A stretch of DNA of 62,401 nucleotides from Alkalinema sp. RU_4_3 (GTDB lineage Bacteria; Cyanobacteriota; Cyanobacteriia; Leptolyngbyales; Leptolyngbyaceae): assembly GCA_012031975.1 (NCBI GenBank), contig JAAUSA010000005.1, positions 1 through 62,401 of the forward strand, written 5' to 3'. The translations under genes and the position numbers were made by a program. The notes under the pieces were generated by a model. The model was not told the origin of the DNA, did not search any database, and worked only from the letters and a program-made list of their open reading frames with translations. How positions within the stretch are numbered: position 1 is the stretch's first letter; every line of letters starts with the position of its first letter. This document shows, piece by piece, positions 1 through 62,401 of the stretch.

Positions 1-1563
1 CAGGTCTTCTGTCGCATTCGTGGCTATTTTCCACTTTGCGTAAACAGGGTCATTCAGTTGTGGAAGCACTCGTTGCCTTGTTCTCGGGTCAGTCTATTCC
101 CCTTCTTGCTCAACCTGAGTAGTTACGCTTCAAATTGGAATTACTATATCGAGTATAGAACAAGACAAGTAGGCCAAATTGGTGATACACAACTCCCAAT
201 AAATGACCGAGTCGTTTGCACAGATGCGATCGCTCAGGGGTTTCAGAAACTAGCCGAACGACCTGAAATTGTATTGCTCTGGAATGATCCATCAATTCAG
301 AGTGACGGCCCAGTATTAGGTGTCGGGCAGAGCTATCTTGAACAAGATCCAGATGGGAATGGGAAACATCTCAAAATCAGTGTTCTGAACATTCAAAAAG
401 GATTAGCTACAGTTCGAGTGCAATATAAAGTATTTGGAATTGATTTAGGCATCAGACCTTGGCCTGCGGGAGCCGATCGACCTTGGCAAAGCCCAGACAT
501 TGAAATACGCAATGAAAGAGCAAAAGCTAACTCCACTTATGCCAACATTCCTTGGACTGGCAATGTCAATAATGTAGTCGCTAAAGTTACCAATAGTGGT
601 ACCGTTGATGCAACAAAGGTAGCCGTACAAATTTCAGTTAAAGACTATAACCTGGGCGGAGATATTCCCATAACCCAGCCACTCTCGAAAATAATCAAGG
701 ATGTTCCGGCTGGAAAAACTGTAGAATTTATAACTCAATGGATCCCACCAAAGGATGGACACTTCTGCATCTATGTGGAGATCCTACCTTACGCTACAGC
801 CGGTCCTCCAATGATTGTGGATATGAATGCTCACAATAGCATCGCGCAATCAAATTATTCAAGCAATGGTTTACCTGCATCTTCCCCGACAGAACGAACT
901 ATCACTAAGGTTAAGGTAGGGAATCCTTATGATCGATCTGCAACAGCCTATTTAATGCCATCACAAAATAATCCATTCTATCGGACTTATCTCTCGAATC
1001 GTTGGATTTTCCTGAAACCGAAGGAGGTGAGAGAGATAACTGTGATGATGGAATCTCGACTTGATTGGGACGAGGAGCAGAAAAAGTTTCTGCCATTCAT
1101 GAGTACAGCAGAGGCAGACACACTAGCCAACACAACAATACAAGATTGGGGCAGACTTATTCGCCAACCCAATGAAGTATCCATTGCCGCTTACATATCT
1201 AACCCTACAACCGAACATCTGCAATCTACTCGACTGCTAGGTGGGGCGCAGATGCGAGTTTTTAGTGGGCGCAAAGTACATATTCTCCGTTTTGCGGCAC
1301 AAGAAAATCAAGCATCAGGTTTCGTTGCTACCATAGGTAGTGAGGAGCCTGTACCAACTGGAACAGTTATCATTATTTACAAAACTGATGTTGACCCCCG
1401 AGTCGCATATCTTACCCTTCCAGTCAAAAATGGACTATTCCGCACTCAACCCAATCAGGGTGGTCATGCTGGCTTCACTCATGCACAGGCTTATTTTGTT
1501 CCAACCGTTGAGTATGGAGAGGCATATAGTCCAATTGTCCCACTGCACAAGCAAGCGGGATAA
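1..1563 (+). CDS. CARDB-like exported/surface protein, C-terminal part (5' end outside window)
   Basis: The reading frame is open from base 1 with no stop before the first possible start (TTG at 58), so this is the C-terminal ~520 residues of a longer protein that begins before the window. Around codons 180-270 there is a stretch resembling a CARDB/Ig-like adhesion module (NNVVAKVTNSGTVDATKVAV, then PAGKTVEFITQW), followed by a second beta-rich segment (PTERTITKVKVGNPYDRSAT). Such modules occur in exported or surface proteins and peptidases. No catalytic motif is visible in the part present. A hairpin with a T-run follows the stop, so it probably ends its transcript. The real frame is supported by continuous, non-repetitive coding sequence; the family assignment is tentative. 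Confidence 0.6.
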   Translation, partial: QVFCRIRGYFPLCVNRVIQLWKHSLPCSRVSLFPFLLNLSSYASNWNYYIEYRTRQVGQIGDTQLPINDRVVCTDAIAQGFQKLAERPEIVLLWNDPSIQSDGPVLGVGQSYLEQDPDGNGKHLKISVLNIQKGLATVRVQYKVFGIDLGIRPWPAGADRPWQSPDIEIRNERAKANSTYANIPWTGNVNNVVAKVTNSGTVDATKVAVQISVKDYNLGGDIPITQPLSKIIKDVPAGKTVEFITQWIPPKDGHFCIYVEILPYATAGPPMIVDMNAHNSIAQSNYSSNGLPASSPTERTITKVKVGNPYDRSATAYLMPSQNNPFYRTYLSNRWIFLKPKEVREITVMMESRLDWDEEQKKFLPFMSTAEADTLANTTIQDWGRLIRQPNEVSIAAYISNPTTEHLQSTRLLGGAQMRVFSGRKVHILRFAAQENQASGFVATIGSEEPVPTGTVIIIYKTDVDPRVAYLTLPVKNGLFRTQPNQGGHAGFTHAQAYFVPTVEYGEAYSPIVPLHKQAG

Positions 1564-1585
1564 TATTTCTGTAGTATGAAGAATC

Positions 1586-1623
1586 GCTACATCCCCTTAT
1601 TATAGCCTGTATGTAGCATTTTT
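1586..1623 (+). terminator. hairpin plus T-run after the CARDB-like gene
   Basis: The arms GCTACAT (1586-1592) and ATGTAGC (1611-1617) are perfect complements and are followed by ATTTTT. The loop is long (18 nt), so this is a modest Rho-independent-type terminator candidate. Confidence 0.4.
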
Positions 1624-1767
1624 CTGGGGCAGCTAGTCCAAATGCTATACGAAATAGACAAGGGTTTCTGGAGCAGCATCAAATGCCTAAGCTCTATTAC
1701 TTGATTTCTGGACTCAGAAATTGTTACCAAAGTGGCTATACATGTTCACCACAGGATCTCTCTCCAT

Positions 1768-2652
1768 ATGAGCCAGAAGTTGTCAACCAAACTCCTAACC
1801 AACCCCGATCGCCTCGAAGTCCAAGATAGCGAGAAAAATGTAATGGCAACCTTCACCCTTGGTTGCTACACCGTCACCCTAAACGGCCCTCAACGCACCC
1901 TCAAAGAACACCAAGCCAGCATCACCCACACAACCTGGGTACGCACCCTCCCCACCCCTTTCAACGGCAAACTCAACGCTGACTGGCTCACCAAAGCCCT
2001 AGCTGCCAATCAAAACCAAACACCTGACATCCTCGCGATCGCCCTGCAATATATCCGAGGTGCACCCCCCATCCTCAAGCAAAATAACTTGCAAATCGCA
2101 GGTGACGCAGGATATGGTCCCGTCATCAACGGCAAAGATCAAGAAGGCTCCGACTTCAACGATTACCTTGGCATCCCCTGGAAATACGACGGCAACGCTG
2201 ACAATCCTGAACCCGAACAACTTCGCTGCCTTGACTGCTCCGGCTTCATCCGCATGATCTGGGGCTATCGCCATAATTTTCCCAACTCCGGCTACACCGA
2301 CACCATCCCCCTAGCCAAAGACCTCAAAGACAATCTCACCCTACCGCGCAGAGCATGGCAAATGTACGATAGCGCCCCCGGCATTATCATCACCCCCAAC
2401 ACCAATCAACCAATTACCAACTTCTCCAAACTTCAAATTGGCGATCTCGTCTTTTTCGACGGTAGTAACGATGATGGCAACGCGATCGATCACGTCGGCA
2501 TGTACATGGGAATTGACACCAACGGAAACCATCGTTTCATCTCTAGCCGCAAATCCCTCAAAGGCCCAACCATGCGTGACAACGAAAAACCATCTATCCT
2601 CAACGGCGATAAACACTATGCCCAATCCTTTCGTGCTGTTCGCCGCCTATAG
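1768..2652 (+). CDS. NlpC/P60 family cysteine peptidase
   Basis: Predicted cell-wall hydrolase that would cleave peptide cross-bridges of peptidoglycan (gamma-D-Glu-diaminopimelate type, by family). The catalytic Cys is in LDCSGFIRMIWGYR and the catalytic His in DHVGMYMGID, the order and spacing expected of NlpC/P60; QIGDLVFFDG is the usual segment between them. The first ~100 residues form a beta-rich region that could be an SH3-like wall-binding part. A GTG at 1732 is in frame, but ATG at 1768 starts the recognisable part and is preferred. No signal peptide is evident. The amidohydrolase downstream runs in the same direction about 150 bp away, so the two may be cotranscribed. Confidence 0.8.
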   Translation: MSQKLSTKLLTNPDRLEVQDSEKNVMATFTLGCYTVTLNGPQRTLKEHQASITHTTWVRTLPTPFNGKLNADWLTKALAANQNQTPDILAIALQYIRGAPPILKQNNLQIAGDAGYGPVINGKDQEGSDFNDYLGIPWKYDGNADNPEPEQLRCLDCSGFIRMIWGYRHNFPNSGYTDTIPLAKDLKDNLTLPRRAWQMYDSAPGIIITPNTNQPITNFSKLQIGDLVFFDGSNDDGNAIDHVGMYMGIDTNGNHRFISSRKSLKGPTMRDNEKPSILNGDKHYAQSFRAVRRL

Positions 2653-2799
2653 TCTCTATTCCTTCCCATGTTCACCACTTCCCCCATCTCCGCCCAACCC
2701 CAACACCCCAACGACTTCCACGCCCAACGAAAAAATGAGCCTCACCAACTTCTTTCGCGGCATCGAAACCGTCATTCGTTTTTTAGCGGAGTATGCCAC

Positions 2800-3561
2800 A
2801 TGATCATCGACTGCCACTGCCACGCCGGAAAAGGCGACCTCCTCACTGGCCCTTGGGACACCGATGCCCCCCTCGAAACCTACCTGCGTCGTTCCAAAGC
2901 CGCAGGCATCCACAAAACTGTGATTTTCTCCCCCTTCCACAGCGACTACCAAAAAGCCAACGCCAACACCGCCCGCATCATCGCCAAAATGCCCGATCGC
3001 TTCATCGGCTTCGCCTTCGCTCACGCCCAACGCGACAAAGGCAAAATTTACCAAACGATCGCCGAAGCCGTAACCCGCTGGCAATTTCGCGGCATCAAAG
3101 TCCACCGCATGGACGGCCCCGCCACCCGCGAAGTCTGCGATGCTGCCCGTGCCTTTGGTATCCCGTTGCTCTACGACCCCGCCGGACAAACTGATCTAGT
3201 TGAACTCCTCGCTGCCGAATATCCCGATGTCAATTTCATCATCCCCCATCTCGGCAGCTTCGCCGACGATTGGCGCGCCCATATCCGCATCATCGACCAA
3301 ATGGTGCGCTATCCCAACGTTTACACCGATACTTCTGGAATTCGTCGTTTCGATTACCTTGTCCAAGCGATCAAACGCGCGGGTGCCCATAAAGTCCTCT
3401 TCGGCACCGATGGCCCCTGGCTCCATCCCGGACTCGAACTGCACAAAATTAAACTACTCGGCCTCCCTCCCCAACAGGAGTCCCTTATTCTCGGCGGTAA
3501 CCTGCTTCGACTATTGAAAACTGCCAAAACGCCAACAAAATCTCGACAAGAATTAACTTAG
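2800..3561 (+). CDS. amidohydrolase-2/TatD-like metal-dependent hydrolase, 3' end truncated by a MITE
   Basis: TIM-barrel metal hydrolase of the amidohydrolase-2 family. Metal-binding IDCHCH is at residues 3-8, with further His-rich strand ends at KVHRMDG, IIPHLGSF and the terminal Asp in VLFGTDGPWLHPG. Substrate is unknown. The frame is open from 2668, but ATG 2800 directly precedes the N-terminal metal motif. The last codons (Leu, Thr, stop) are supplied by the left terminal repeat of the inserted element at 3553. Removing the element and one copy of TTAA joins this frame to 3838-3923 and adds about 30 codons before TAG. The catalytic core is complete, so activity may persist. Confidence 0.8.
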   Translation: MIIDCHCHAGKGDLLTGPWDTDAPLETYLRRSKAAGIHKTVIFSPFHSDYQKANANTARIIAKMPDRFIGFAFAHAQRDKGKIYQTIAEAVTRWQFRGIKVHRMDGPATREVCDAARAFGIPLLYDPAGQTDLVELLAAEYPDVNFIIPHLGSFADDWRAHIRIIDQMVRYPNVYTDTSGIRRFDYLVQAIKRAGAHKVLFGTDGPWLHPGLELHKIKLLGLPPQQESLILGGNLLRLLKTAKTPTKSRQELT

Positions 3562-3837
3562 ATCTTGCACCTTTCAGAGAAAGGTAGGTCTGGCAATGAC
3601 TTGGGTATGGGCTGGTCAAGGCTTATCCCGAGCCTCTAGGAACAGACCTAAGACTGCATTCAGGCTGGCTTTCTGGTAGACAGTGGGCATCAGACATACA
3701 AGGCCATACACTAGAGCTTGGGCGTACTTTGAGATGGTGTCCATAACCGTCCACTGAAATTGTTATATACGCCCTTTCTCACAGGTTTTCACGCTTTTGG
3801 CAATCCCAGATATCCGTAGGTGCAAGATCTGAGTTAA
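3553..3837. mobile_element. IS701-like MITE (non-autonomous element, ~285 bp including TTAA flanks)
   Basis: Bases 3553-3572 and 3818-3837 are inverted copies of each other with one mismatch in 20 (core AGATCTTGCACCT / AGGTGCAAGATCT). Both outer ends are TTAA, which fits the 4-bp YTAR target duplication known for the IS701 family. Inside, on the minus strand, lie the first 42 codons of a transposase. The element sits in the last codons of the amidohydrolase gene, and removing it restores the longer frame. No complete transposase is present, so it could move only if one is supplied elsewhere. Confidence 0.75.
3616..3744 (-). pseudogene. transposase N-terminal remnant (IS701/IS4-like) inside the MITE
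   Basis: A 42-codon frame from ATG at 3744 reads MDTISKYAQALVYGLV..., then LMPTVYQKASLNAVLGLFLE and a TGA. It resembles the start of IS701/IS4-type transposases, in which a short helical lead precedes LLGLFLEAQG. All catalytic DDE residues are missing because the internal part of the parent IS has been deleted. Confidence 0.65.
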
Positions 3838-3919
3838 GTATGACGATCGGCACAGAGGAGCAAAATCGATTGCTTTTGGATATGTTGGTTGGGTTGGGCT
3901 TGCAGGAAACCGTTGGGGT

Positions 3920-5301
3920 TTAGGACCGAAAACTACCATTCCAACCGCTCCCGCCCAAACCCGACGCCGGGGCCTTCGATCGCACCACCTGCCAAACCTC
4001 CATCTCCCCCTTCCCCTTCACCGAAATCACCCCATGGATTCACAGTCGTAGGCCGATCGCACCAATTCATGGGTAACACAGGTAATCTGAATGCGGCCCG
4101 GTGTACCGTGGGATTCCATGCGGCTGGCCGTGTTTACCGTATCTCCCCAGAGGTCATAGAGGTATTTTCTACGGCCAATTACCCCGGCGACAACGCTACC
4201 GGAATGGATGCCGATGCGGAGGTTGAGGTCATAGTCGTATTCCTGGGAGAAGCGTTCGACGCAGCGCAGCATTCGTACGCCCAATCGCACCATTTCGATC
4301 GCATGGTCAACCTTGGGTTTTGGCACACCGCCCGCCACCATATAGCAATCGCCAATGGTTTTGATTTTTTCTAGACCCTGTTCCTCGACGAGGCGATCGA
4401 ATTGCGAAAACACTTCGTCTAGCATTCCCACGAGTTCACTGGGCGATAGTCGTTCGGATAACTGAGTAAACCCCACAATATCGGCAAACAGAATACTTAC
4501 GTCATCGTATTCTTGGGCGATCGCCTCCGGATTTCGTTTCAATTGGTAGGCAATTTCCTGGGGCAGCACATTTTTTAATAGTCGCTCCGATTTGCGGCGC
4601 TCGTACACCAAGGCCCGGCGATGGATGAAGTCAATGCGGGAGGATAGTTCGCTGCTGTAGCCCATCACCATGCCAGCGATGTTAATAAAACTGAGGAAAA
4701 AGAGCGATCCGGCGATCTCCCCCTTGGTGGGTATACCATAGGTTGGTAACTGCCACATTGTTGTCGTTAATAGATAGGCCAAGGTCACAGCCCAGCCCAC
4801 AACGGTTGCCTTCCAAAAGGTCACCCGACAAAGCTGAACCCCCAAAATAATGAACACCAATCCCTGGGCATAGCTTTTATAACTGGATTCATCCGACTGT
4901 GCGATCCAGCCGATCGACACCACCCCAAGCCCCCCGATCAAAAACACCAGCGCCACAATTTCCGGCAGCCGCCGATACCACTTAGGCTGAAAACTCAGGT
5001 ACAGCGCTAGGGCATACAGCGGACAAATCACCCCGTAGCGTATCCACCAAAACTGCTCCCGAGAATTCGGCATGCCCCAAAAATCCGAAATCCCAAAGGC
5101 CATAAAGCCCAACAGAAAGCCCGCCAGCACAGGCCTGATCACCCGCACCGCCCCATAGCGATAAAACTTCTGAAACTGCTTCTCGATCGCCCCCGGAAAC
5201 CACAATCGAAACGCATAGGGCGACAGATCCTCATCCTCATCCCGCCGATCTAAACCCGGTGAATAGAGCAGCCATCCTTTCCGTTCAGGGGCCATAGGCA
5301 C
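3920..5301 (-). CDS. membrane-bound class III adenylate/guanylate cyclase (frameshifted near 4030)
   Basis: Makes cAMP (or cGMP) at the membrane. The N-terminal half has about six hydrophobic segments (for example RPVLAGFLLGFMAFGISDFW and IVALVFLIGGLGVVSIGWIA). The C-terminal half is a class III catalytic domain with metal Asp residues in ILFADIVGFT and IGDCYMVAGG, and nucleotide/transition-state residues in LYDLWGDTVNTASRME. The main frame stops at 4027 after YDCESMG. One base shifted, the sequence continues as VISVKGKGEMEVWQVVRSK, the standard family C-terminus, to TAA at 3920. One G appears to be missing from the run at 4030-4033. An intact domain apart from this suggests a sequencing error or a recent mutation. 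It is convergent with the MITE side and separate from the ABC operon. Confidence 0.8.
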
Positions 5302-5332
5302 TTTGCTTCAAACTCGGTAAACGCTGACCCCT

Positions 5333-6133
5333 CTAATCTAACAAGAGACCATCCTCTGCGAAATCCGCCGCGTTGCGCAAGTTACTGAAACGATCGAGCA
5401 AATCCCCAATCGTCAAGGCCCGCCGCGCTTCCCCCGAAGTATCAAGAATGATTTCCCCCGAGTGGAGCATAATTGTCCGATCGCCCACTTCCAACGCCTG
5501 TCGCATACTGTGGGTGACCATTAGGGTGGTGAGGTTTTCCCGTTGGACTAGGGTGGCGGTCAGAGCGAGGACCTTAGTGGCGGCGGCGGGATCGAGGGCG
5601 GCGGTATGTTCGTCGAGGAGCAGGATTTGGCTGGAGGCAAGGCTGGCCATCAGGAGACTCACGGCTTGGCGTTGGCCGCCGGAGAGCAGACCGATCGCAT
5701 CATCCAGGCGATTCTCTAGGCCCAACCCCAATTCCACCAGCCGCTCCCGCCAGCGTTGTCGTTTTGGCCTTGGTAGGGCGAACTTGAGTCCCCGACGGCT
5801 GCCCCGGCGATCGGCCAGGGCCAGGTTTTCCGCCAGGGTGAGGTGGGGGCAGGAGCCAGCCAGGGGGTTTTGGAAGACGCGGGAGACGAGGGGGGCGCGG
5901 TCGGGGACGCTGAGACGGGTGACGTTGCGATCGCCCAGCCAAACGTCGCCTTGGGTGGGTCGCAGGTCGCCGGAGAGCAAATTGAGCAGGGTGGATTTGC
6001 CCGCGCCGTTGCTGCCGATCACGGTGATGAACTGGCCGGGCTCGATCGTCAGGTCTAACCCAGTAAAAACCACGTTTTCCAAGGCTGTGCCGGGATTGAA
6101 GGTGAGGTGGATGTTTTCTAGGCGGATGGTCAT
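5333..6133 (-). CDS. ABC transporter ATP-binding protein (TrpXYZ-like importer)
   Basis: ATPase subunit of the ABC importer encoded with the next two genes. Walker A is GSNGAGKST, the signature motif LLSGGQRQAVS, Walker B SQILLLDEHTAALDP, and the switch His is in MVTHSMRQAL. Length (266 aa) is normal. It overlaps the upstream permease by 4 bp (ATGA), so the set is translationally coupled. The family of SBP PF04392 plus BPD-type permease plus this ATPase is often annotated as tryptophan/tyrosine uptake, but the substrate here is not shown by sequence. Confidence 0.85.
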   Translation of the reverse strand: MTIRLENIHLTFNPGTALENVVFTGLDLTIEPGQFITVIGSNGAGKSTLLNLLSGDLRPTQGDVWLGDRNVTRLSVPDRAPLVSRVFQNPLAGSCPHLTLAENLALADRRGSRRGLKFALPRPKRQRWRERLVELGLGLENRLDDAIGLLSGGQRQAVSLLMASLASSQILLLDEHTAALDPAAATKVLALTATLVQRENLTTLMVTHSMRQALEVGDRTIMLHSGEIILDTSGEARRALTIGDLLDRFSNLRNAADFAEDGLLLD

Positions 6134-6987
6134 GATGGACGCTTGAGGTTGGGGAGGACTAGGGCGATCGTCACGATGACGGCGGTGATTAGGTTGAGGT
6201 CCTGGGGTTGCAGGCCGAGGGGGCGACTGTTGAGGGCAGCGGTGATAGCGGTCTGGTAGGCGAGGGAGCCAAGGATGGCACTGCCTGTGGGGCGAAGCCA
6301 GCGGTTTCCTAAGGTTTCGCCCACGATCACGGCGGCGAGCCCAAAGACGATCGTCCCCACGCCTAAGCCTGCATCGGCAAAGCCCGCCACCTGGGCGAAT
6401 AGACCGCCAGCTAGTCCCACTAAACCATTGCTCAGGGCCATGCCGAGGATAATCATGGTGCCCGTGTTGATTCCCTGGGCGCGGGCCATGGTGGGGTTGG
6501 CGCCTGTGGCTCGCAGGGCAAGGCCTAGTTCTGTGCGGAAGAAGAGATCGAGGAGGAGTTTGATCCCAAGGACGATCGCGCCGAGGACTAGGGTGCGATC
6601 CCAGGGGCCTGTTAAGCTCGAAAACAGTGTCTTCTCCCCTAGGAGCGCCAGGTTAGGGCGGCCCATCACCCGCAGGTTGATCGAGTAGAGGGCGATCATC
6701 ACCAGGATGCTGGCCAGGAGATTTAAGATACGCAGTTTGACATGGAGCAGGGCGGTGAGGGTTCCGGCGATCGATCCGGCCAAGGCGCCCGCAAACGTCG
6801 CAATGGCAGGCGGCACCCCCTGGACAATCAGCACCGCCGTCACCGCCGCCCCCAGGGGAAAACTCCCGTCCACCGTCAGGTCCGGAAAGTCCAGCACCCG
6901 GAAGGACAAATAGACTCCCAGCCCCACTAGGGCGTAGAGCAGGCCCTGTTCCATGGCCCCCGAAAGGACGACGAGCCAAGCACTCAC
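6130..6987 (-). CDS. ABC transporter permease (TrpXYZ-like importer)
   Basis: Inner-membrane channel subunit of the same importer. There are about eight to nine hydrophobic helices, beginning MEQGLLYALVGLGVYLSFRV. The conserved DLTVDGSFPLGAAV segment near residue 40 is typical of COG4120 permeases. Its start overlaps the stop of the substrate-binding protein gene by 4 bp and its stop overlaps the ATPase start, giving gene order SBP-permease-ATPase. Confidence 0.85.
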   Translation of the reverse strand: MSAWLVVLSGAMEQGLLYALVGLGVYLSFRVLDFPDLTVDGSFPLGAAVTAVLIVQGVPPAIATFAGALAGSIAGTLTALLHVKLRILNLLASILVMIALYSINLRVMGRPNLALLGEKTLFSSLTGPWDRTLVLGAIVLGIKLLLDLFFRTELGLALRATGANPTMARAQGINTGTMIILGMALSNGLVGLAGGLFAQVAGFADAGLGVGTIVFGLAAVIVGETLGNRWLRPTGSAILGSLAYQTAITAALNSRPLGLQPQDLNLITAVIVTIALVLPNLKRPS

Positions 6988-7941
6988 TGGACCACCTTCG
7001 CTGCGGTTTTGACGAGGGCTTCGGGGAGTTTGACCCCCATGGCGGTGGCGGCCTTAGGGTTGAGGTAGAGATCCAGCTGTTCAGGGGTTTCCACCGGGAT
7101 GCTGCCGGGGGCTTCGCCCTTGAGGATGCGGACGACGATTTTGCCGGTTTGTTTGCCGAGGGTTTTGTAGTTGAAGCCGAGGGAGGCGATCGCCCCCCGT
7201 TCCACGGAATCATTGTCCCCGGAGAAGATGGGCAGTTTGTTGGCGGTGCCGACTTGAAGGACCGATTCTAGGGCGGAGACGACGGTGTTGTCGGTGGGGA
7301 CATAGACCGCATCGGCCCGGCCCAGCAGACTTTTGCTGGCATTGGCGACCCCGCTGGAGCCTGTGACGGTGGCTTCGACGATCGTCATCCCCCGCTTGGG
7401 GGCTTCGACCTTGAGCAGGTTGACGAGGGTGACTGAATTGGCTTCGCCGCCGTTGTAGACGACTCCGAGTCGTTTGGTTTTGGGAGTGATTTTTTTGATC
7501 AGGTCCAGGTGCTTGCCGATGGGGGCGAGATCGCTGACGCCCGTGACCAAACCACTGCCCGGCTTGAGGTTGGGCACCAGCCTGGCATTGACAGGATCGG
7601 TGACCGCCGAGAAAACCACGGGTGTTTTTGGGGCGCTGGTGACCGCCGCCTGGGCCGAGGGTGTGGCGATCGCCACGATCACGCTGGGCGACTGGGCGGC
7701 AAACTTCTTGGCGATTTGGACGGCGGTGGCAGGGTTGCCCTGGGCACTTTCCCACTGCCAGTTGAGGGTTTTGGCAGGGTCATAGCCATTGGCGATCAGC
7801 TCCTCCTTGAGGCCATCGCGGACGGCATTGAGGGAAGGGTGCTCAACGATCTGGCTGACGGCAACCGTGGGGTTGGCTGGATTGGGGGGTACAGCCGATC
7901 GCACCAAGCAGCAAAACAGGGAGGAATCGTACGATCTTCAT
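6984..7941 (-). CDS. ABC substrate-binding lipoprotein, PF04392 type (frameshifted in a C6/G6 run at 7884)
   Basis: Periplasmic ligand-binding component of the importer. The main frame starts late (MVRSAVPPNP...), while an ATG at 7941 in another frame gives MKIVRFLPVLLLGAIGC, a clear lipoprotein signal with lipobox LGAIGC. If one base is removed from the six-G run at 7884-7889, the two join as ...GC-TPNPANPTVAVSQIVEH, the usual N-terminus of the family. The mature part has the two-lobe features IVAIATPSAQAAV, PVVFSAVTDPV and LGVVYNGGEANS. The break is probably a sequencing error; without its signal the protein would not be exported. Confidence 0.8.
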
Positions 7942-8017
7942 AACCGGGGGGGATACATGCCTTAAGATCACGGATCAGATTATAGCGGCTTGGCTTTATA
8001 TGCAAGGCCATATTGTG

Positions 8018-8803
8018 ATGAAACAGCGATCGGCGACCTTTTCCCCCACCCAGGACTTCATCTACAACCCCCCGGCAGCAGCCCATGGCGCCAAACGCAT
8101 CCTGGTCAAACCCAACCTTGGCTATCCCGTCGGTCCACCTGTGACCGTGAGTATGGGGGTTTTGCAACAGATTTTGGTGGGGTTGCGATCGATCGCCCCC
8201 CAGGCCGAGATTCTAATTGTCGAGGGGGTCTGTTCTCCGGTGAGTCTAAACGAGATTGTCGGAAAACATGGTTTGTATAAAATACTCGATTCAAATATGC
8301 AGTTGCTAGATGCTGACGAATTAGACTGCATTGAGTATGAAAATAAACATCATTCTCCAGTCCGCTTCAAATCCATGTGGGCACCCAAACTCCTCACAGA
8401 AGTAGACTGCCGCATCACCGTCGGCACCTTCAAACGCACTATTCTTAAAGATGAGCCCTTAATTTCCGCCTCGTTAAAAAACCTCTATGGTTTATTCCCC
8501 CGCGCCAAATACAAAGCCCGCAGCGCCAATTCCCGAGGTCAATTGCATCGACCTTCCGTCCCAGGCATTTTACAGGATGTCTATGGCTGCATTGGGCATT
8601 TATTTGACAGCGCGATCGTGGATGCGGATTTGCGGTTTGTCAGCAAGGATTGGAAGCCCGATCGCGGTGACGTTATAGCCTGCGGGAAAGTGTTCTGGGG
8701 AAATTGTCCGATCGCCGTGGATCGGTTGGCTTGCGAGACGATCGGGGAAGGAATTGGGTATTTGGGGGCGATCGAGGCGAGTGAAATATACCGTACGCCA
8801 TAG
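8018..8803 (+). CDS. DUF362 family protein
   Basis: Cytosolic protein of the DUF362 family. Conserved family features are KRILVKPNLGYP near the N-terminus, the VDCRITVGTFKRT block, and SLKNLYGLFPRAKYK in the middle. DUF362 members are sometimes fused to ferredoxin modules, but no 4Fe-4S Cys motif is present here. Biochemical role is unknown. Two starts compete (8000 and 8018); ATG 8018 is preferred. It is divergent from the ABC operon, sharing about 75 bp of upstream sequence. Confidence 0.75.
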   Translation: MKQRSATFSPTQDFIYNPPAAAHGAKRILVKPNLGYPVGPPVTVSMGVLQQILVGLRSIAPQAEILIVEGVCSPVSLNEIVGKHGLYKILDSNMQLLDADELDCIEYENKHHSPVRFKSMWAPKLLTEVDCRITVGTFKRTILKDEPLISASLKNLYGLFPRAKYKARSANSRGQLHRPSVPGILQDVYGCIGHLFDSAIVDADLRFVSKDWKPDRGDVIACGKVFWGNCPIAVDRLACETIGEGIGYLGAIEASEIYRTP

Positions 8804-8842
8804 AATAGTCCGATCACCCCTCTGACACAATAGCCGTCTTTG

Positions 8843-9073
8843 ATGGCGAAGTGGGTGATGGACTCCCGTAGGGTGCAGCCAGAGGTGCAGCAACAGGGGG
8901 CATCCCAGGAAGTGTTGAGTTTTTTAATGACCCAGCCGACGCCGCAGGATATTTTGGAGTTTAGGGTGTCAGAGGTGGCACAGGCGAGATTGAGATTGTT
9001 GCTCGATCGCAACTGTGAAGGGGCATTGAGGGTGAGACGGCTGAGTTGCCTTTGGTGCCTGAAGCTGTCATGA
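8843..9073 (+). pseudogene. remnant of a short cyanobacterial conserved protein (antitoxin-like)
   Basis: The segment QEVLSFLMTQPTPQDILEF followed by RLRLLLDRNCEGAL resembles a group of ~70-100 aa cyanobacterial proteins that normally continue TxEExAEL and are often neighbours of toxin genes. After GAL the frame is lost, and GETAEL appears in another frame before homology ends. The gene looks decayed rather than simply mis-sequenced, because nothing matches downstream. Confidence 0.45.
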
Positions 9074-9725
9074 GTCTTTGCAATATCTTTATGTTGAGAA
9101 AACATAATATTGTCTTCATTATTAATTTTTTCATACGCTGCATTTCGTACGGACAGAGACTATACAGCTTATTTCGCGGTTAAGTATATAGAGTTCCAAG
9201 CTGAATAGGTAGCTCTAATACGTGGTGTTCATAACAAATGGATTCAATGACACTTAGATTCCGTGATGCAGTACTCACACAGCAATCCACAACGACTTCC
9301 AATTAAAGATTCTGTAAAGTATTCCGGATTTCTAATACCTTGGCCAGAATAAGTAATACCCCATATGAAACCTTAAGTCTTGTTTGCCCCAGGAGCCCAT
9401 CACATCAACGTATCCGGAGCCTTTCGCTGCACTACCATGAGCAGTAGCCTACTACCCGTGCCCTGCTCTCTTACACCTTCTCTGTTACCATCAAAGTCAA
9501 TATGATCATCACCCAAGCAACCGAGAGCATAGATTTATATACTCAGAGAAAAGTTATATTTTATACATCAATCTCAGTAAATATGAGTTCTGCCCATCTT
9601 TTTGTAAATTTTCGTTGGCAAAGCTAAAGATTCGTAAAAAGATCCAGGAATAGAGGCACTTTTCCCCGGATGTACAGAGTTATTACATGCAAGCTGGGTT
9701 GTGAACCGTTAGAATAGTTAGGCCG
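9074..9725. other. degenerate AT-richer region without an intact gene
   Basis: About 650 bp with no long frame and fewer HIP1 octamers than the surroundings. On the minus strand between about 9330 and 9520, short frames read DDHIDFDGNREGVREQ and GSGYVDVMGSWGKQDLRF in different phases. They look like the broken end of one gene, but I cannot name it. No RNA gene or clear promoter was recognised. Confidence 0.4.
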
Positions 9726-10051
9726 ATGAGAAGAACACCAGTTGACCTATACCGCATGGGAAATTCAATGTCTGCTAGAATGACCAATATTCGTGAGCAA
9801 GATCTCGATATATACGAAAGAAGCGGTGAGCTTTGGGTTGCTGCGAACTCGGGTGGTATTTCCACATTTTCTAGCCGGGGCAGGGGAAAACCTGGTGGCG
9901 GTTGGATGAGGGAATTAATCTCCCAGGCGAGTTAAGGGTTGTGAATGATTATGGCAATCACTATCTATGGGAACCCAGCTATGCTATGCCACTAGAAGAA
10001 TTTACAATGGCGCTTTCGTCAATTGGTGAGTTGTTTTATAAAGTCAGTTAA
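9726..10051 (+). CDS. Tse2-like ADP-ribosyltransferase-fold toxin (frameshifted near 9891)
   Basis: The first frame gives LYRMGNSMSARMTNIREQDL ... ELWVAANSGGISTFSSRG. It breaks at a CC pair (9891), and the next frame gives WWRLDEGINLPGELRVV, then HYLWEPSYAMPLEEFTMAL and FYKVS to TAA. Joined, these about 108 residues follow the layout of the Tse2-type toxin family (PF18648): LYR start, GGxSxF block, short W/D segment, LPxxL, then HxxxxPxxxMPLxxF. Known members are bacterial toxins neutralised by a small cognate protein. A candidate partner starts 14 bp downstream. One missing C explains the split; inactivation is the alternative. Family assignment is from pattern only. Confidence 0.55.
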
Positions 10052-10065
10052 AGGAGGACAGTCAA

Positions 10066-10263
10066 ATGAATCTATCACCTAAGGCAATGCGGTTTATGGT
10101 AGAGGCCCTGGAATACCGAATTTCAGCCTATGAGCAGCAGTTGGAAAACTCAAGTCTGGACGACGATGCAGCATCAGAGATAACCAATGATTTGATGTTC
10201 CTAGAATCATTGCTGCAAGAATTTAAGAAAACACTTGCAACTCCTGTAGCACCAGTCTATTAA
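10066..10263 (+). CDS. small acidic protein, probable immunity/antitoxin partner of the Tse2-like toxin
   Basis: A 65-residue, helical, acidic protein (MNLSPKAMRFMVEALEYRIS...) with a strong ribosome site (AAAGGAGG) seven bases before ATG. It lies 14 bp after the toxin-like gene in the same direction, the usual arrangement for a toxin followed by its neutraliser. It has no DNA-binding motif that I can see, so it would act by protein-protein contact. Function is inferred from position and size. Confidence 0.6.
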   Translation: MNLSPKAMRFMVEALEYRISAYEQQLENSSLDDDAASEITNDLMFLESLLQEFKKTLATPVAPVY

Positions 10264-10361
10264 AAGCCTGTAGCCGATCTAGAAGCCTGGCAAAATTCTG
10301 GGACTTGCATAGGATGCCAACCTCACGAAAGATGGTAGGGTCACCCCTTGAGGATATTGTA

Positions 10362-13300
10362 ATGGTGCGTTTCCCTAGTTCGTCTGCCTGGCTCTGCTCG
10401 ATCGCCCTATTCACCAGCACCATTAGCCTACCCGATCGAGTAACGGCCCAAATCACAGCGCCCAGTTCTCAAGCGACTCTCGCTACGGCAAAACAGCAGT
10501 ATCGGCGGGCTGACTTTGGGGGGCGATCGCCGCCTACCAGCAAATCCTGTCTTCTGGAACTGCAACGGACAAGGTAGAAGCCTTGCTACAGCTAGCGGAG
10601 ATGGATCTGTGGATGCAGAAGAGGCCGATCGCCGAGACGAAGATTCAGCAGGCTCTAAAGCTGGCTAAGGAAACTGGAAATAAGCAGGGAGAAGGGCGAT
10701 CGCTGTTCATGTTAGCGGCTGTGAAACGATATCGTGAAAACTATACCAAAGCAACGGAATTGCTGAATCAGGCATTGCCGATGCTTCAGGGGGTGGGCGA
10801 TCGCGAAGGAGAAGCCAGGGTTTACCTTCAGTTTGGCATCATTGATCACGCCCAAAAACAGTTCCCTCAGGCGCTAGAGAAGTTTGAAACGGCACTGAAA
10901 ACGGCCCAGGCTGGGAACCATCAAGATGATATGGCCCATTGCTATGACTGGCTAGCCGAAACCCAGCGGAGCCTGAAGAATATTCCGCAGGCTGAGGTGT
11001 TAATTCAACAGCAGCAGGAATTGAGTCGATCGATCGGCTATCGGTTGGCAGAATATGATGGACTGACGACCGTGATTAACCTTCAGACAGGGAAACAACA
11101 GTTTGCGGCAGCCAATGCTAGTCGGCAGCGGCAGCTAGAAATTATGCGATCGGCGGAGAATGTCTGGTTCCAAATCGAAATTTTGAGCTTGATGGGGTTT
11201 GATTTGCAGTCCCAAGCCAATGATGAGAGAAAACAAAGCAATTATGACTTGGCAGAAAAGCTGATATCCCAGTCCCAACTATTATTCCAACAGGCTGGGG
11301 ATCTCGCTCGCAAAATTGCTGACCCAGAGCGTGAACGGGTGACTTGGGATGGCCATAAGCAAGTATATGTTTGGCTGGGGTTTGTCAACATCGATCGCAG
11401 TTGGGCCTATGAGAAGAAGCAGGATTATATACAGGCAGATAGCTTGGCAATTAAGTCCCGTCAGGCGATGACGCAGGCGTTAGAAATTGCTCGGGAGAAA
11501 TTGCGCGATCGAACAGCGGAAGGAGAAGCGTTGGGTCACTTAGCCCAAACCTATATGCGCCGAGCCACTGTTGCCCACAAGGCTGGGCGTTACCAAGACC
11601 AACTCACTCATAATTTAGAAGCCCTCAAACTCGCGAATCAGTCCTTAGAAATGATCCAAGCTGGGAAACCTTCTCCGGAAGCACTAAAAATACCCAAGGA
11701 TTTAGTAGCCCTGGCACATTTTATGACACTGAGCAGCTATAACAGTACAGAACAATATGAAAAAGCGATTGAGTTTAGTACGGTTGCAAAGCTAATGGCT
11801 AAAGAATCTAGTGATCCAAAAATGGAGAGCAATATTGCTGGGGCACTTCATCTGAGCTATTTATCTTTAGCTGCTTCTGAAAACAATAAACTTCGCTATC
11901 CTGAGGCGATCGCTGCGGCCCAAGAAGGCATTAAATACGCCAGAATTATCAAAAATAGTGATTATGAAATTTCTCTAAGAGTTAACATGATCGCCATGGG
12001 CTATATTGCCCAAGGTAAATTCGATCGAGCCCTAGAGGAGGCCAATAAAGCCTTAGCGCAATCGCAGCAAGTCTCTAATCCAAGTGGTGTCATTCAATCG
12101 ATGCAGATACTTGCACTAATTCATTGGCGATTAGGCAACTATCCCCAAGCACTGAACTTTTCCCAGCAAGGATCAGAATTGAGTAAACAGAGCTATCATA
12201 GCTCTACCATTATAGGCAATCTATCAGCCATCTATGCCGACCAAGGGAATTATTCCCAGGCAAAGATTCTTCTTCAAGAGGCCTTTGATTTAGCGAAAAC
12301 CACCTGGGAGCAATATAAAAGAGGTGTTACTCCCGACAGTATTCAAGCCCTCTGTAGCATACTCCCTCACCTGAAAACGGGCTATGACTACTGCCAAAAA
12401 CCTGAAAAACTACCAACAGGCAGTGACTTAGATGAAATTAAAGGTCTAATCGATAGTCAGGCTAACTTGGGCCTGACAGGCATGGCCATAGGGTATCAGA
12501 ATCAGGCCGCTCTTGCCAAAATTCAGGGTGATTATCCAACAGCCCTGCAATTAAATCAAAAAGCTTTGGCAATTTTTACGGGACAAAAAGCCTACGATCG
12601 CATTGCCAATGCCCTAATTGGCATTGGGGCAGCCCATGGTGAGCTAGGCGACTACCAAAAAGCCTACGATTTTTCCCAGCAGGCGCTCAAGATTGCCCAG
12701 GATCATCGAACCCCCACCACCGAAATCGACTGTAACCAGCAGCTAGGCGTCATCGAACTGAACCGTGGCAACCTCGAATCTTCTCGTAAATTCCTCGATC
12801 GTGCCCTCACCCTCGCCAGAGAGAGCAAAGCACCCCTCAAGGAAAGTATTCTCCTCAGCATCATGGCCCACTACCACCGCTTTAGGGGCAATTACAGTGA
12901 GTCTCTAAACCTCAATCAACAGGCCCTACAACGCCAGGAAACCATGGGCCTCAAGCCAGCTATAGTCCAGACAATCATGCAAATTGGCGAAGTCTATACA
13001 GAACTCGGCGACTACTCGCAGGCCAACAATTATCACCAGCAATCCCTCCAACTGGCCCGATCGATCGGCAGTCAAAGCAGCGAAGTCTACAGCACCCTCA
13101 AACTCGCCGAAGCACAGCTCGCCGCCAAACAGTTTGACTCGGCAAAACGCAATTTCCAAAGAACTTTCCAACTCGCCGACCAAATCGGCCTTCAATGGCA
13201 AAAAGCTGCCGCACTCCAGGGCCTCGGAACCCTAGAACTGGCCCAATCCCGCCCCGCCGCTGCCATTCCCTTCTTCCAACAGGCCCTCACTCTCCAGCGC

Positions 13301-15145
13301 AAAATCGGTGCAAAACCCCGACAAGCCATGAGCTTAAATTACCTCGGCCAAGCCTACACCCAGCTACAGCAGTCCCCCCAAGCCACCCTCCAAGAAGCGC
13401 TCTCCCTAGCCCGTCAAGTTAGCGATCGCCCCACCGAAGCCCAAGTCCTAGCCAATCTAGCCGTTTTCCTAACGCCCGATCAGCCGGAACTGGCGATCGC
13501 CCTCTACAAAAAATCCATCAGCATCTACGAAGATATCCGCAAAGGCCTAGCACCCTTGCCAAAGGAGCAACAGAAAGCTTATACAGAAAGCATTGCCAAA
13601 ACCTACCGAGAACTGGCAGATTTATTACTCAAAAACGATCGCATCCTCGAAGCCCAACAAATCCTCGATCTATTGAAACTCCAGGAACTTAACGACTACC
13701 TTCGCAATGTCCGAGGCGGCAGCCAAGCGATTACCTTCCGTAAGGCCGAAACAGAACTTCTGGCCAAATTTAACAATAGTCAAACACCTGTCAACCAACT
13801 CATGCAACGGCTAGCCGAACTCCAAACTAAAGCCACCCTAACGCCCCAAGAAACCACTGAACTGAACAAACTCTACCAGCTCCAAAAAGACCTCACCCTC
13901 GACATCAACAAATTCTTCCAAGAAAACCCCGAAGTCCAAGCCCTGCGCAAACAGCTTCGCATTGAAGCGACCGTCCCCGATCCCGACCTTCTCCTCCAGC
14001 TCCAAAGCAGACTCGCCCAAACCAAAAACGCTGCGATCTTCTACCCAGCCATCTTCGACGATCGCCTAGAACTCATCTTGATCACCGCCGACACCCCACC
14101 CCTGCGCCGCACCGTCCCCCTCAAAAAAGGCGATCTCAACCGTGGCATCAACGACCTCCTCCTCGCCCTCAGCGATCCCCAAAGCCAACCCAAAGCCCCC
14201 GCCCAACAGCTCTACCAATGGCTGATCGCCCCAATCGCCTCCGATCTCAAAGCCGCCAACATCACAACCATCATCTACGCCCCCGACAGCAACCTCCGCT
14301 ACATCCCCCTCGCCGCCCTCCACGACGGCCAGAAATGGCTCACCCAAAGCTACCGCTTCAACATCATCACCGCCACCAGCATCACCAACCTAGAACCAAA
14401 ACCCCAAAATGCTCCCACAATTCTTGCCGGAGCCATTTCCAGCAATGCAGAACAAAACTACACCGTTGGCAACGCCATATTTAATGGCCTCCCCCACGCC
14501 AAAGAAGAAGTCGAAAATATCGCCGCAATTGTCCCAAACACCAATCAATTCATCGATCGCGCCTTCGACCTCACTACCCTAGAGAGCCGCTTCAACGGCT
14601 ACAACATCCTCCACTTCGCCACCCACGGCTACTTCGACATCGACAGCCAGGAAAAATCATTCCTCCTCTTCGGTGGCCAAACCAACGGTCAGAGCCAAAT
14701 CGCCACCCTAGCTGACATTAATAACTGGCGTCTATCCAAGGTCGATCTCGTGGTTTTAAGTGCCTGTCAGACCGGCCTATCCGATCGCCTACCCAGCCAA
14801 AAAGGCGACGGCAAAGAAATCCTCGGCCTCGGCTACCAATTCCAAAAAAGCGGCGCCAAAGCCACCCTCTCCTCCCTCTGGCGCGTCAGCGACCAGGGCA
14901 CCCAAGTCCTCATGGCCGCCTTTTACAAACACCTCACCACCGGAAAACTTTCCACCATCGCCGCCCTCCAACAGGCCCAAATCGACATGATCGAGGGCGA
15001 TCGCCCCTCACTTACCCAACTCAACCAAAACCGCGCCCTCACGGTCCACCAACCTCAACAAGGCCCTACCACCGTGACCTCTGACAAACCCCTGTCCCAT
15101 CCCTACTACTGGGCACCTTTTATCCTAATCGGCAACGGTTTGTAA
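10362..15145 (+). CDS. secreted TPR-CHAT caspase-like protease (frameshifted at 10518)
   Basis: Large protein (~1,590 aa) with an N-terminal signal peptide (SAWLCSIALFTSTISL, then VTAQ), more than twenty tetratricopeptide-type repeats, and a C-terminal CHAT protease domain. The first 52 codons and the rest lie in different frames around a six-G run at 10518-10523. Adding one G joins ADFGG to AIAAYQQILSSG. Repeats show TPR patterns such as GNYPQALNFSQQGSELSKQS and GDYQKAYDFSQQALKIAQ. The CHAT domain occupies about the last 380 residues. Its catalytic pair is His in LHFATHGYFD (codon 14624) and Cys in LVVLSACQTG (codon 14765), both intact. It is presumably exported, unlike the TPR-CHAT of type III-E CRISPR. 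Substrate is unknown. It ends facing a methyltransferase gene across a hairpin. Confidence 0.85.
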
Positions 15146-15159
15146 CCATGGCCCCCTAA

Positions 15160-15222
15160 ATCCCCCAATTCTGGGGAACTTTGAAGCAAGTTTGGCTCGG
15201 AAGTCCCCCAGAATTGGGGGGT
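15160..15222. repeat. 21-bp inverted repeat between convergent genes
   Basis: Arms 15160-15180 and 15202-15222 are complementary at 19 of 21 positions (core CCCCAGAATTGGGGG). The element lies between two convergent genes and could act as a bidirectional terminator. There is no T-run, and very similar C/G-rich palindromes are dispersed in many cyanobacterial genomes. Confidence 0.6.
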
Positions 15223-15266
15223 TGGGGGGCGGTTCGGCAGGGTTTGTTACACTTCGAGATCTGACC

Positions 15267-15935
15267 TTAACCGTTGTATACAATATAGGACTTCGTCAAG
15301 AAGGCAAACCGTTCACCCACCATTTCAGCCTCAGGGAACAGCCCCTTGACTTCCTGCTTACCCAACAGCTGAATACTTTCCACCATCGCCTTAGCCGATT
15401 GGAAATCCTTCTCCTTACCATGCCAACCAAACCCGCGCTTGGTCAATAGCCAGGCACGAACATTGACGGGCAGGAAGTGGAAGCCCACACACATGAAATG
15501 GGGCTCAAAGGGAAAGGCTTTATTGGGCGTCTGGAGGAAGTAATGCTTAGCGACCCGCTTGACCTCTGCGGCCATCTTGGCCTGCTCGGGATATTTCCCC
15601 ACATGCTCAATCACAGAATTAGAAAAGGCAATATCAAAACTACCATCGGCAAATTCCGACATATCACAGGCATTCCCCGCAACACTCGTCAAATTCGGGT
15701 AGGACACCTCAGCCTTCATCACATTGAGCAGCGTAATTTCAATATTGGGATTGTCCAACAGACCCATGGTTTCCCAGAAGCGCTCCGTGCCACCCACATC
15801 CAAAATGCGCAGGGGGCGATCGCTCACCTTCACCCGTTCGACCAGTTTCAGGAAAATCTCAAACCGCTGACGGCGTAGCTTAACCGCTAGGGAATTGGGA
15901 TTCTTGTTGTCGATCAGGCTGATGATGATTGACAT
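15267..15935 (-). CDS. class I SAM-dependent methyltransferase
   Basis: A 222-residue Rossmann-fold methyltransferase. Motif I is RILDVGGTERFWE, with LLNVMKAEVS near motif II, the acidic loop AGNACDMSEFADG near motif III, and FDIAFSNSVIEHVG as the methyltransferase-11 type motif IV. The C-terminal half (FLQTPNKAFPFEPHFM...) resembles methyltransferases found in polysaccharide or lipid glycan loci, but the substrate cannot be read from sequence. It stands alone on the minus strand between two plus-strand blocks. Confidence 0.75.
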   Translation of the reverse strand: MSIIISLIDNKNPNSLAVKLRRQRFEIFLKLVERVKVSDRPLRILDVGGTERFWETMGLLDNPNIEITLLNVMKAEVSYPNLTSVAGNACDMSEFADGSFDIAFSNSVIEHVGKYPEQAKMAAEVKRVAKHYFLQTPNKAFPFEPHFMCVGFHFLPVNVRAWLLTKRGFGWHGKEKDFQSAKAMVESIQLLGKQEVKGLFPEAEMVGERFAFLTKSYIVYNG

Positions 15936-16160
15936 AGCAATGCTCCAAGATTAGAAAGGGTTATTGGCTATTCTTCCCCGATCGCCCCCTAGATGAACAG
16001 CGGGGAATACCGAAAAGCTTTTTCACATCAATTAGAGAAAATACTGAGGTCTATGGAGTAACCATTAGAACATTTACAGAAATGTTTTACGGAGCCTGCA
16101 TAAAATTCTCAAGTCAAGCGTGAACCTGACTATCCCACTCGAAACCGTTCAGAGGTTTAT

Positions 16161-16799
16161 ATGATGACTCAGAATTCCGTTCGCCGCTTTGGTGCTTTTA
16201 GCTTGGGTTTGTTGACGACGGCCGTGACCGTTGCCTATCCGATGCAGGCTAAGGCTGAGGTTAATTCGGTCCAGTTTGAAATGTATCCGGTGGCCCAGTT
16301 TGTCCAATGTTTGGCAAAGCCAGGGCAGCAGCCAAAGGTGCGTGTCACAGTCGTTCGGGGCAATCTGAATGACCATCTCAACATTCAACTGGAGGGCTTT
16401 AAAGAGGGCGTTAAATTCGATATGTTCTCGATCGAAAATTCACCCCAATTGCCCAACGGCGCACCGGACCCGAATTTCCAGAGAAAGTTTGGCCTCGCTT
16501 GGTACCAGTCCGATCTAGAAGCCGGAGCCACATCCCTCAAAACGATTTTCCTCGATCAAATCTTTGGCCTAGATGATGCCGTTGGCTTGAAACCCGTCAA
16601 TACATTCCACCTGGGTTTTTGGTTCAATGATCCCAAGGATGCGGTCCCCTGCGGGTTCGATGCCAGCAAGCCCACACCGTTCAATGGAGAAAATAAAGCT
16701 GGCCCCCTCGCCTTTGTGACCCGTCAAATTGCAGGTCGCCCAGCGAAACTCGGCCCCCTTTGCACAAAACCCAAGGCTAACGGGACCTGCGATCCCTAA
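16161..16799 (+). CDS. secreted protein of unknown function
   Basis: A 212-residue protein with a signal peptide (GAFSLGLLTTAVTVAYPMQA, cleavage probably after AKA). The mature part carries three or four Cys, including CLAKPG, VPCGF and LCTKPKANGTC, which could form disulfides in the periplasm. No family recognised. It precedes the CHAT/sigma operon by about 125 bp, separated by a perfect palindrome, so membership in that operon is uncertain. Confidence 0.65.
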   Translation: MMTQNSVRRFGAFSLGLLTTAVTVAYPMQAKAEVNSVQFEMYPVAQFVQCLAKPGQQPKVRVTVVRGNLNDHLNIQLEGFKEGVKFDMFSIENSPQLPNGAPDPNFQRKFGLAWYQSDLEAGATSLKTIFLDQIFGLDDAVGLKPVNTFHLGFWFNDPKDAVPCGFDASKPTPFNGENKAGPLAFVTRQIAGRPAKLGPLCTKPKANGTCDP

Positions 16800-16851
16800 T
16801 CCTGAAACAATAGTTCATCTGCCCTTGCATCCTCGGGGCAGGTGAATAATA

Positions 16852-16877
16852 CGAATTGCTGCGATCGCAGCAATTCG
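16852..16877. promoter_or_regulatory. perfect 26-bp palindrome centred on HIP1
   Basis: The two 13-base halves are exact reverse complements, meeting in GCGATCGC (16861-16868). It lies in the 126-bp gap before the CHAT/sigma operon and ~50 bp ahead of its first start. It could be an operator or the stem of a terminator; no T-run follows. Confidence 0.45.
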
Positions 16878-16925
16878 ATCTTCCTTGGAAAAATAGTTAT
16901 AATAACCATGCTCTAGTAAATTGTG

Positions 16926-18277
16926 ATGTATATGCTTATAGGATTGCTGTCATCAATCATACATCCGGAATTACCACCACTGAGAACACCCTCCTTGGCT
17001 CCAATGGCGGCGGTATTGCCCAGTCCCCAGGCAACAAAGCTCAATCCTGTCCAGTTGGAAGCTGCCTTGAATCGTGGAGACTTAGGTGATGTATTGCAAC
17101 AGATCGAACTAGGCTGGAAATTTCAATACGAGGACTATTACCAGGGAAAACTGACCAGCCAATATCTCACCCTCGATCAGATTCAGCAGCGCCTCTATCA
17201 GATTAAAAAGCGCACGGGCAAGGCCACGGCATTAATTTATGCTGTCCCTGGAGCAAAACAGTTGGATCTCCTACTGGTTCCTCCTGAGGGTAAACCCCTT
17301 CACCGAAGAATCCAGAGCGCCGATCGCGAAACCCTCACCAAAACCCTCCAAGCCCTACGCATTGGCGTCGTCAACCCCAGTTCAGAACCCCAGGATTATC
17401 TGCCCGCCGCCCAGCAGCTCCACCAATGGCTGATCGCACCCCTGGAGAGCGATCTGAAGGCCCAGAAAATCGATACACTGATTTTCTGCATGGGTACGGG
17501 CCTGCGGAGTTTGCCCCTGGCCGCGATCCATGACGGGAAGCAATTTCTGGTCGAAAAATATAATCTGGCACTAATTCCTGCGTTTAATCTGCTCGATCAC
17601 AACCCTGCGGTCTTAAATGGCACAAAGGTACTTGCCATGGGGGCCTCGGAGTTTAAAGCTCAGCCGCCGCTGCCTGCCGTTGAATTGGAATTATCGATGA
17701 TTACCCAAGAGCGCCCCGGACGATCGCTGCTCAATCGAGAATTCACCTTAGAGAAACTTCAGGCAGAGCGATCGCGCTATCCCTTTGGGATTATTCACCT
17801 GGCCACCCATGCGGACATTTCTGCCCAGTCGGCCGAGGACTCGACCCTGCAATTTTGGGATCGCCCCTTCCCCTTGACCCAAATGAACCGTCTCAACTTT
17901 CGCGCGCCCTGGTCCAACTCCTAGTCCTGAGCGCCTGTCGCACGGCCCTGGGCAACCCCAAGGCAGAGCTGGGCTTTGCGGGTTTGTCGGTGCAGTCGGG
18001 GGCGAAGGCGACGATCGCCAGTCTCTGGTCCGTGGACGATCGGGGCACCTTGGTACTGATGTCCGAATTTTATCGTTCTTTAAAGACTGCCGACATTAAA
18101 GTCTCTGCCCTTCGACAGGCGCAGATTGCTATGCTAAAAGGAGATGTTACGCTCAATACGATCATTGATCGCTCCGGCGGCCTGCCATCGTCCAAGACGC
18201 TTGTCGAGACGGTGGATCGGAAGCTTTCCCACCCCTACTACTGGGCCGCCTTTACGCTCATCGGTAATCCCTGGTAG
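16926..18277 (+). CDS. CHAT-domain caspase-like protease (frameshifted at ~17907)
   Basis: First gene of the CHAT/sigma run, about 450 residues. The N-terminal ~100 residues are short and contain no TPR array. The rest is a CHAT domain: QYLTLDQIQQRL, ADRETLTKTLQ, HQWLIAPLESDLKA, GLRSLPLAAIHDG. Catalytic His is in IIHLATHADIS (codon 17808), catalytic Cys in LVLSACRTALG (codon 17936). The first frame stops at 17924 after RLNFRAPWSNS; adding one C in the CCC at 17907 restores RAPLVQLLVLSACRT and the standard SVQSGAKATIASLW C-terminus, ending YYWAAFTLIGNPW. GTG 16923 or ATG 16926 are both possible starts. Four bases separate it from the sigma-like gene. Confidence 0.8.
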
Positions 18278-18281
18278 CTCT

Positions 18282-19511
18282 ATGCAATCCCGTCATTCCC
18301 TGCTTGATCTGTTTTCTACTTTTCTTAACCTGAGCGACGATCGCGCCCAGGGTTGGCTCACCGATGGGCGTCTGCATCGCCATATGCAGCAGCACCTGGA
18401 TCAGAATGCCTCGGCGGCCGAGGACTTTTGGGTGGTCTATTGGCATCGCTATTGGCAGCAGGTGGGGCCGGAGGATAGGGTGCGATCGCGTATTTCTGAA
18501 GGGCATCTATCGGCCTACTTGCAAGAAACCTGCTATTGGTCCGTGCAGCGGGCCATGCCCAAAACTGGCAGTGGGCAGGTGCAATTATCGGACTGTTTTC
18601 AGGTGGCGATCGCCCAAATGCCGAAGCTATTGCGCAAATTTGATAGTTCCCAGCGTCCGAGTTTAAAGGCGTACGCCCACCGAGCCTTTGAGAACTTTGT
18701 GCGGGACCATCTGCGGCAGCGCCAGGAGGCCGATTGCTGTAGTGACTGGGGATTGCTGATTAAGGTGAGTCGGAAGCGGCTGTCGGAAGCCCTGAAACAG
18801 TCGGGTATGGCGGCGACGGACTGCGATCGGGTAATACTCGCTTGGAGTTGTTTTGAAGAATTGTATTTGCCAACGAAGGTGGCGGGGCTGCGCCAAACCA
18901 AGAGCCCAGATGTGGAGACTTGGCAGACCATCGCCGACGCCTACGATCGCCAACGCACCAGCCTCCAGCCCCCAGCCCCCGCCATGGCTCCGGCCCAGCT
19001 AGAACGGGATCTGCTACAGGCGGCCAAGCAGGTGCGGACTTTACTCTACCCGCCTTTAAAATCCCTTAATCTTCCAAAGGGCAACGACATCCCTGGGGAG
19101 ATCCAAGATGATCTGCCCGCCTCCGAGCAAGATTCCCTCCTGAGCAGCCTGATCCAGCAGGAGGACCTGGACGAGCGGCAGCAGCAACAGCAGCAAATGC
19201 AGGCCTTTCTGATCACAACGATCGCGACTCTGGGTCGGCAGGCCCAGGAATTGTTAACGCTCTATTACGGCCAGCGGCTTAAGCAGCAGCAAATTGCCCA
19301 GCACCTGAATATCCAGCAATACACCGTCTCCCGCCAGCTCAGCAAAGCCCGCGAAATCCTATTGTTAAGATTAGTGCAATGGGCCAACCAAACCTGGCAT
19401 ATTTCTGCCGATTCGAACGTGGTAGCTTCTATCAGCACGCTCCTAGAGGATTGGTTACAGTACCACTATGAGCTGGCATCTGCTGATACGACTTCACTTG
19501 AGGGCTCCTAA
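18282..19511 (+). CDS. sigma-70-like transcription factor (cyanobacterial CHAT-linked type)
   Basis: A 409-residue protein. The N-terminal half has a helical region resembling sigma region 2 (LKAYAHRAFENFVRDHLRQR). The C-terminus has a region-4-type helix-turn-helix: AQELLTLYYGQRLKQQQIAQ, then HLNIQQYTVSRQLSKAREI. A glutamine-rich linker (DERQQQQQQMQ) lies before it. It is longer and more diverged than group 1-3 sigma factors. The frame is open from 18144, but ATG 18282 is four bases after the CHAT stop and begins the recognisable protein (MQSRHSLLDLFSTFLNLS). Only three bases separate it from DUF1822, so these genes are tightly coupled. Sigma activity is inferred from the HTH and context. 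Confidence 0.65.
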   Translation: MQSRHSLLDLFSTFLNLSDDRAQGWLTDGRLHRHMQQHLDQNASAAEDFWVVYWHRYWQQVGPEDRVRSRISEGHLSAYLQETCYWSVQRAMPKTGSGQVQLSDCFQVAIAQMPKLLRKFDSSQRPSLKAYAHRAFENFVRDHLRQRQEADCCSDWGLLIKVSRKRLSEALKQSGMAATDCDRVILAWSCFEELYLPTKVAGLRQTKSPDVETWQTIADAYDRQRTSLQPPAPAMAPAQLERDLLQAAKQVRTLLYPPLKSLNLPKGNDIPGEIQDDLPASEQDSLLSSLIQQEDLDERQQQQQQMQAFLITTIATLGRQAQELLTLYYGQRLKQQQIAQHLNIQQYTVSRQLSKAREILLLRLVQWANQTWHISADSNVVASISTLLEDWLQYHYELASADTTSLEGS

Positions 19512-19514
19512 GCT

Positions 19515-20633
19515 ATGTATATCACCCCGACGCAATGGCAAATCGAGATACCAGATGCGATCGCCCAGACGGCTTGGCGTAAAAGTAAGGTCTGCCCCAC
19601 CCCCCAGGCCCAGTGGAACACCTATCTCAATCAACTCTCCTGTGACGTCCTCCTGCCGTTGCTCCAGGACTATCTTCCGACCGCGACGCGCTATCCCGAT
19701 GGCATCGCCACGATCTGGGAAGTCGTCTCAGGCACAGGCCTCCAAGGACCAGTCAAGCGCATGGTCCTGGTGCCGGACAAAAACATCGATCGCGAATTAT
19801 CCGTGCCCCAGGAGTGGGTGGATAGCCCGGAATGGGCGGGGGATTACTATTTGGCGGTCCAGATCAATCCCGATGAACAGTCTCTGACGGTCTGGGGCTA
19901 TGCCACCCATACCATGCTCAAGGCCGGGGCCTACCATGCGGCCGATCGCACCTATCATTTGGAGGCGGATCAAGTCATTCAGGATCTCAACGTCCTCTGG
20001 GTCACCCAGCAGATGAATTTCCAGGAAGTGACCCAGGGCGCCATCGCACCGATCCAGCCGATTGCCACCGCTGAAAATCTACTGCAGAGACTGGCCCGCA
20101 GTCCTCGCCCCAGGTTGGAAATTCCCTTTGTGCAGTGGATGGCCTGTCTACACCAGCCGGATTGGCGGCGGCGTCTATCCGCCCTGCGCCGTGGGGAGCC
20201 GCCCAAGGTGAACCACCTCAGTCAATGGTTCCAGAATATCTTTGAAGCAGGCTGGGCAGTCATCGACAACCCGTTGATCTATGAGGCCCCCGCCCTGCGC
20301 CAAAACTCAGCGATCGATGCCCCGATCATCCGGCGGGTCAAGGCCCTACAATTGCACGATCGCTCTCTTTTCTTGATGATGACCGTAGAGCCGACCCCCG
20401 ATGGTCGCCTAGAGGTGCAGGTGCAGGTGCGATCGAGGGATGAGGAGACCCGACTGCCCCTAGGTCTAATCGTCACGTTGCAATCTTCATCAGGCGAAAC
20501 CATTCAGATGGTGCAAGCGCTGCCTGAGGATTTGGCGGTGCAGCTCCAGCGGTTTCGCTCTAATACGGGCACGCCGTTTTTGGTGCAGGTAGAATGGGAT
20601 GGTGATCGCGCTGAAGAGCTATTTATGGTCTAG
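19515..20633 (+). CDS. DUF1822 family protein
   Basis: A 372-residue protein of the cyanobacterial DUF1822 family. Recognisable parts are TPTQWQIEIPDAIAQTAWRK at the start, a central segment with GYATHTMLKAGAYHAADRTY, and a C-terminal beta-rich part. No signal peptide or membrane helix, so it is cytosolic. It sits between the sigma-like gene (3 bp) and the CHAT/CHASE2 gene (2 bp). Molecular role is unknown; position suggests a partner or inhibitor of the sigma-like protein or a CHAT substrate. Confidence 0.75.
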   Translation: MYITPTQWQIEIPDAIAQTAWRKSKVCPTPQAQWNTYLNQLSCDVLLPLLQDYLPTATRYPDGIATIWEVVSGTGLQGPVKRMVLVPDKNIDRELSVPQEWVDSPEWAGDYYLAVQINPDEQSLTVWGYATHTMLKAGAYHAADRTYHLEADQVIQDLNVLWVTQQMNFQEVTQGAIAPIQPIATAENLLQRLARSPRPRLEIPFVQWMACLHQPDWRRRLSALRRGEPPKVNHLSQWFQNIFEAGWAVIDNPLIYEAPALRQNSAIDAPIIRRVKALQLHDRSLFLMMTVEPTPDGRLEVQVQVRSRDEETRLPLGLIVTLQSSSGETIQMVQALPEDLAVQLQRFRSNTGTPFLVQVEWDGDRAEELFMV

Positions 20634-20635
20634 CA

Positions 20636-22950
20636 ATGGAATTTCTAGTCGTATTAAATTTTGGTCGAGGTGATATTCAAAGCGGTTTTACGACGGTGAA
20701 TGCTCAGTTGTGGGAGGGGGATCGGCCCCAGCCCATGCAATTTACGGGTAGCCTACCCGGCATACAGGTGCTGTCACAATTGGATCAGCGCTGGCGATCG
20801 CTCTATGGTCATCTCTACAGCCAATTCAAGCGGGGGGAGTTTGAAATCGTTGAAACGGATGTGACCCATATTTCCTTGGAGGCCTTTGATGGCACCTGTG
20901 ATCAGTTGCGGCAGCAGTTGAACGGCTGGTTGAAGCTGCCTTCGTTTCAGAATATTGAGCAGCAGTTGCGCACAAGGCTCAATCCGAGCGATGCCATTCG
21001 GTTGATTATCATGGCGGAAGATCCAGCATTATTGCAATTGCCCTGGCATCTGTGGCAGTTTCTCGATGACTATCCCCAGGCGGAAATCGCCCTGAGTCCG
21101 CCGGAATATAGTCGATCGACGGGAGCACCCCAGACCAAACGCCAGAATCAAGTCAAGGTTTTAGCGATTCTAGGAGACAGTCAGGGGATTGATATCAGCG
21201 CAGATCGCCGATTGCTCCAGCAATTGCCCCATGCATCGGTTTGTTTTCTGGTGGAACCCACGACCCAGGAATTAACGCAGCGCTTGTGGGAGCCGGGCTG
21301 GGATATGTTATTTTTTGCGGGCCATAGTTCCAGTCGGGGCAAGGGGGTAATTCAGATTAATGCCCAGGAAAGTCTGGCTATCGATCAGCTCAAATATAGC
21401 CTGCGCCAGGCGATTAATCAGGGTTTGAAACTGGCGATCTTTAATTCCTGCGATGGATTAGGGCTGGCACGGGATCTGTCCGATCTGCATCTGCCCCAGG
21501 TGATCGTCATGCGCGAACCCGTGCCCGATCGCGTCGCTCAACTCTTTCTCAAACAATTTCTGACGGCCTTCTCCTCCGGTAAATCGCTCTATCAATCCGT
21601 TCGCCAAGCGCGGGAACAGCTCCAGGCCATTGAGTCCCAATTCCCCTGTGCCACCTGGCTCCCCGTAATTTGCCAAAACCCCTCCGAGGCCCCACCGCGC
21701 TGGCAGGATTGGCATCGGGGAACAAAGGTGCGATCGCCCCGCAGCAAAAACAGGCGATCGCCGCAGCGTTGTTAAGTGGTTTCGTCACCACGGCGGTCGT
21801 GGGGGTGGTTCGCACTGTGGGCTGGCTACAAACGACGGAATTGGCGCTGTACGATCAATTTCTGCGATCGCGACCCATGGAGCCACCGGACCCCCGTTTG
21901 CTGATTGTCACGGTTACGGATCAAGATATTCAAGCCCAGGGCGCGGAGCCGAGGCGGGGGTCCCTGAGCGATCGCAACCTTGCGCAATTGCTCAATGCCT
22001 TAGAGGCGGCGAATCCCAGGGTGATTGGGCTGGATATCTATCGCGACTTCCCGGCAGCCCAGCCCGCCTTGGCGAAAATCTTAGCCCAGAACGATCGCCT
22101 CATTAGCATTTGCAAACGCCCCGATCCGAAGGACAATCCCGTGGGTATTTTGCCGCCGCCCGAAATGCCCGCTAGCCAAATTGGCTTTAGTGATTTTGTC
22201 CAGGACCCCGATGGTAGCCTGCGGCGACAGCTCCTGACCATGACGAATAATCCCGCTTCCCATTGCACCGCCGCCTATGCCTTCAGTACCCAACTGGCCC
22301 TGCGTTATCTGGCAGAGGATGGCATTACCGCCAGTTTTACAGATAAAGGCGACCTGGTGTTAAAACAACGGCAATTTCAACGGCTGAGCGATCGCTTTAG
22401 CGGCTATCAGACAATCGACAATCGCGGCCTCCAGATGCTCTTAAACTACCGCCAGACCGCTTCACCCCAGGAGATTGCCCCGGTGGTCACCCTAGGCGAA
22501 CTCCTCGCGGGCCAGGTCAATCCCAAATCCATTGAAGATCGCATTGTCCTGATTGGGGTGGCTTCGGCGACCAGTGGGGATAATTGGTCCACACCCTACG
22601 GTCGATCGTTTTCGAGTCGGGTACCGGGGGTCGTGGTGCAGGCCCATATGACCAGTCAAATTCTGAGTGCGGAGATCGATCGCCGTCCCCTGATCCAGGC
22701 CTGGCCTCTCTGGCAGGACTATCTCTGGGTGCTCGCTTGGGGCATCGTGGGTGGGTTGCTGAGTATGCTATTACACCGATGGGTTTGGCTCCTAGGGGCG
22801 ATCGTCTTGGTTTTGGTTATTTTAGTTAGTATGGGTTGGGTGCTGTTTTTAAGGGGAGTTTGGATCCCGATCGCACCGCCCGTCATGACGCTGGTCCTGA
22901 GCAGCCTGATTGCCCCCAATCTCCGTCTCTCCAAAGGTAATGCCCCATGA
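20636..22950 (+). CDS. CHAT-CHASE2 transmembrane receptor-protease (frameshifted at ~21726)
   Basis: The first frame (20636-21775) is a CHAT protease with His in MLFFAGHSSSRG and Cys in LAIFNSCDGLGLARDL. The second (overlapping frame, to 22950) begins with a transmembrane helix (ALLSGFVTTAVVGVVRTVGW), then a CHASE2 sensor domain (LALYDQFLRSRP, NPRVIGLDIYRDFPA, DRIVLIGVASAT), then three more helices. The 106-bp overlap is too long for two genes, and one added G near 21726 fuses them. CHASE2 is an extracytoplasmic sensor, so the protease domain would face the cytoplasm beside the sigma-like factor and DUF1822. If truly split, the CHASE2 part would lack an effector. Confidence 0.8.
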
Positions 22951-23636
22951 TGATTCGGTCCATCCTCATACTGACACTTTTGCTGGGCGGCCAGGGGATT
23001 GCACCTGTCCTAGCGGCCCCGGCGGCTAAACCTAAGGTCCGCCCTCGGATCCGCTGGCAGCCACCTATTCCGCCGAATTTAGGCGATCCAGGGGGGCGCG
23101 GCCAGGGCGGCGGCAGTCGAGGTGACTGCGAGGAATACTACGAAGGGGCCTCAGCGGTATTGCCCCCGTCGCAATGGGGTTTGACCACGTTGGAATATCC
23201 GACGGTCTGGCTGAATCTGCCGAAGGGAATCAAAGCCCAGGTACCCGTGGAATTTGTGTTAAAGGATGCTCAAGGGAAGGTCCTCTTCAAAGAAATCGCC
23301 GATGCGACACAGACGCCTGCTGGAATAAATCCTTTTCCTTTGCCAACCCGTGCCCCAGCACTCCAGGTGAATCAGCAATACAGCTGGTCGATCGCCATCT
23401 ACTGCGATGCGGCCGTCCCGGACAAACCTGTGGTGATTCGAGGGGCGATCGGGCGATCGGCCTTATCTTCCCTCGCTAAAACCCGTCTAGCCCAGAGTTT
23501 GGATGCGATCGATCGCGCTACAATTTATGCCGAACAGGGCTTTTGGTATGATGCGTTAACGATGTTGGGAATGGAGCAGCGATCGAGTGGAGAAGCGGCG
23601 ATTGTTTGGGAGGATTTATTGAAGCAGGCCAATTGA
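22947..23636 (+). CDS. DUF928 family secreted protein
   Basis: A 229-residue protein with signal peptide MIRSILILTLLLGGQGIA (cleavage probably after VLAA). The mature part carries the DUF928 core: GLTTLEYPTVWLNLPKG, YSWSIAIYCDA and IDRATIYAEQGFWYDALTML. Its ATG overlaps the TGA of the CHAT/CHASE2 gene (ATGA), so it is translated as part of that operon. DUF928 proteins are regularly found next to CHASE2 or CHAT genes in cyanobacteria; the function is unknown. A periplasmic location makes it a possible ligand or modulator of the CHASE2 sensor. Confidence 0.75.
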   Translation: MMIRSILILTLLLGGQGIAPVLAAPAAKPKVRPRIRWQPPIPPNLGDPGGRGQGGGSRGDCEEYYEGASAVLPPSQWGLTTLEYPTVWLNLPKGIKAQVPVEFVLKDAQGKVLFKEIADATQTPAGINPFPLPTRAPALQVNQQYSWSIAIYCDAAVPDKPVVIRGAIGRSALSSLAKTRLAQSLDAIDRATIYAEQGFWYDALTMLGMEQRSSGEAAIVWEDLLKQAN

Positions 23637-23771
23637 TCCTCCAACTAATCCAAGCGGCTGACTAATCTGCTGGTTTGGGGAGAAGCGATCGACGTACAAC
23701 CTCTAATGATCGACCCTCCCTAAAGATAGGCTAAACTGAAGGAACAATGCTGATCCCCTTGAGGTTTTGCG

Positions 23772-24560
23772 ATGGTTTCACCCTTTCCAGGCATGGACCC
23801 CTATCTCGAACAACCCGCCTTCTGGTCCTCCTTCCATAGCAAATTTGTAGTGGCCATGGCGGATGCGATCGAGGAACAGCTAGGCTCTGCCTACTACGTA
23901 GAAGTAGAAACGCGTAGCTACTTAGACGAAGAAGAGACCAGGCTGCTAGTTGGCATTCCTGATGTAGGTGTTGTCCTAGGCACCACAGCAGATTCGGCGA
24001 CGGAATCTAAAAGGGCAATAGCAGTTGCTGAACCCATGGCGAGTCTTCAGCAGGTAACACTGCCGATTCCAGCCTTTGTGAAAGAGCGTTATCTAGAGAT
24101 TCGAGAAGTCAGCTCTGACTCAGTGATTACGGCGATCGAGCTACTATCTCCAAAAAATAAACGCTCTGGAGATGGTCGCAAAAGCTATGAAAACAAGCGG
24201 GCCTTAATTCTCGGGAGTTTGACCCATTTGGTGGAGATTGACCTGCTGCGGGCTGGGGTAAAGATGCCCATGGAATCCATACAATCGCGATCAGATTACA
24301 ACATTCTAATCAGCCGTAGCCAACGGCGTCCTCAAGCTGATTTATACAGTTTTACAATTAGGGATCGTCTTCCCACGCTTCCCATTCCCCTGACGGAGGA
24401 AGAGCCAGAACTCACCATAGATTTACAGGCCGTTTTTGCCGGGGTCTATGGGCGATCGCGATATCACCAACGGATAGACTACGGGCAACCGCTGCCACCA
24501 CCAAATCTACAACCCGCCGATCAAGCTTGGGTGAAACAGTTATTGGCTGTAAAAAAATGA
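23772..24560 (+). CDS. DUF4058 family protein
   Basis: A 262-residue member of DUF4058, starting with the hallmark FPGMDPYLEQPAFWSSFHSKF. Other family features are RYLEIREVSSDSVITAIELL and SPKNKRSGDGRKSYENKR. The E-x-L-S-P-x-N-K block recalls the core of PD-(D/E)XK-type nuclease folds, but no activity is established. Single gene, ending 22 bp from the convergent devC stop. Confidence 0.85.
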   Translation: MVSPFPGMDPYLEQPAFWSSFHSKFVVAMADAIEEQLGSAYYVEVETRSYLDEEETRLLVGIPDVGVVLGTTADSATESKRAIAVAEPMASLQQVTLPIPAFVKERYLEIREVSSDSVITAIELLSPKNKRSGDGRKSYENKRALILGSLTHLVEIDLLRAGVKMPMESIQSRSDYNILISRSQRRPQADLYSFTIRDRLPTLPIPLTEEEPELTIDLQAVFAGVYGRSRYHQRIDYGQPLPPPNLQPADQAWVKQLLAVKK

Positions 24561-24582
24561 ATCTAATTGATTCGCGGAAGCC

Positions 24583-25823
24583 CTAGAAAATATCCGCTGG
24601 ATCGGCATCCGCCACCTTTCGCACGGCGATCGCCCCGAAACCATGCACATAATAATCGTCAAAATCAACACCGTAATTGCCCGACTCAGGGTCATCGAAA
24701 TCGGCAGCGCCGTCGCGCCCTTAGTAATGCCGTACATGCCATTGCTGAGCAGATAGCCCGGAATGTAGCCCATCACCGACAGCATTAAGGCCTCCTGAAA
24801 CACCACACTTAGCAGATAGCGGTTTTTATAGCCCATCGCCTTGAGCGTTGCATATTCTGCCAGGTGATCGGCCACATCCGTATAGAGAATCTGATAGACG
24901 ATCACAATCCCGACAATAAACCCGATCACTGTTCCTAGGCCGAAAATAAATCCGATCCCCGTCCCCGTTTCCCAATACTTCCGCTCCGTGTCAATAAAAG
25001 CCGCCCGCGATAGCACCCGCACATCCCCCACCACAAAATCACCCCGCGATTCCTCGGGCTTCAATAAAGGATTGACCTTGAGACTTCCCGGCAAAGCTTT
25101 GCGCATGTCATCGAGGGCCTTGCCCAAATCCGCACCGGGCTTGAGCTTGATACTGCCGATATCAATTTTACCCGCCTCCCGATTCGTGAAAATCCGCCGA
25201 AAGGTCTCCGCACTCACCAGCATATTGCCATCCGCCCCGAAGGAGGCCCCTAGCTGAAAAATGCCGTCTACCATCAGTTTTCGGCCTTCGACCTCAACAT
25301 TTAAGGGTTGATTGGTCTGTTGGAATGCGGTGAACTTCTCAGCGATCGGCCCAAATTCCTCCCGCGATTGTTTGTCAAATAGCAGCGTATCTTTAATTCG
25401 AAGTTTTTCCTGGAGCGATTTATCAAAACCAGGCAAGCTCAAAACATCATCATTCGGATCGATGCCGATCGCCATGATGCTACGGGTTTGGGGTTTTGGC
25501 AAGCCTTCCCAAAAGGGGTTTTTCCAGATGCCGAAGCCGATCATTAGGGGACTGACATCCTCCACGCCTTCAACGCCGAGGGCGGGATAGAGGCGGCGAT
25601 CGGAAAAACTCTTCATGGAGATCAAAGAGGTCGATTGTGAACTGATCACAAAAATATCGCCCTGCAATCCCTGATGAAACGTCACCGCACTCTCGAACAG
25701 TGCATCCTTAAAGCCCAACTGCACAAACATCAAAATCACAGCAAAGCCAATGCCCGCCAGGGCCACTAGCAATCGCACCAGCTCCCGCTTCAGTTGTAAC
25801 CAAGCCAATGGAATCGCAAACAT
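24583..25823 (-). CDS. devC: DevC-like ABC transporter permease (frameshifted at 24633)
   Basis: Permease of a DevBCA-type (heterocyst glycolipid exporter-like) tripartite efflux ABC system. N-terminal MFAIPLAWLQLKRELVRLLV, a long periplasmic domain (residues ~50-290), then membrane segments including FGLGTVIGFIVGIVIVYQIL; LAEYATLKAMGY is the MacB/FtsX-type signature. The frame as read ends at 24540 with an atypical tail. Adding one G in the run at 24633-24636 gives MCMVSGAIAVRKVADADPAD and a stop at 24583, the usual DevC end. devB lies 8 bp upstream in the same operon; the ATPase devA is not adjacent. Confidence 0.85.
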
Positions 25824-25831
25824 CTCAACCT

Positions 25832-27082
25832 CTAGGGCTTAATCGCAACCTTAACCTGCAAATTCGTCAGTCCGCGCACCAGCTCACTGCTATCGAGCCG
25901 CACCTTGACCTCGACCACCCGACTGTCCTGCTTATCCGCCGGATCGGTGCTGGTGATGGAATTCTTGCCTACTTTGCTGCCGATCGTCACGACCTGCCCG
26001 GTAATCTCGCCGACAAAGGCATCACTCTTGACTATTGCCTTTTGACCCACCTTGACCCGGCTCACGAGGTTTTCATCGACCTCGGCGATCGCATACATTT
26101 GGCTAGTGCGACCGAGTTCGAGGATGCCGTTATTCCCAACGGATTCATTGTCCTTGGTATGGACCTGAATAATCTGACCATCGATGGGCGACTTGACCAC
26201 GGCATTGGCAAAGTCAGCCTTGGCCTTTTCAAGATTGGCCAGGGCCACCTTGACCTCCTCTTCCGCCTGGGCGACATCCGTGGGCCGGACCTCTGAAACA
26301 CTTCCCAGGCGCTGATTTTCCTCGGCAATCACGAACTGAGCACGCTGGAGGGCCGCTGTCCGCTGGGAGACCAGCTCCACGATTTGGGCCACGGCTTTCT
26401 GGGCCGTTTCCAATTGCTGCTTGCTCACAACGTAGGTGACCTGGCGATTTTTATATTCCGACTCCGAGATCGCCCCGCCGTCAAACAATTCCTTGTACTT
26501 GGTCACATCCCACTGGGCCTTGGCCAGTCTCGCCTCCGCCTCCACGCGGGCGGTCTCCGATCGCTGGCCCTCTAATTTCGCACTGTCAAGCTCCGACTGG
26601 AGTCGGCTGATATCGCTTTCCGCCTGGAGCAGCTTCGCCTTCTGGGCATTCACATCCCCCACCTTGGCCCCCGATTTCACCTGGGCCAGTTTCGCCTCGG
26701 CCTGGCGCACCTGGGCCTCGGCCTGCAAGCCCGTTGCCCGCAGGGTTTCAAAGGTATCCATCACCGCCACGGGCTGACCCGCCTTGACCGGATCGCCCTC
26801 CTTCACCAAAATCTTCGCCACCCGCGAACTCAAGCCCACCGCTGGCGGTGCAATCTTAAAGACCTGCCCCTCGGGTTCCAATCGGCCCAAGGCCCCAATC
26901 CCGGCATTCTCTTCCTTGGCCTTGTCCTCTGCTTTCTTCTGCTCGGCGATCGCCTCAGCACTGGGCTTAGACCCCTGGGCAAAGTAGGTATAGCTGCCAT
27001 AGCCCAGCAGGGCCAGGGCCAGGCCCGAACCCAGCAGCACCAACTTCACACCAGAGGCTTTCATCAAAGGATTGGAGTTCAC
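25832..27082 (-). CDS. devB: DevB-like membrane fusion protein (HlyD family)
   Basis: Periplasmic adaptor of the exporter. One N-terminal membrane anchor (LVLLGSGLALALLGYGSYTY), a biotinyl-lipoyl-like half (GRLEPEGQVFKIAPPAVGLS, VAKILVKEGDPVKAGQPVAV), a long coiled coil with many Ala/Gln/Glu (residues ~95-260), and the second half GQIIQVHTKDNESVGNNGIL. Length 416 aa is normal for HlyD/DevB. It is the first gene of the devB-devC pair. Confidence 0.85.
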   Translation of the reverse strand: MNSNPLMKASGVKLVLLGSGLALALLGYGSYTYFAQGSKPSAEAIAEQKKAEDKAKEENAGIGALGRLEPEGQVFKIAPPAVGLSSRVAKILVKEGDPVKAGQPVAVMDTFETLRATGLQAEAQVRQAEAKLAQVKSGAKVGDVNAQKAKLLQAESDISRLQSELDSAKLEGQRSETARVEAEARLAKAQWDVTKYKELFDGGAISESEYKNRQVTYVVSKQQLETAQKAVAQIVELVSQRTAALQRAQFVIAEENQRLGSVSEVRPTDVAQAEEEVKVALANLEKAKADFANAVVKSPIDGQIIQVHTKDNESVGNNGILELGRTSQMYAIAEVDENLVSRVKVGQKAIVKSDAFVGEITGQVVTIGSKVGKNSITSTDPADKQDSRVVEVKVRLDSSELVRGLTNLQVKVAIKP

Positions 27083-27161
27083 AGGATTAATCGGCGTAAT
27101 AAGGAATAATCGGTCCCAGTCAGCCGATTAATCATAACGAAATATGAACCCTTTTGAGCGC

Positions 27162-27605
27162 CTAGAAGTAACTGACCTGAATCTGGGTTGCCACAGTAGG
27201 ACCCGCGACGACAAACGACGCCTCCCCAAATTTCGGCGGCCCAAACCGCAGCACGGGATTGCGGGAGAAGCCAAAGCCCTCCTTAGGGATACCTAGGGCA
27301 TTGCGATTGGCCTTGCCATCGCTGTTCTCATCGTGGAGCACCGCCACCGCATAGCTCCCCCCCCGCAGATTCTGGAACGTCACCTGGGCATTGCCCCCCT
27401 CAGGCCGCACACATTGGGCCGCCACTGCCCCATTCGGATTGTCTGGAAACCCCCGCCCGCTACTAAATAAACTTACACATACCTGGCCCTTCTGGTTGCG
27501 CAGGCCGCTGACATCAACGGTCAACTGACTCCCGACAGCCATCGCGGGCAAGGCCATCACCGTCATACCGACCAAACCCAAACCTAAAACGTTCCAAAAG
27601 CCCAT
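27162..27605 (-). CDS. DUF2141 family secreted protein
   Basis: A 147-residue protein with a signal peptide (GLGLVGMTVMALPAMA, cleavage near AVG). The mature DUF2141 part includes LTVDVSGLRNQKGQVCVSLF, VTFQNLRGGSYAVAVLHDEN and FGFSRNPVLRFGPPKFGEAS. This is a small beta-sandwich family with a carotenoid-biosynthesis-linked or envelope role in some organisms; its function here is unknown. It stands alone upstream of devB, same strand, with an 80-bp gap. Confidence 0.75.
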   Translation of the reverse strand: MGFWNVLGLGLVGMTVMALPAMAVGSQLTVDVSGLRNQKGQVCVSLFSSGRGFPDNPNGAVAAQCVRPEGGNAQVTFQNLRGGSYAVAVLHDENSDGKANRNALGIPKEGFGFSRNPVLRFGPPKFGEASFVVAGPTVATQIQVSYF

Positions 27606-27943
27606 ACCAGCCTCAAAGGGGAGAGAGATGTTGCCAATTCCTAAGCATTTCTAGAGGTTTTATCACAGTTGAGGTCCCTGGGATGTCTCTGTTGTCGCCA
27701 TATCCTAGGAATCATGTGATTTCTAGGGACGATCGCTTCCGTTTTTTTGTTCCCCGCGCTACACTGGGATGGAACGACTAAGTTGAACTAGGTATGACTT
27801 CGTCTTAGAGGTTTTCATCTAGTTTTAACCCAGGCGATCGGCAAAAGTGAGACAATGATTATCTTGAGATCATTTTTGCGTTGAGCGATCGGGCCAATCG
27901 CCTTGATCCTCAATCCCAAAACTAAGCAGAGAGCATAGACATC

Positions 27944-28546
27944 ATGGCATTTGAACAAGCCCCCCTTCCTTTTGACAGCGGTGCCCTGGAAGCATCCGGC
28001 ATGAAGGCTGAGACCTTTGAATACCACTACGGTAAGCATCACAAGGCCTATGTTGACAACCTCAACAAGTTGATCGACGGCAAGGCAGAATATGCTGGCA
28101 AGTCCTTGGAAGAAGTGATCGTCATGACAGCGGGCAATGACGCCACCGCTGGCATTTTCAACAATGCGGCCCAGGTCTGGAACCATTCCTTCTTCTGGAA
28201 CAGCATTAAAGCGGGTGGTGGTGGTGCGCCCACGGGTGCCGTCGCGGACAAGATCAATGCGGCCTTCGGCAGCTATGAAAAGTTCAAAGAGGACTTCACC
28301 GCTGCGGCCACCACCCAGTTTGGCAGTGGTTGGGCCTGGCTCGTGGAAGAAAATGGTACCTTGAAAATCACCAAGACAGCCAATGCTGACAATCCTTTGA
28401 CCAAAGGACAGAAGCCCTTGCTGACCTTGGATGTCTGGGAGCATGCCTACTACATCGACTTCCGCAATGCCCGCCCTGGCTACATCGCCAACTACCTTGA
28501 CAAGCTAGTCAACTGGGACTTCGTCGCCGCTAACATGGCTGCCTAG
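27944..28546 (+). CDS. sodB: iron superoxide dismutase
   Basis: Dismutates superoxide in the cytoplasm. The four metal ligands are at FEYHYGKHHKAYV (His), WNHSFFWNS (His), and LDVWEHAYYID (Asp and His). Active-site QFGSGWAWLV contains Gln-before-Phe-Gly-Ser, consistent with Fe- rather than Mn-type enzymes. Length 200 aa is standard. The ~360-bp upstream gap contains an AT-rich stretch (AATGATTATCTTGAGATCAT) that loosely resembles a Fur-type operator. A strong hairpin follows the stop. Confidence 0.92.
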   Translation: MAFEQAPLPFDSGALEASGMKAETFEYHYGKHHKAYVDNLNKLIDGKAEYAGKSLEEVIVMTAGNDATAGIFNNAAQVWNHSFFWNSIKAGGGGAPTGAVADKINAAFGSYEKFKEDFTAAATTQFGSGWAWLVEENGTLKITKTANADNPLTKGQKPLLTLDVWEHAYYIDFRNARPGYIANYLDKLVNWDFVAANMAA

Positions 28547-28552
28547 ACCGAA

Positions 28553-28583
28553 TGGGTGGGGTTTAGTGATTAAACCCCACCCA
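28553..28583 (+). terminator. sodB terminator hairpin
   Basis: TGGGTGGGGTTTA (28553-28565) pairs perfectly with TAAACCCCACCCA (28571-28583) across a short loop. Only A-rich sequence follows, so it is a stable stem without a T-run. Confidence 0.6.
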
Positions 28584-28615
28584 AATAACTGCCAAGCCCC
28601 CTCCCCTAAGCCGCC

Positions 28616-28837
28616 ATGAGCGATCTCAATAGCCAGGACCTCGCCAAATATATCGAACAGACCGGCGGCATGTCCAAACCCTGGCTGCTCGTCCAGCTCC
28701 GGCTGGCCAAACTCAAGGAGCGCCGCAACGAACTGACGGCCCAGGAATATACCCTAGCCCTCGATGATATTCAGCAGGATTTGATGAAATTGGGTCAATG
28801 GTGGAAAGGTCAAGAAAAAGATGCCTTCGGTAAGTAA
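28616..28837 (+). CDS. small conserved hypothetical protein upstream of ppk1
   Basis: A 73-residue helical protein (MSDLNSQDLAKYIEQTGGMS..., then LKERRNELTAQEYTLALDDI, ending GQWWKGQEKDAFGK). No known domain recognised. It starts 32 bp after the sodB hairpin and its end overlaps the first possible ppk1 start (28821) by 17 bp, so it is probably cotranscribed with ppk1. Confidence 0.55.
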   Translation: MSDLNSQDLAKYIEQTGGMSKPWLLVQLRLAKLKERRNELTAQEYTLALDDIQQDLMKLGQWWKGQEKDAFGK

Positions 28838-30998
28838 AACGCAACCCATAATGCGGCGCAAACCCCCAGCGCCCGAGGCTATTCCGCTGACGGACCCGCA
28901 GTACTATTTCAGCCGCGAACTGAGCTGGCTGGAATTCAATAACCGCGTGCTCCATGAAGCCCTCGACGATCGCACGCCCCTGATCGAGCGCCTAAAATTC
29001 CTAGCCATATTCAGCTCCAACCTCGACGAATTTTTTATGGTGCGCATCGCCGCCCTTAAGGAACAGGTCGAAGCCGAGGTCAGCAAACTCAGCATCGATG
29101 GCAAAACGGCCTCCGAGCAATTGCAGCTCGTGGGCGATCGCCTGCCACCCATGGTGCTCCAGCAGCATCAGCACTTTGAGCAGAGACTCCGGCCAGAATT
29201 GGCCCAGAATGGCATTTATATTCTGGATTACATTGATCTTAGCCAGGAGCAACGGGCCTACCTGCGGCAATATTTTGAGGAGCAGATTTTTCCCGTCTTG
29301 ACGCCCCTGGCCATCGATCCGAGCCACCCCTTTCCCTACATTTCCAACCTCAGTCTCAATTTGGCCGTAATCGTCAAGGATCAGGTGACCGGAGAAGAGT
29401 ATTTTGCGCGGGTCAAGGTGCCCAAGGTATTGCCTCGGTTTATTACCTTGCCCGTGGGGACCCAAGTGACCCTGGCCCAGGAGCGATCGACCGTCTGGGC
29501 AGCGGTACCAGCGGAGCAGGTGATCGCCCACAATCTGGAGGCCCTGTTTCCAGGGATGGCGATTCAGGAATACTATCCCTTTCGGGTCACCCGCAATGCC
29601 GACCTGGATGTGGAGGAGGACGAAGTCGAAGACTTGATGGAGGCCATCGAACAGGAGCTGCGCAAACGCCGGGTCGGCGGCTCTGTGGTACGCCTGGAGG
29701 TTTCCTCGGAGCTGCCGGAGGGGTTTCGGCAACTGCTCGTGGAGGAGATGGCTCTGCTGCCCCAGGATGTCTATGAGGTGGAGGGATTGCTGGGGCTGAA
29801 GGATTTGATGGAGTTGATGGAGATTCCGCTGCCGGATCTGAAGGACCGAGTCTGGAAACCCGCCACCCACCTCGCCCTCAAGGCTGTGCTGGAAACCGAT
29901 GTGGATGAGGACCAGTGCGATCGCGATGAAACCTTCTTCACCGTGATGCGGCGGCAAGATTTGCTGGTGCACCATCCCTACCAGTCCTTTACCAGTAGTG
30001 TGCAGCGGTTTATTGAAGAAGCGGCCCATGACGAAGCGGTGTTGGCGATCAAGATGACGCTCTACCGCACCTCCGGGGATTCGCCGATTATTAAGGCGCT
30101 GATTAAGGCGGCAGAAAATGGCAAGCAGGTGGCGGCCCTGGTGGAGCTGAAGGCCAGATTTGATGAGGCCAATAATATTCTTTGGGCGCGCAAGCTGGAA
30201 AAGGCTGGGGTCCATGTGGTCTACGGCCTGTCGGGGCTGAAAACCCATACAAAACTGGTGCTGGTGGTGCGGCGGGAGGAGGGCAAAATCCATCGCTATG
30301 TCCATATTGGCACAGGCAATTACAATCCCAAGACGGCGAGGCTCTATACGGATTTGGGATTGTTTAGTGCAAGGCCGGAATTGGGGGAGGATCTGACGGA
30401 TTTGTTTAATTACCTGACGGGCTATTCGCGGCAGAGTGAGTATCGTAAATTACTCGTAGCTCCGGTGAATCTGCGCGATCGGATGATCGCCATGATCGAT
30501 CGGGAAATTCAACATTGCCAGGCGGGACGAACGGGACGGATTGTGGCCAAGATGAACGCCCTAGTCGATGGCCGGATGATTGCAGCACTGTATCGGGCCT
30601 CCCAGGTGGGGGTGCAGATTGATTTAATTGTGCGGGGAGTCTGCTGTCTGAAGCCGGGATTGGCCGGGATTAGTGATAATATTCGCGTCATGAGTTTGAT
30701 TGGTCGATTTTTGGAGCATTCGCGGGTGTTTTACTTCCATAATGGCGGCGGCGATCAGGTCTACATTGGCAGTGCCGATTGGATGCCTCGGAATCTCGAT
30801 CGGCGGGTAGAAGCAGTGGTGCCCGTGGAACAGCCAGACTTGCTCAAGGATTTACAGGAGATTTTGGCGATCATGCTAGCGGACGATCGCCAAAGCTGGG
30901 ATCTACAATCAGATGGCAGCTATGTCCAACGCCAGTCGCGCCCTGGCCATGAACAATCGGCCCAAACCATCTTTATGGACACAGCCCGAGGCCACTAG
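28821..30998 (+). CDS. ppk1: polyphosphate kinase 1
   Basis: Transfers the gamma-phosphate of ATP to a growing polyphosphate chain. N-terminal domain FSRELSWLEFNNRVLHEALD, head domain (residues ~125-330), and C1/C2 catalytic domains with the phosphorylated-His segment LKTHTKLVLVVRREEGKIHR and GTGNYNPKTARLYTDLGLFS. The second HKD-like motif is around residues 610-660. Length 725 aa matches the family. ATG 28821 overlaps the small upstream gene; ATG 28851 (MRRKPPAPEAIPL) is an alternative start. The downstream devA starts 6 bp after the stop. Confidence 0.93.
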   Translation: MPSVSKTQPIMRRKPPAPEAIPLTDPQYYFSRELSWLEFNNRVLHEALDDRTPLIERLKFLAIFSSNLDEFFMVRIAALKEQVEAEVSKLSIDGKTASEQLQLVGDRLPPMVLQQHQHFEQRLRPELAQNGIYILDYIDLSQEQRAYLRQYFEEQIFPVLTPLAIDPSHPFPYISNLSLNLAVIVKDQVTGEEYFARVKVPKVLPRFITLPVGTQVTLAQERSTVWAAVPAEQVIAHNLEALFPGMAIQEYYPFRVTRNADLDVEEDEVEDLMEAIEQELRKRRVGGSVVRLEVSSELPEGFRQLLVEEMALLPQDVYEVEGLLGLKDLMELMEIPLPDLKDRVWKPATHLALKAVLETDVDEDQCDRDETFFTVMRRQDLLVHHPYQSFTSSVQRFIEEAAHDEAVLAIKMTLYRTSGDSPIIKALIKAAENGKQVAALVELKARFDEANNILWARKLEKAGVHVVYGLSGLKTHTKLVLVVRREEGKIHRYVHIGTGNYNPKTARLYTDLGLFSARPELGEDLTDLFNYLTGYSRQSEYRKLLVAPVNLRDRMIAMIDREIQHCQAGRTGRIVAKMNALVDGRMIAALYRASQVGVQIDLIVRGVCCLKPGLAGISDNIRVMSLIGRFLEHSRVFYFHNGGGDQVYIGSADWMPRNLDRRVEAVVPVEQPDLLKDLQEILAIMLADDRQSWDLQSDGSYVQRQSRPGHEQSAQTIFMDTARGH

Positions 30999-31004
30999 GG
31001 GGAA

Positions 31005-31732
31005 ATGAACACCATGACTGAACCGATTATTGCCATCGATCGCGTCTGCCACTATTTCGGCAAGGGCAATCTGCGCAAGCAGATTTTGTTTGACATCACA
31101 ACAAGGATCGATCCGGGGGAGGTGGTGATCATGACCGGGCCTTCGGGGTCGGGGAAGACGACGCTCTTGACCTTAATTGGCGCCCTGCGATCGACCCAGG
31201 AAGGCAGTATGCGGGTGTTTGGGTCGGAGCTAAGGCAGGCCTCGGAGGCAAGTCTTGTGGCCCTGCGGCGCAATATTGGCTATATTTTCAGGCCCATAAT
31301 CTGCTCAAGTCCTTGACGGCCCAGCAGAATGTGATGATGTCCCTGGAATTGCATGAACATTTGACCGCCGTTGAGGCCCGTAGCCGCGCCATGGAAATGC
31401 TAGATGCCGTGGGGTTGGGAGATTTTGGCAATGCTTTTCCCGATCAACTGTCCGGGGGACAGAAGCAGCGGGTGGCGATCGCCAGGGCGCTCGTTGCAAA
31501 CCCTCGGCTGATCCTGGCCGATGAACCCACGGCGGCCCTGGATAAAAAGTCGGGCCGGGATGCGGTGGAGATTATGCGGCGACTGGCCAAGGAAAAGGGG
31601 TCGGCGGTGGTGCTGGTCACCCATGACAATCGAATTTTGGACATTGCCGATCGCCTAATCAACATGGAAGATGGCTATCTGGAGTCCTACGGCATGGATC
31701 AGGCAGCCCAAATTCAGGCCTCCTCGGCCTAG
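31005..31732 (+). CDS. devA: DevA-like ABC transporter ATP-binding protein (frameshifted at ~31289)
   Basis: ATPase of a DevBCA/LolD-type exporter. Walker A is MTGPSGSGKTTLLTLIG in the first frame (31005-31316), the signature motif LSGGQKQRVAIARALV and Walker B LILADEPTAALD in the second (31313-31732). At 31289 TTTTCAGG reads IFRPIICSS; inserting one C gives IFQAHNLLKSLTAQQNVMMS, the normal Q-loop and following helix. So one gene, ~242 aa. It lies 6 bp after ppk1 and ~4 kb from devB/devC, which are on the opposite strand. Confidence 0.85.
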
Positions 31733-31875
31733 GCCTTTTCAGCGATTTGGCGGAGGTTGTGGCCCAATTCCATGGGTGAAATTACTAGACTTTTGAAATC
31801 CCCCTGAAATTCCTAAAAATGCCCTGTATTAGTTAAGTGTGAGTGAATCACGGGTGTTTTTATAGGTCAATTGTC

Positions 31876-32349
31876 ATGCAGTCTCCGTTCCCATCCCATC
31901 AAGCAGCTCCAGCATCGAATTCCCAGGCCCTGCTCAACGCTACAGCGGGTCAATGGTTAGAGATCGCCTATCAATATTTCCAAGGAGACCAGATCGACAA
32001 GGCCCTAGAGGCCGCCAATTGGTCCCTCGCCGTGGATATTCGCCAGCCCGAAGCTTGGAATGTGCGGGGCGTGGCCCTGAATTTGCTCAACCAGTGGGAC
32101 AGTGCCATGGAGGCCTACGATGAGGCCCTGGCCATTGACCATCGCTTTGAGCAGGCTTGGTTTAACCGGGGCGTACTCTTCCAGGAGAGGGGGGCTTGGG
32201 CGCGGGCGATCGTCTGTTATCGCCAGGTATTGCGGCTGAATCCTGAGGCCCATGGAGCGGAGAAGCAGTTGGCTAAGCTGGAAAGTGGGTTGGGATTGCA
32301 TGGACGGACGGACGATCGACCTGTAAAACCTATGCTGTTATCGGCTTAG
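31876..32349 (+). CDS. TPR-repeat protein
   Basis: About 157 residues with two or three tetratricopeptide repeats: GDQIDKALEAANWSLAVDIR, QWDSAMEAYDEALAIDHRFE and WARAIVCYRQVLRLNPEAHG. No signal peptide or catalytic domain, so it is likely a soluble scaffold. ATG 31876 is preferred over GTG 31843. Its partner is unknown; it is followed by a repeat and the convergent cobQ. Confidence 0.75.
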   Translation: MQSPFPSHQAAPASNSQALLNATAGQWLEIAYQYFQGDQIDKALEAANWSLAVDIRQPEAWNVRGVALNLLNQWDSAMEAYDEALAIDHRFEQAWFNRGVLFQERGAWARAIVCYRQVLRLNPEAHGAEKQLAKLESGLGLHGRTDDRPVKPMLLSA

Positions 32350-32374
32350 CCTCTGACTTCGGAGGAAATCTCAT

Positions 32375-32401
32375 GTTGGGTTACGCTGCGCTGCACCCAA
32401 C
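32375..32401. repeat. short palindromic repeat between TPR gene and cobQ
   Basis: GTTGGGT and ACCCAAC flank TACGCTGCGCTGC. This matches the style of dispersed cyanobacterial palindromes and sits between two convergent genes, where it may help terminate transcription. Confidence 0.5.
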
Positions 32402-33874
32402 CTACGGCACGATCGGCCGTAAATCCAGGTGGGGCTCGATCGAATCGGCCAGCCGATCGATCATCTGTTCCCGCTGCTCCCGGTAGTTGGCAATCCCGGT
32501 CGGCAGAGAATGTAAACCCCGCTGCTGACGCAGACGATTGAGCCAAGCGCGCCGCCAGGGGCCATTGTCGAAGATGCCATGCAGATAGGTGCCCCAGACG
32601 GCCTGTTCCTGGTCCACCACGCCAAGGTTAGGATCGTCAAACAGGGGTTTAGTCGTGTTGGTTTCTTCTTCAATGGGGCGGGTGCGGCCCTGGTGAATCT
32701 CGTAGCCGGAGACGGGCAGATTGTCCTGGGGGAAGAAGGAGGTGACGTTGCGCTGGCGGGCAACTTTCTGGCCCGCGATCACCGTCTTCATGGGCAAGAG
32801 TTTTAACCCAGGGAAGCGACCCTCCTGGCCTTCGACGCCTTCCGGATCCGCCACGACCCGTCCCATCATCTGATAGCCCCCACAAACCCCCATCACAGTC
32901 CCGCCAGCGGCGACATAGTTTTGGATTTGCTCAGCCATGCCGGACTTGTGGAGCGCCACGAGATCGGCAATGGTGGTTTTTGAGCCTGGAATGATCACCG
33001 CGTCGGGGTGGCCGAGGGTGCCCTTGGGGCTGATGTAGCGCAGGGTGACGCTGGGTTCGGCCTCTAGGGGATCGAAATCGGTGAAGTTGGAAATCCGGGG
33101 CAGGCGGATCACGGCGATGTTGAGATCGCTGCGATCGCGACTGCTGCGCTGGTCAAATAGACTTAGGGAATCCTCCGCCGGGAAGACCTCATCCATCCAG
33201 GGCACGACGCCCAGGACAGGAATCCCAGTGCGTTCCTGGAGCCAGTCAATGCCGGAGTCCAGCAGCGATCGCTGGCCCCGGAACTTATTGATTACGATGC
33301 CCTTGATCAGCTCCCGCTCCGGGGGATCGAGCAGTTCGAGGGTGCCGACGACATGGGCGAAGACGCCGCCGCGATCGATGTCGGCCACAAGGATGGTGGG
33401 GGCGTTTAGGTAACGCGCCACCCGCATATTGGTCAGGTCGCGGTGCTTGAGATTGATCTCCGCCGGGCTGCCCGCCCCCTCGCACACCACCATGTCAAAC
33501 TCCTCGGAGAGGCGCTGCAAGGATTCGGTGATCGCCTGCCAGCCGAGGTCAAAGAACTGCTCGTAGTATTCTGAGGCGCTACAGCGTCCGGCCACCTTGC
33601 CCTTGACGATGATCTGGGAGGTCATGTCGCCCTGGGGTTTGAGCAAAATGGGGTTCATTTCCACCCAAGGAGTAATTCCGGCGGCCCAGGCTTGGACGGC
33701 TTGGGCATAGCCAATTTCGCCGCCATTGGCCGTGACGTAGGAATTGTTGGCCATGTTTTGGCCCTTAAAGGGGGCGACACGCCAGCCGCGACGGGATAGG
33801 AGACGACAAATGGCCGTCGTGATCAACGACTTCCCGGCGTGGGATGTGGTTCCGACCACCATGACAGCTTTCAT
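32402..33874 (-). CDS. cobQ: cobyric acid synthase
   Basis: Amidates four side chains of adenosylcobyrinic a,c-diamide in cobalamin synthesis. The N-terminal DTBS-like part has TTSHAGKSLITTAICRLL, FKGQNMANNSYVTANGGEI and VVCEGAGSPAEINL. The C-terminal glutamine amidotransferase has the catalytic Cys in VMGVCGGYQMMGR and the His in GTYLHGIFDN. Length 490 aa is normal. It is monocistronic here, with no other cobalamin genes nearby, and no obvious cobalamin riboswitch in the 130 bp upstream. Confidence 0.93.
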   Translation of the reverse strand: MKAVMVVGTTSHAGKSLITTAICRLLSRRGWRVAPFKGQNMANNSYVTANGGEIGYAQAVQAWAAGITPWVEMNPILLKPQGDMTSQIIVKGKVAGRCSASEYYEQFFDLGWQAITESLQRLSEEFDMVVCEGAGSPAEINLKHRDLTNMRVARYLNAPTILVADIDRGGVFAHVVGTLELLDPPERELIKGIVINKFRGQRSLLDSGIDWLQERTGIPVLGVVPWMDEVFPAEDSLSLFDQRSSRDRSDLNIAVIRLPRISNFTDFDPLEAEPSVTLRYISPKGTLGHPDAVIIPGSKTTIADLVALHKSGMAEQIQNYVAAGGTVMGVCGGYQMMGRVVADPEGVEGQEGRFPGLKLLPMKTVIAGQKVARQRNVTSFFPQDNLPVSGYEIHQGRTRPIEEETNTTKPLFDDPNLGVVDQEQAVWGTYLHGIFDNGPWRRAWLNRLRQQRGLHSLPTGIANYREQREQMIDRLADSIEPHLDLRPIVP

Positions 33875-34007
33875 TCAGGACCTCCAGACGGTGAGCGGCA
33901 ATTGCAATGGGTGCGGACAGACAAAGTTGGTGAAATGCCTATTTGCTTAGCATGACCCCAAAAGGCTAGGCAGTAACGCCAAGGCCCTAAGTCAAGGGAG
34001 ATGCTAA

Positions 34008-34406
34008 TTAAATTGACAATCGGAACCATCGACACAATGCATTGTATAGCCGATCCCCGAAAGTGGCGGCTGTCCTTGGATTATTCTGCCAGCGTAGGAC
34101 CACTTGGCGGCCCAGGGGCGTGATCCGAAAGCTATCGGTCAGGCCTTGGCCATCGACTTCCCGGCGCAGGAGACCCACTTTCATCAGCCAGAGCAGTTCT
34201 GACTCGGCGGCCAGTTCGCCGATCGCCCTCGACGTATAGCCGTTCTGAAGCCCCTCCCGGCCAGCTATCGACTGGAGCAGAACCCCTTGACGGATCATCG
34301 CTTCGTACAGACTGCGCTGAAAGGGGGCCGATCGCATGGCCCGTTCGGCCCGGAGTCGGGTGATGCGGGGATATTGGATGGAGCTGCTGCTGCTGCTGTT
34401 GGTCAT
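34008..34406 (-). CDS. Npun_F0494 family protein
   Basis: A 132-residue cyanobacterial protein. The family is recognised from RAERAMRSAPFQRSLYEAMI, LQNGYTSRAIGELAAESELLW and VGLLRREVDGQGLTDSFRIT. It has the look of a winged-helix-like fold, but function is unknown. N-terminal Ser run (MTNSSSSSSIQ) suggests the true start could be slightly later. Confidence 0.75.
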   Translation of the reverse strand: MTNSSSSSSIQYPRITRLRAERAMRSAPFQRSLYEAMIRQGVLLQSIAGREGLQNGYTSRAIGELAAESELLWLMKVGLLRREVDGQGLTDSFRITPLGRQVVLRWQNNPRTAATFGDRLYNALCRWFRLSI

Positions 34407-34543
34407 GGGGTAGGTGGGTCAGGGGAAATAACGATCGCCTATCTAACAATGTTAATACTTCTCGACAAACGGTCCAAATTCTGGGGATTTCGCCTAGGAT
34501 TGGAACCATAGTAATTTTACGTAGTCTACGACCCCTTAAAATC

Positions 34544-35707
34544 ATGCCCCCGGAATTCCCTGAGACACAAAGGCCTGATGATCAAAATGCATCTGCCGCC
34601 CCCATGGACCTCACCCGAGGAACTGCGACGAAGCGCGATCGCGAGAAGTACGATGAGCTGATTGCCGTTGCCATTGCCCTGCTGGGCATCGGCAGTATCC
34701 TCTTTTGGGGGCTCAATAGTGGCAACAGGAGTTTTAGCTGGCTGAAGGGTTCGGGCAAGCCGGGCGCCATGGCCCTCAATGGTGGGGCCTCGGTAGGGGC
34801 AAATCCCAATGTTGCGCTCAACCCCGTCGCCGCCGTTCCGGATGCAGCGGTGAAGGGCAGTTCAGCGGATCTAGCGGCCAATGTAAAGCCCCAGGGCAAT
34901 GGCAATGTTGCTGCTAACCTGGGTGCTGGTGCGGTCGCCGGGACTGCCGCCGGATTGTCTGGGCTGGTGCCCAGCGCAGCCCCGAGTGCCACCCAGGGCA
35001 CCATGGAACCCAAAACCGATGGGAACTCGGAACCTGAAGCCAAGGCTTCGCCGTCCCCCGTACCTGTGCCCTCCGCTGCGGTGGAGAAGACTCCGCCCGC
35101 TCCGCCAAAGGCAACGGAATCCCCCTCGGTGGATAAGCCTGGGGAAGCAAAATTCTTTAGTGATGTACCGAAGACCTCACCGATCGCCCCCTACATCGCC
35201 GCCATGTCCAGCCGTGGGATTGTGGGTGGCTTTTCGGACAATACCTTTAAGCCCGATGCGCCTGTGACGCGGGGTCAGTTTGCCAGCATGGTGACCAAAG
35301 CCTTTGACAAGCCGAAGCTGTTGCAGAAGATGGCCTTTACGGATGTGAAGGACGCCAAGCTTCAGACAGCAGTAGATGAGGCCATCGAAACCGGATTCAT
35401 GAAGGGCTATCCGAAGGGGTTGTTCGTCCCCGACAAGCAGATCTCCTTTGCCGAGTTGCAGACGGCCTTGGTGACCGGGATGAAACTTGATCCCAAGGGC
35501 AATCCCACGGAAGTGTTGGGCAAGTTTAGCGACAGTGCCGATGTGCCGAAATGGGCCACCAGTCAAGTGGCGGCAGCGATCGAATCCGGAATCACCCTCC
35601 CAGATGCGACCAAGCTAGATGCAAAAAAAATGGCAACCCGCGCTGATGCCGCCATTTTGATTCACCAGGCCCTAGTCAAAGAAGGCAAAATCCCAGCCAT
35701 CAAGTAA
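34544..35707 (+). CDS. S-layer homology (SLH) domain protein with single membrane anchor
   Basis: A 387-residue envelope protein. It has one transmembrane segment (VAIALLGIGSILFWGL, ~residues 44-60), then a low-complexity Ala/Pro/Val-rich stretch (residues ~70-200). The C-terminal half has two to three SLH repeats, recognisable from FSDVPKTSPIAPYIAAMSSR, FKPDAPVTRGQFASMVTKAF and FVPDKQISFAELQTALVTG. SLH domains bind secondary cell-wall polymers or peptidoglycan. A tandem pair of hairpins follows the stop. Confidence 0.8.
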   Translation: MPPEFPETQRPDDQNASAAPMDLTRGTATKRDREKYDELIAVAIALLGIGSILFWGLNSGNRSFSWLKGSGKPGAMALNGGASVGANPNVALNPVAAVPDAAVKGSSADLAANVKPQGNGNVAANLGAGAVAGTAAGLSGLVPSAAPSATQGTMEPKTDGNSEPEAKASPSPVPVPSAAVEKTPPAPPKATESPSVDKPGEAKFFSDVPKTSPIAPYIAAMSSRGIVGGFSDNTFKPDAPVTRGQFASMVTKAFDKPKLLQKMAFTDVKDAKLQTAVDEAIETGFMKGYPKGLFVPDKQISFAELQTALVTGMKLDPKGNPTEVLGKFSDSADVPKWATSQVAAAIESGITLPDATKLDAKKMATRADAAILIHQALVKEGKIPAIK

Positions 35708-35756
35708 ACCTCTGGTAGGGGCGTGTATCCCACGCCCACAACCTATGCCACAAACA

Positions 35757-35788
35757 GAAGGGGCGATCGCAAAATCGATCGCCCCTTC
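35757..35788. terminator. HIP1-containing bidirectional terminator hairpin
   Basis: GAAGGGGCGATCG (35757-35769) is perfectly complementary to CGATCGCCCCTTC (35776-35788). It lies between the convergent SLH and clpP genes. A smaller hairpin (GGGCGTG/CACGCCC) lies at about 35719-35737. Confidence 0.6.
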
Positions 35789-35809
35789 CGTCATTCACAA
35801 TCCAAATCC

Positions 35810-36418
35810 CTAAACAATCGCCGCCTTAGTCGTATCAATCACCCGATCGATCAACCCATACTCCTTCGCCTCCTCCGCCGAAAGGAAATAATCGCGATCG
35901 GTATCCTTCTCGATTTTGCTGATGTCCTGACCACTGCGATCGGCCATGATCTGATTCAGCAAACCCTTAATCCGAACGATCTCCTGGGCCTCAATGGCAA
36001 TATCCGAAGCCTGACGGCGTCCAGTGCCGCCCAGGGGCTGGTGAATCATGATCCGAGCATGGGGCAAAGCCAAGCGCTTACCCTTGGTGCCAGCGGCCAG
36101 CAGGAAAGCCCCCATGGAGGCAGCCAGACCCACGCAGATCGTCACGACCTCCGACTTGATGTACTGCATGGTGTCATAGATCGCCATGCCCGCCGTAACG
36201 GAGCCCCCAGGGGAGTTGATGTAGAGGTAGATGGGCTTCGTATTGTCCTCGGAATCGAGGTAGAGCATGTAGGCGACCAGGAAGTTGGCGATGTTGTCAT
36301 CGACTTCTTCGGTCAGGAAGATAATCCGCTCCCGGAAGAGCCGATCTTCAATGTCGATCCACTGTTCATAGGTGCTGCCGGGCAGTCGGAAGGGGACTTT
36401 GGGGACGCCGATAGGCAT
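35810..36418 (-). CDS. clpP: catalytically complete Clp protease subunit (ClpP3-type)
   Basis: Serine peptidase subunit of the Clp complex. Catalytic Ser is in [14 protein letters not shown], His in [13 protein letters not shown], and Asp in the [17 protein letters not shown] region. [15 protein letters not shown] is the N-terminus typical of cyanobacterial ClpP3. Length 202 aa. Last gene of a three-gene minus-strand operon with two inactive paralogues; the complex would pair active ClpP with inactive ClpR rings, as known for cyanobacterial ClpP3/R. Confidence 0.9.
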
Positions 36419-36445
36419 GGTGGTTCTCCTCTGTGATGGTGTGGG

Positions 36446-37108
36446 CTAAGCGGCAACGGCGAGTTCGGTGGCGGCTTTCATGGTGGTGACGACGCGATCG
36501 ATCAAGCCATAGTGCTTGGCCTGTTCGGGGGTCATGTAGAAGGTGCGATCCATATCTGCACTCAGCTTGGCCGGATCTTGCCCAGTGTGCTTAGACATCA
36601 GCTCCAAAAGCAGCTTTTTCTTGCCCTGCATCTGCGCGGCACTCACCTGGATGTCCGACGCCTGACCCTGGGAGCCAAACTGCGGCTGGGACAGGATAAT
36701 CGAGGTGTGGGGCAGACTGGCCCGCTTGCCCTTGGCCCCGGCAGCCAGCAGCAGGGCGGACATGCCCGCCACCTGCCCAAGGGCGATGGTACTGACTTCG
36801 GACTTCAAGGTGGCGAGGGTGTCATAGATCGCCAGGCCCGCACTGACGGACATCATCCCAGCGGTAATATCGGCCATGCCTGCATCGATCGGATCGCCAA
36901 TCGAATTGATGTACAGCGAAATCGGCTTATCGTCCTGGGAGTCCAAATACAGCAGGTAGGAAACCACTGAATTGGCCAGGTTCATGGTCAGGGGCTGATT
37001 GAGAAAAACAATCCGCTCCTGGGCCATTCTGGTGTAAATACTCACCCATTGCCAGGAACGACTGCCGGGCAAATTGTAGGGCACCCGTAGGGGCTGACCA
37101 AAGGCCAT
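36446..37108 (-). CDS. second ClpR-like inactive Clp subunit
   Basis: A 220-residue ClpP-family protein without the catalytic triad. The Ser position reads LGQVAGMSALLLAAG (Gly in place of Ser), and the His position reads IILSQPQFG (Ser in place of His). An insertion (SIGDPIDAGMADITAGMMSV) replaces the standard PGG-loop segment. It lies between clpR and clpP with gaps of 13 and 27 bp. It is distinct from the canonical ClpR encoded first in this operon. Confidence 0.85.
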   Translation of the reverse strand: MAFGQPLRVPYNLPGSRSWQWVSIYTRMAQERIVFLNQPLTMNLANSVVSYLLYLDSQDDKPISLYINSIGDPIDAGMADITAGMMSVSAGLAIYDTLATLKSEVSTIALGQVAGMSALLLAAGAKGKRASLPHTSIILSQPQFGSQGQASDIQVSAAQMQGKKKLLLELMSKHTGQDPAKLSADMDRTFYMTPEQAKHYGLIDRVVTTMKAATELAVAA

Positions 37109-37121
37109 AAAATTATCCTCC

Positions 37122-37814
37122 CTAGACCATTGCTGGCAGCTGTTTGGGTAAATCCTTCGTGCCTTCTAGGACGCGATCGATTAAACCGTATTCCTTGGCT
37201 TCAGCGGGGGTCATATAGAACATGCGATCCATATCCTTGGCCAGCTTGGCCGGGGTCTGTCCCGTGCTATTGGAGAGGATGTCCAGAATAGCTGTCTTGT
37301 TGGCGATCACTTCCTTGGCCCGGATTTGGATGTCGGAGGCCTGGCTTTGGCCCATGCCTGTTCGGGGCTGGTTCAGCACGATGGTGGCATGGGGGAGGCT
37401 GGCGCGGAAGCCCTTGGTCCCAGAGGCGAGAATCATGGCGGCGGTGCCCATGGCTTGGCCGAGACAGATGGTATGAACCGGGGGCTTAATATATTGCAGG
37501 GTGTCGCAGATTGCGAAGGCTTCGGTTTCGTAACCGATGGCGTCCCCGGTGTACCAGGATGTGCCCGTGGAGTTGATGTAGAAGTAGATGGGCTTATCCG
37601 GATCGTCAAATTCCAGGTACAGCAACTGCGCCATGATCAAACGGGTGACATCAACGCCCAATTGGCGTTTGTAGTCATCCGAGGACACCAGAGGCAGCCC
37701 GAGATAGATAATTCGCTCCTTCAGCAGGAGTGAAGGTAGGTCCGGCGGCGGCGTGCGAAACGAAGCATCGCCGCCATAGTATGGAGACTGAACAGCCTTA
37801 ATCGGTGAACTCAT
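37122..37814 (-). CDS. clpR: ClpR, non-catalytic Clp proteolytic subunit
   Basis: Inactive partner of ClpP3 in the cyanobacterial ClpP3/R core. N-terminus SSPIKAVQSPYYGGDASFRT and PPPDLPSLLLKERIIYLG match known ClpR. The nucleophile position is LGQAMGTAAMILASG (Gly instead of Ser) and the His position is IVLNQPRTG (Asn). The longer frame reaches 37862, but ATG 37814 begins at the conserved SSPIK. First gene of the operon; its promoter shares the ~150-bp gap with msrB. Confidence 0.87.
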   Translation of the reverse strand: MSSPIKAVQSPYYGGDASFRTPPPDLPSLLLKERIIYLGLPLVSSDDYKRQLGVDVTRLIMAQLLYLEFDDPDKPIYFYINSTGTSWYTGDAIGYETEAFAICDTLQYIKPPVHTICLGQAMGTAAMILASGTKGFRASLPHATIVLNQPRTGMGQSQASDIQIRAKEVIANKTAILDILSNSTGQTPAKLAKDMDRMFYMTPAEAKEYGLIDRVLEGTKDLPKQLPAMV

Positions 37815-37852
37815 GCGCGATCCCAAGTAAGTTTTGCAACTATGCTCCATAG

Positions 37853-37935
37853 TAACCCGCAAATCCTCGCCATGTAAGGCAAACTGTGATTTCCAAAGGA
37901 GCGGAGAACCGAACTTCCATGGGAGTGCTTTGGGC
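37853..37935 (+). promoter_or_regulatory. possible c-di-AMP (ydaO/yuaA-type) riboswitch upstream of msrB
   Basis: The RNA from 37853 reads CCCGCAAATCCTCG, then GGAGCGGAGAACCGA (37898-37912), then GGGAGTGCTT (37921-37930). This approximates the conserved ydaO blocks CCGC-AAUC, GAGCGGGGGACC and GGGGUGA, with changes at conserved G positions. It lies in the 5' leader of msrB, followed by a U-rich stretch and ribosome site. Pairing was not computed, so the call is tentative. Confidence 0.35.
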
Positions 37936-37964
37936 CTTTATGCTGGTTCCAAGGAGATTAAACT

Positions 37965-38486
37965 ATGGATAGACGACAGATACTTCAACTTGGATTGGGA
38001 TTTGTGGGGACAGCCTGGATTTTCCGGACCCTGTTCAAACAAAACCAATTCGCCGCCGCTATGACAGAGGAGACCGCCATGAAACCGACTGAAGAAACAT
38101 TTGCCGTTGCCAAGACCGAGGAAGAATGGCGCGCCCAGCTCAGCCCTGAGGCCTACCAGGTGCTACGTAAGCATGGGACGGAGCGGCCTCGATCGAGTGA
38201 ACTCGACAAGGAATACGGCCCCGGTCGCTACGACTGTGCGGGTTGTGGCCAGCAGCTATTTGCAGCGGATACGAAGTTTGATAGTGGGACAGGTTGGCCG
38301 AGCTTTTGGCAGCCCTTGGAGGGGGCGATCGCTACGACCACGGACAAGTCTTTGTTCATGACCCGTGTGGAGGTGCATTGCAGTCGCTGCGGCGGACATT
38401 TGGGCCATGTGTTCAATGATGGTCCGGCTCCGACGGGGCTGCGCTACTGCATGAATGGGGTTTCGCTGAAGTACGAAAAAGCCTAA
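37965..38486 (+). CDS. msrB: peptide methionine-R-sulfoxide reductase
   Basis: Repairs oxidised methionine in proteins. Zinc Cys pairs are in DCAGCGQQL and CSRCGGHLGH; the catalytic Cys is in LRYCMNGVSL. GTGWPSFWQP is the family hallmark. The N-terminus (MDRRQILQLGLGFVGTAWIF) has twin arginines before a hydrophobic run, suggesting Tat export to the periplasm or thylakoid lumen. ATG 37965 has a good ribosome site (AAGGAG). Confidence 0.92.
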   Translation: MDRRQILQLGLGFVGTAWIFRTLFKQNQFAAAMTEETAMKPTEETFAVAKTEEEWRAQLSPEAYQVLRKHGTERPRSSELDKEYGPGRYDCAGCGQQLFAADTKFDSGTGWPSFWQPLEGAIATTTDKSLFMTRVEVHCSRCGGHLGHVFNDGPAPTGLRYCMNGVSLKYEKA

Positions 38487-38501
38487 GCGGTTTAACGGTA
38501 C

Positions 38502-38534
38502 AAAAACGCCGAGGGTTGACGCCCTCGGCGTTTT
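38502..38534. terminator. bidirectional terminator between msrB and GDSL gene
   Basis: AAAACGCCGAGGG and CCCTCGGCGTTTT are perfect complements separated by a short loop, with A and T runs at the two outer sides. It serves both convergent genes and is a strong Rho-independent terminator. Confidence 0.85.
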
Positions 38535-38541
38535 GTCGTCT

Positions 38542-39553
38542 CTACATGCTCTGGGATCGCAGAGCTTGACTCTGGGCGATCGTCTGGGGCTTGGCGGCGA
38601 GGCGCATTTCGGCGCGGGTCAGGGCGGTCTGCCAGACTTCGTAGCCCTGGGGCGACAGGTGAATGCCGTCGGTGGTCAGTTCGCCTCGAATCATGCCGTC
38701 GCTGTCGGTGAATTGCTGGTGCAGATCCAGGTAGGCCACACTATTGCGCTGGGCGATCGCGGCTATCCAGTTGTTGAGCTGGGCGATCCGGCGATTGTCA
38801 ATCAGCTTTGTGCGGGTGGGCAGGATCGACTGGACGACAATTTGGGCGCCGGGGTTTTGGGCCTGAAGGCGTTGGACGATGCCGTTGAGGTTGCGGAGGA
38901 TTTCGCGATCGCTGAGTCCCTTTTTGAGGTCGTTTACCCCGGCCATGACGTAGATTGTCTGGGGTTTCGCTTTAGCAAAGGCGGACAGACGGTTCAGGAT
39001 GCCGCCCGTGGTGTCGCCGGAGATGCCTTGGTTGAGCCAGATATGGTTACCAGGGAGCTGCTGTACGGGGTACCACTGGCTGAGGGAGTCGCCGACAAGG
39101 ACCGCCATGGAGCGCGATCCCTGGCCCCGTCCGGCGGCGCGGGCTCTAGGCAAGCAGCTTGCGCCACTGCTCGTAGGTGGGTTGGCCCTGGGCTTGGCTC
39201 CAGACCTCTTGGTAGCTGTTGGCGGGGAGTCTGGTGTAGAGGCGGCCAGCCTTAAGGGCGGTGAGACGCTGGTAGTATTGCTGAATGCCCGATCGCGGTA
39301 TGGCCGGAGCCACAGGGGCGAGATCCAGGCTCTCGGGCCGTTGGAAGAGCGTCGCCGAATTGGTGGGCACCTGGAGGCGCTGATTGGGGAGGGGACGATT
39401 GGGGCTGTAGCTGCGCTTTGCGGTCGGTCGGAAAACCTTCGCGGTGTCCGTCGGAGGCGTGGTAAGAGTAGGAGGAGCAGAGTAAGTCTGAGTCATGGGG
39501 GAGGGGGCTTCCACAAAAGCTTCTGTACCCAATAACAAGACTTTTTCTGCCAA
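38542..39553 (-). CDS. SGNH/GDSL-type hydrolase (frameshifted at ~39147)
   Basis: Predicted esterase/lipase-like hydrolase. The N-terminal frame (39553 to 39146) ends ...GQPTYEQWRKLLA, and the C-terminal frame starts ARAAGRGQGSRSMAVLVGDS. The catalytic Ser is in LVGDSLSQW, the block II Gly in QGISGDTTGGI, block III Asn in MAGVNDLKKG, and the Asp/His pair in TTDGIHLSPQGYEV. The two frames abut, so one gene with a single indel near 39147 is likely. The N-terminal ~130 residues are Pro/Thr-rich. An internal ATG (MTQTYSAPP) may be the real start. Confidence 0.75.
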
Positions 39554-39697
39554 TCAGGAAAATCTTCTGCAAAGAGGTATTTCCACGTAGGATCCCCCTC
39601 TTGTTTATCTTGTTAAAGCGAAGTCATTTCGACTATGATTTAACTAGATGGATTCCGTTAGTCACATTTTTCTAAAACGTCAGTGAGGTAACAAACC

Positions 39698-40168
39698 ATG
39701 GCAGCTATGAATATTGGAATGACTGACGAAGCCCGAGCGGAAATTGCGGCGGGATTGTCGCGGCTATTGGCCGATAGCTACACGTTGTATTTGAAGACCC
39801 ACAATTTCCATTGGAATGTTAAGGGTCCGATGTTTAATACATTGCATTTGATGTTTGAAACGCAATATACGGAGATGGCCTTGGCGGTGGATTTGATCGC
39901 TGAGCGCATTAGGGCACTGGGGTTTCCAGCACCGGGTACCTATAGCGAATATGCGAAGTTGACCACGATTCCTGAGACATCAGGGGTACCCAAGGCCGAA
40001 GAGATGATTCAGCTTTTGGTGGAGGGCCAGGAGTCGGTGGTGCGGACGGCGCGATCGATTTTCCCCGTTGTAGATGCGGCCCATGATGAGCCTTCGGCGG
40101 ATCTGCTGACCCAGCGGATGCAGTTGCATGAGAAGAATGCTTGGATGCTGCGGAGTCTGCTGGAATAG
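39698..40168 (+). CDS. dps: Dps-type DNA-binding ferritin-like protein
   Basis: Stores iron and protects DNA from peroxide as a 12-mer. The ferroxidase ligands are in LKTHNFHWNVKGPMFNTLH (His) and MFETQYTEMALAVDLIAERI (Asp/Glu). Length 156 aa is normal. Divergent from the GDSL gene by about 140 bp; the gap is AT-rich. Confidence 0.88.
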   Translation: MAAMNIGMTDEARAEIAAGLSRLLADSYTLYLKTHNFHWNVKGPMFNTLHLMFETQYTEMALAVDLIAERIRALGFPAPGTYSEYAKLTTIPETSGVPKAEEMIQLLVEGQESVVRTARSIFPVVDAAHDEPSADLLTQRMQLHEKNAWMLRSLLE

Positions 40169-40226
40169 TGAATGAGGGTGCGATCGCATTTCATTCGATA
40201 GGTTTGAAAGGCGATCGACCATCCGT

Positions 40227-42068
40227 TTAGATCACCCATTGCGGCAGGCGCCCATTGGCCTGAATCAAACGCCCCGCTGCTTGGCCGTCAATGGCGGCAC
40301 TAAACAGGAAGCCTTGGCCCAGGACACAGTCTAGGGTCTGAAGGTGACTTTGCTGGGAGAGGGTTTCGATGCCTTCGGCGATCACGGCCATGTTCATCTT
40401 TTGGGCTAGATGCATGACAGCCTGAACGATTTCGAGGCTTTTGGGATCATTGTCTAGGCTTTGGGTGAAGGAGCGGTCCAATTTGATGGCACTGATCGGA
40501 AACTGCTTGAGGGTAATGAGCGAGGAGTAGCCCGTACCAAAATCATCCAGGCTGAGTTGAATGCCCTGGGCACGGAGCTGGGCCAGCAGATTGCCCATGG
40601 AGGCGGATTCCTCCATCATCACACTCTCTGTAATTTCTAGGGTGAGGCAGCTGGCCTGGATTTGAGTGGTGCTTAGGGTCTGTTCAACCATGAATAGAAA
40701 GCCGGGATTCTTGAGTTGCAAGCTAGAGACGTTGACACTCATGGATAGCGGAATTTCTGCGTCTATTTCCTGATGCCAGGTTTTGAGCTGGGCGCAAGCT
40801 TCCGAGAGGACCCAAGCACCGATCGGAATAATCAAGCCCGTCTCTTCGGCGAGGGGAATAAAATCGTCGGGGGTGACGAGTCCTCGACTGGGATGGCGCC
40901 AGCGCAGCAATGCTTCAAACCCGGTGATTTTCTGGCTGCGCAGATCGATAATCGGCTGATAGTGGAGAACGAACTCTTGGCATTCTAGGGCCTGCTTGAG
41001 TTCAAATTCCAGCCGAAACTTAGGGACAATGCAGGCTGCAATATCAGTATTGAACACCTCATAGCAGCCCTGCCCCCGTTTTTTGGCGGCGTACATGGCG
41101 AGATCCGCATCCCGGAGTAGTTCTTCCGGGATATGATAGTCGTCATTGCTAATGGCAATGCCGATACTAGCGGTGGTAAAAATTTTCTGGTTTTCCCAGG
41201 GGATCGGTGCGGAAAGGGCGATTTCAATGCGCTCAGCGATCTGGGTGGCATCTTGTATGCTGTGGATATTATTGAGGCAAATCACAAATTCATCCCCGCC
41301 AAGGCGGGCAATCTGATCGCTAGGCCGCAGGCAGAGTTCGAGGCGACGGGCAATTTCCGTCAGTAGGCGATCGCCCGCTATATGTCCAAGGCGATCGTTG
41401 GTGGTTTTGAATCCGTCTAGATCCAAGAACAGGACCGCAAATAGGTAGCTCGGATCGAATTGGGTTTTGGCAATGGCCCCTTCAAGCTGAGTCATCAGGG
41501 CGGCCCGATTGGGCAAGCCTGTCAGGGCATCATGGAAGGCACTGTAGGTGAGTTCCTCTTCGCTACGCTTGCGTTCGGTAATGTCGCGCAGGGTGGCAAG
41601 ATAGGCAAAGGCCCCTTCCCAAAGGGTACGGGAGAGCTTCATTTCAATGTTGCGGGTGGCCATGCCGCGCTCGGTCTTGCAGAGCATCTGAATTTCGATG
41701 GTATCGGTCATCTTGCAGGGCAAACGCATATCGAGGCCGAGCAGATCCTCCATCGGGTAGCCAAACAGAATTGAAGCGGCGGCATTGGAAAACAGCACAA
41801 TGCCTTCTCGGTTGAGGATTAAAATGCCATCGGCGGTGCCGTTAACGATCTGCTGCAGTCGCGCTTCGCTCTGGCGCAGGGTGGATTCAATGATCTTATG
41901 TTCAGTGATCTTTTTCTGAAGGGCCGCATTCATTTCTAGTAATGCAGCCGTGCGGAGGTGGACTGCTTTTTCTAGTTTTTCGTCGGAGCTAGAAGTATCT
42001 GTGAACTTGCCGTTGGTTCGAGATTCAATAGACAATCGATTTTCATGGAACTGAGCTTCATTTCGCAT
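40227..42068 (-). CDS. PAS-GGDEF-EAL cyclic-di-GMP enzyme
   Basis: Bifunctional c-di-GMP turnover protein, 613 aa. A helical N-terminus (to ~residue 60) and PAS domain (IVNGTADGILILNREGIVLF, residues ~70-170) are followed by the diguanylate cyclase GGDEF domain with intact ARLGGDEFVICL. Then the EAL phosphodiesterase domain with EALLRW, DDFGTGYSSL, AIKLDRSF and AEGIETL; metal/catalytic residues appear intact. No membrane segment, so it is cytosolic. Balance between synthesis and breakdown cannot be inferred. Single gene. Confidence 0.9.
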   Translation of the reverse strand: MRNEAQFHENRLSIESRTNGKFTDTSSSDEKLEKAVHLRTAALLEMNAALQKKITEHKIIESTLRQSEARLQQIVNGTADGILILNREGIVLFSNAAASILFGYPMEDLLGLDMRLPCKMTDTIEIQMLCKTERGMATRNIEMKLSRTLWEGAFAYLATLRDITERKRSEEELTYSAFHDALTGLPNRAALMTQLEGAIAKTQFDPSYLFAVLFLDLDGFKTTNDRLGHIAGDRLLTEIARRLELCLRPSDQIARLGGDEFVICLNNIHSIQDATQIAERIEIALSAPIPWENQKIFTTASIGIAISNDDYHIPEELLRDADLAMYAAKKRGQGCYEVFNTDIAACIVPKFRLEFELKQALECQEFVLHYQPIIDLRSQKITGFEALLRWRHPSRGLVTPDDFIPLAEETGLIIPIGAWVLSEACAQLKTWHQEIDAEIPLSMSVNVSSLQLKNPGFLFMVEQTLSTTQIQASCLTLEITESVMMEESASMGNLLAQLRAQGIQLSLDDFGTGYSSLITLKQFPISAIKLDRSFTQSLDNDPKSLEIVQAVMHLAQKMNMAVIAEGIETLSQQSHLQTLDCVLGQGFLFSAAIDGQAAGRLIQANGRLPQWVI

Positions 42069-42513
42069 AGCTATTTAAGTTTCCTTAGATCGGGAGGCAT
42101 TCTGCAAAGAGGCGTTGGGGTAGGTTAATATCACAACTAATTGCCTTTATTTTATTTAAAATTACCCTGCAGGGTTTTACCAACGCTTTTTATTTCTAGA
42201 AGACTAGGAGCACACTTAAATCTCTTCAAGAAATTATGCCCAGGCCTTGCTCAAATCAGAACAGGTCAAAAGTTAAGAGAATCTTACAAATGCCCAACTT
42301 TTTGATCCTCCAAGTTTAATTCATAAGAATTCCTAATCAAAATCAACCGATGCAATTAGCAAATCTAGGATAAATACGGTCATTCTGTAGAAAAACACCA
42401 TGAAGCGCTGAGCGATGAGGGCAGCGGGATCGTTTAAAACTTTACATTTCATGGCGCCAAACTGGGTAACCTATGGTTAAAAGCGCTACCCGCCCTTTTA
42501 ACTACCCAGGGAC
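42069..42513. other. intergenic region between divergent GGDEF-EAL and lipoprotein genes
   Basis: About 445 bp, AT-richer than its surroundings, between divergent starts. It must hold both promoters. No gene, RNA or clear repeat was recognised. Confidence 0.5.
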
Positions 42514-43566
42514 ATGACCACCCAGCATCTTACCCAATCTCATCTCTATATAAGGCTTTCAGGCCTCATCATCCAGACGATCGCCCTAGTCACCCTGCTG
42601 ACTGGCTGCCAGTCCAGGGTATCCGATCAGCAGCTCAAAGCCTGGCACCAGGAAGCTGTGGCCGAAAACGATCGCCTCACCCAGATCCAGTCCGCCGATC
42701 TTAGTAAGAACTGGCGTCTCACCGTCCAAGGCCAAGTCAACACCCCACTCACCCTCACCTGGCCCCAAATCCAAGCCAGCGCGAAAGACAGCTTCAATAG
42801 TCTCAAACCCTATCCCGATAGTCCCAGTACCCCTTCTAACTTTCGCGGGATTTCGGTCAATAGCTTGCTCGATCGTGCCGGGGTCCAAGCCGGGGCCACG
42901 GAGGTGACCATTGTGGCCTCGGATGCCTACTATGCCACCATGCCTCTTCGGGAATTTGTCCGCCAAGAGGGACTTTTGGCGATCGAAGAGAACGGTAAAC
43001 CAATTCGGCGCACGGATGGTGGACCGTTGCATTTAGTGTTTAATCACGGTGCCAAGGACCAAGAGGTCAAAGCTGTCCGCAATGAGTGGGTTTATTATGT
43101 AACCCATTTAATTATTGGGACAGAACCCCTTCGGCTGAAGGTAGGCAATGCAAAAACCCTGAATCGATTTGACTTAGAAAAGCTTCCCCGCCACACCATG
43201 ACAACCTTTGTCGGCTATAAAATCGGCTGGAGTGCTGAGCCTGTAAAGCTGGTCGGGGTGAAGCTGAAGGATGTACTCGACAGTCTAAACCTACAGCTTC
43301 CAACCAATGCCTTGATTAAGGTCCATCGCAAGGCCATGATCCCCAAGGAGGCACAAAAGACAGTGGTCCTGTCCGCCGATATACTCAAAAGCTGTGACGT
43401 GATGCTGGCCTATGGTTGGGGACCCGAAGCCCAAAATATCCCAGCTAGCAAAGGCGGTCCCCTCACCCTTGCCTACGGAAAAAATTGCACCAGCGACGCG
43501 GTAAAAAACCTAGCTTGGCTGCCCTTTGTCGAATCGATTACGGTGGAACCGGAGGTCAAGCCATGA
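42514..43566 (+). CDS. lipoprotein with two molybdopterin-oxidoreductase-like domains
   Basis: A 350-residue lipoprotein (lipobox LVTLLTGC). The mature part has two SUOX-type domains: residues ~75-210 (LTLTWPQIQAS, VSDNFRGISVNSLLDRAG-like block, VYYVTHLIIGTEPLRL) and ~230-345 (VKLVGVKLKDVLDSLNL, MLAYGWGPEAQNIPASKGG). In enzymes of this fold a Cys ligates Mo; no Cys is present at that place in the first domain, so it is probably a binding, not catalytic, protein. Its stop overlaps the start of the cyclase gene (ATGA), implying a joint function as the sensor of that cyclase. Confidence 0.75.
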   Translation: MTTQHLTQSHLYIRLSGLIIQTIALVTLLTGCQSRVSDQQLKAWHQEAVAENDRLTQIQSADLSKNWRLTVQGQVNTPLTLTWPQIQASAKDSFNSLKPYPDSPSTPSNFRGISVNSLLDRAGVQAGATEVTIVASDAYYATMPLREFVRQEGLLAIEENGKPIRRTDGGPLHLVFNHGAKDQEVKAVRNEWVYYVTHLIIGTEPLRLKVGNAKTLNRFDLEKLPRHTMTTFVGYKIGWSAEPVKLVGVKLKDVLDSLNLQLPTNALIKVHRKAMIPKEAQKTVVLSADILKSCDVMLAYGWGPEAQNIPASKGGPLTLAYGKNCTSDAVKNLAWLPFVESITVEPEVKP

Positions 43567-45047
43567 GAACATTTGCCTTTCGATCGATCCAGACGCGGAT
43601 TGTCCTGGCGATCACCCTATTAACCCTAATGGTCGTCACCGCCATGGTTTCTGTCTGGGCCAATACGGAAAAAGAGTTCTATCGCAGCCAAAAAATCCAA
43701 CAGGCCCAATCCTTCGCCGCCACCTTTGGCCAGAGTCTCCAGTTGGAACTCGGGGAGAAAAACTGGGCCAACATGCGCATTAAAATGAACCTCCTGATGC
43801 AGAGCAACGACGACTTCGTCTACGTCATGGCCGACGATCACCAGGAAAACCACCAAATCGTTGCGGCGGCCCCCGCGAATCTGGCGGGTCAATACATCAC
43901 CGATCTCGTCCCCGTCTCGGTCAGCAAACGCGCCATCCACTTTGACAAACCACCCCTCACCACCAGTCTTCAAGCTCGCATTGCCGAAACCTATCTGCTC
44001 CGAGACATCGAATTTCCAGCCGGGAAAATCCGTGCCCATCGAGGTGAACGGATTATCGAAGCCGCCATCGATATTCCCAATTCCAACAAACTCGATGCCG
44101 TCAGTGGCACCTTCCGCGTGGGCATTACGCTACGCCATCTAGAAACGCAGATTTTTAACGCCATTAAAAAAACATTGATTGTGGGCATTGTGGCACTCTT
44201 TGTGGGTATGCTTTCTGCCTATTACCTGGGCTGGATCTTAAGTCAACCGATTCTGCGTCTCCGGCAGAGTGCGGCCAAAATTGCCGCTGGTGACTTGAAT
44301 TATCGGGCACCGATTAATCGCAGGGATGAAATTGGTGCCCTAGCGCGATCGTTCAACGAGATGTCCGACTCCCTCCAAGCCTCCTTTGGCAAACTCCAAC
44401 GAACCCTCGATTCCTTCGAGCGCTTTGTCCCAGCTAAATTCCTCCAAGTCATCGCTCCTAGGGGGATTGAGAACATCACCGTCGGGGAATATGCCAAATA
44501 CAAGATGACAATTCTATTTTCTGATATCCGAGGCTATACCTCCCTATCCGAAACCCAAACCCCCGAAGAAATGTTTATTTTCCTCAATGAGTACCTTGCT
44601 TGTATGGGAAAGGCGATCGATCAAGAAGGTGGATTTATTGACAAATATATTGGTGATGCGATCATGGCCCTATTCGATGGGACCCATGCGGACGGAGCCT
44701 TACGGGCAGCGATCGCCATGCAGGAGGCCCTGGTTGTATTTAATCAAAAGCGTGTATCCCAGGGGTTACCCACCATCGCCTGCGGCGTCGGCATCCACCG
44801 AGGTGAAGTGATCATGGGCACCGTCGGCTTTTCTTCCTGCATCGATTCCACGGTAATTGGGGATGCTGTCAATGTTTCTTCCCGCGTTGAGGGCCTCACC
44901 AAGACCTATGATTGCAAAATCCTTGTCACCGACGCTATTCTAAAGGCGCTCAAGCATCCACAAAATTTCGATCTAGCCCTCGTAGACGAATCCGTTAAGG
45001 TCAAGGGCAAAGAACTCTCGGTCGGTCTCTACCGACTGAATATTTAG
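43563..45047 (+). CDS. HAMP-domain class III adenylate cyclase with periplasmic sensor
   Basis: Inner-membrane cyclase, 494 aa from ATG 43563 (longer frames exist but this start sits in the ATGA overlap). N-terminal TM (IVLAITLLTLMVVTAMVSVW), periplasmic domain to ~residue 200, second TM (TLIVGIVALFVGMLSAYYLG), HAMP (SAAKIAAGDLNYRAPINRRD) and catalytic domain with ILFSDIRGYTSLSE, DKYIGDAIMALF and STVIGDAVNVSSRVE. Metal and nucleotide residues are intact. It makes cAMP in response to an extracytoplasmic cue, possibly one bound by the preceding lipoprotein. Confidence 0.9.
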   Translation: MRTFAFRSIQTRIVLAITLLTLMVVTAMVSVWANTEKEFYRSQKIQQAQSFAATFGQSLQLELGEKNWANMRIKMNLLMQSNDDFVYVMADDHQENHQIVAAAPANLAGQYITDLVPVSVSKRAIHFDKPPLTTSLQARIAETYLLRDIEFPAGKIRAHRGERIIEAAIDIPNSNKLDAVSGTFRVGITLRHLETQIFNAIKKTLIVGIVALFVGMLSAYYLGWILSQPILRLRQSAAKIAAGDLNYRAPINRRDEIGALARSFNEMSDSLQASFGKLQRTLDSFERFVPAKFLQVIAPRGIENITVGEYAKYKMTILFSDIRGYTSLSETQTPEEMFIFLNEYLACMGKAIDQEGGFIDKYIGDAIMALFDGTHADGALRAAIAMQEALVVFNQKRVSQGLPTIACGVGIHRGEVIMGTVGFSSCIDSTVIGDAVNVSSRVEGLTKTYDCKILVTDAILKALKHPQNFDLALVDESVKVKGKELSVGLYRLNI

Positions 45048-45142
45048 TCCTCTAACCTAAGAGCTATTCCTCTAGCTAGTTGTGCGAAGTCCAGCCCGTG
45101 AGTAAGAATGAGGGAATTCGTTCCCTTGTTGCTGGCGCTGCT

Positions 45143-46231
45143 ATGAATTCCCTACCCCAACAGAACCGCTTTTGCTTTCCCGATAGTCTACGGGGACTGG
45201 CGGCCCTCTGGGTCTTTGGTCAACATCTTTGGGTCGATCGCCACACGGAGCACCTATTTCAATTGCTCCCGAGTGGGGTGAATCGAGTGGTGTTTCAGTT
45301 TGGCTATTTGGGGGTGCCGATCTTCTTTGTGATGAGTGGTTTCTTTATGGCGCATTCGCTGCGTCAGACTCAAGTGACTTGGCGATCGTTTCAATCCCTT
45401 CTGCTGAAGCGCTTCCTGCGGCTTAGTCCAGCCTATTATGTCTCGATTATCTTGGCGATTGGATGCGCGGCGATCGCGGCCCACTGGCGAGGTGCGCTCT
45501 ATTCCTTACCGAGTTGGAAGGATTGGCTCACCCACCTCACCTACCTGCAAGGCATCTTTCCTTCCAGCGTGATTAACGGCGTCTATTGGACCCTTTGCGT
45601 GGAGTTTCAGTTTTATCTGGTCTTTTGCCTTTTGTTGGGCGTGGCACAATGGCTAAAACAACGGTGGGAATGGCCACAGGCACCAGTCGTGGTTTTTAGT
45701 ATTGCGGCCCTAGGGTCTAGCCTCTGGCCAGCCAAGGTTTTGACGGATACATTTCCGATGCCAGGTCTATTTTTACCCCATTGGCACAGTTGTTTACTCG
45801 GGGCCTTTGCCTATTGGCTCTGGCAAAAGTCCTGCCCAACGGCAGTTTTCTATGGGTATGTCGGACTGCTGGGCTGTACAACGATCGCGACGCGCTCCCT
45901 GTTCACGGGCGTTGCCCTGCTGACTGCTATGGGTCTGGTATGGGTAGGCAGTCGCGATCGCATGGGTACCACGATGAATTGGCCTTGGTTGCAGTTTGTG
46001 GGGCTGACTTCCTACACGCTGTTTCTCACCCATGAACCTTTGCTGAAGCTGCTCTTCCCGATCGAGCATCGCTGGTTGGGTGAAGGGGTGGCGATCGATC
46101 TTGTATGCATTGTGGTCAATCTGCTGCTCTGTCTTGGATTGGCCCAATTTCTGCAATGCTGGGTGGAAAAGCCGAGTATTCGCTGGAGTCAGGAGATTCC
46201 CCAAAAATTAGGCCACTGGATTAACACCTAG
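45143..46231 (+). CDS. acyltransferase-3 (OafA-like) membrane protein
   Basis: Membrane O-acyltransferase of the acyltransferase-3 family with about ten hydrophobic segments. Signature blocks are DSLRGLAALWVFGQHLWV, GVPIFFVMSGFFMAHSL, LKRFLRLSPAYYVSIILAIG, and NGVYWTLCVEFQFYLVFCL. It would transfer an acyl group to a sugar on an exported polysaccharide. A GTG at 45080 is in frame; ATG 45143 is preferred. About 95 bp follow the cyclase. Confidence 0.85.
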   Translation: MNSLPQQNRFCFPDSLRGLAALWVFGQHLWVDRHTEHLFQLLPSGVNRVVFQFGYLGVPIFFVMSGFFMAHSLRQTQVTWRSFQSLLLKRFLRLSPAYYVSIILAIGCAAIAAHWRGALYSLPSWKDWLTHLTYLQGIFPSSVINGVYWTLCVEFQFYLVFCLLLGVAQWLKQRWEWPQAPVVVFSIAALGSSLWPAKVLTDTFPMPGLFLPHWHSCLLGAFAYWLWQKSCPTAVFYGYVGLLGCTTIATRSLFTGVALLTAMGLVWVGSRDRMGTTMNWPWLQFVGLTSYTLFLTHEPLLKLLFPIEHRWLGEGVAIDLVCIVVNLLLCLGLAQFLQCWVEKPSIRWSQEIPQKLGHWINT

Positions 46232-46321
46232 CAAGCTATGATTCGGGAAGGATCTGCTATCCCTCGGGGCTGAGCCATGGGGGCTGACCCAGGGACTAAT
46301 AGTGATTGTCATCAGCATGTT

Positions 46322-46645
46322 TCAAGCCACCTTGCGATAAATAGCGCAGAGGCGACTGGGTTTGAAAATCTTGGCTTGGAACATGAAGTTGGGTGGCACA
46401 TGGACAATCACATGATCCGCAGAGGTATGGAATTTCTCAAATTCTGCCAGCATCCCCTTTGGCGTCTCAGTGCTGTAGGGCAAAGGCTGAAACAACAGTT
46501 CCGTAAATTCCACTTGGGCAAACCCGCTATTCGTCGAAATCTGCTGAAGAAACGTTGGCTGCATCAGTAGTCCAAACAACGCTGTCTTCGCCTCCGAACT
46601 GAGGGAAAACTGACCATCGTAGGTTTCAATGATTTTGAGGCCCAT
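46322..46645 (-). CDS. hypothetical protein
   Basis: A 107-residue frame (MGLKIIETYDGQFSLSSEAK ... HVPPNFMFQAKIFKPS) with coding-like composition. No family, signal or membrane segment recognised. It stands alone between convergent neighbours, and its ribosome site is weak, so it is only moderately supported. Confidence 0.4.
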   Translation of the reverse strand: MGLKIIETYDGQFSLSSEAKTALFGLLMQPTFLQQISTNSGFAQVEFTELLFQPLPYSTETPKGMLAEFEKFHTSADHVIVHVPPNFMFQAKIFKPSRLCAIYRKVA

Positions 46646-46717
46646 GGGGTGCTGACCAAGAAATAGGTAATCCTATAACTTTAGTCTGAGGTGGCGATCG
46701 GCCCCCAAAACTACACA

Positions 46718-46756
46718 CTGCTTAATGTCTCCAATCTATACCCTGGAGTAGATTTT
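46718..46756 (+). repeat. 39-bp direct repeat, copy 1
   Basis: Matches copy 2 (48406-48444) at 37 of 39 bases, with the preceding GTGGCGATCG also similar. The dicarboxylate symporter gene lies between the two copies. Copy 2 precedes the DUF2887 gene by ~55 bp, so copy 1 could be the leftover 5' region of a lost paralogue. Confidence 0.8.
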
Positions 46757-46950
46757 CACGAAAGCTTGCCATACTACGATCGCCGCAGTTTATACCAAAC
46801 CGCTTTGAATAGGTACAGATCAGATTGCCAAAAGTCTTACGCAGCAGTAATTGTAGCTAGGACGATCTGTATCATTTTTTAGGGTGTTTGGTATTACGTT
46901 ATTGCCCATCACCCATGACCATCGGTAATGGCAATAAATTGGCTCTCACC

Positions 46951-48215
46951 CTAAATCCCTCTCCCCAGAGAGAGGGATTTTGAGGTTTTGCTGGCTTCTT
47001 GTTCTATTATTTGCGGTTCCCATTTTTCTAGGATTGCGGCATTGGCTACATTGCCGATCACGTTAAGTAGGGTGTGGAAACTGTCCATGAGGCGATCGAC
47101 CCCTGCTAGTATTGCTACCCCTTCTAAAGGCAAACCCGCTGCGGTGAAAATTGTGGTCATCATGACAATCCCGGCTCCGGGGATTCCAGCGGTGCTAAAG
47201 GAAACCAAGAGCGTACTCAAGGCGACCGCAGACAGTAAACTTGGGGTGAGTTCAATGTCATAGAGCTGGGCGATGAACAGAGCATTAAACGCCTGTCCCA
47301 CGGCCATACCATCGCGTTTCAGGGCGGTTCCCAGGGGAATGGCGAAACTGGCGATGGCGCTAGACATTCCATAGTTCTCCTGGGCGTTTTTTAATGCGAT
47401 CGGTAATGCTGCATTAGAACTAGCGGTGCCAAACGCTAGGGACAGGCTAGGGAAGAGGCTACGGAAGAAATTTAGGGGATGACTGTTGCAGAGTTTTAAT
47501 ATCACTGCATAGAACAGAATCATTAGGGTAATTGCGCCAACGACACCGACCATATAGGTGGCGAGTTTGAGTAAAATACCGATGCCTTGGACGGCTATTA
47601 CCGAGGCCAGTCAGGGACAAAACCCGACGGGGCGAGGTAGAGGATTAAATATAAAATCTCTTCGCTGATGGTGTAGATGCTTTCAATTAAGGCCACGAAG
47701 GGTTTAGCTTTGTCTGCGGCTTTCTGGATGCCGATGCCGATGATCGCGCCGGAGAGGATGGTTTGGAGGAGGTTGCTGTTGCTGAGGGCTTGTAATGGGT
47801 TGGTGGGGATGAGTTCTATTAGCCAGGTGAGGAGGTCGGGGGCTTGTTGGGCGGTGAGGGTCGCTTTAGTGGTGATACCGACCATACCGTTGCCGGGGTG
47901 AAGGACAATGGCGCAGGTTATGCCGAGGGTGACGGCGATGCTGCTGGTGAGAAGGTAGAGCGTGAGAAGTTTTAGCGTGTAGCGTCCGACTTGGGCGGCG
48001 TCTTGGATGCGGGTAAGACCTAGGATGAGTGAGGAGAAGACGATCGGGACGACGACGAACTGGATAAGTCGCAGGAAGGCTTGTCCGAGGGGGGCGAGGA
48101 GGTAGTGATCAACTGGGATGATGTAGTCAGGAAAGATCTCATGGAGTCCGGATCCAAAGAGGATGCCTGCACCGAGGGCGAGCAAAATGAAGGTGGAAAG
48201 GTTCATCGATTTCAA
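46951..48215 (-). CDS. dicarboxylate/glutamate:cation symporter, DAACS family (broken near 47610)
   Basis: The N-terminal frame (48215 to 47598) reads STFILLALGAGILFGSGLHE and RLIQFVVVPIVFSSLILGLT; the C-terminal frame (47553 to 46951) has SLAFGTASSNAALPIALKNA, the hallmark serine-rich hairpin, and IPGAGIVMMTTIFTAAGLPL. Together they give ~405 aa, the normal size. At ~47610 (CCGTCGGGTTTTGTCC) the frame is lost; reconciling both sides seems to need more than one base change, unlike other breaks in this window, so true decay is possible. Flanked by direct repeats. Confidence 0.75.
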
Positions 48216-48405
48216 GTAGGGAAACGTATCCGTACCCTAGCAAGGAGTGGGACTGAATTTTGTAGCAGATTGTACCCCCTTACCTGATATCCGACCGATT
48301 ACCCTCCACCCAAACCCAAGAACAACTGCCTCTCTGTCAGACCCATGCGATCGCGCTGAAGTTGGTGATTTTGGAATGGCGATCGATCGCTACCAAAACA
48401 ATGCC

Positions 48406-48444
48406 CTGCTTAATGTCTCCAATCTCTACCCTGAAGTAGATTTT
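48406..48444 (+). repeat. 39-bp direct repeat, copy 2
   Basis: Second copy of the 46718-46756 repeat (two mismatches). Lies upstream of the DUF2887 gene. The repeats are in direct orientation about 1.7 kb apart. Confidence 0.8.
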
Positions 48445-48500
48445 TCAGTCAAAATTGACATGCTAGAATCGCCGATGCTCGCGTAGTTTCAGGATTTATC

Positions 48501-49274
48501 ATGCGGCGTGATTCTATCTTTTATTCCCTGTTCAATGGATCGCCCAGTTTGCTGTTTGATCTTTTGGCAGAGGTTCCCGATTCGGCAGATCGCTATCGGT
48601 TTGAGTCAGTAGCGGTGAAGGAACCCACGTTCACGATTGATGGGGTCTTTCTGCCTCCAGAGAGTGACCCACCTGGAGTTGTCTTCTATGCTGAAGTGCA
48701 GATGCAGAAGGATGAACGGCTTTATGAGCGGATGTTTGGGGAGTCGATGGCGCATTTCTATCGCAACCGGGACTATTACTCGGATTGGCAGGCGGTGGTG
48801 ATTTATAGTTCGCGATCGATGGAGCAGACAGACACCCATCCCTATCGGGCGCTACTGAACAGCGACCAGGTGCATCGGATTTATCTCAATGAGTTGGGGG
48901 CGATCGAGACTTTGCCCTTAGGTGTGGCGGCGATGGTGCTGACGATCGTCAAGGAGTCTGAGGCTCCGGAGAAGGCGAGGATGCTTCTCCGGCGGGCATC
49001 TCAGGAGGTCTCGTCATTGCCCGTCAGACAAGGCATAATAGAGGTGATCAATACGATCATTTCGTACAAGTTTACTAAATTATCGCGAAAGGAGATTGAT
49101 GCGATGCTGGGTACTAAATTTGAAGAGACTAGGGTTTTCCAGGAAGCACAGGAAGACAAAGCAAAGGCGATCGCACTCAAGATGCTTCGTAAAAGCATGT
49201 CCCTAGAGACAATTGCCGACATAACTGACTTGACGATCGCCCAACTTCAAGAACTCCAAGCCCAAGTGAGTTAG
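48501..49274 (+). CDS. DUF2887/Rpn-type nuclease-like protein
   Basis: A 257-residue protein of a large cyanobacterial family annotated as DUF2887 or Rpn-like putative transposase/nuclease. N-terminus DSIFYSLFNGSPSLLFDLLA; core ESVAVKEPTFTIDGVFLPPE and GVVFYAEVQMQKDERLYERM resembles the PD-(D/E)XK fold (D...ExQ). The C-terminal helices end LKMLRKSMSLETIADITDLT. Family members occur in many copies per genome; role is not established. It is preceded by a direct repeat and followed by a partial second copy of its own tail. Confidence 0.75.
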   Translation: MRRDSIFYSLFNGSPSLLFDLLAEVPDSADRYRFESVAVKEPTFTIDGVFLPPESDPPGVVFYAEVQMQKDERLYERMFGESMAHFYRNRDYYSDWQAVVIYSSRSMEQTDTHPYRALLNSDQVHRIYLNELGAIETLPLGVAAMVLTIVKESEAPEKARMLLRRASQEVSSLPVRQGIIEVINTIISYKFTKLSRKEIDAMLGTKFEETRVFQEAQEDKAKAIALKMLRKSMSLETIADITDLTIAQLQELQAQVS

Positions 49275-49307
49275 AAGATGATCGAACCCTTGTTCTAGTT
49301 TGCTTGT

Positions 49308-49350
49308 AAGAGGAGGTTGACGCAATGCTCGCTATTAAATTTGGGGTTTG
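49308..49350 (+). pseudogene. fragment of a second DUF2887 gene
   Basis: Bases 49309-49341 match the gene's own segment around KEIDAMLGTKF at 26 of 33 positions (here EEVDAMLAIKF). Only this scrap remains. It is cut off just before the IS256 remnant. Confidence 0.5.
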
Positions 49351-49376
49351 TCAAGGATTTTGTGTCAGGGCTGAAA

Positions 49377-49690
49377 TCAAGTAGGCATGCGGCCTTCAAA
49401 CTCGATCGCGAAACGGTTTAAAGCGCTCTTCCAATCACGAATGGGCATGTTCCACTTTTTAGAGATGTTGTTCAAGGCCAGGAAGATTACTTTCATAGGG
49501 GATTCATCGGTGGGAAAGTGTCTGTGGTTGCGAAGTACTTTTCTAAGGGTCATATTGACAGATTCAATGGCATTGGTGGTGTAGATCGCTTTGCGGATGT
49601 CTTTTGGGAAGGCAAAGAAGGGAATGACTTGAGGCCGATCGCCCCAATTCCCCTTAAGATTTTGTTGGCAAATGGTCTGCTGCGCTGCTG
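49377..49690 (-). pseudogene. IS256-family (Mutator-like) transposase C-terminal remnant
   Basis: On the minus strand from about 49690 the frame reads [20 protein letters not shown], then [20 protein letters not shown], ending EGRMPT and TGA at 49377. The YTTNAIES block is the hallmark of IS256 transposase C-termini and carries the last acidic residue region. The N-terminal two-thirds with the other catalytic Asp residues is missing. The upstream side ends at the inverted-repeat element (49695). Confidence 0.8.
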
Positions 49691-49694
49691 CCCT

Positions 49695-49856
49695 GCCTGG
49701 GGTTAAAACCCAAGGCTAATAGCTAAAACCAGCTAAAGCAGGTTGGAAGAGCAGAAAGCGGAGGCTCCCCTTTTGATAGCTGAAACATCTGCCGTTCAAA
49801 GGTTTAACTCGTTTTCAACGGGTTTCTGCTGTTAGCCTGGGATTTTAACCCCAGGC
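49695..49856. mobile_element. 162-bp element with 25-bp terminal inverted repeats (MITE-like)
   Basis: Arms 49695-49719 and 49832-49856 are inverted copies with 22 of 25 matching (GCCTGGGGTTAAAA core). The inside contains no frame but a second short inverted motif. No target duplication is obvious. It could be a MITE or a large dispersed palindromic repeat. Confidence 0.6.
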
Positions 49857-49956
49857 GGGTTACACGATCGCCCCAAATCTCCCCCACACCCAAACGCCCC
49901 GCGATCGCAAAATCCCCCGGCTCGGTCCCCCCAAACTTGGGGGCCAGGGGGCCTCT

Positions 49957-51677
49957 TTAAACCGCCCCCATCCCCGACTTCCGATGCAACACCGCCGTCA
50001 CCCCCTTCGGCTCAATCACCCGCCCCTGATTCACCACCGCATACACCAACCAGTGATCCCCACAATCCAACCGATTTTGCACCGTACACTCCAGATACGC
50101 CAACGCCTCCTGCAACGCCGGAGCCCCACTCCGCGTCACCTCCATCGCCACATTCTCAAACGGATCAGCCCCCGCCACCAACTTCTGGAAATGCCGCCGC
50201 AGACTCCCACCCTCCCGCAACACATTCAACACAAACTGATCCCCCGCATGATCCAACGTACCCTCCACCAACTCCTTCGGCAAAGCCACCGTCAACCCCG
50301 GCGGATTAAACGTCGCCTGGGACACCCAAGACGTCAGCACAGCCATCTTCATATCCCCCCTTGCCAGCGTCGCCACACAAAGCGACCCCACCACCCGCCC
50401 GATCGCCTGCTCCGTCCGACCACCCTCCTGCGCCCCTTCGGAGCCCGCTCCTTCTGCGATCGCTTCAGCGCCAAAGCAAAATTCTCCCCCGCCTTCGTAC
50501 AATCTGACAGCGCCTCAGGTGTCGGCTTAAACTTCACCCGCAACGTCTCAAACCCCAACGGATACCCCGCATTCACCAGCTTCGTCTCCAACAGATCCAC
50601 CGCCTCCCCACTCCAGCCATAGGACCCAAACACCCCCGCCAACTTCGTCTTAGAAGCATTCGCCAAAATCAACCCCAACGCCGTCTGAATCTGCGTCGGC
50701 GCATGGCCCCCCAGCGTCGGCGACCCAATAATAAAACTATCGCACTGCTCCACCGCCGCCGCGATCTCCACCGGGTCCGCATACTCACAATCCAGCGACT
50801 CCACATAGACCCCAGACTGCGTGAGACCCAGCGCGATCGCCTGAGCCATCATCCCCGTATTCCCATAGGCCGACGTATACATCAACACCACCGACAACGC
50901 CTTCTGCTTCTGATTCGTACACCAATCGCGATAGTCCATAATCAAGCGACTGACACTGAAGCGCGCGATCGGACCATGCCCCACCGCCAAAATCTTCGGC
51001 TGACACAGAGCCACCTTATCTAAGGCATCATCCACCTGCTTCGCCTGGGCCGCATGGATCGTATCGAAATAATGCTGGCGATCGTCCCCAAGGGCCTTCC
51101 AATTCTCATCAAAAATCGCATCCCCACAAACATGCGCCCCAAATAACTTATCCGAATAGAGCACCTGAGTTGCCGGATCGAACACCATAATCCCATCGGG
51201 CAAGCGCGGTGTCGGCTTCGTGAATATTTTCAATTCATGGCCTTCCCCGATATCAATAATGTCTCCCGATCGCACCACCAAAATTTCCAATTCCAAATCT
51301 GGTATCGCCGCCTTCAGTGTATTGGCCGCAGGTTTCGAGCAGACAATCTTGGCCCGGTACGTCAACGGAATCAGCGCCTTCAGCGTAGCAATCCGATTCG
51401 CATTAACGTGAGTGAGAATAATATATTCCACCTGCTGATAATACTCATGCTGCTGAAAGCCATCAATGAATAGTTCCGTAAACGATTCCCCCGGCGGATC
51501 GATCAGCGCCACTTCCCTTGCCTGAATCAAATAAGTATTAACAGTCGTACCCTGCCCCCGCGAATACTCCGCCTCAAACTTCAGCCGATCCCAAGTCCGC
51601 GATCGAAACACCGTCGTCTTCTGGGCGATCTCACCCACCTGAACATCCCGAGAACGAGCAGCAGCAGTTACAGTCAT
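49957..51677 (-). CDS. flv1: flavodiiron protein Flv1 (frameshifted at 50433)
   Basis: Photoreduces O2 to water with Flv3, as an electron outlet after photosystem I. The N-terminal SRDVQVGEIAQKTTVFRSRT matches cyanobacterial Flv1. The beta-lactamase-like domain has non-canonical metal residues (ILTHVNANRIATL instead of HxExDH), a known trait of Flv1/Flv2. Then flavodoxin (MYTSAYGNTGMMAQAI, IGSPTLGGHAPTQIQTAL) and the cyanobacterial C-terminal NAD(P)H:flavin reductase-like domain (IGRVVGSLCVATLARGDMKM, LECTVQNRLDCGDHWLVYAV). The frame breaks at the four-C run 50433-50436; one extra base rejoins RAPKG to AQEGGRTEQAIGRVV. Total ~573 aa. Confidence 0.9.
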
Positions 51678-51801
51678 GACGTCATACTTCTAATAGGGCA
51701 ACCGAAAGCAAACCACCAATCCACCATCTCCCCCAGTTCAAAGCCCCCAAACTATAGCCTTTCAGGCATTCAAGAAAGGGGGTTGGAGGCCTCTTCCCAA
51801 T

Positions 51802-53531
51802 CTAATAATGATTCCCAACCTTCCGATGATGCACCGCCGTCAACGCATCCAAATTAGAAACCCGACCCAAATCAACGATCGCATAGACCAACCAATGATC
51901 ACTACATTCCATCCTTGTAACCACCTCGCATTCCAAATAGGCCAGAGCATCCGTCAAAATCGGCGACCCATTCACCGCCACCTCCGTCTCAATATCGGCA
52001 AACCGATCGGCCCCCGGCGCAAACCGCTTCAGAAAATGCTTCATTAAGGTCTGGTAGTTCCCCTCCTCCAAAATATTCAACACAAACCGATCGCCCACCT
52101 TCATCAGCGACTCGATCGCCCGATCCTTAGCAACGGCGATCGTCAACCCCAACGGCTTCACACTCGCCTGCGACACCCAAGAGGCCAGCATCGCACTCTT
52201 CACATCCCCCTTCTGGGCCGTAATAATATAAAGCCCACCGCTCAGACGCCCCAATGCCTTATCCAGGTCATTATCCAGCGCCTTCATCTGCTTCACCGCC
52301 TTATCCCGCGTCAGCCACTGGCCCAAATCCGTACCCGACTCCTCACAGAGCTGATAGGTCGCCTCCGTCGGCTCCCCCGTAATCCGAATCGGCACAAAGG
52401 CCTCCGTAATTCCCAAGGACTGAATCCGACTGCGCAGCGTATCCACAGGTTCATCATCCCCACCCGCCGACTCATACATTCCCACAGCCTGCTTCGGTCC
52501 CGCCGTCGCAATAATCGTACTCAGCAACGTGCCCACCTGGGACCCCAACTCCCCTGACTGCGGCGGCATCGCGATCACAATCCCATTCGCCATCGAGGTA
52601 TATTCCCTGACTTCTACAGGCTCGGCAAACCGCAGATCGATCGCCTCCACAATCACCCCAGTCTTAGCAATCCCCCGTTGAATCGCCTCCCCGAGCTTTT
52701 CACCCTCGCCATAACCCGACGTATAGAAGAGCGCCACATTCGTCGCAATCTTCACCTGGTCCTGGCTCCAGGTTTGATAACGCCCCACCAATTCCGCCAC
52801 ATGATTGCGAATCAAAGGACCATGGCCCGTCGCGATCGTCTCAATCCCCGGCAAATCCCCCATCCGCTTAATCGCCGACAGCACCGATCGCGCATTCGGC
52901 CCCATCAGACAGTCATAGTAAATCTTGTAATCCGGCCCAATCAACGCCAAATCCTCATCAAACAACTGGTCATCACAGAAATGCATCCCAAAGGCATCAC
53001 AGGTAAACAGATGTTTCGTCCTATGGTCATAGGTAAAATCGTATCCGGCCAATGCAAATTTGGAGCCGTGCAAAACTCCAACTCATGGCCATTGCCCAAA
53101 TCCAGCTTATCGCCGCTCTTTACCTGCACTGACTTATATTCCTGATGCACCAACTCGCCCAGGAACTGGTGGGCCACCTTCGCCGCATAGACCACAATCT
53201 CTGGATTCAAGGCCAGTAGATCCTTAATCAAACCACTATGATCCGGCTCGGTGTGGCTAACGATTAAATAATCAATTTTCTTCGGATCAATCAACCGTTG
53301 CAATTCCGGCAGAAAGGTATCCCGAAACTTCTCATGGGAGGTATCAACCAAAGCAACCCTCTCGCCCCGAATTAGAAAGGCATTGTAGGTCGTGCCATTT
53401 TCTAGCGGGAACTCAATATCAAAGCGATCGCGATCCCAGTCCAGGGACCGAATCACCGTCGTATCAACGGCAATCTCTGAACTTTGAATCGTCAACCGAG
53501 TTTTCTTGGGACGAGCAATGGAAGCAACCAT
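51802..53531 (-). CDS. flv3: flavodiiron protein Flv3 (frameshifted at 53035)
   Basis: Partner of Flv1 in O2 photoreduction. Canonical diiron ligands are present in IVSHTEPDHSGLIKD (HxExDH), with APNLHWPDTI and later HGPL. Flavodoxin segment LFYTSGYGEGEKLGEAIQRG and C-terminal flavin-reductase domain GGLYIITAQKGDVKSAMLAS are as in other Flv3 proteins; the terminal ALTAVHHRKVGNHY is characteristic. The frame breaks at a four-A run 53035-53038 (T4 on the coding strand); one added T joins HWPDTI to FTYDHRTKHLFTCDAFG. About 576 aa. It lies ~125 bp upstream of flv1, same strand. Confidence 0.9.
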
Positions 53532-53693
53532 AGAGAATCAACCTCCCAATCGGGCTATGAGCGTGTTTCTATATTATGCCTTGTCTGATAGGAGGATTGC
53601 GAATTGTAACGATTGCGATCGCCAAGGTCATCAATCAGCTCCAGCTATACAACCCCACCCATCATCTCAAACTCCCCCTTCAGCCTTCCTCCT

Positions 53694-54455
53694 TCAGCCT
53701 TCCTCCTTCACAGCTACCTCCACCCTCTGCCCAATCCTCGGCTCCGTCCCCTTCATCAGCCGCCCCACATTCGCCCGATGCAGCCAAATCACATAGGCCC
53801 CCATGACGATCGCAAACAGCAAATAGGCGATCGGACACCTAAACCCCCAAAACGCCACCGCCACCCCAATCACCGCCAAGATCGAACTCAGCGACACAAT
53901 CCGACTCACCAAAGCCGACAGCAAAAACACCCCCAACCCAGCTAGCGCCACCCGATAGTCCATGGCCAGCAGCACCCCCAGACTCACCGCCACCGACTTG
54001 CCCCCCTTAAAGCCCAGCCAAACCGACTTACTGTGACCAATGATCGCCGCCACCGCCGCCGCCACAATCAGCACAGGCTTCCAGACCGCCAGGTCATAGC
54101 AGGTCTTCAAATCCGGCGACAGCTTCGCCGCCACAGCATCGGGCTGCGTCAAGAGGAGACTGATCACATCGCGTTGCGCATCATCGAGGGCACAGACATG
54201 TTCCCCAAACCAGTTGTAGAGTAAATACATCGCTGTGATCGCCCCAAACCCCTTCAGCACATCCAGCAGCAGCACCGTAATGCCCGCCTTCTTGCCGAGG
54301 GTCCGCAGTACATTCGTCGCCCCCGTCGAACCCGAGCCTTCCTTGCGAATATCAATGCCCTTCAGCCACTTCGCCGCCAGGTACCCAAACGGGATGGATC
54401 CGAGCATATAGGCCAACAGCAACGTCAGCAAGACAGGCAGCACGATCGACACCAT
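53694..54455 (-). CDS. plsY: glycerol-3-phosphate acyltransferase PlsY
   Basis: Acylates glycerol-3-phosphate with acyl-phosphate, first step of phospholipid synthesis. Three family motifs are visible: LGSIPFGYLAAKW, EGSGSTGATNVLRTLGKKAG and LGFKGGKSVAVSLGVLLAM. Five to six membrane helices. An insertion of about 50 residues (YNWFGEHVCALDDAQRDVIS ... CYDLAVWK) between helices is seen in cyanobacterial PlsY. Length 253 aa. Confidence 0.93.
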   Translation of the reverse strand: MVSIVLPVLLTLLLAYMLGSIPFGYLAAKWLKGIDIRKEGSGSTGATNVLRTLGKKAGITVLLLDVLKGFGAITAMYLLYNWFGEHVCALDDAQRDVISLLLTQPDAVAAKLSPDLKTCYDLAVWKPVLIVAAAVAAIIGHSKSVWLGFKGGKSVAVSLGVLLAMDYRVALAGLGVFLLSALVSRIVSLSSILAVIGVAVAFWGFRCPIAYLLFAIVMGAYVIWLHRANVGRLMKGTEPRIGQRVEVAVKEEG

Positions 54456-54509
54456 AGTTCCAGGCCAGTCAGAAACAGCGCCCCTAGAATATCAGGTCTC
54501 TGGGCCAAC

Positions 54510-55565
54510 TTATGAGAAATAGGAATAACCCTGGCCAGGGTTTGAACCACTGTTGGAACCGTAGCTGGAGCTGTAGTTTGGGGTATTCAGGGACTGGGGA
54601 TTGGGCACGAAGGCCAGCCATAGGGGGAACTGGAGCAGCGACAGGTTAATCAGCTCCTCGGTTTCGTCGATGATGATCAGCGGCAGGTTGCCCTCCTTTT
54701 GGAGGCGATCGGCCCGCTGCACTATAGGTTCTGCATATTCAAACAGCAGGAGACCGCGATCGCCCCCGAAGTCGTTGCGGCTGACACCCAAGCAGTCCTG
54801 CAAACCCCGTCGCCATTCGCCCAGGCGTTCTGGGCCGTTGACGAGAATCATCGGACGGAGTTTTTGCCCGTAGAGGTTGTAGAGGATGGAGATGACAGCG
54901 GAGGAGATGAGGATGTTTTGTAGCCTGGAGCCTAGGGTGCGGATGGAGCCGCGTCCGCCCTGCTCGAAGAACCAGGATTCCACGGCGTCGGAGGGGGCCT
55001 GCTCGAAGGTGCGGCGGAGTTTCCAGGGGGGGCCGTAGTAGTCGGGTTCGCTGCGGAAGATGGCGAGTACATTGCGGATTTGATCGGCCTTGTTTTTGTA
55101 GGCGGCCTCGGCCAGTTGGACTTGGCTCAGGTCGGCGGGTTGGTCCTCGGTGGGTTTGGTCATCACCGGGTTGTAGTCGATGGTCGGTACAGTGGTAACC
55201 GTTTGGACCAGCTCTAGTTTTTCGGCGGCGATCGCCAAGTCCTGCAAGCTCCCAACCAAGTAATCTTTAAAGCTCTGCACCCGCACCGCCACTTCCTGGG
55301 ACTGGCCCGCGAAGGTGCTCTGCATCTCGGCTTTGATCCTTTCCTGGCGGCGTTCTAGCTGCTCGACGGACAGAGTGAGGGCCTGTTTGCGGCGTTCGAG
55401 ATCGCGCAGGTTGTCCTTGACGAGGAGGTTGAAGGACTCCTTGAGTTCGGTGATTTCGATCGTCAGGCTGTCGCGTTCTTGGCGCAGGGCGGCGATCGCT
55501 TCTGGGGTGAGCGTTTCGTCGGGGGTTGGGTCAGGGGCTTGCTCAGGCGTTTGGTCGTCGTTCAT
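54510..55565 (-). CDS. DUF3086 family protein
   Basis: A 351-residue cyanobacterial protein. Residues ~20-110 form a coiled coil (LRQERDSLTIEITELKESFN, LVKDNLRDLERRKQALTLS). The rest is DUF3086: RSEPDYYGPPWKLRRTFEQA, ILINGPERLGEWRRG-like segments, LLLFEYAEPIVQRADRLQ. No signal or membrane segment. 54 bp upstream of plsY, same strand, so probably cotranscribed. Function unknown. Confidence 0.8.
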   Translation of the reverse strand: MNDDQTPEQAPDPTPDETLTPEAIAALRQERDSLTIEITELKESFNLLVKDNLRDLERRKQALTLSVEQLERRQERIKAEMQSTFAGQSQEVAVRVQSFKDYLVGSLQDLAIAAEKLELVQTVTTVPTIDYNPVMTKPTEDQPADLSQVQLAEAAYKNKADQIRNVLAIFRSEPDYYGPPWKLRRTFEQAPSDAVESWFFEQGGRGSIRTLGSRLQNILISSAVISILYNLYGQKLRPMILVNGPERLGEWRRGLQDCLGVSRNDFGGDRGLLLFEYAEPIVQRADRLQKEGNLPLIIIDETEELINLSLLQFPLWLAFVPNPQSLNTPNYSSSYGSNSGSNPGQGYSYFS

Positions 55566-55689
55566 GGGTGGGGGGTGACGGGTTGAACCGCTAGGTATTG
55601 TAACGCGGCTTGGGGGTTTGGGGCGTGGGGTTTGCTCTGGTCTGGGGAATTGCTCTATGCTGAAGCGGTGTCAGCCCCTTTTGACCTGT

Positions 55690-56181
55690 ATGAAACCCAA
55701 ATTTGCCACCACGATCGCCTGGCAGCAGTCAGAACTCCTGATGCAACCCGTCTACATCCGGACGATCGACAACCTGCGCAAGGTCCTAGAGGAATCCCCC
55801 TGGAAAGGCGACTACCAGGAATACCGAATCTGGGCCGACGACATCCCGGAAGAAACCCGTGCCCAGTTTGCCCTGCTCCAGCAGGAAGTCCGCACCGCCG
55901 CCCCCCAGGATGTGGAAGAACTGGAAATGGCCCTGGCAAAACTGCCCGCCCCCTTCTCCGGCTACAATCTTGTCCTCACCAATGGCATGGTTGAAAAATC
56001 GATCGACCTTTGGGACCTCTGCTACCAGGTTTGCTTCGTCGATCCTGACTTGAGCGCCGAAGCCCCGATCGTCACCGTAGACACGACTCTCCTCGACGAA
56101 GAAGGCGAAGTAGACTGGACCGCCCTCGAAGCCAAGACCAAACAAATTGTCCAGCAAGCATTCGCGACACTTGAGGCATAG
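55690..56181 (+). CDS. conserved hypothetical protein next to ygfZ
   Basis: A 163-residue acidic, soluble protein (MKPKFATTIAWQQSELLMQP ... VDTTLLDEEGEVDWTALEAK). No family recognised. Starts at 55618 and 55657 are in frame, but ATG 55690 begins the ordered part. Its stop (TAG) directly abuts the ygfZ ATG, so the two are cotranscribed and probably act together. Confidence 0.65.
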   Translation: MKPKFATTIAWQQSELLMQPVYIRTIDNLRKVLEESPWKGDYQEYRIWADDIPEETRAQFALLQQEVRTAAPQDVEELEMALAKLPAPFSGYNLVLTNGMVEKSIDLWDLCYQVCFVDPDLSAEAPIVTVDTTLLDEEGEVDWTALEAKTKQIVQQAFATLEA

Positions 56182-57117
56182 ATGCAATTCCCACAACCCG
56201 TTCTCTACGACGCCAGCCGATGGGGCCACATCGAAGTCAGCGACAGCGATCGCCTCACCTTCCTCCACAACCAAAGCACCAACGGCTTCAAGCTCCTCAA
56301 AGTGGCCGACATTTGCGAAACCACGTTCCTCACCTCCACGGCCCGAACGATCGATCTCGCCACCGCCTACATCCTCGAAGACCGGGTTCTGCTGACCGTC
56401 TCCCCCAACGGCGCAGAGCCCCTGATTAAATTCCTCGATCGCTACATCTTCTTCGCCGACAAAGTTACCCTCAAGGACGTTTCGGCAGAAACCACACTGT
56501 TTCGTATCCTCGGGGAAACCAGCGGCGAATACCTAGCCAGTTTGGGCCTGGAACTCCCGACAGAGGGGTATGTGAAAACGACGATCGCAGACACCGAAGT
56601 TTTGATCACAGCCAGCTCGGGCATCGGACTCCCCGGCTACAGTTTGGTTCTGCCTGCGATCGCTGCAAACACCGTCAAAGCGGCCCTCAATCTCGAACCC
56701 TGCACCGACGCCCAATGGGAAACCCTACGGATACAGCAGGGCCGACCGATGCCGGGACAGGAGTTGACTTCTGACTTCAACCCCTTAGAATCCGGCCTTT
56801 GGCATACGATCTCCTTCGTCAAGGGCTGCTACATCGGCCAAGAAACGATCGCCCGTCTAGATACCTACAAAGGCGTCAAACAGCAACTCTGGGGTTTCGA
56901 CCTACCCAGTCCAGTTGAGGTTGGAACGGCGATTTTTGCGATCGAGGATGCTGAGGCCAAGATTGGGACTGTTACGAGTGTGGTGGATACGGAGGAAGGG
57001 GCGATCGGCCTAGCGTACGTCCGGACCAAGGCGGGTGGGGCGGGAACGGTGGTTAGGATTGGCGATCGGGAAACCACGTTGCGGGATTTGCCGTATTTGA
57101 CGCGGGATAAGGTTTAG
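56182..57117 (+). CDS. ygfZ: YgfZ/GcvT-like folate-binding protein
   Basis: Folate-dependent Fe-S cluster assembly/repair protein of the YgfZ family. The hallmark KGCYIGQE is present (SFVKGCYIGQETIARLDTYK). N-terminal WGHIEVSDSDRLTFLHNQST is the GcvT-like fold. Length 311 aa is normal. It follows the hypothetical gene with no gap. Confidence 0.88.
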   Translation: MQFPQPVLYDASRWGHIEVSDSDRLTFLHNQSTNGFKLLKVADICETTFLTSTARTIDLATAYILEDRVLLTVSPNGAEPLIKFLDRYIFFADKVTLKDVSAETTLFRILGETSGEYLASLGLELPTEGYVKTTIADTEVLITASSGIGLPGYSLVLPAIAANTVKAALNLEPCTDAQWETLRIQQGRPMPGQELTSDFNPLESGLWHTISFVKGCYIGQETIARLDTYKGVKQQLWGFDLPSPVEVGTAIFAIEDAEAKIGTVTSVVDTEEGAIGLAYVRTKAGGAGTVVRIGDRETTLRDLPYLTRDKV

Positions 57118-57138
57118 CCCCGCCACAACAGATCAACC

Positions 57139-57604
57139 CTACGACTCCTTAGGCATCCTCAAAATCTCCACAAACAAACAAATCACGCCCACATTAATCA
57201 ACGCATCCGCAATATTGAACACCGGAAACGACACAAACTTGGTCTCCAAAAAATCCACCACATGCCGAAACAAAAACCGATCGAATACCCGTTCCCAAAG
57301 GCCCCACTTAAAATTAATCCCCACCCCAGGCGCTGCCCCCGCGTCAAAACCCCATTCATACTCACATACACCACGATCGCCACACTCGCCACCAGCGACA
57401 GCCAAGCAACCAAGCCGCCCCCCGAAACAAACTAAACGCCGCCCCCTCATTCACCACATAGGTGAAATTCAACACCCCAGGCACCACCACACGGGACTCC
57501 CCCAGCTGGAACGACTGCATCACCCACAGCTTCGACAGACGATCGATCGCCACCCCCGCCGCCGCCGCAATCCAAAACCACCGATTCCGTCCCAGAGAAA
57601 CCAT
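57139..57604 (-). CDS. lspA: lipoprotein signal peptidase LspA (two frameshifts)
   Basis: Cleaves lipoprotein signal peptides in the membrane. The first frame (from 57604) has AIDRLSKLWVMQSF with the first catalytic Asp and YVVNEGAAFSLF. The next frame continues LVAWLSLVASVAIVVYVSMN and ILSGAFGNG, and the third carries FDRFLFRHVVDFLETKFVSF and FNIADALINVGVICLFVEIL with the second catalytic Asp. Two one-base indels (near 57410 and near 57288) explain this. As lspA is normally essential, sequencing error is the likeliest cause. Nine bp downstream of bioY. Confidence 0.82.
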
Positions 57605-57613
57605 CAGATACCC

Positions 57614-58231
57614 CTAATAAAACATCATCCGTCGCATCAAAAAAGCCACCACCGTCACCGCACAGGCCACCGCCAACTGTCCCGGCAGGAGTTTCCCCGA
57701 CAGCACCGACAAAGCCTGACCCAGACTCGGCTCCTTGGCCATCGCCCCATGCATCAGCAGCAAATAGCCAATCCCCGTCCCATGGATCGCCCCCAGCCCC
57801 CCGAGACAGCAAGCCGCCAGCCACTCCAAGCGAGGTTTGGCCCGGAAGGCCAGATAGCCGCAGACCCAGGCCCCCGGTATAAAGCCTAGCAAATAGCCAA
57901 AGGATGGCTCCCGCAAATAGGCAAACCCGCCCCCCTGGGCAAAAAATGGAAAGCCCACCAGACCCAGGCCCAGGTAGGCAATCTGGGAAATCACCCCAGC
58001 ATTGCGGCCCCCCAGGCAGCCCACCAGCAGCACCGCCCCAATCTGGTAATTCACCCCCAGCAGACTCGCCGGAATACCCGAAAACGTCCAGCTCCAAGGC
58101 CCCGCCACGATCGCCGCCTGCAAAAAGTTACCGCCGATCGTCAGCAGCAATCCAATCAAGGCCCACAATAGTTCGGTCAGCGTCACCACGGGTATTCGCG
58201 ATCCAACAGATCTTGGCAATCTAACAGTCAT
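57614..58231 (-). CDS. bioY: BioY biotin transporter (ECF S component)
   Basis: Substrate-binding membrane component for biotin uptake. Six hydrophobic helices; family blocks GAVLLVGCLGGRNAGVISQI, AYLGLGLVGFPFFAQGGGFA and FGYLLGFIPGAWVCGYLAF are typical. The longer frame starts at 58267, but ATG 58231 (MTVRLPRSVG) is preferred. Divergent from bioB with ~165 bp between starts. No energy-coupling bioM/bioN genes are visible in the window. Confidence 0.9.
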   Translation of the reverse strand: MTVRLPRSVGSRIPVVTLTELLWALIGLLLTIGGNFLQAAIVAGPWSWTFSGIPASLLGVNYQIGAVLLVGCLGGRNAGVISQIAYLGLGLVGFPFFAQGGGFAYLREPSFGYLLGFIPGAWVCGYLAFRAKPRLEWLAACCLGGLGAIHGTGIGYLLLMHGAMAKEPSLGQALSVLSGKLLPGQLAVACAVTVVAFLMRRMMFY

Positions 58232-58397
58232 AAACTCAAGTCGCATACAAAAAAGCCCGGCACCCAAAAACGCCCCGCTATCTTATGCTGCATCTCCAAG
58301 AATGACACATTCTGGCCAGCCCTCCCCACGCTTTTTCCCAGGCCCCAAACCCTGGTACCCTAACTTAGGACTATCCTCTGGGGGGACCACCGAAGCT

Positions 58398-59360
58398 ATG
58401 ACCGCCGCCACATTGACAAACCTCACCACCCATCTCGATCGCATCCGTCAGGTCTACAGCCAGCCCTTCCCCAACCTGATGTTCGAGGCCCAATCGGTCC
58501 ATCGCCTCCACCACAACCCCCTAGAAATGCAGCTCGCCACCCTCGGCAACATCAAGACCGGAGCCTGCCCCGAGGACTGCGGCTACTGCGCCCAGAGTGT
58601 CCATAATCAGGCCGATCTCAAACCCGAGCCCCTGATGCAGATCGAGCCCGTACTCGAAGAAGCCCGCGCCGCCAAAGAAGCCGGAGCCACAAGGTTTTGC
58701 ATGGGAGCCGCCTGGCGGGAAGTCAAAGACGGCAGCCAATTCGATCGCGTCCTTGAAATGGTCACCGCCGTCGCTGCCCTAGACATGGAAGTCTGCTGCA
58801 CCCTCGGTATGCTCAAACCCCACCAGGCCGCCCAGCTCAAGCAAGCCGGACTCACCGCCTACAACCACAACCTCGACACCTCCCCCGCCTACTACGACAA
58901 AATCATCTCCACCCGCACCTACCAGGACCGCCTCGACACCATCGCCGCCGTCAGCGCCGCAGGCATTTCCGTCTGCTGCGGCGGCATCGTCGGCATGGGC
59001 GAAACCGAAACCGATCGCCTAGAATTCTTAGAGGCTCTACTCAAACTCGACCCACCCCCAGAATCGATTCCCATCAACTGTCTGATCCCGATCGCAGGCA
59101 CCCCGTTAGAAAACGCCCTGCCCGTGGACCCGATCGAACTCGTCCGCCTGATCGCCACCACCCGCATCCTCTTCCCCACATCCATGGTCCGCCTCACCGC
59201 AGGCCGCACCCTCATGAGCGACGAGCTACAAACCCTCTGTTTCCTAGCAGGTGCAAATTCGATTTTCACCGGATCCGTACTTCTGACCGCCCCCAATCCC
59301 AGTCGTGACCACGATCGCGAACTCCTCGCCAAACTCGACATTCACCCCAAAACCCTTTAA
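58398..59360 (+). CDS. bioB: biotin synthase
   Basis: Radical SAM enzyme that inserts sulfur into dethiobiotin. The SAM-binding 4Fe-4S cysteines are in KTGACPEDCGYCAQSVH. Other family segments: EEARAAKEAGATRFCMGAAW, YNHNLDTSPAYYDKII, GGIVGMGETETDRLEF and LTAGRTLMSDELQTLCFL. Length 320 aa; the frame extends to 58302 but ATG 58398 (MTAATLTNLTTHLDRIR) is the normal start. Confidence 0.93.
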   Translation: MTAATLTNLTTHLDRIRQVYSQPFPNLMFEAQSVHRLHHNPLEMQLATLGNIKTGACPEDCGYCAQSVHNQADLKPEPLMQIEPVLEEARAAKEAGATRFCMGAAWREVKDGSQFDRVLEMVTAVAALDMEVCCTLGMLKPHQAAQLKQAGLTAYNHNLDTSPAYYDKIISTRTYQDRLDTIAAVSAAGISVCCGGIVGMGETETDRLEFLEALLKLDPPPESIPINCLIPIAGTPLENALPVDPIELVRLIATTRILFPTSMVRLTAGRTLMSDELQTLCFLAGANSIFTGSVLLTAPNPSRDHDRELLAKLDIHPKTL

Positions 59361-59364
59361 CGCT

Positions 59365-59736
59365 ATGCAAACCACTGAACTCGCTCCCGACTACCGCATC
59401 CCCTCCGTCATCCTCGCGATCGCCGCCCTCCTCACCCCTCTCTCCCTCTGGGCCAGCGGCATCCTCGCCCTCTTCGGCGCATTCCTGATGATCCAAGCGA
59501 TCATCCTCCGCCTCCAATTCACCGACACCGCCCTCGACATCTATCGCGGCAAAACCCTAATCCGCAGCTTCCCCTTCAGCGAATGGCAGCACTGGGAAAT
59601 CTTCTGGTCCCCCATCCCCATCCTCTTCTACTTCCGCGAAACCAAAAGCATCCACTTTTTGCCGATTATTTTTGACGCGATCGCCCTCCGCCAATGCTTA
59701 GAGGCCAAAGGCAAACGCCTCGAACAAACCAGCTAA
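59365..59736 (+). CDS. DUF3119 family membrane protein
   Basis: A 123-residue protein with two hydrophobic segments (IPSVILAIAALLTPLSLWAS, GILALFGAFLMIQAIILRL) and a PH-like cytosolic tail (ALDIYRGKTLIRSFPFSEWQ). Matches DUF3119, cyanobacterial/plastid. ATG 59365 is 4 bp after the bioB stop, so it is cotranscribed with bioB. Function unknown. Confidence 0.75.
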   Translation: MQTTELAPDYRIPSVILAIAALLTPLSLWASGILALFGAFLMIQAIILRLQFTDTALDIYRGKTLIRSFPFSEWQHWEIFWSPIPILFYFRETKSIHFLPIIFDAIALRQCLEAKGKRLEQTS

Positions 59737-59836
59737 AAGAGGTGCACAAACCTGAAAGTACTGGGTTCAGCCCCCAGCCGTTGGCTTCGGCTACGCTCAG
59801 CCAACTAACTCTCCCCGACAAGGACTGACAACTCCC

Positions 59837-59920
59837 ACCGACGAGGGCTGAGCGTAGCCGAAGCCCGCCTAACCCACCCCACCGACGAGGGCTGAGCGCA
59901 GCCGAAGCCCGCCTAACCCA
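59837..59920 (+). repeat. tandem 40-bp repeats with inverted outlier
   Basis: Units 59837-59876 and 59881-59920 differ by one base and are spaced by CCCC. Their core GGCTGAGCGTAGCCGAAGCC also occurs inverted at 59783-59802. Such palindromic units are dispersed widely in cyanobacteria. They end 6 bp before the next gene's ATG. Confidence 0.8.
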
Positions 59921-59926
59921 ACCTAC

Positions 59927-62101
59927 ATGGACCTCTTCGACCACCGCGCCCAAACCGACCAGCCCCTCGCCGCCCGCATGCGCCCCCGCACCCTTGAAGA
60001 ATTCATCGGCCAGGGATCCATCGTCGGCCCCGGACGCCTCCTGCGCCGCGCCATCCAAGCCGACCAACTCTCGTCTCTAATCTTCTACGGCCCCCCCGGC
60101 ACTGGCAAAACCACCCTCGCCCAAATCATCGCCAACACAACACTCGCCCACTTCATCGCCCTAAATGCGGTACTTTCCGGCATCAAAGACATCCGCGAAG
60201 CCATAGAAATCGCCCAGGAAAAACGCCGCCTCTACAACCGCCGCAGCATCCTCTTCGTCGATGAAGTCCACCGCTTCAACAAAACCCAGCAAGACGCCCT
60301 CCTCCCCTGGGTCGAAAACGGCACCGTCATCTTGATCGGCGCAACCACCGAAAACCCCTACTTTGAAGTCAACAAAGCCTTGGTGAGCCGATCGCGCCTC
60401 TTCCAGCTAAAACCCCTCACCCCCGCCGACCTAGAGCAAATCCTCCACCAAGCCCTCACCGACCCCGATCGCGGCTACGGACAGCAAACCATCAAGCTCG
60501 AACCCGACGCCCAAGCCCATCTGGTCAACATCGCCAACGGCGACGCCCGATCGCTCCTCAACGCCCTAGAACTCGCAGTTTTAACCAGCCAAAACGACGA
60601 AACCCAGGACTGCACTATAACTCTGGCGATCGCCGAAGAATCCATCCAGCACCGCGCCGTACTCTACGACAAAGAAGGCGACGCCCACTTCGACACCATC
60701 AGCGCCTTCATCAAGAGCCTGCGGGGTTCCGATCCCGACGCCGCCCTGTACTGGCTGGCCCGCATGGTCTACGCCGGAGAAGACCCCCGCTTCATCTTCC
60801 GCCGCATGCTGATCTTCGCTGGAGAAGATGTGGGCATGGCCGACCCAAACGCCGTCGTCGTGGCCAACGCCTGTGCCCAAGCCTTCGATCGCGTCGGTCT
60901 CCCCGAAGGTCGCTATCCGCTGGCCCAGGCCGCCCTCTACCTCGCCACCTGCCCCAAATCCAACAGCGTCATGGCCTTCTTCGACGCCCTCAGCGCGATC
61001 GAACAGGAACGCGAATCCGAAGTTCCCCTCCACCTACGCGACGCCAGCCGGGATAAAGAGGGCTTCGGCCATGGCAGCGGCTACCTCTATCCCCACGCCT
61101 ACCGCGATCACTGGGTCGCCCAACAATACCTCCCCAAAAGCCTCCAGGGCCAAATCTTCTACCAGCCCTCTAACCAAGGCTACGAAGCCCAAATCCAGCT
61201 CCAAGTCATCCGCCAACGCGAAACCCAACTCGCCGCCCTCCTCGAAGGCATCGGCACCGAACTCCCCGAAGGCCTCACCGTCGGCCCCGAAGCCAAACAA
61301 CTCGATCGCTGGATGCAACGCACTTTGAGCCAAACCTCTGCACGCCTGAGCGAACTCCGCGATCGCCTCTTCCACCTCGCCCAAATCCAGCGCCACGAAA
61401 TCATCCTCGACCTACAGGCCAGCAGCGGCCTCCTCACCTGGGAAGCCCTCCGCCGCGCCCCCGAAGGCGGCACCTACGCCTTAGTCACCAATCCCAAGGA
61501 CTACCAAGCCCTCACCGAACAGGCAGTAAGTTTGCCAGAACTCCAGCGCCCCATTCTCCTAAAAGCAGGCTCAAAACCAATCCCCTGGCCCGACGGCATC
61601 CTGTTCGACTGTGCGATCGGTCGCAACTTCCTCGCTAGCAAAGGCGACGTTTCGATCAGCGCAAAACTCCAGCCAATACTCGATCGTCTCTCCCCCACAG
61701 GCCGCCTCGTCCTCGCCGAACCCTTGCCAAACCAGGCCATGCGCCTCTACAGCCTCCTAGATCCCACCTGGATTAGTAGCAAACTCCTCAAAAAAATCAC
61801 CAAAGCCGAAGAAGCAATCTACCGGGGCAACCCTGAAGACATCACCCACCTCCCCACCCACCTCGAAACCCTCGGCTTCCAAGTCACTACCCAGACCGAA
61901 ACCACTACCTCCGACCTCCTAATCAGCCCCAGCTTGTGCGATCGCTGGTTTGCCAAAACCGCCCCCAGCTACCGCCACCACCTCAGCGCCGCCCTCACCG
62001 AACCCGAACTCACCCAGCTTGAGACTTGCTTCCGCGATCGCCTCACCAACCAAACCGTCCCCTGGACCACCCACCACCTCTACCTACTCGCCCAAAAGTA
62101 A
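59927..62101 (+). CDS. rarA: RarA (MgsA) replication-recombination ATPase with fused C-terminal domain
   Basis: Residues 1-~430 are a RarA/MgsA/WRNIP1-type AAA+ ATPase: Walker A in [20 protein letters not shown], Walker B in [20 protein letters not shown], and the C-terminal helical part ([20 protein letters not shown], then [19 protein letters not shown]). The remaining ~290 residues have a methyltransferase-like look ([44 protein letters not shown]), though the motif-I glycine loop is poor. It is a RarA/unknown fusion as in several cyanobacteria. It acts at stalled replication forks by family. Confidence 0.85.
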
Positions 62102-62401
62102 CCCCACCAACTCACAAAACCCCGCCCCCTCCTTCTCCTCCGTCACCCACCTCGGCAAAAAGTCCATCTGCCCCACATAATCCCGCACATTCGCCACCCC
62201 CACACTCATCGGAAAACACTCAAACAAACTCTGATCATTCGGACTAATCTCCCACCACCAACACATTCGATCGCCCCACCCCCGGAAAGGTTAACTTTAT
62301 CCCACCACCAGCCCCAACCCCACCGCCTTCTCCTGCCCCACCAACTTGATATGACACTGCACCGTACTATAGGTAAACGACCAGCCCGCCGACCTGCCAC
62401 A
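62084..62401 (-). CDS. conserved hypothetical protein, partial and frame-disrupted at window edge
   Basis: From the window end inward, one frame gives SAGWSFTYSTVQCHIKLVGQ and ends in TAA at 62297. Another starts or resumes with GWGDRMCWWWEISPNDQSLF and continues VRDYVGQMDFLPRWVTEEKE to a stop at 62084. Both look like real coding sequence of one protein, broken in a G-run near 62277-62303. Homology not recognised. It converges with rarA, overlapping its end by 18 bp. Confidence 0.4.

Follow-up and report, generated by a model that had tools for sequence, protein, structure and literature searches.

Typical multi-copy MITEs carry a smaller transposase remnant than the element described here, and the IS701 family, to which its parent was originally likened, generates 4-bp target duplications of the YTAR type. 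The bacterial MITEs, among them the cyanobacterial Nezha (cited in PMC10969869), share with this element a short length, a non-autonomous character, terminal inverted repeats and a target duplication; however, the present element is single-copy. It lies in a window of 62,401 nucleotides, the whole stretch of DNA that was analyzed (Alkalinema sp. RU_4_3, Leptolyngbyaceae; contig JAAUSA010000005.1). A closer counterpart is a full-length IS of Kovacikia minuta CCNUW1, which has the same terminal repeats, the same orientation of the ends, the TTAA duplication and a related transposase N-terminus, but differs in having the interior of about 990 bp that the window element has lost.

The non-autonomous element spans 277 bp (positions 3557-3833), with ends that match those of full-length IS copies. 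Its left terminal inverted repeat, CTTAGATCTTGCACCT (3557-3572, plus strand), and its right one, which reads CTCAGATCTTGCACCT as the reverse complement (3818-3833, minus strand), were both aligned with five longer elements, and immediately outside them lie the left (3553-3556) and right (3834-3837) copies of a duplicated TTAA, a place where other copies have other tetramers. The original prediction had described a 285-bp MITE with 20-bp terminal repeats. A MITE-type element with a 4-bp target duplication is borne out by the comparison with full-length relatives, and the inverted arms themselves (3553-3572 and 3818-3837; 20 nt, 95% complementary, with TTAA at each end) are real, but the size and the repeat length have to be revised, each arm being made up of the 4-bp target duplication and a 16-bp terminal repeat with one mismatch. 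The tetramer belongs to the target, because relatives with the same ends adjoin other duplicated tetramers: besides TTAA these are TTAG, CTAA, CTAT and GTAT (the last as GTAT/GTAT in the plus-strand copy of locus L166), and a few related copies have unequal tetramers on their two sides. The predicted TTAA duplication thus stands at both ends, but not as an obligate sequence; the tetramer is part of a target that usually has a central TA. TTAA, TTAG and CTAA conform to YTAR while CTAT and GTAT do not, and a literature search returned nothing on cyanobacterial MITEs with TTAA, on IS701 with YTAR or on the target duplications of cyanobacterial IS701. Going by the duplication, the insertion would have occurred at exactly this place.

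DNA related to the element is found in 20 of the 42 genomes of the family and in 32 of the 390 genomes of the class (E up to 1e-12), the window's own genome being counted in both; among the 390, the only match over the full length is the window itself. The origin of the element is apparent from Kovacikia minuta, where the query aligns in two parts, bases 1-51 with one end of a 1273-bp unit and bases 52-285 with the other, order and strand being preserved. This unit consists of a 1265-bp IS plus its duplications (for example, NZ_CP083583.1 407626-408898). Seven copies of it are 98.9-100% identical, a further copy is 90% identical and two more are incomplete; an intact transposase of 391 aa, METILQHAQALVYSLLCLMP..., is encoded there in opposite orientation to the amidohydrolase. 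Three other genomes have elements of 1261-1262 bp that share these ends (G018, G027 and G032, with transposases of 391, 385 and 391 aa), such that full-length relatives of 1261-1265 bp are present in Kovacikia minuta and other Leptolyngbyaceae. The ends and the two-part match to the 1273-bp unit therefore identify the element as an IS minus about 990 bp of its interior, with the first ~51 bp and the last ~234 bp remaining. Because the DNA identity to the nearest relatives is about 74% (over the right part shared with the Kovacikia unit), the Kovacikia IS is a relative of the parent and not the parent itself. The similarities to the left and right ends overlap at TGACTTG (3597-3603, plus strand), a probable deletion junction with putative microhomology, which suggests that the deletion took place at a short direct repeat.

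Consistent with this derivation, the minus strand of the element retains a remnant of the transposase N-terminus (3571-3744, with an ATG at about 3744) that aligns at 58% identity (57 residues) with positions 1-57 of the Kovacikia transposase and is interrupted there by in-frame TGA stops. It encodes MDTISKYAQALVYGLVCLMPTVYQKASLNAVLGLFLEARDKP followed by TGA, and its peptide MDTISKYAQALVYGLVCLMP... resembles the Kovacikia sequence METILQHAQALVYSLLCLMP... given above. While an IS with matching ends, as predicted, thus exists in related genomes, the search for a full IS with these ends in the element's own genome found none. The sole transposase match there is the element's own remnant; a search for the end pattern with 2 mismatches gave 24 matches versus 15 in a reversed control, with none exact apart from the two ends of the element, and the remaining matches are taken as mostly chance. 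Assemblies frequently merge the copies of a repeated IS where contigs end, and in this draft genome (362 contigs, 97% complete) a full-length partner could have escaped the search.

Two observations on other elements were made alongside. In one genome (G022), a 1072-bp element flanked by TTAA at either side shares the ends of the IS (L025 1505-2576) and is possibly another deletion derivative of it. Separately, Kovacikia minuta (G014) harbors a 121-bp MITE family, with members at L173 1504-1624 and at some 40 other sites; its ends resemble CTCACATCTTGCAC / CTGAGATCTTGCAG, and most of its 4-bp duplications contain TA (GTAA, TTAT, CTAA, TTAC, ATAA, TTAA). Three partial copies are arranged head to tail at G014:C2:392668-392909, with a spacing of about 81-95 bp; the family was not found in the window's genome.

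The affinities of the parent were assessed on the transposases of its relatives, as the searches did not recover the parent. The Kovacikia protein matches the Pfam profiles DDE_Tnp_1, DDE_Tnp_1_4 and DDE_5. Against NCBIfam, three proteins of the group score 61-70 bits with the best IS701 model (up to 69.6, best E 2.3e-19; cut-off 170), 55-66 bits with the general IS701 model (cut-off 150) and 47-65 bits with the IS4 model (up to 64.6, best E 8.3e-18; cut-off 115). The group hence resembles the IS701 and IS4 families in its transposase model matches and in a 4-bp duplication that usually has a central TA, but differs from both in scoring far below their curated cut-offs. The predicted IS701-like parent survives as a distant resemblance and a fair lead, but not as a family assignment, for the IS4 model scores about as well; on these sequence comparisons the parent would be distantly IS701/IS4-like, with membership of either family not established. 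We raise only tentatively, as the less probable side of the question, the idea that the lineage with CTNAGATCTTGCACC ends and TA-centered 4-bp targets stands apart as an unnamed group of its own, intermediate between IS701 and IS4, and is also the source of the Kovacikia 121-bp MITE family.

We are confident of an overall account in which an IS of about 1.27 kb lost its interior, and a TTAA-duplicating insertion at codon 252 of the amidohydrolase gene left what is now likely an immobile relic. The parent would have been a DDE-transposase IS whose IS701/IS4-like lineage occurs here and there in Leptolyngbyaceae and in other cyanobacteria. Recombination or slippage between short repeats, TGACTTG being one candidate, probably removed its interior and spared the two ends along with some 45 N-terminal codons of the transposase. 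A full-length partner may then have mobilized the shortened element in trans, or the element may have formed in place from a resident IS. The insertion would have duplicated TTAA past the conserved domain of the amidohydrolase; the gene now stops just within the insertion, where the CTTAG end provides the TAG. Since the searches of the genome turned up no intact IS and the nearest relatives are at the above-stated ~74% identity, the element is most likely immobile today. The complete amidohydrolase domain, the single copy, the transposase remnant, the two-part match to full-length copies, the duplication and the ends are all observed directly; we infer the microhomology route, the order of deletion and insertion, the loss of the partner and the slight effect on the enzyme.

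One form of this account has the full-length IS inserting here first and losing its interior in place, with the short form never having moved as a MITE, and to this we give even chances. The element is present in one copy only in its genome; the 42 family and 390 class genomes contain, beyond the window's own, no element sharing its junction; and the transposase remnant is still recognizable. Nothing speaks directly against it, the duplication and the ends being alike in both cases, and it is a variant of the best explanation and does not oppose it. As for the designation MITE, the element has terminal inverted repeats common to an autonomous element, a target duplication and no complete transposase. 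MITEs are however also expected in multiple copies mobilized in trans, and with one copy in its genome and none of the same junction in the relatives searched, the term fits only loosely, for an IS shortened by deletion.

The original prediction had further held that the insertion truncated the amidohydrolase. The gene (2800-3561, plus strand) encodes 253 aa from the ATG at 2800; the greater part of its final codon, like the TAG stop at 3559-3561, comes from the element. This stop depends on the left end of the element, which is CTTAG here versus CTCAG in the five longer aligned elements: the T of CTTAG makes the TAG, and with a CTCAG end the frame would run to the TAG at 3637-3639. The Amidohydro_2 domain (Pfam) is complete, covering residues 3-239 and profile positions 1-287 of 289. 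Of the uninterrupted homologues, the two nearest in sequence (84% and 81% identity) are 254 aa long. The length across the 79 homologues whose locus contains a stop codon ranges from 240 to 291 aa (median 265), with the one exception of a 55-aa protein with a broken frame; the eight closest, all cyanobacterial, have variable, unrelated tails (254, 254, 268, 258, 246, 252, 283 and 276 aa). The alignments of the window's DNA with four of the nearest homologues end inside the amidohydrolase gene, and synteny is therefore of no help at this locus. The claim of truncation is not supported, the domain being complete at 253 aa: the enzyme is not demonstrably truncated, and judging from its sequence the insertion, lying past the conserved domain, probably had little effect on it. 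As a separate observation, a second, short fragment of the amidohydrolase N-terminus (29 residues, 69% identical) lies upstream of the full gene in another genome (L059; G040:C36:11964-12050).

The original prediction had also taken the restored reading frame as support for the element boundaries and the TTAA duplication. Joining the flanks with one TTAA yields ...RQEL-SMTIGTEEQNRLLLDMLVGLGLQETVGV, a protein of 280 aa that ends at the TAG at 3921-3923, and it was proposed that the element cut short such a protein and that its precise excision would restore the gene. Besides the open joined frame, more distant homologues reach 270-291 aa, which makes a 280-aa ancestor possible, and the joined-frame stop overlaps the stop (3920-3922) of the opposing frame that continues a neighboring cyclase. 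However, the Pfam domain is complete without the tail, and the two closest homologues end, without an insertion, at 254 aa, which is in part what the prediction itself had named as refuting it. The would-be 28-codon extension (3838-3923, plus strand) is not conserved: no homologue locus has a similar tail, the best match in these loci having an E-value of 1.1. Moreover, stop-free runs of at least 28 codons are common by chance, occurring in 34% of same-composition shuffles and at 43% of window positions and frames; the restored frame, although indeed open to its TAG, is therefore uninformative and backs neither the boundaries nor a truncation. A transposase source for the excision was not found in the genome either. 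We accordingly consider a truncated 280-aa ancestor unlikely. The boundaries and the origin of the IS deletion derivative are decided by the comparison with the full-length relatives and not by the frame.

A side observation concerns the cyclase on the far side of the insertion. Its adenylate/guanylate cyclase ORF (4027-5301, minus strand) ends in ...YDCESMG with a stop at 4027-4029, while another frame continues the cyclase as ...GVISVKGKGEMEVWQVVRSKAPASG... through 3920-4026 to the stop at 3920-3922. A single-base frameshift near the C-terminus is probable here, or else a sequencing error.

That the region is a chance inverted repeat, a structured terminator or a regulatory RNA, for which its position at a gene end and its complementary ends might speak, has next to no likelihood and is ruled out by the full-length copies. 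Homology to these extends across almost the entire element, transposase fragment included, and at its gathering thresholds Rfam gave no hit anywhere in the window.

The element is real, has well-defined boundaries and derives from an IS by deletion; lying where the 3' end of its host gene is variable, it is an ordinary relic of mobile DNA. It provides a clean case in which full-length relatives settle both the ends and the origin of a lone IS relic, and it cautions that a frame which opens upon removal of an insert is weak evidence where the insert sits near the end of a gene. It may also contribute, to the annotation of cyanobacterial mobile DNA, an IS group that lies outside the curated family models.

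Follow-up and report, generated by a model that had tools for sequence, protein, structure and literature searches.

A conserved cyanobacterial operon joining a CHAT-CHASE2 receptor, a sigma factor and DUF1822, with a candidate protease cleavage site in the DUF1822 linker

The operon described here lies on the plus strand of contig JAAUSA010000005.1 in the draft assembly of Alkalinema sp. RU_4_3 (GCA_012031975.1), within a window of 62,401 nt, which is the whole stretch of DNA that was analysed. Five genes follow one another in the order CHAT1, sigma-70, DUF1822, CHAT2-CHASE2 and DUF928, with intergenic gaps from 5' to 3' of 4, 3, 2 and -4 bp. This order and spacing had been noted in an original prediction made from the sequence, and was confirmed from the open reading frames (ORFs); the family assignments given there for all five genes likewise agree with Pfam, which finds two CHAT domains, sigma70 regions 2 and 4, DUF1822 (PF08852, 1.9e-72), CHASE2 (2e-65) and DUF928 (4e-38). 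CHAT1 (16923..18277) encodes a stand-alone CHAT protease with an N-terminal hydrophobic segment. It is followed by a sigma-70 family factor of 409 aa (18282..19511), DUF1822 of 372 aa (19515..20633), a receptor protease of the EACC2-caspase-CHASE2 type (20636..22950), and DUF928 (22947..23636), which has a signal-like N-terminal segment by hydropathy and is probably exported.

Two of the five genes are interrupted in this assembly. CHAT1 is split near 17905-17915 by a one-base frameshift into ORFs at 16923-17924 and 17855-18277, which places the catalytic Cys (motif LSACRTA) in the frame of the second and the His in the other frame. In the receptor gene, CHAT2 occupies 20636-21775 and CHASE2 a different frame, 21670-22950, with a one-base frameshift near 21710-21760; both His230 and Cys272 of CHAT2 fall within the intact N-terminal frame. 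The claim that catalytic His and Cys are intact in both CHAT domains therefore holds for the codons, which are present, but not for the reading frames, since the CHAT1 pair is frame-separated and the first and fourth genes are both split. Each break amounts to the loss of one base at or beside a short homopolymer, the orthologues of both genes are single ORFs, and other genes are broken alike, including an SDF symporter in the window, three ABC ATPases in the genome (one of them in the window) and two of the three sigma paralogues in the genome. On these grounds an assembly error is the likely cause of both frameshifts. Programmed frameshifting, of which no signs were found in CHAT1 or CHAT2-CHASE2, was rejected because the orthologues are uninterrupted and unrelated genes of the draft are broken too. 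Given the frameshifted genes, activity of CHAT1 and CHAT2 in the Alkalinema strain itself is no more than putative.

The sigma factor, at about 400 aa with regions 2 and 4, is larger than a minimal ECF factor. It scores 96.6 bits against NCBIfam TIGR02937, PDB sequence matches and a structure search both lead to sigma factors, and alignment reveals conserved N-terminal and C-terminal (LEEWLQ) extensions. A DUF1822 gene comes next in 43 of 45 named cyanobacterial loci, and the two genes are adjacent and co-directional in 57 of 64 matches in relatives. Such recurrence across cyanobacteria means that the pairing is not due to chance. The search for co-occurrence suggested with the original prediction thus uncovered a conserved sigma-DUF1822 neighbourhood, and the idea of a single operon for sensor, protease and sigma output was borne out by conservation of that operon. 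CHAT2-CHASE2 is present as a single ORF, usually with DUF928 next, in about half of the named loci; DUF928 follows CHASE2 in most loci that have CHASE2, and the identical five-gene order is found in Pantanalinema (loci L001 and L102). More broadly, a CHAT2-like gene adjoins 88 of 150 DUF1822 matches. A receptor protease is missing beside roughly every second sigma-DUF1822 pair, which counts against the cleavage relay proposed below. Where DUF1822 is found without the long sigma factor, an ORF of about 230 aa lies upstream in nearly all sampled loci. These short ORFs give weak Pfam matches to sigma regions 2 and 4, and comparison of their profile with that of the long sigma family gave no significance beyond the HTH, so their identity as sigma factors rests on the weak Pfam matches and on position.

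DUF1822 itself appears, from an AlphaFold2 model with pLDDT 91.8, to be a soluble two-domain protein. The modelled chain consists of an alpha/beta N-terminal part, a short helical middle, a flexible linker and a C-terminal beta-sandwich. The model lacks TPRs and Pfam finds DUF1822 only, so a TPR protein was rejected. In the PDB its top matches are beta-sandwiches of a generic kind (E-values > 1e-3), and no known anti-sigma fold was found among them. The inter-domain linker covers about residues 249-268 (20259..20319), and residues 251-270, with pLDDT of 54-60, are the lowest of the otherwise well-predicted model. Within this linker lies Arg262 (codon 20298-20300), conserved in 97 of 101 DUF1822 homologues and in all 50 of the 50 where a receptor protease adjoins. 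It is the fourth most conserved column of DUF1822; the median for the other linker positions is 0.28. Its neighbours are small or hydrophobic side chains at P3-P2 and Ser, Gln or Gly at P1', and Arg262 is a candidate P1 site for a protease on the strength of the alignment. DUF1822 had been put forward as a cleaved anchor or anti-sigma protein; the linker Arg fits a protease substrate, but a membrane anchor was rejected, as the protein has no hydrophobic segment.

As to which protease might make the cut, most CHAT1 orthologues with a complete N-terminus begin with a signal-like or membrane segment by hydropathy, and CHAT1 is probably exported. This argues against the earlier placement of CHAT1 as the cytoplasmic protease and suggests that the receptor's own CHAT domain is the cytosolic enzyme. 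In the CHAT2 protein this domain spans residues 110-334 and is preceded by a conserved N-terminal module that agrees with EACC2 in position and length. The catalytic dyad, His230 and Cys272, is invariant in 51 of 51 homologues, and that the receptor CHAT is an active protease seems to us quite probable. CHASE2, in another frame here, shares an ORF with CHAT2 in the homologues. Other receptors carry Peripla_BP_6 or no CHASE2, and the sensor domains are varied.

A gene lying directly 3' of an alternative sigma factor commonly encodes an anti-sigma factor, and in the RseA/DegS and RsiW systems the anti-sigma factor is a membrane protein that is cut at the membrane. The general scheme of envelope signal, protease and sigma release would be shared with the operon described here; DUF1822, however, lacks any membrane segment, and the part of protease falls to a cytoplasmic domain of the caspase-like type. 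For ECF sigma genes, anti-sigma genes directly downstream have been noted in review (PMC2758279). When sigma and DUF1822 were modelled by AlphaFold2 as one read-through chain, both parts folded well and no confident interface between them was found (pTM 0.47, with a shallow and mostly unpaired alignment). The sigma and DUF1822 trees are highly correlated in a mirror-tree comparison, which is expected for linked genes and no proof of binding. All told, we lean towards the view that DUF1822 controls the sigma factor.

The original prediction knew of no mechanism assigned to the DUF1822/CHASE2 association, yet one had already been suggested by Kaur, Iyer, Burroughs and Aravind (eLife 2021, PMC8195603). 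In the passages considered here, they describe EACC2-caspase proteins whose C-terminal part varies and may be CHASE2, encoded next to ECF sigma factors and DUF1822, and propose protease-to-transcription signalling; the gene set is thus already predicted to be a signalling system. The N-terminal module, the caspase-like (CHAT) domain, the variable C-terminal sensor, and the sigma and DUF1822 neighbours are all found in our operon. There are differences, in that the sigma factor here is a sigma-70 of about 400 aa rather than a minimal ECF factor, the DUF1822 labelled a TPR protein there is modelled here without TPRs, and the exported stand-alone CHAT1, DUF928 and the linker Arg go unmentioned in those passages. 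What is new is the model of DUF1822 as soluble, two-domain, and neither TPR nor membrane-anchored, the near-invariant linker Arg262 as a candidate P1 site, and the export signals on most CHAT1 orthologues that point to the receptor CHAT as the cytosolic protease.

Two other CHAT proteases invite comparison. In the type III-E (Craspase/CASP) system, Csx29 is a CHAT protease that cuts Csx30, the inhibitor of a sigma factor (PMC10028731). As there (PMC10028731, PMC9729208), a single locus here encodes a CHAT protease, an adjoining protein and a sigma factor, with protease output directed to transcription. The analogy drawn in the original prediction stands as a parallel of mechanism but not of family, since the operon sigma scores 20.6 bits against the CASP sigma family NF041236 (cut-off 100). 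Activation would come through a membrane receptor here and comes through RNA there, no relation of DUF1822 to Csx30 emerged in the tests made, and Pfam finds no CRISPR effector (Cas7-11/gRAMP) among the operon gene products. Cleavage after Arg has a precedent in separase, which of all eukaryotic proteins is closest to CHAT; Csx29 does not cut after Arg, and the Asp that reads the P1 Arg in separase is a Lys in Csx29 (PMC9729208). The preference of Csx29 counts against a cut at Arg262 by the receptor CHAT. HetF of heterocyst-forming cyanobacteria likewise sits in the membrane and has a CHAT domain, and its protease activity can cleave the regulator PatU3, but it is drawn as CHAT-TM-TPR, with no CHASE2 (review PMC8406250). 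The window protein scores 19.8 bits against the HetF equivalog NF045509 (cut-off 1200) and does not belong to it.

From the computed features of the operon, namely gene order, families, conservation, the invariant dyad, the linker and its Arg, we infer the following relay. CHASE2 would sense an extracytoplasmic signal, possibly aided by exported DUF928 and exported CHAT1, and the signal would activate the receptor's own cytoplasmic CHAT domain. This domain would cut soluble DUF1822 after Arg262 in the flexible linker, parting the alpha/beta-helical portion from the beta-sandwich, and the cut would alter the hold of DUF1822 on the product of the sigma gene just upstream, in all likelihood setting the sigma factor free. 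To the general relay, in which the receptor protease acts on DUF1822 to control the sigma factor, and not to every detail of it, we assign a probability of roughly 0.4. That DUF1822 is a substrate of the receptor CHAT is about an even call; if it is, Arg262 is quite probably where the cut would fall.

Conservation of one residue within a flexible linker can equally mark a docking motif, and DUF1822 might instead be an uncut adaptor between receptor and sigma, with Arg262 and the linker docking CHAT or sigma and the protease acting on itself or some other protein. Kaur et al. (PMC8195603) propose that the caspase is activated as an autopeptidase, and genome G047 has three sigma-DUF1822 pairs and six long CHAT ORFs, with no CHAT2-like gene found, yet retains the Arg in its DUF1822 linkers. 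That said, the linker has one strongly conserved residue, set at variable spacing among little-constrained neighbours, which is a better fit to a P1 site. Partner switching of this kind, taken together with the alternative targets of the protease, is possible and distinctly less probable than the cleavage relay.

Regulation could also be of the opposite sign, and the want of a recognisable anti-sigma fold would suit a positive cofactor, such as a sigma activator or promoter-specificity partner, whose proteolysis turns the response off. The common role of genes directly downstream of alternative sigmas (PMC2758279 for ECF) runs the other way, and we consider a positive role unlikely. Less likely still is a role in conflict or programmed cell death, with the receptor an immune or suicide caspase of many targets and the sigma factor inducing effectors after infection or damage. 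Kaur et al. do place EACC2-caspase proteins among immunity- and apoptosis-linked systems (PMC8195603), paralogues are numerous (up to 17 DUF1822 matches per genome), and sensor domains vary; but none of the operon proteins tested matches a PADLOC-DB defence model, the operon has no toxin or nuclease gene, and the gene set is widespread in cyanobacteria, closed genomes included. Weakest of all is decay of the operon in this strain, with CHAT1 and CHAT2-CHASE2 true pseudogenes and only sigma, DUF1822 and DUF928 functional, which the frameshifts in both CHAT genes would fit but which sits poorly with catalytic residues still conserved on either side of the breaks, with the homopolymers at or beside them, and with the like damage to unrelated genes such as those for the ABC and SDF transporters.

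In its fullest form, the cleavage relay would make DUF1822 a new class of sigma regulator controlled by cleavage: a large receptor-caspase family with swappable sensors would cut it after the near-invariant Arg and so switch its partner sigma in a many-channel, separase-like (Arg-specific) and one-step manner, a claim we advance tentatively and regard as less likely than not. The linker Arg turns a published prediction of one sentence (PMC8195603) into a directly testable question about a single residue. If the relay is true, cyanobacteria would steer transcription by a large, modular receptor-caspase family that cleaves a small soluble protein at a single conserved position, the caspase-fold protease would gain an everyday signalling role beyond cell death and CRISPR, and a role would be found for DUF1822, so far a widespread domain of unknown function.

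The five plus-strand genes at 16923-23636 lie in the place and order first assigned to them, with gaps of 4, 3, 2 and -4 bp, and Pfam bears out their families: CHAT (the stand-alone protease CHAT1), sigma70 regions 2 and 4, DUF1822, a receptor protease with CHAT and CHASE2 domains (CHAT2-CHASE2), and DUF928. The operon is real and widely conserved, and its kind has already been predicted in print. Passages of Kaur et al. 2021 (PMC8195603) describe this receptor type with sigma and DUF1822 neighbours and propose control of transcription through autoactivation of the caspase; a literature search otherwise returned few mentions of DUF1822. Upstream of the operon, 10583-15145 encodes a 1520-aa TPR-CHAT protein, and the genome as a whole yields 54 CHAT-domain matches.

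The five families do co-occur elsewhere. Among 45 loci scanned in named genomes of many cyanobacterial genera, the sigma gene is followed by DUF1822 in 43, one of the two exceptions (L036) being truncated by a contig end, and across 58 related genomes DUF1822 lies directly downstream on the same strand for 57 of 64 sigma matches. CHAT2-CHASE2 falls within 23 of the 45 named loci, mostly with DUF928. The minimal conserved unit is therefore sigma plus DUF1822, with the receptor protease as a frequent third member. Among the 150 DUF1822 matches listed, 88 stand beside a CHAT2-like gene and 57 beside this sigma; most sampled DUF1822 genes without it have an upstream ORF of about 230 aa with weak sigma-like signatures. 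About twelve genomes have a stand-alone CHAT1 next to sigma or DUF1822, and Pantanalinema has all five genes in exactly this order. In one compared locus an additional partial DUF1822 (L103:7615-8232; 206 aa) separates CHAT1 from CHAT2-CHASE2 and may be left over from a duplication.

The original prediction overlooked a split across two frames in both gene 1 and gene 4. The first frame of CHAT1 ends at 17924 and its Cys half continues in another, to 18277; the CHAT2 frame ends at 21775 and CHASE2 starts in a different one. The catalytic His and Cys, described as intact in both proteases, are kept in CHAT2, where His230 and Cys272 are invariant in 51/51 homologues, but not within a single frame of CHAT1. 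We read the breaks as draft errors rather than as decay or programmed frameshifting, a reading that sequence alone cannot prove, because the orthologues are single ORFs (CHAT1 in L001, L098, L099 and L103; CHAT2-CHASE2 in about 20 named loci), each break is the loss of one base at or beside a short homopolymer, and other genes are broken likewise. These include two of this genome's three sigma paralogues and three ABC ATPases, one of them inside the window (31092-31534, split over two frames, likely a draft frameshift). An SDF (sodium:dicarboxylate) symporter at 46951-48215, in two ORFs with complementary family parts, is likely another, and the C-terminal end of a DevC-like permease (24540-25823) seems frame-shifted, judged by eye from the translation. 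The window also holds two tandem flavodiiron-like proteins (49957-53531; ODP/beta-lactamase, flavodoxin, flavin reductase).

CHAT1 had been cast as the cytoplasmic protease. Since most orthologues with an available N-terminus begin with a signal-like or membrane segment, it more likely lies outside the cytoplasm and is probably not the protease that encounters DUF1822. DUF928, too, has a signal-like segment at its start; the calls on both proteins are hydropathy readings, not those of a trained signal-peptide predictor. CHAT2 stands before the membrane segment of the receptor, and from domain order and known CHASE2 behaviour it should be cytoplasmic, with CHASE2 outside. Elsewhere in the genome, another receptor-type CHAT protein (L111:201-2678) has a C-terminal periplasmic binding protein domain in place of CHASE2, and a protein with pentapeptide repeats followed by CHAT (L110:604-3630) adjoins a DUF1822 gene.

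Sequence and structure searches with the operon sigma retrieve sigma factors; it exceeds a minimal ECF factor in length, and its N- and C-terminal extensions are conserved. In the AlphaFold2 model of DUF1822 (74 sequences; pLDDT 91.8, pTM 0.82), an alpha/beta part at the N-terminus is followed by helices in the middle of the chain, which a flexible linker (residues 250-270) joins to a beta-sandwich at the C-terminus. The protein has no TPR and, contrary to its suggested role as an anchor, no membrane segment; its model matched no PDB fold at an E-value <= 1e-3. Because both genes share one frame, sigma and DUF1822 could be folded as one read-through chain, from an alignment of 7 further chains of this kind plus 50 unpaired sequences. 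Both proteins come out folded (pLDDT 86.7), but how they are placed relative to each other is not predicted with confidence (pTM 0.47, from a shallow, mostly unpaired alignment). Given that alignment, the model speaks only weakly against an interface.

Two systems, Csx29-Csx30-sigma and the HetF-PatU3 pair, are precedents for the mechanism, though the operon, compared with each, belongs to neither. We infer the relay that would run from the signal to sigma activity. Its candidate cleavage site is Arg262 in the DUF1822 linker. Of 101 non-redundant homologues (median pairwise identity 33 percent), 97 have this residue; one of the four without it is a truncated sequence. Arg262 is the fourth most conserved DUF1822 column, in a linker otherwise hypervariable (median conservation 0.28). 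It is kept in 50/50 DUF1822 proteins adjoining a receptor protease against 47/51 others, a difference that is not significant. Small or hydrophobic residues precede it and Ser, Gln or Gly follows, as would be expected of a P1 site. Among eukaryotic proteins CHAT is most closely related to separase, which cleaves after Arg; Csx29, unlike separase, does not (PMC9729208). A conserved Glu of the receptor CHAT, E294, coincides in a weak alignment with the Trp that ordinary CHAT domains have in their SLW strand; this agrees with a basic P1 and says nothing beyond that. At L078/L105 and L135 the linker Arg is absent and no adjoining receptor protease gene was found (L135 lies near a contig end). One compared genome, G047 (L096, L113, L114), has three sigma-DUF1822 pairs with the Arg retained and six long CHAT ORFs; despite the three pairs, no CHAT2-like gene was found there.

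The near-invariant Arg in a flexible DUF1822 linker is the sharpest new element, and it makes the idea of a protease and its substrate testable by a single mutation.
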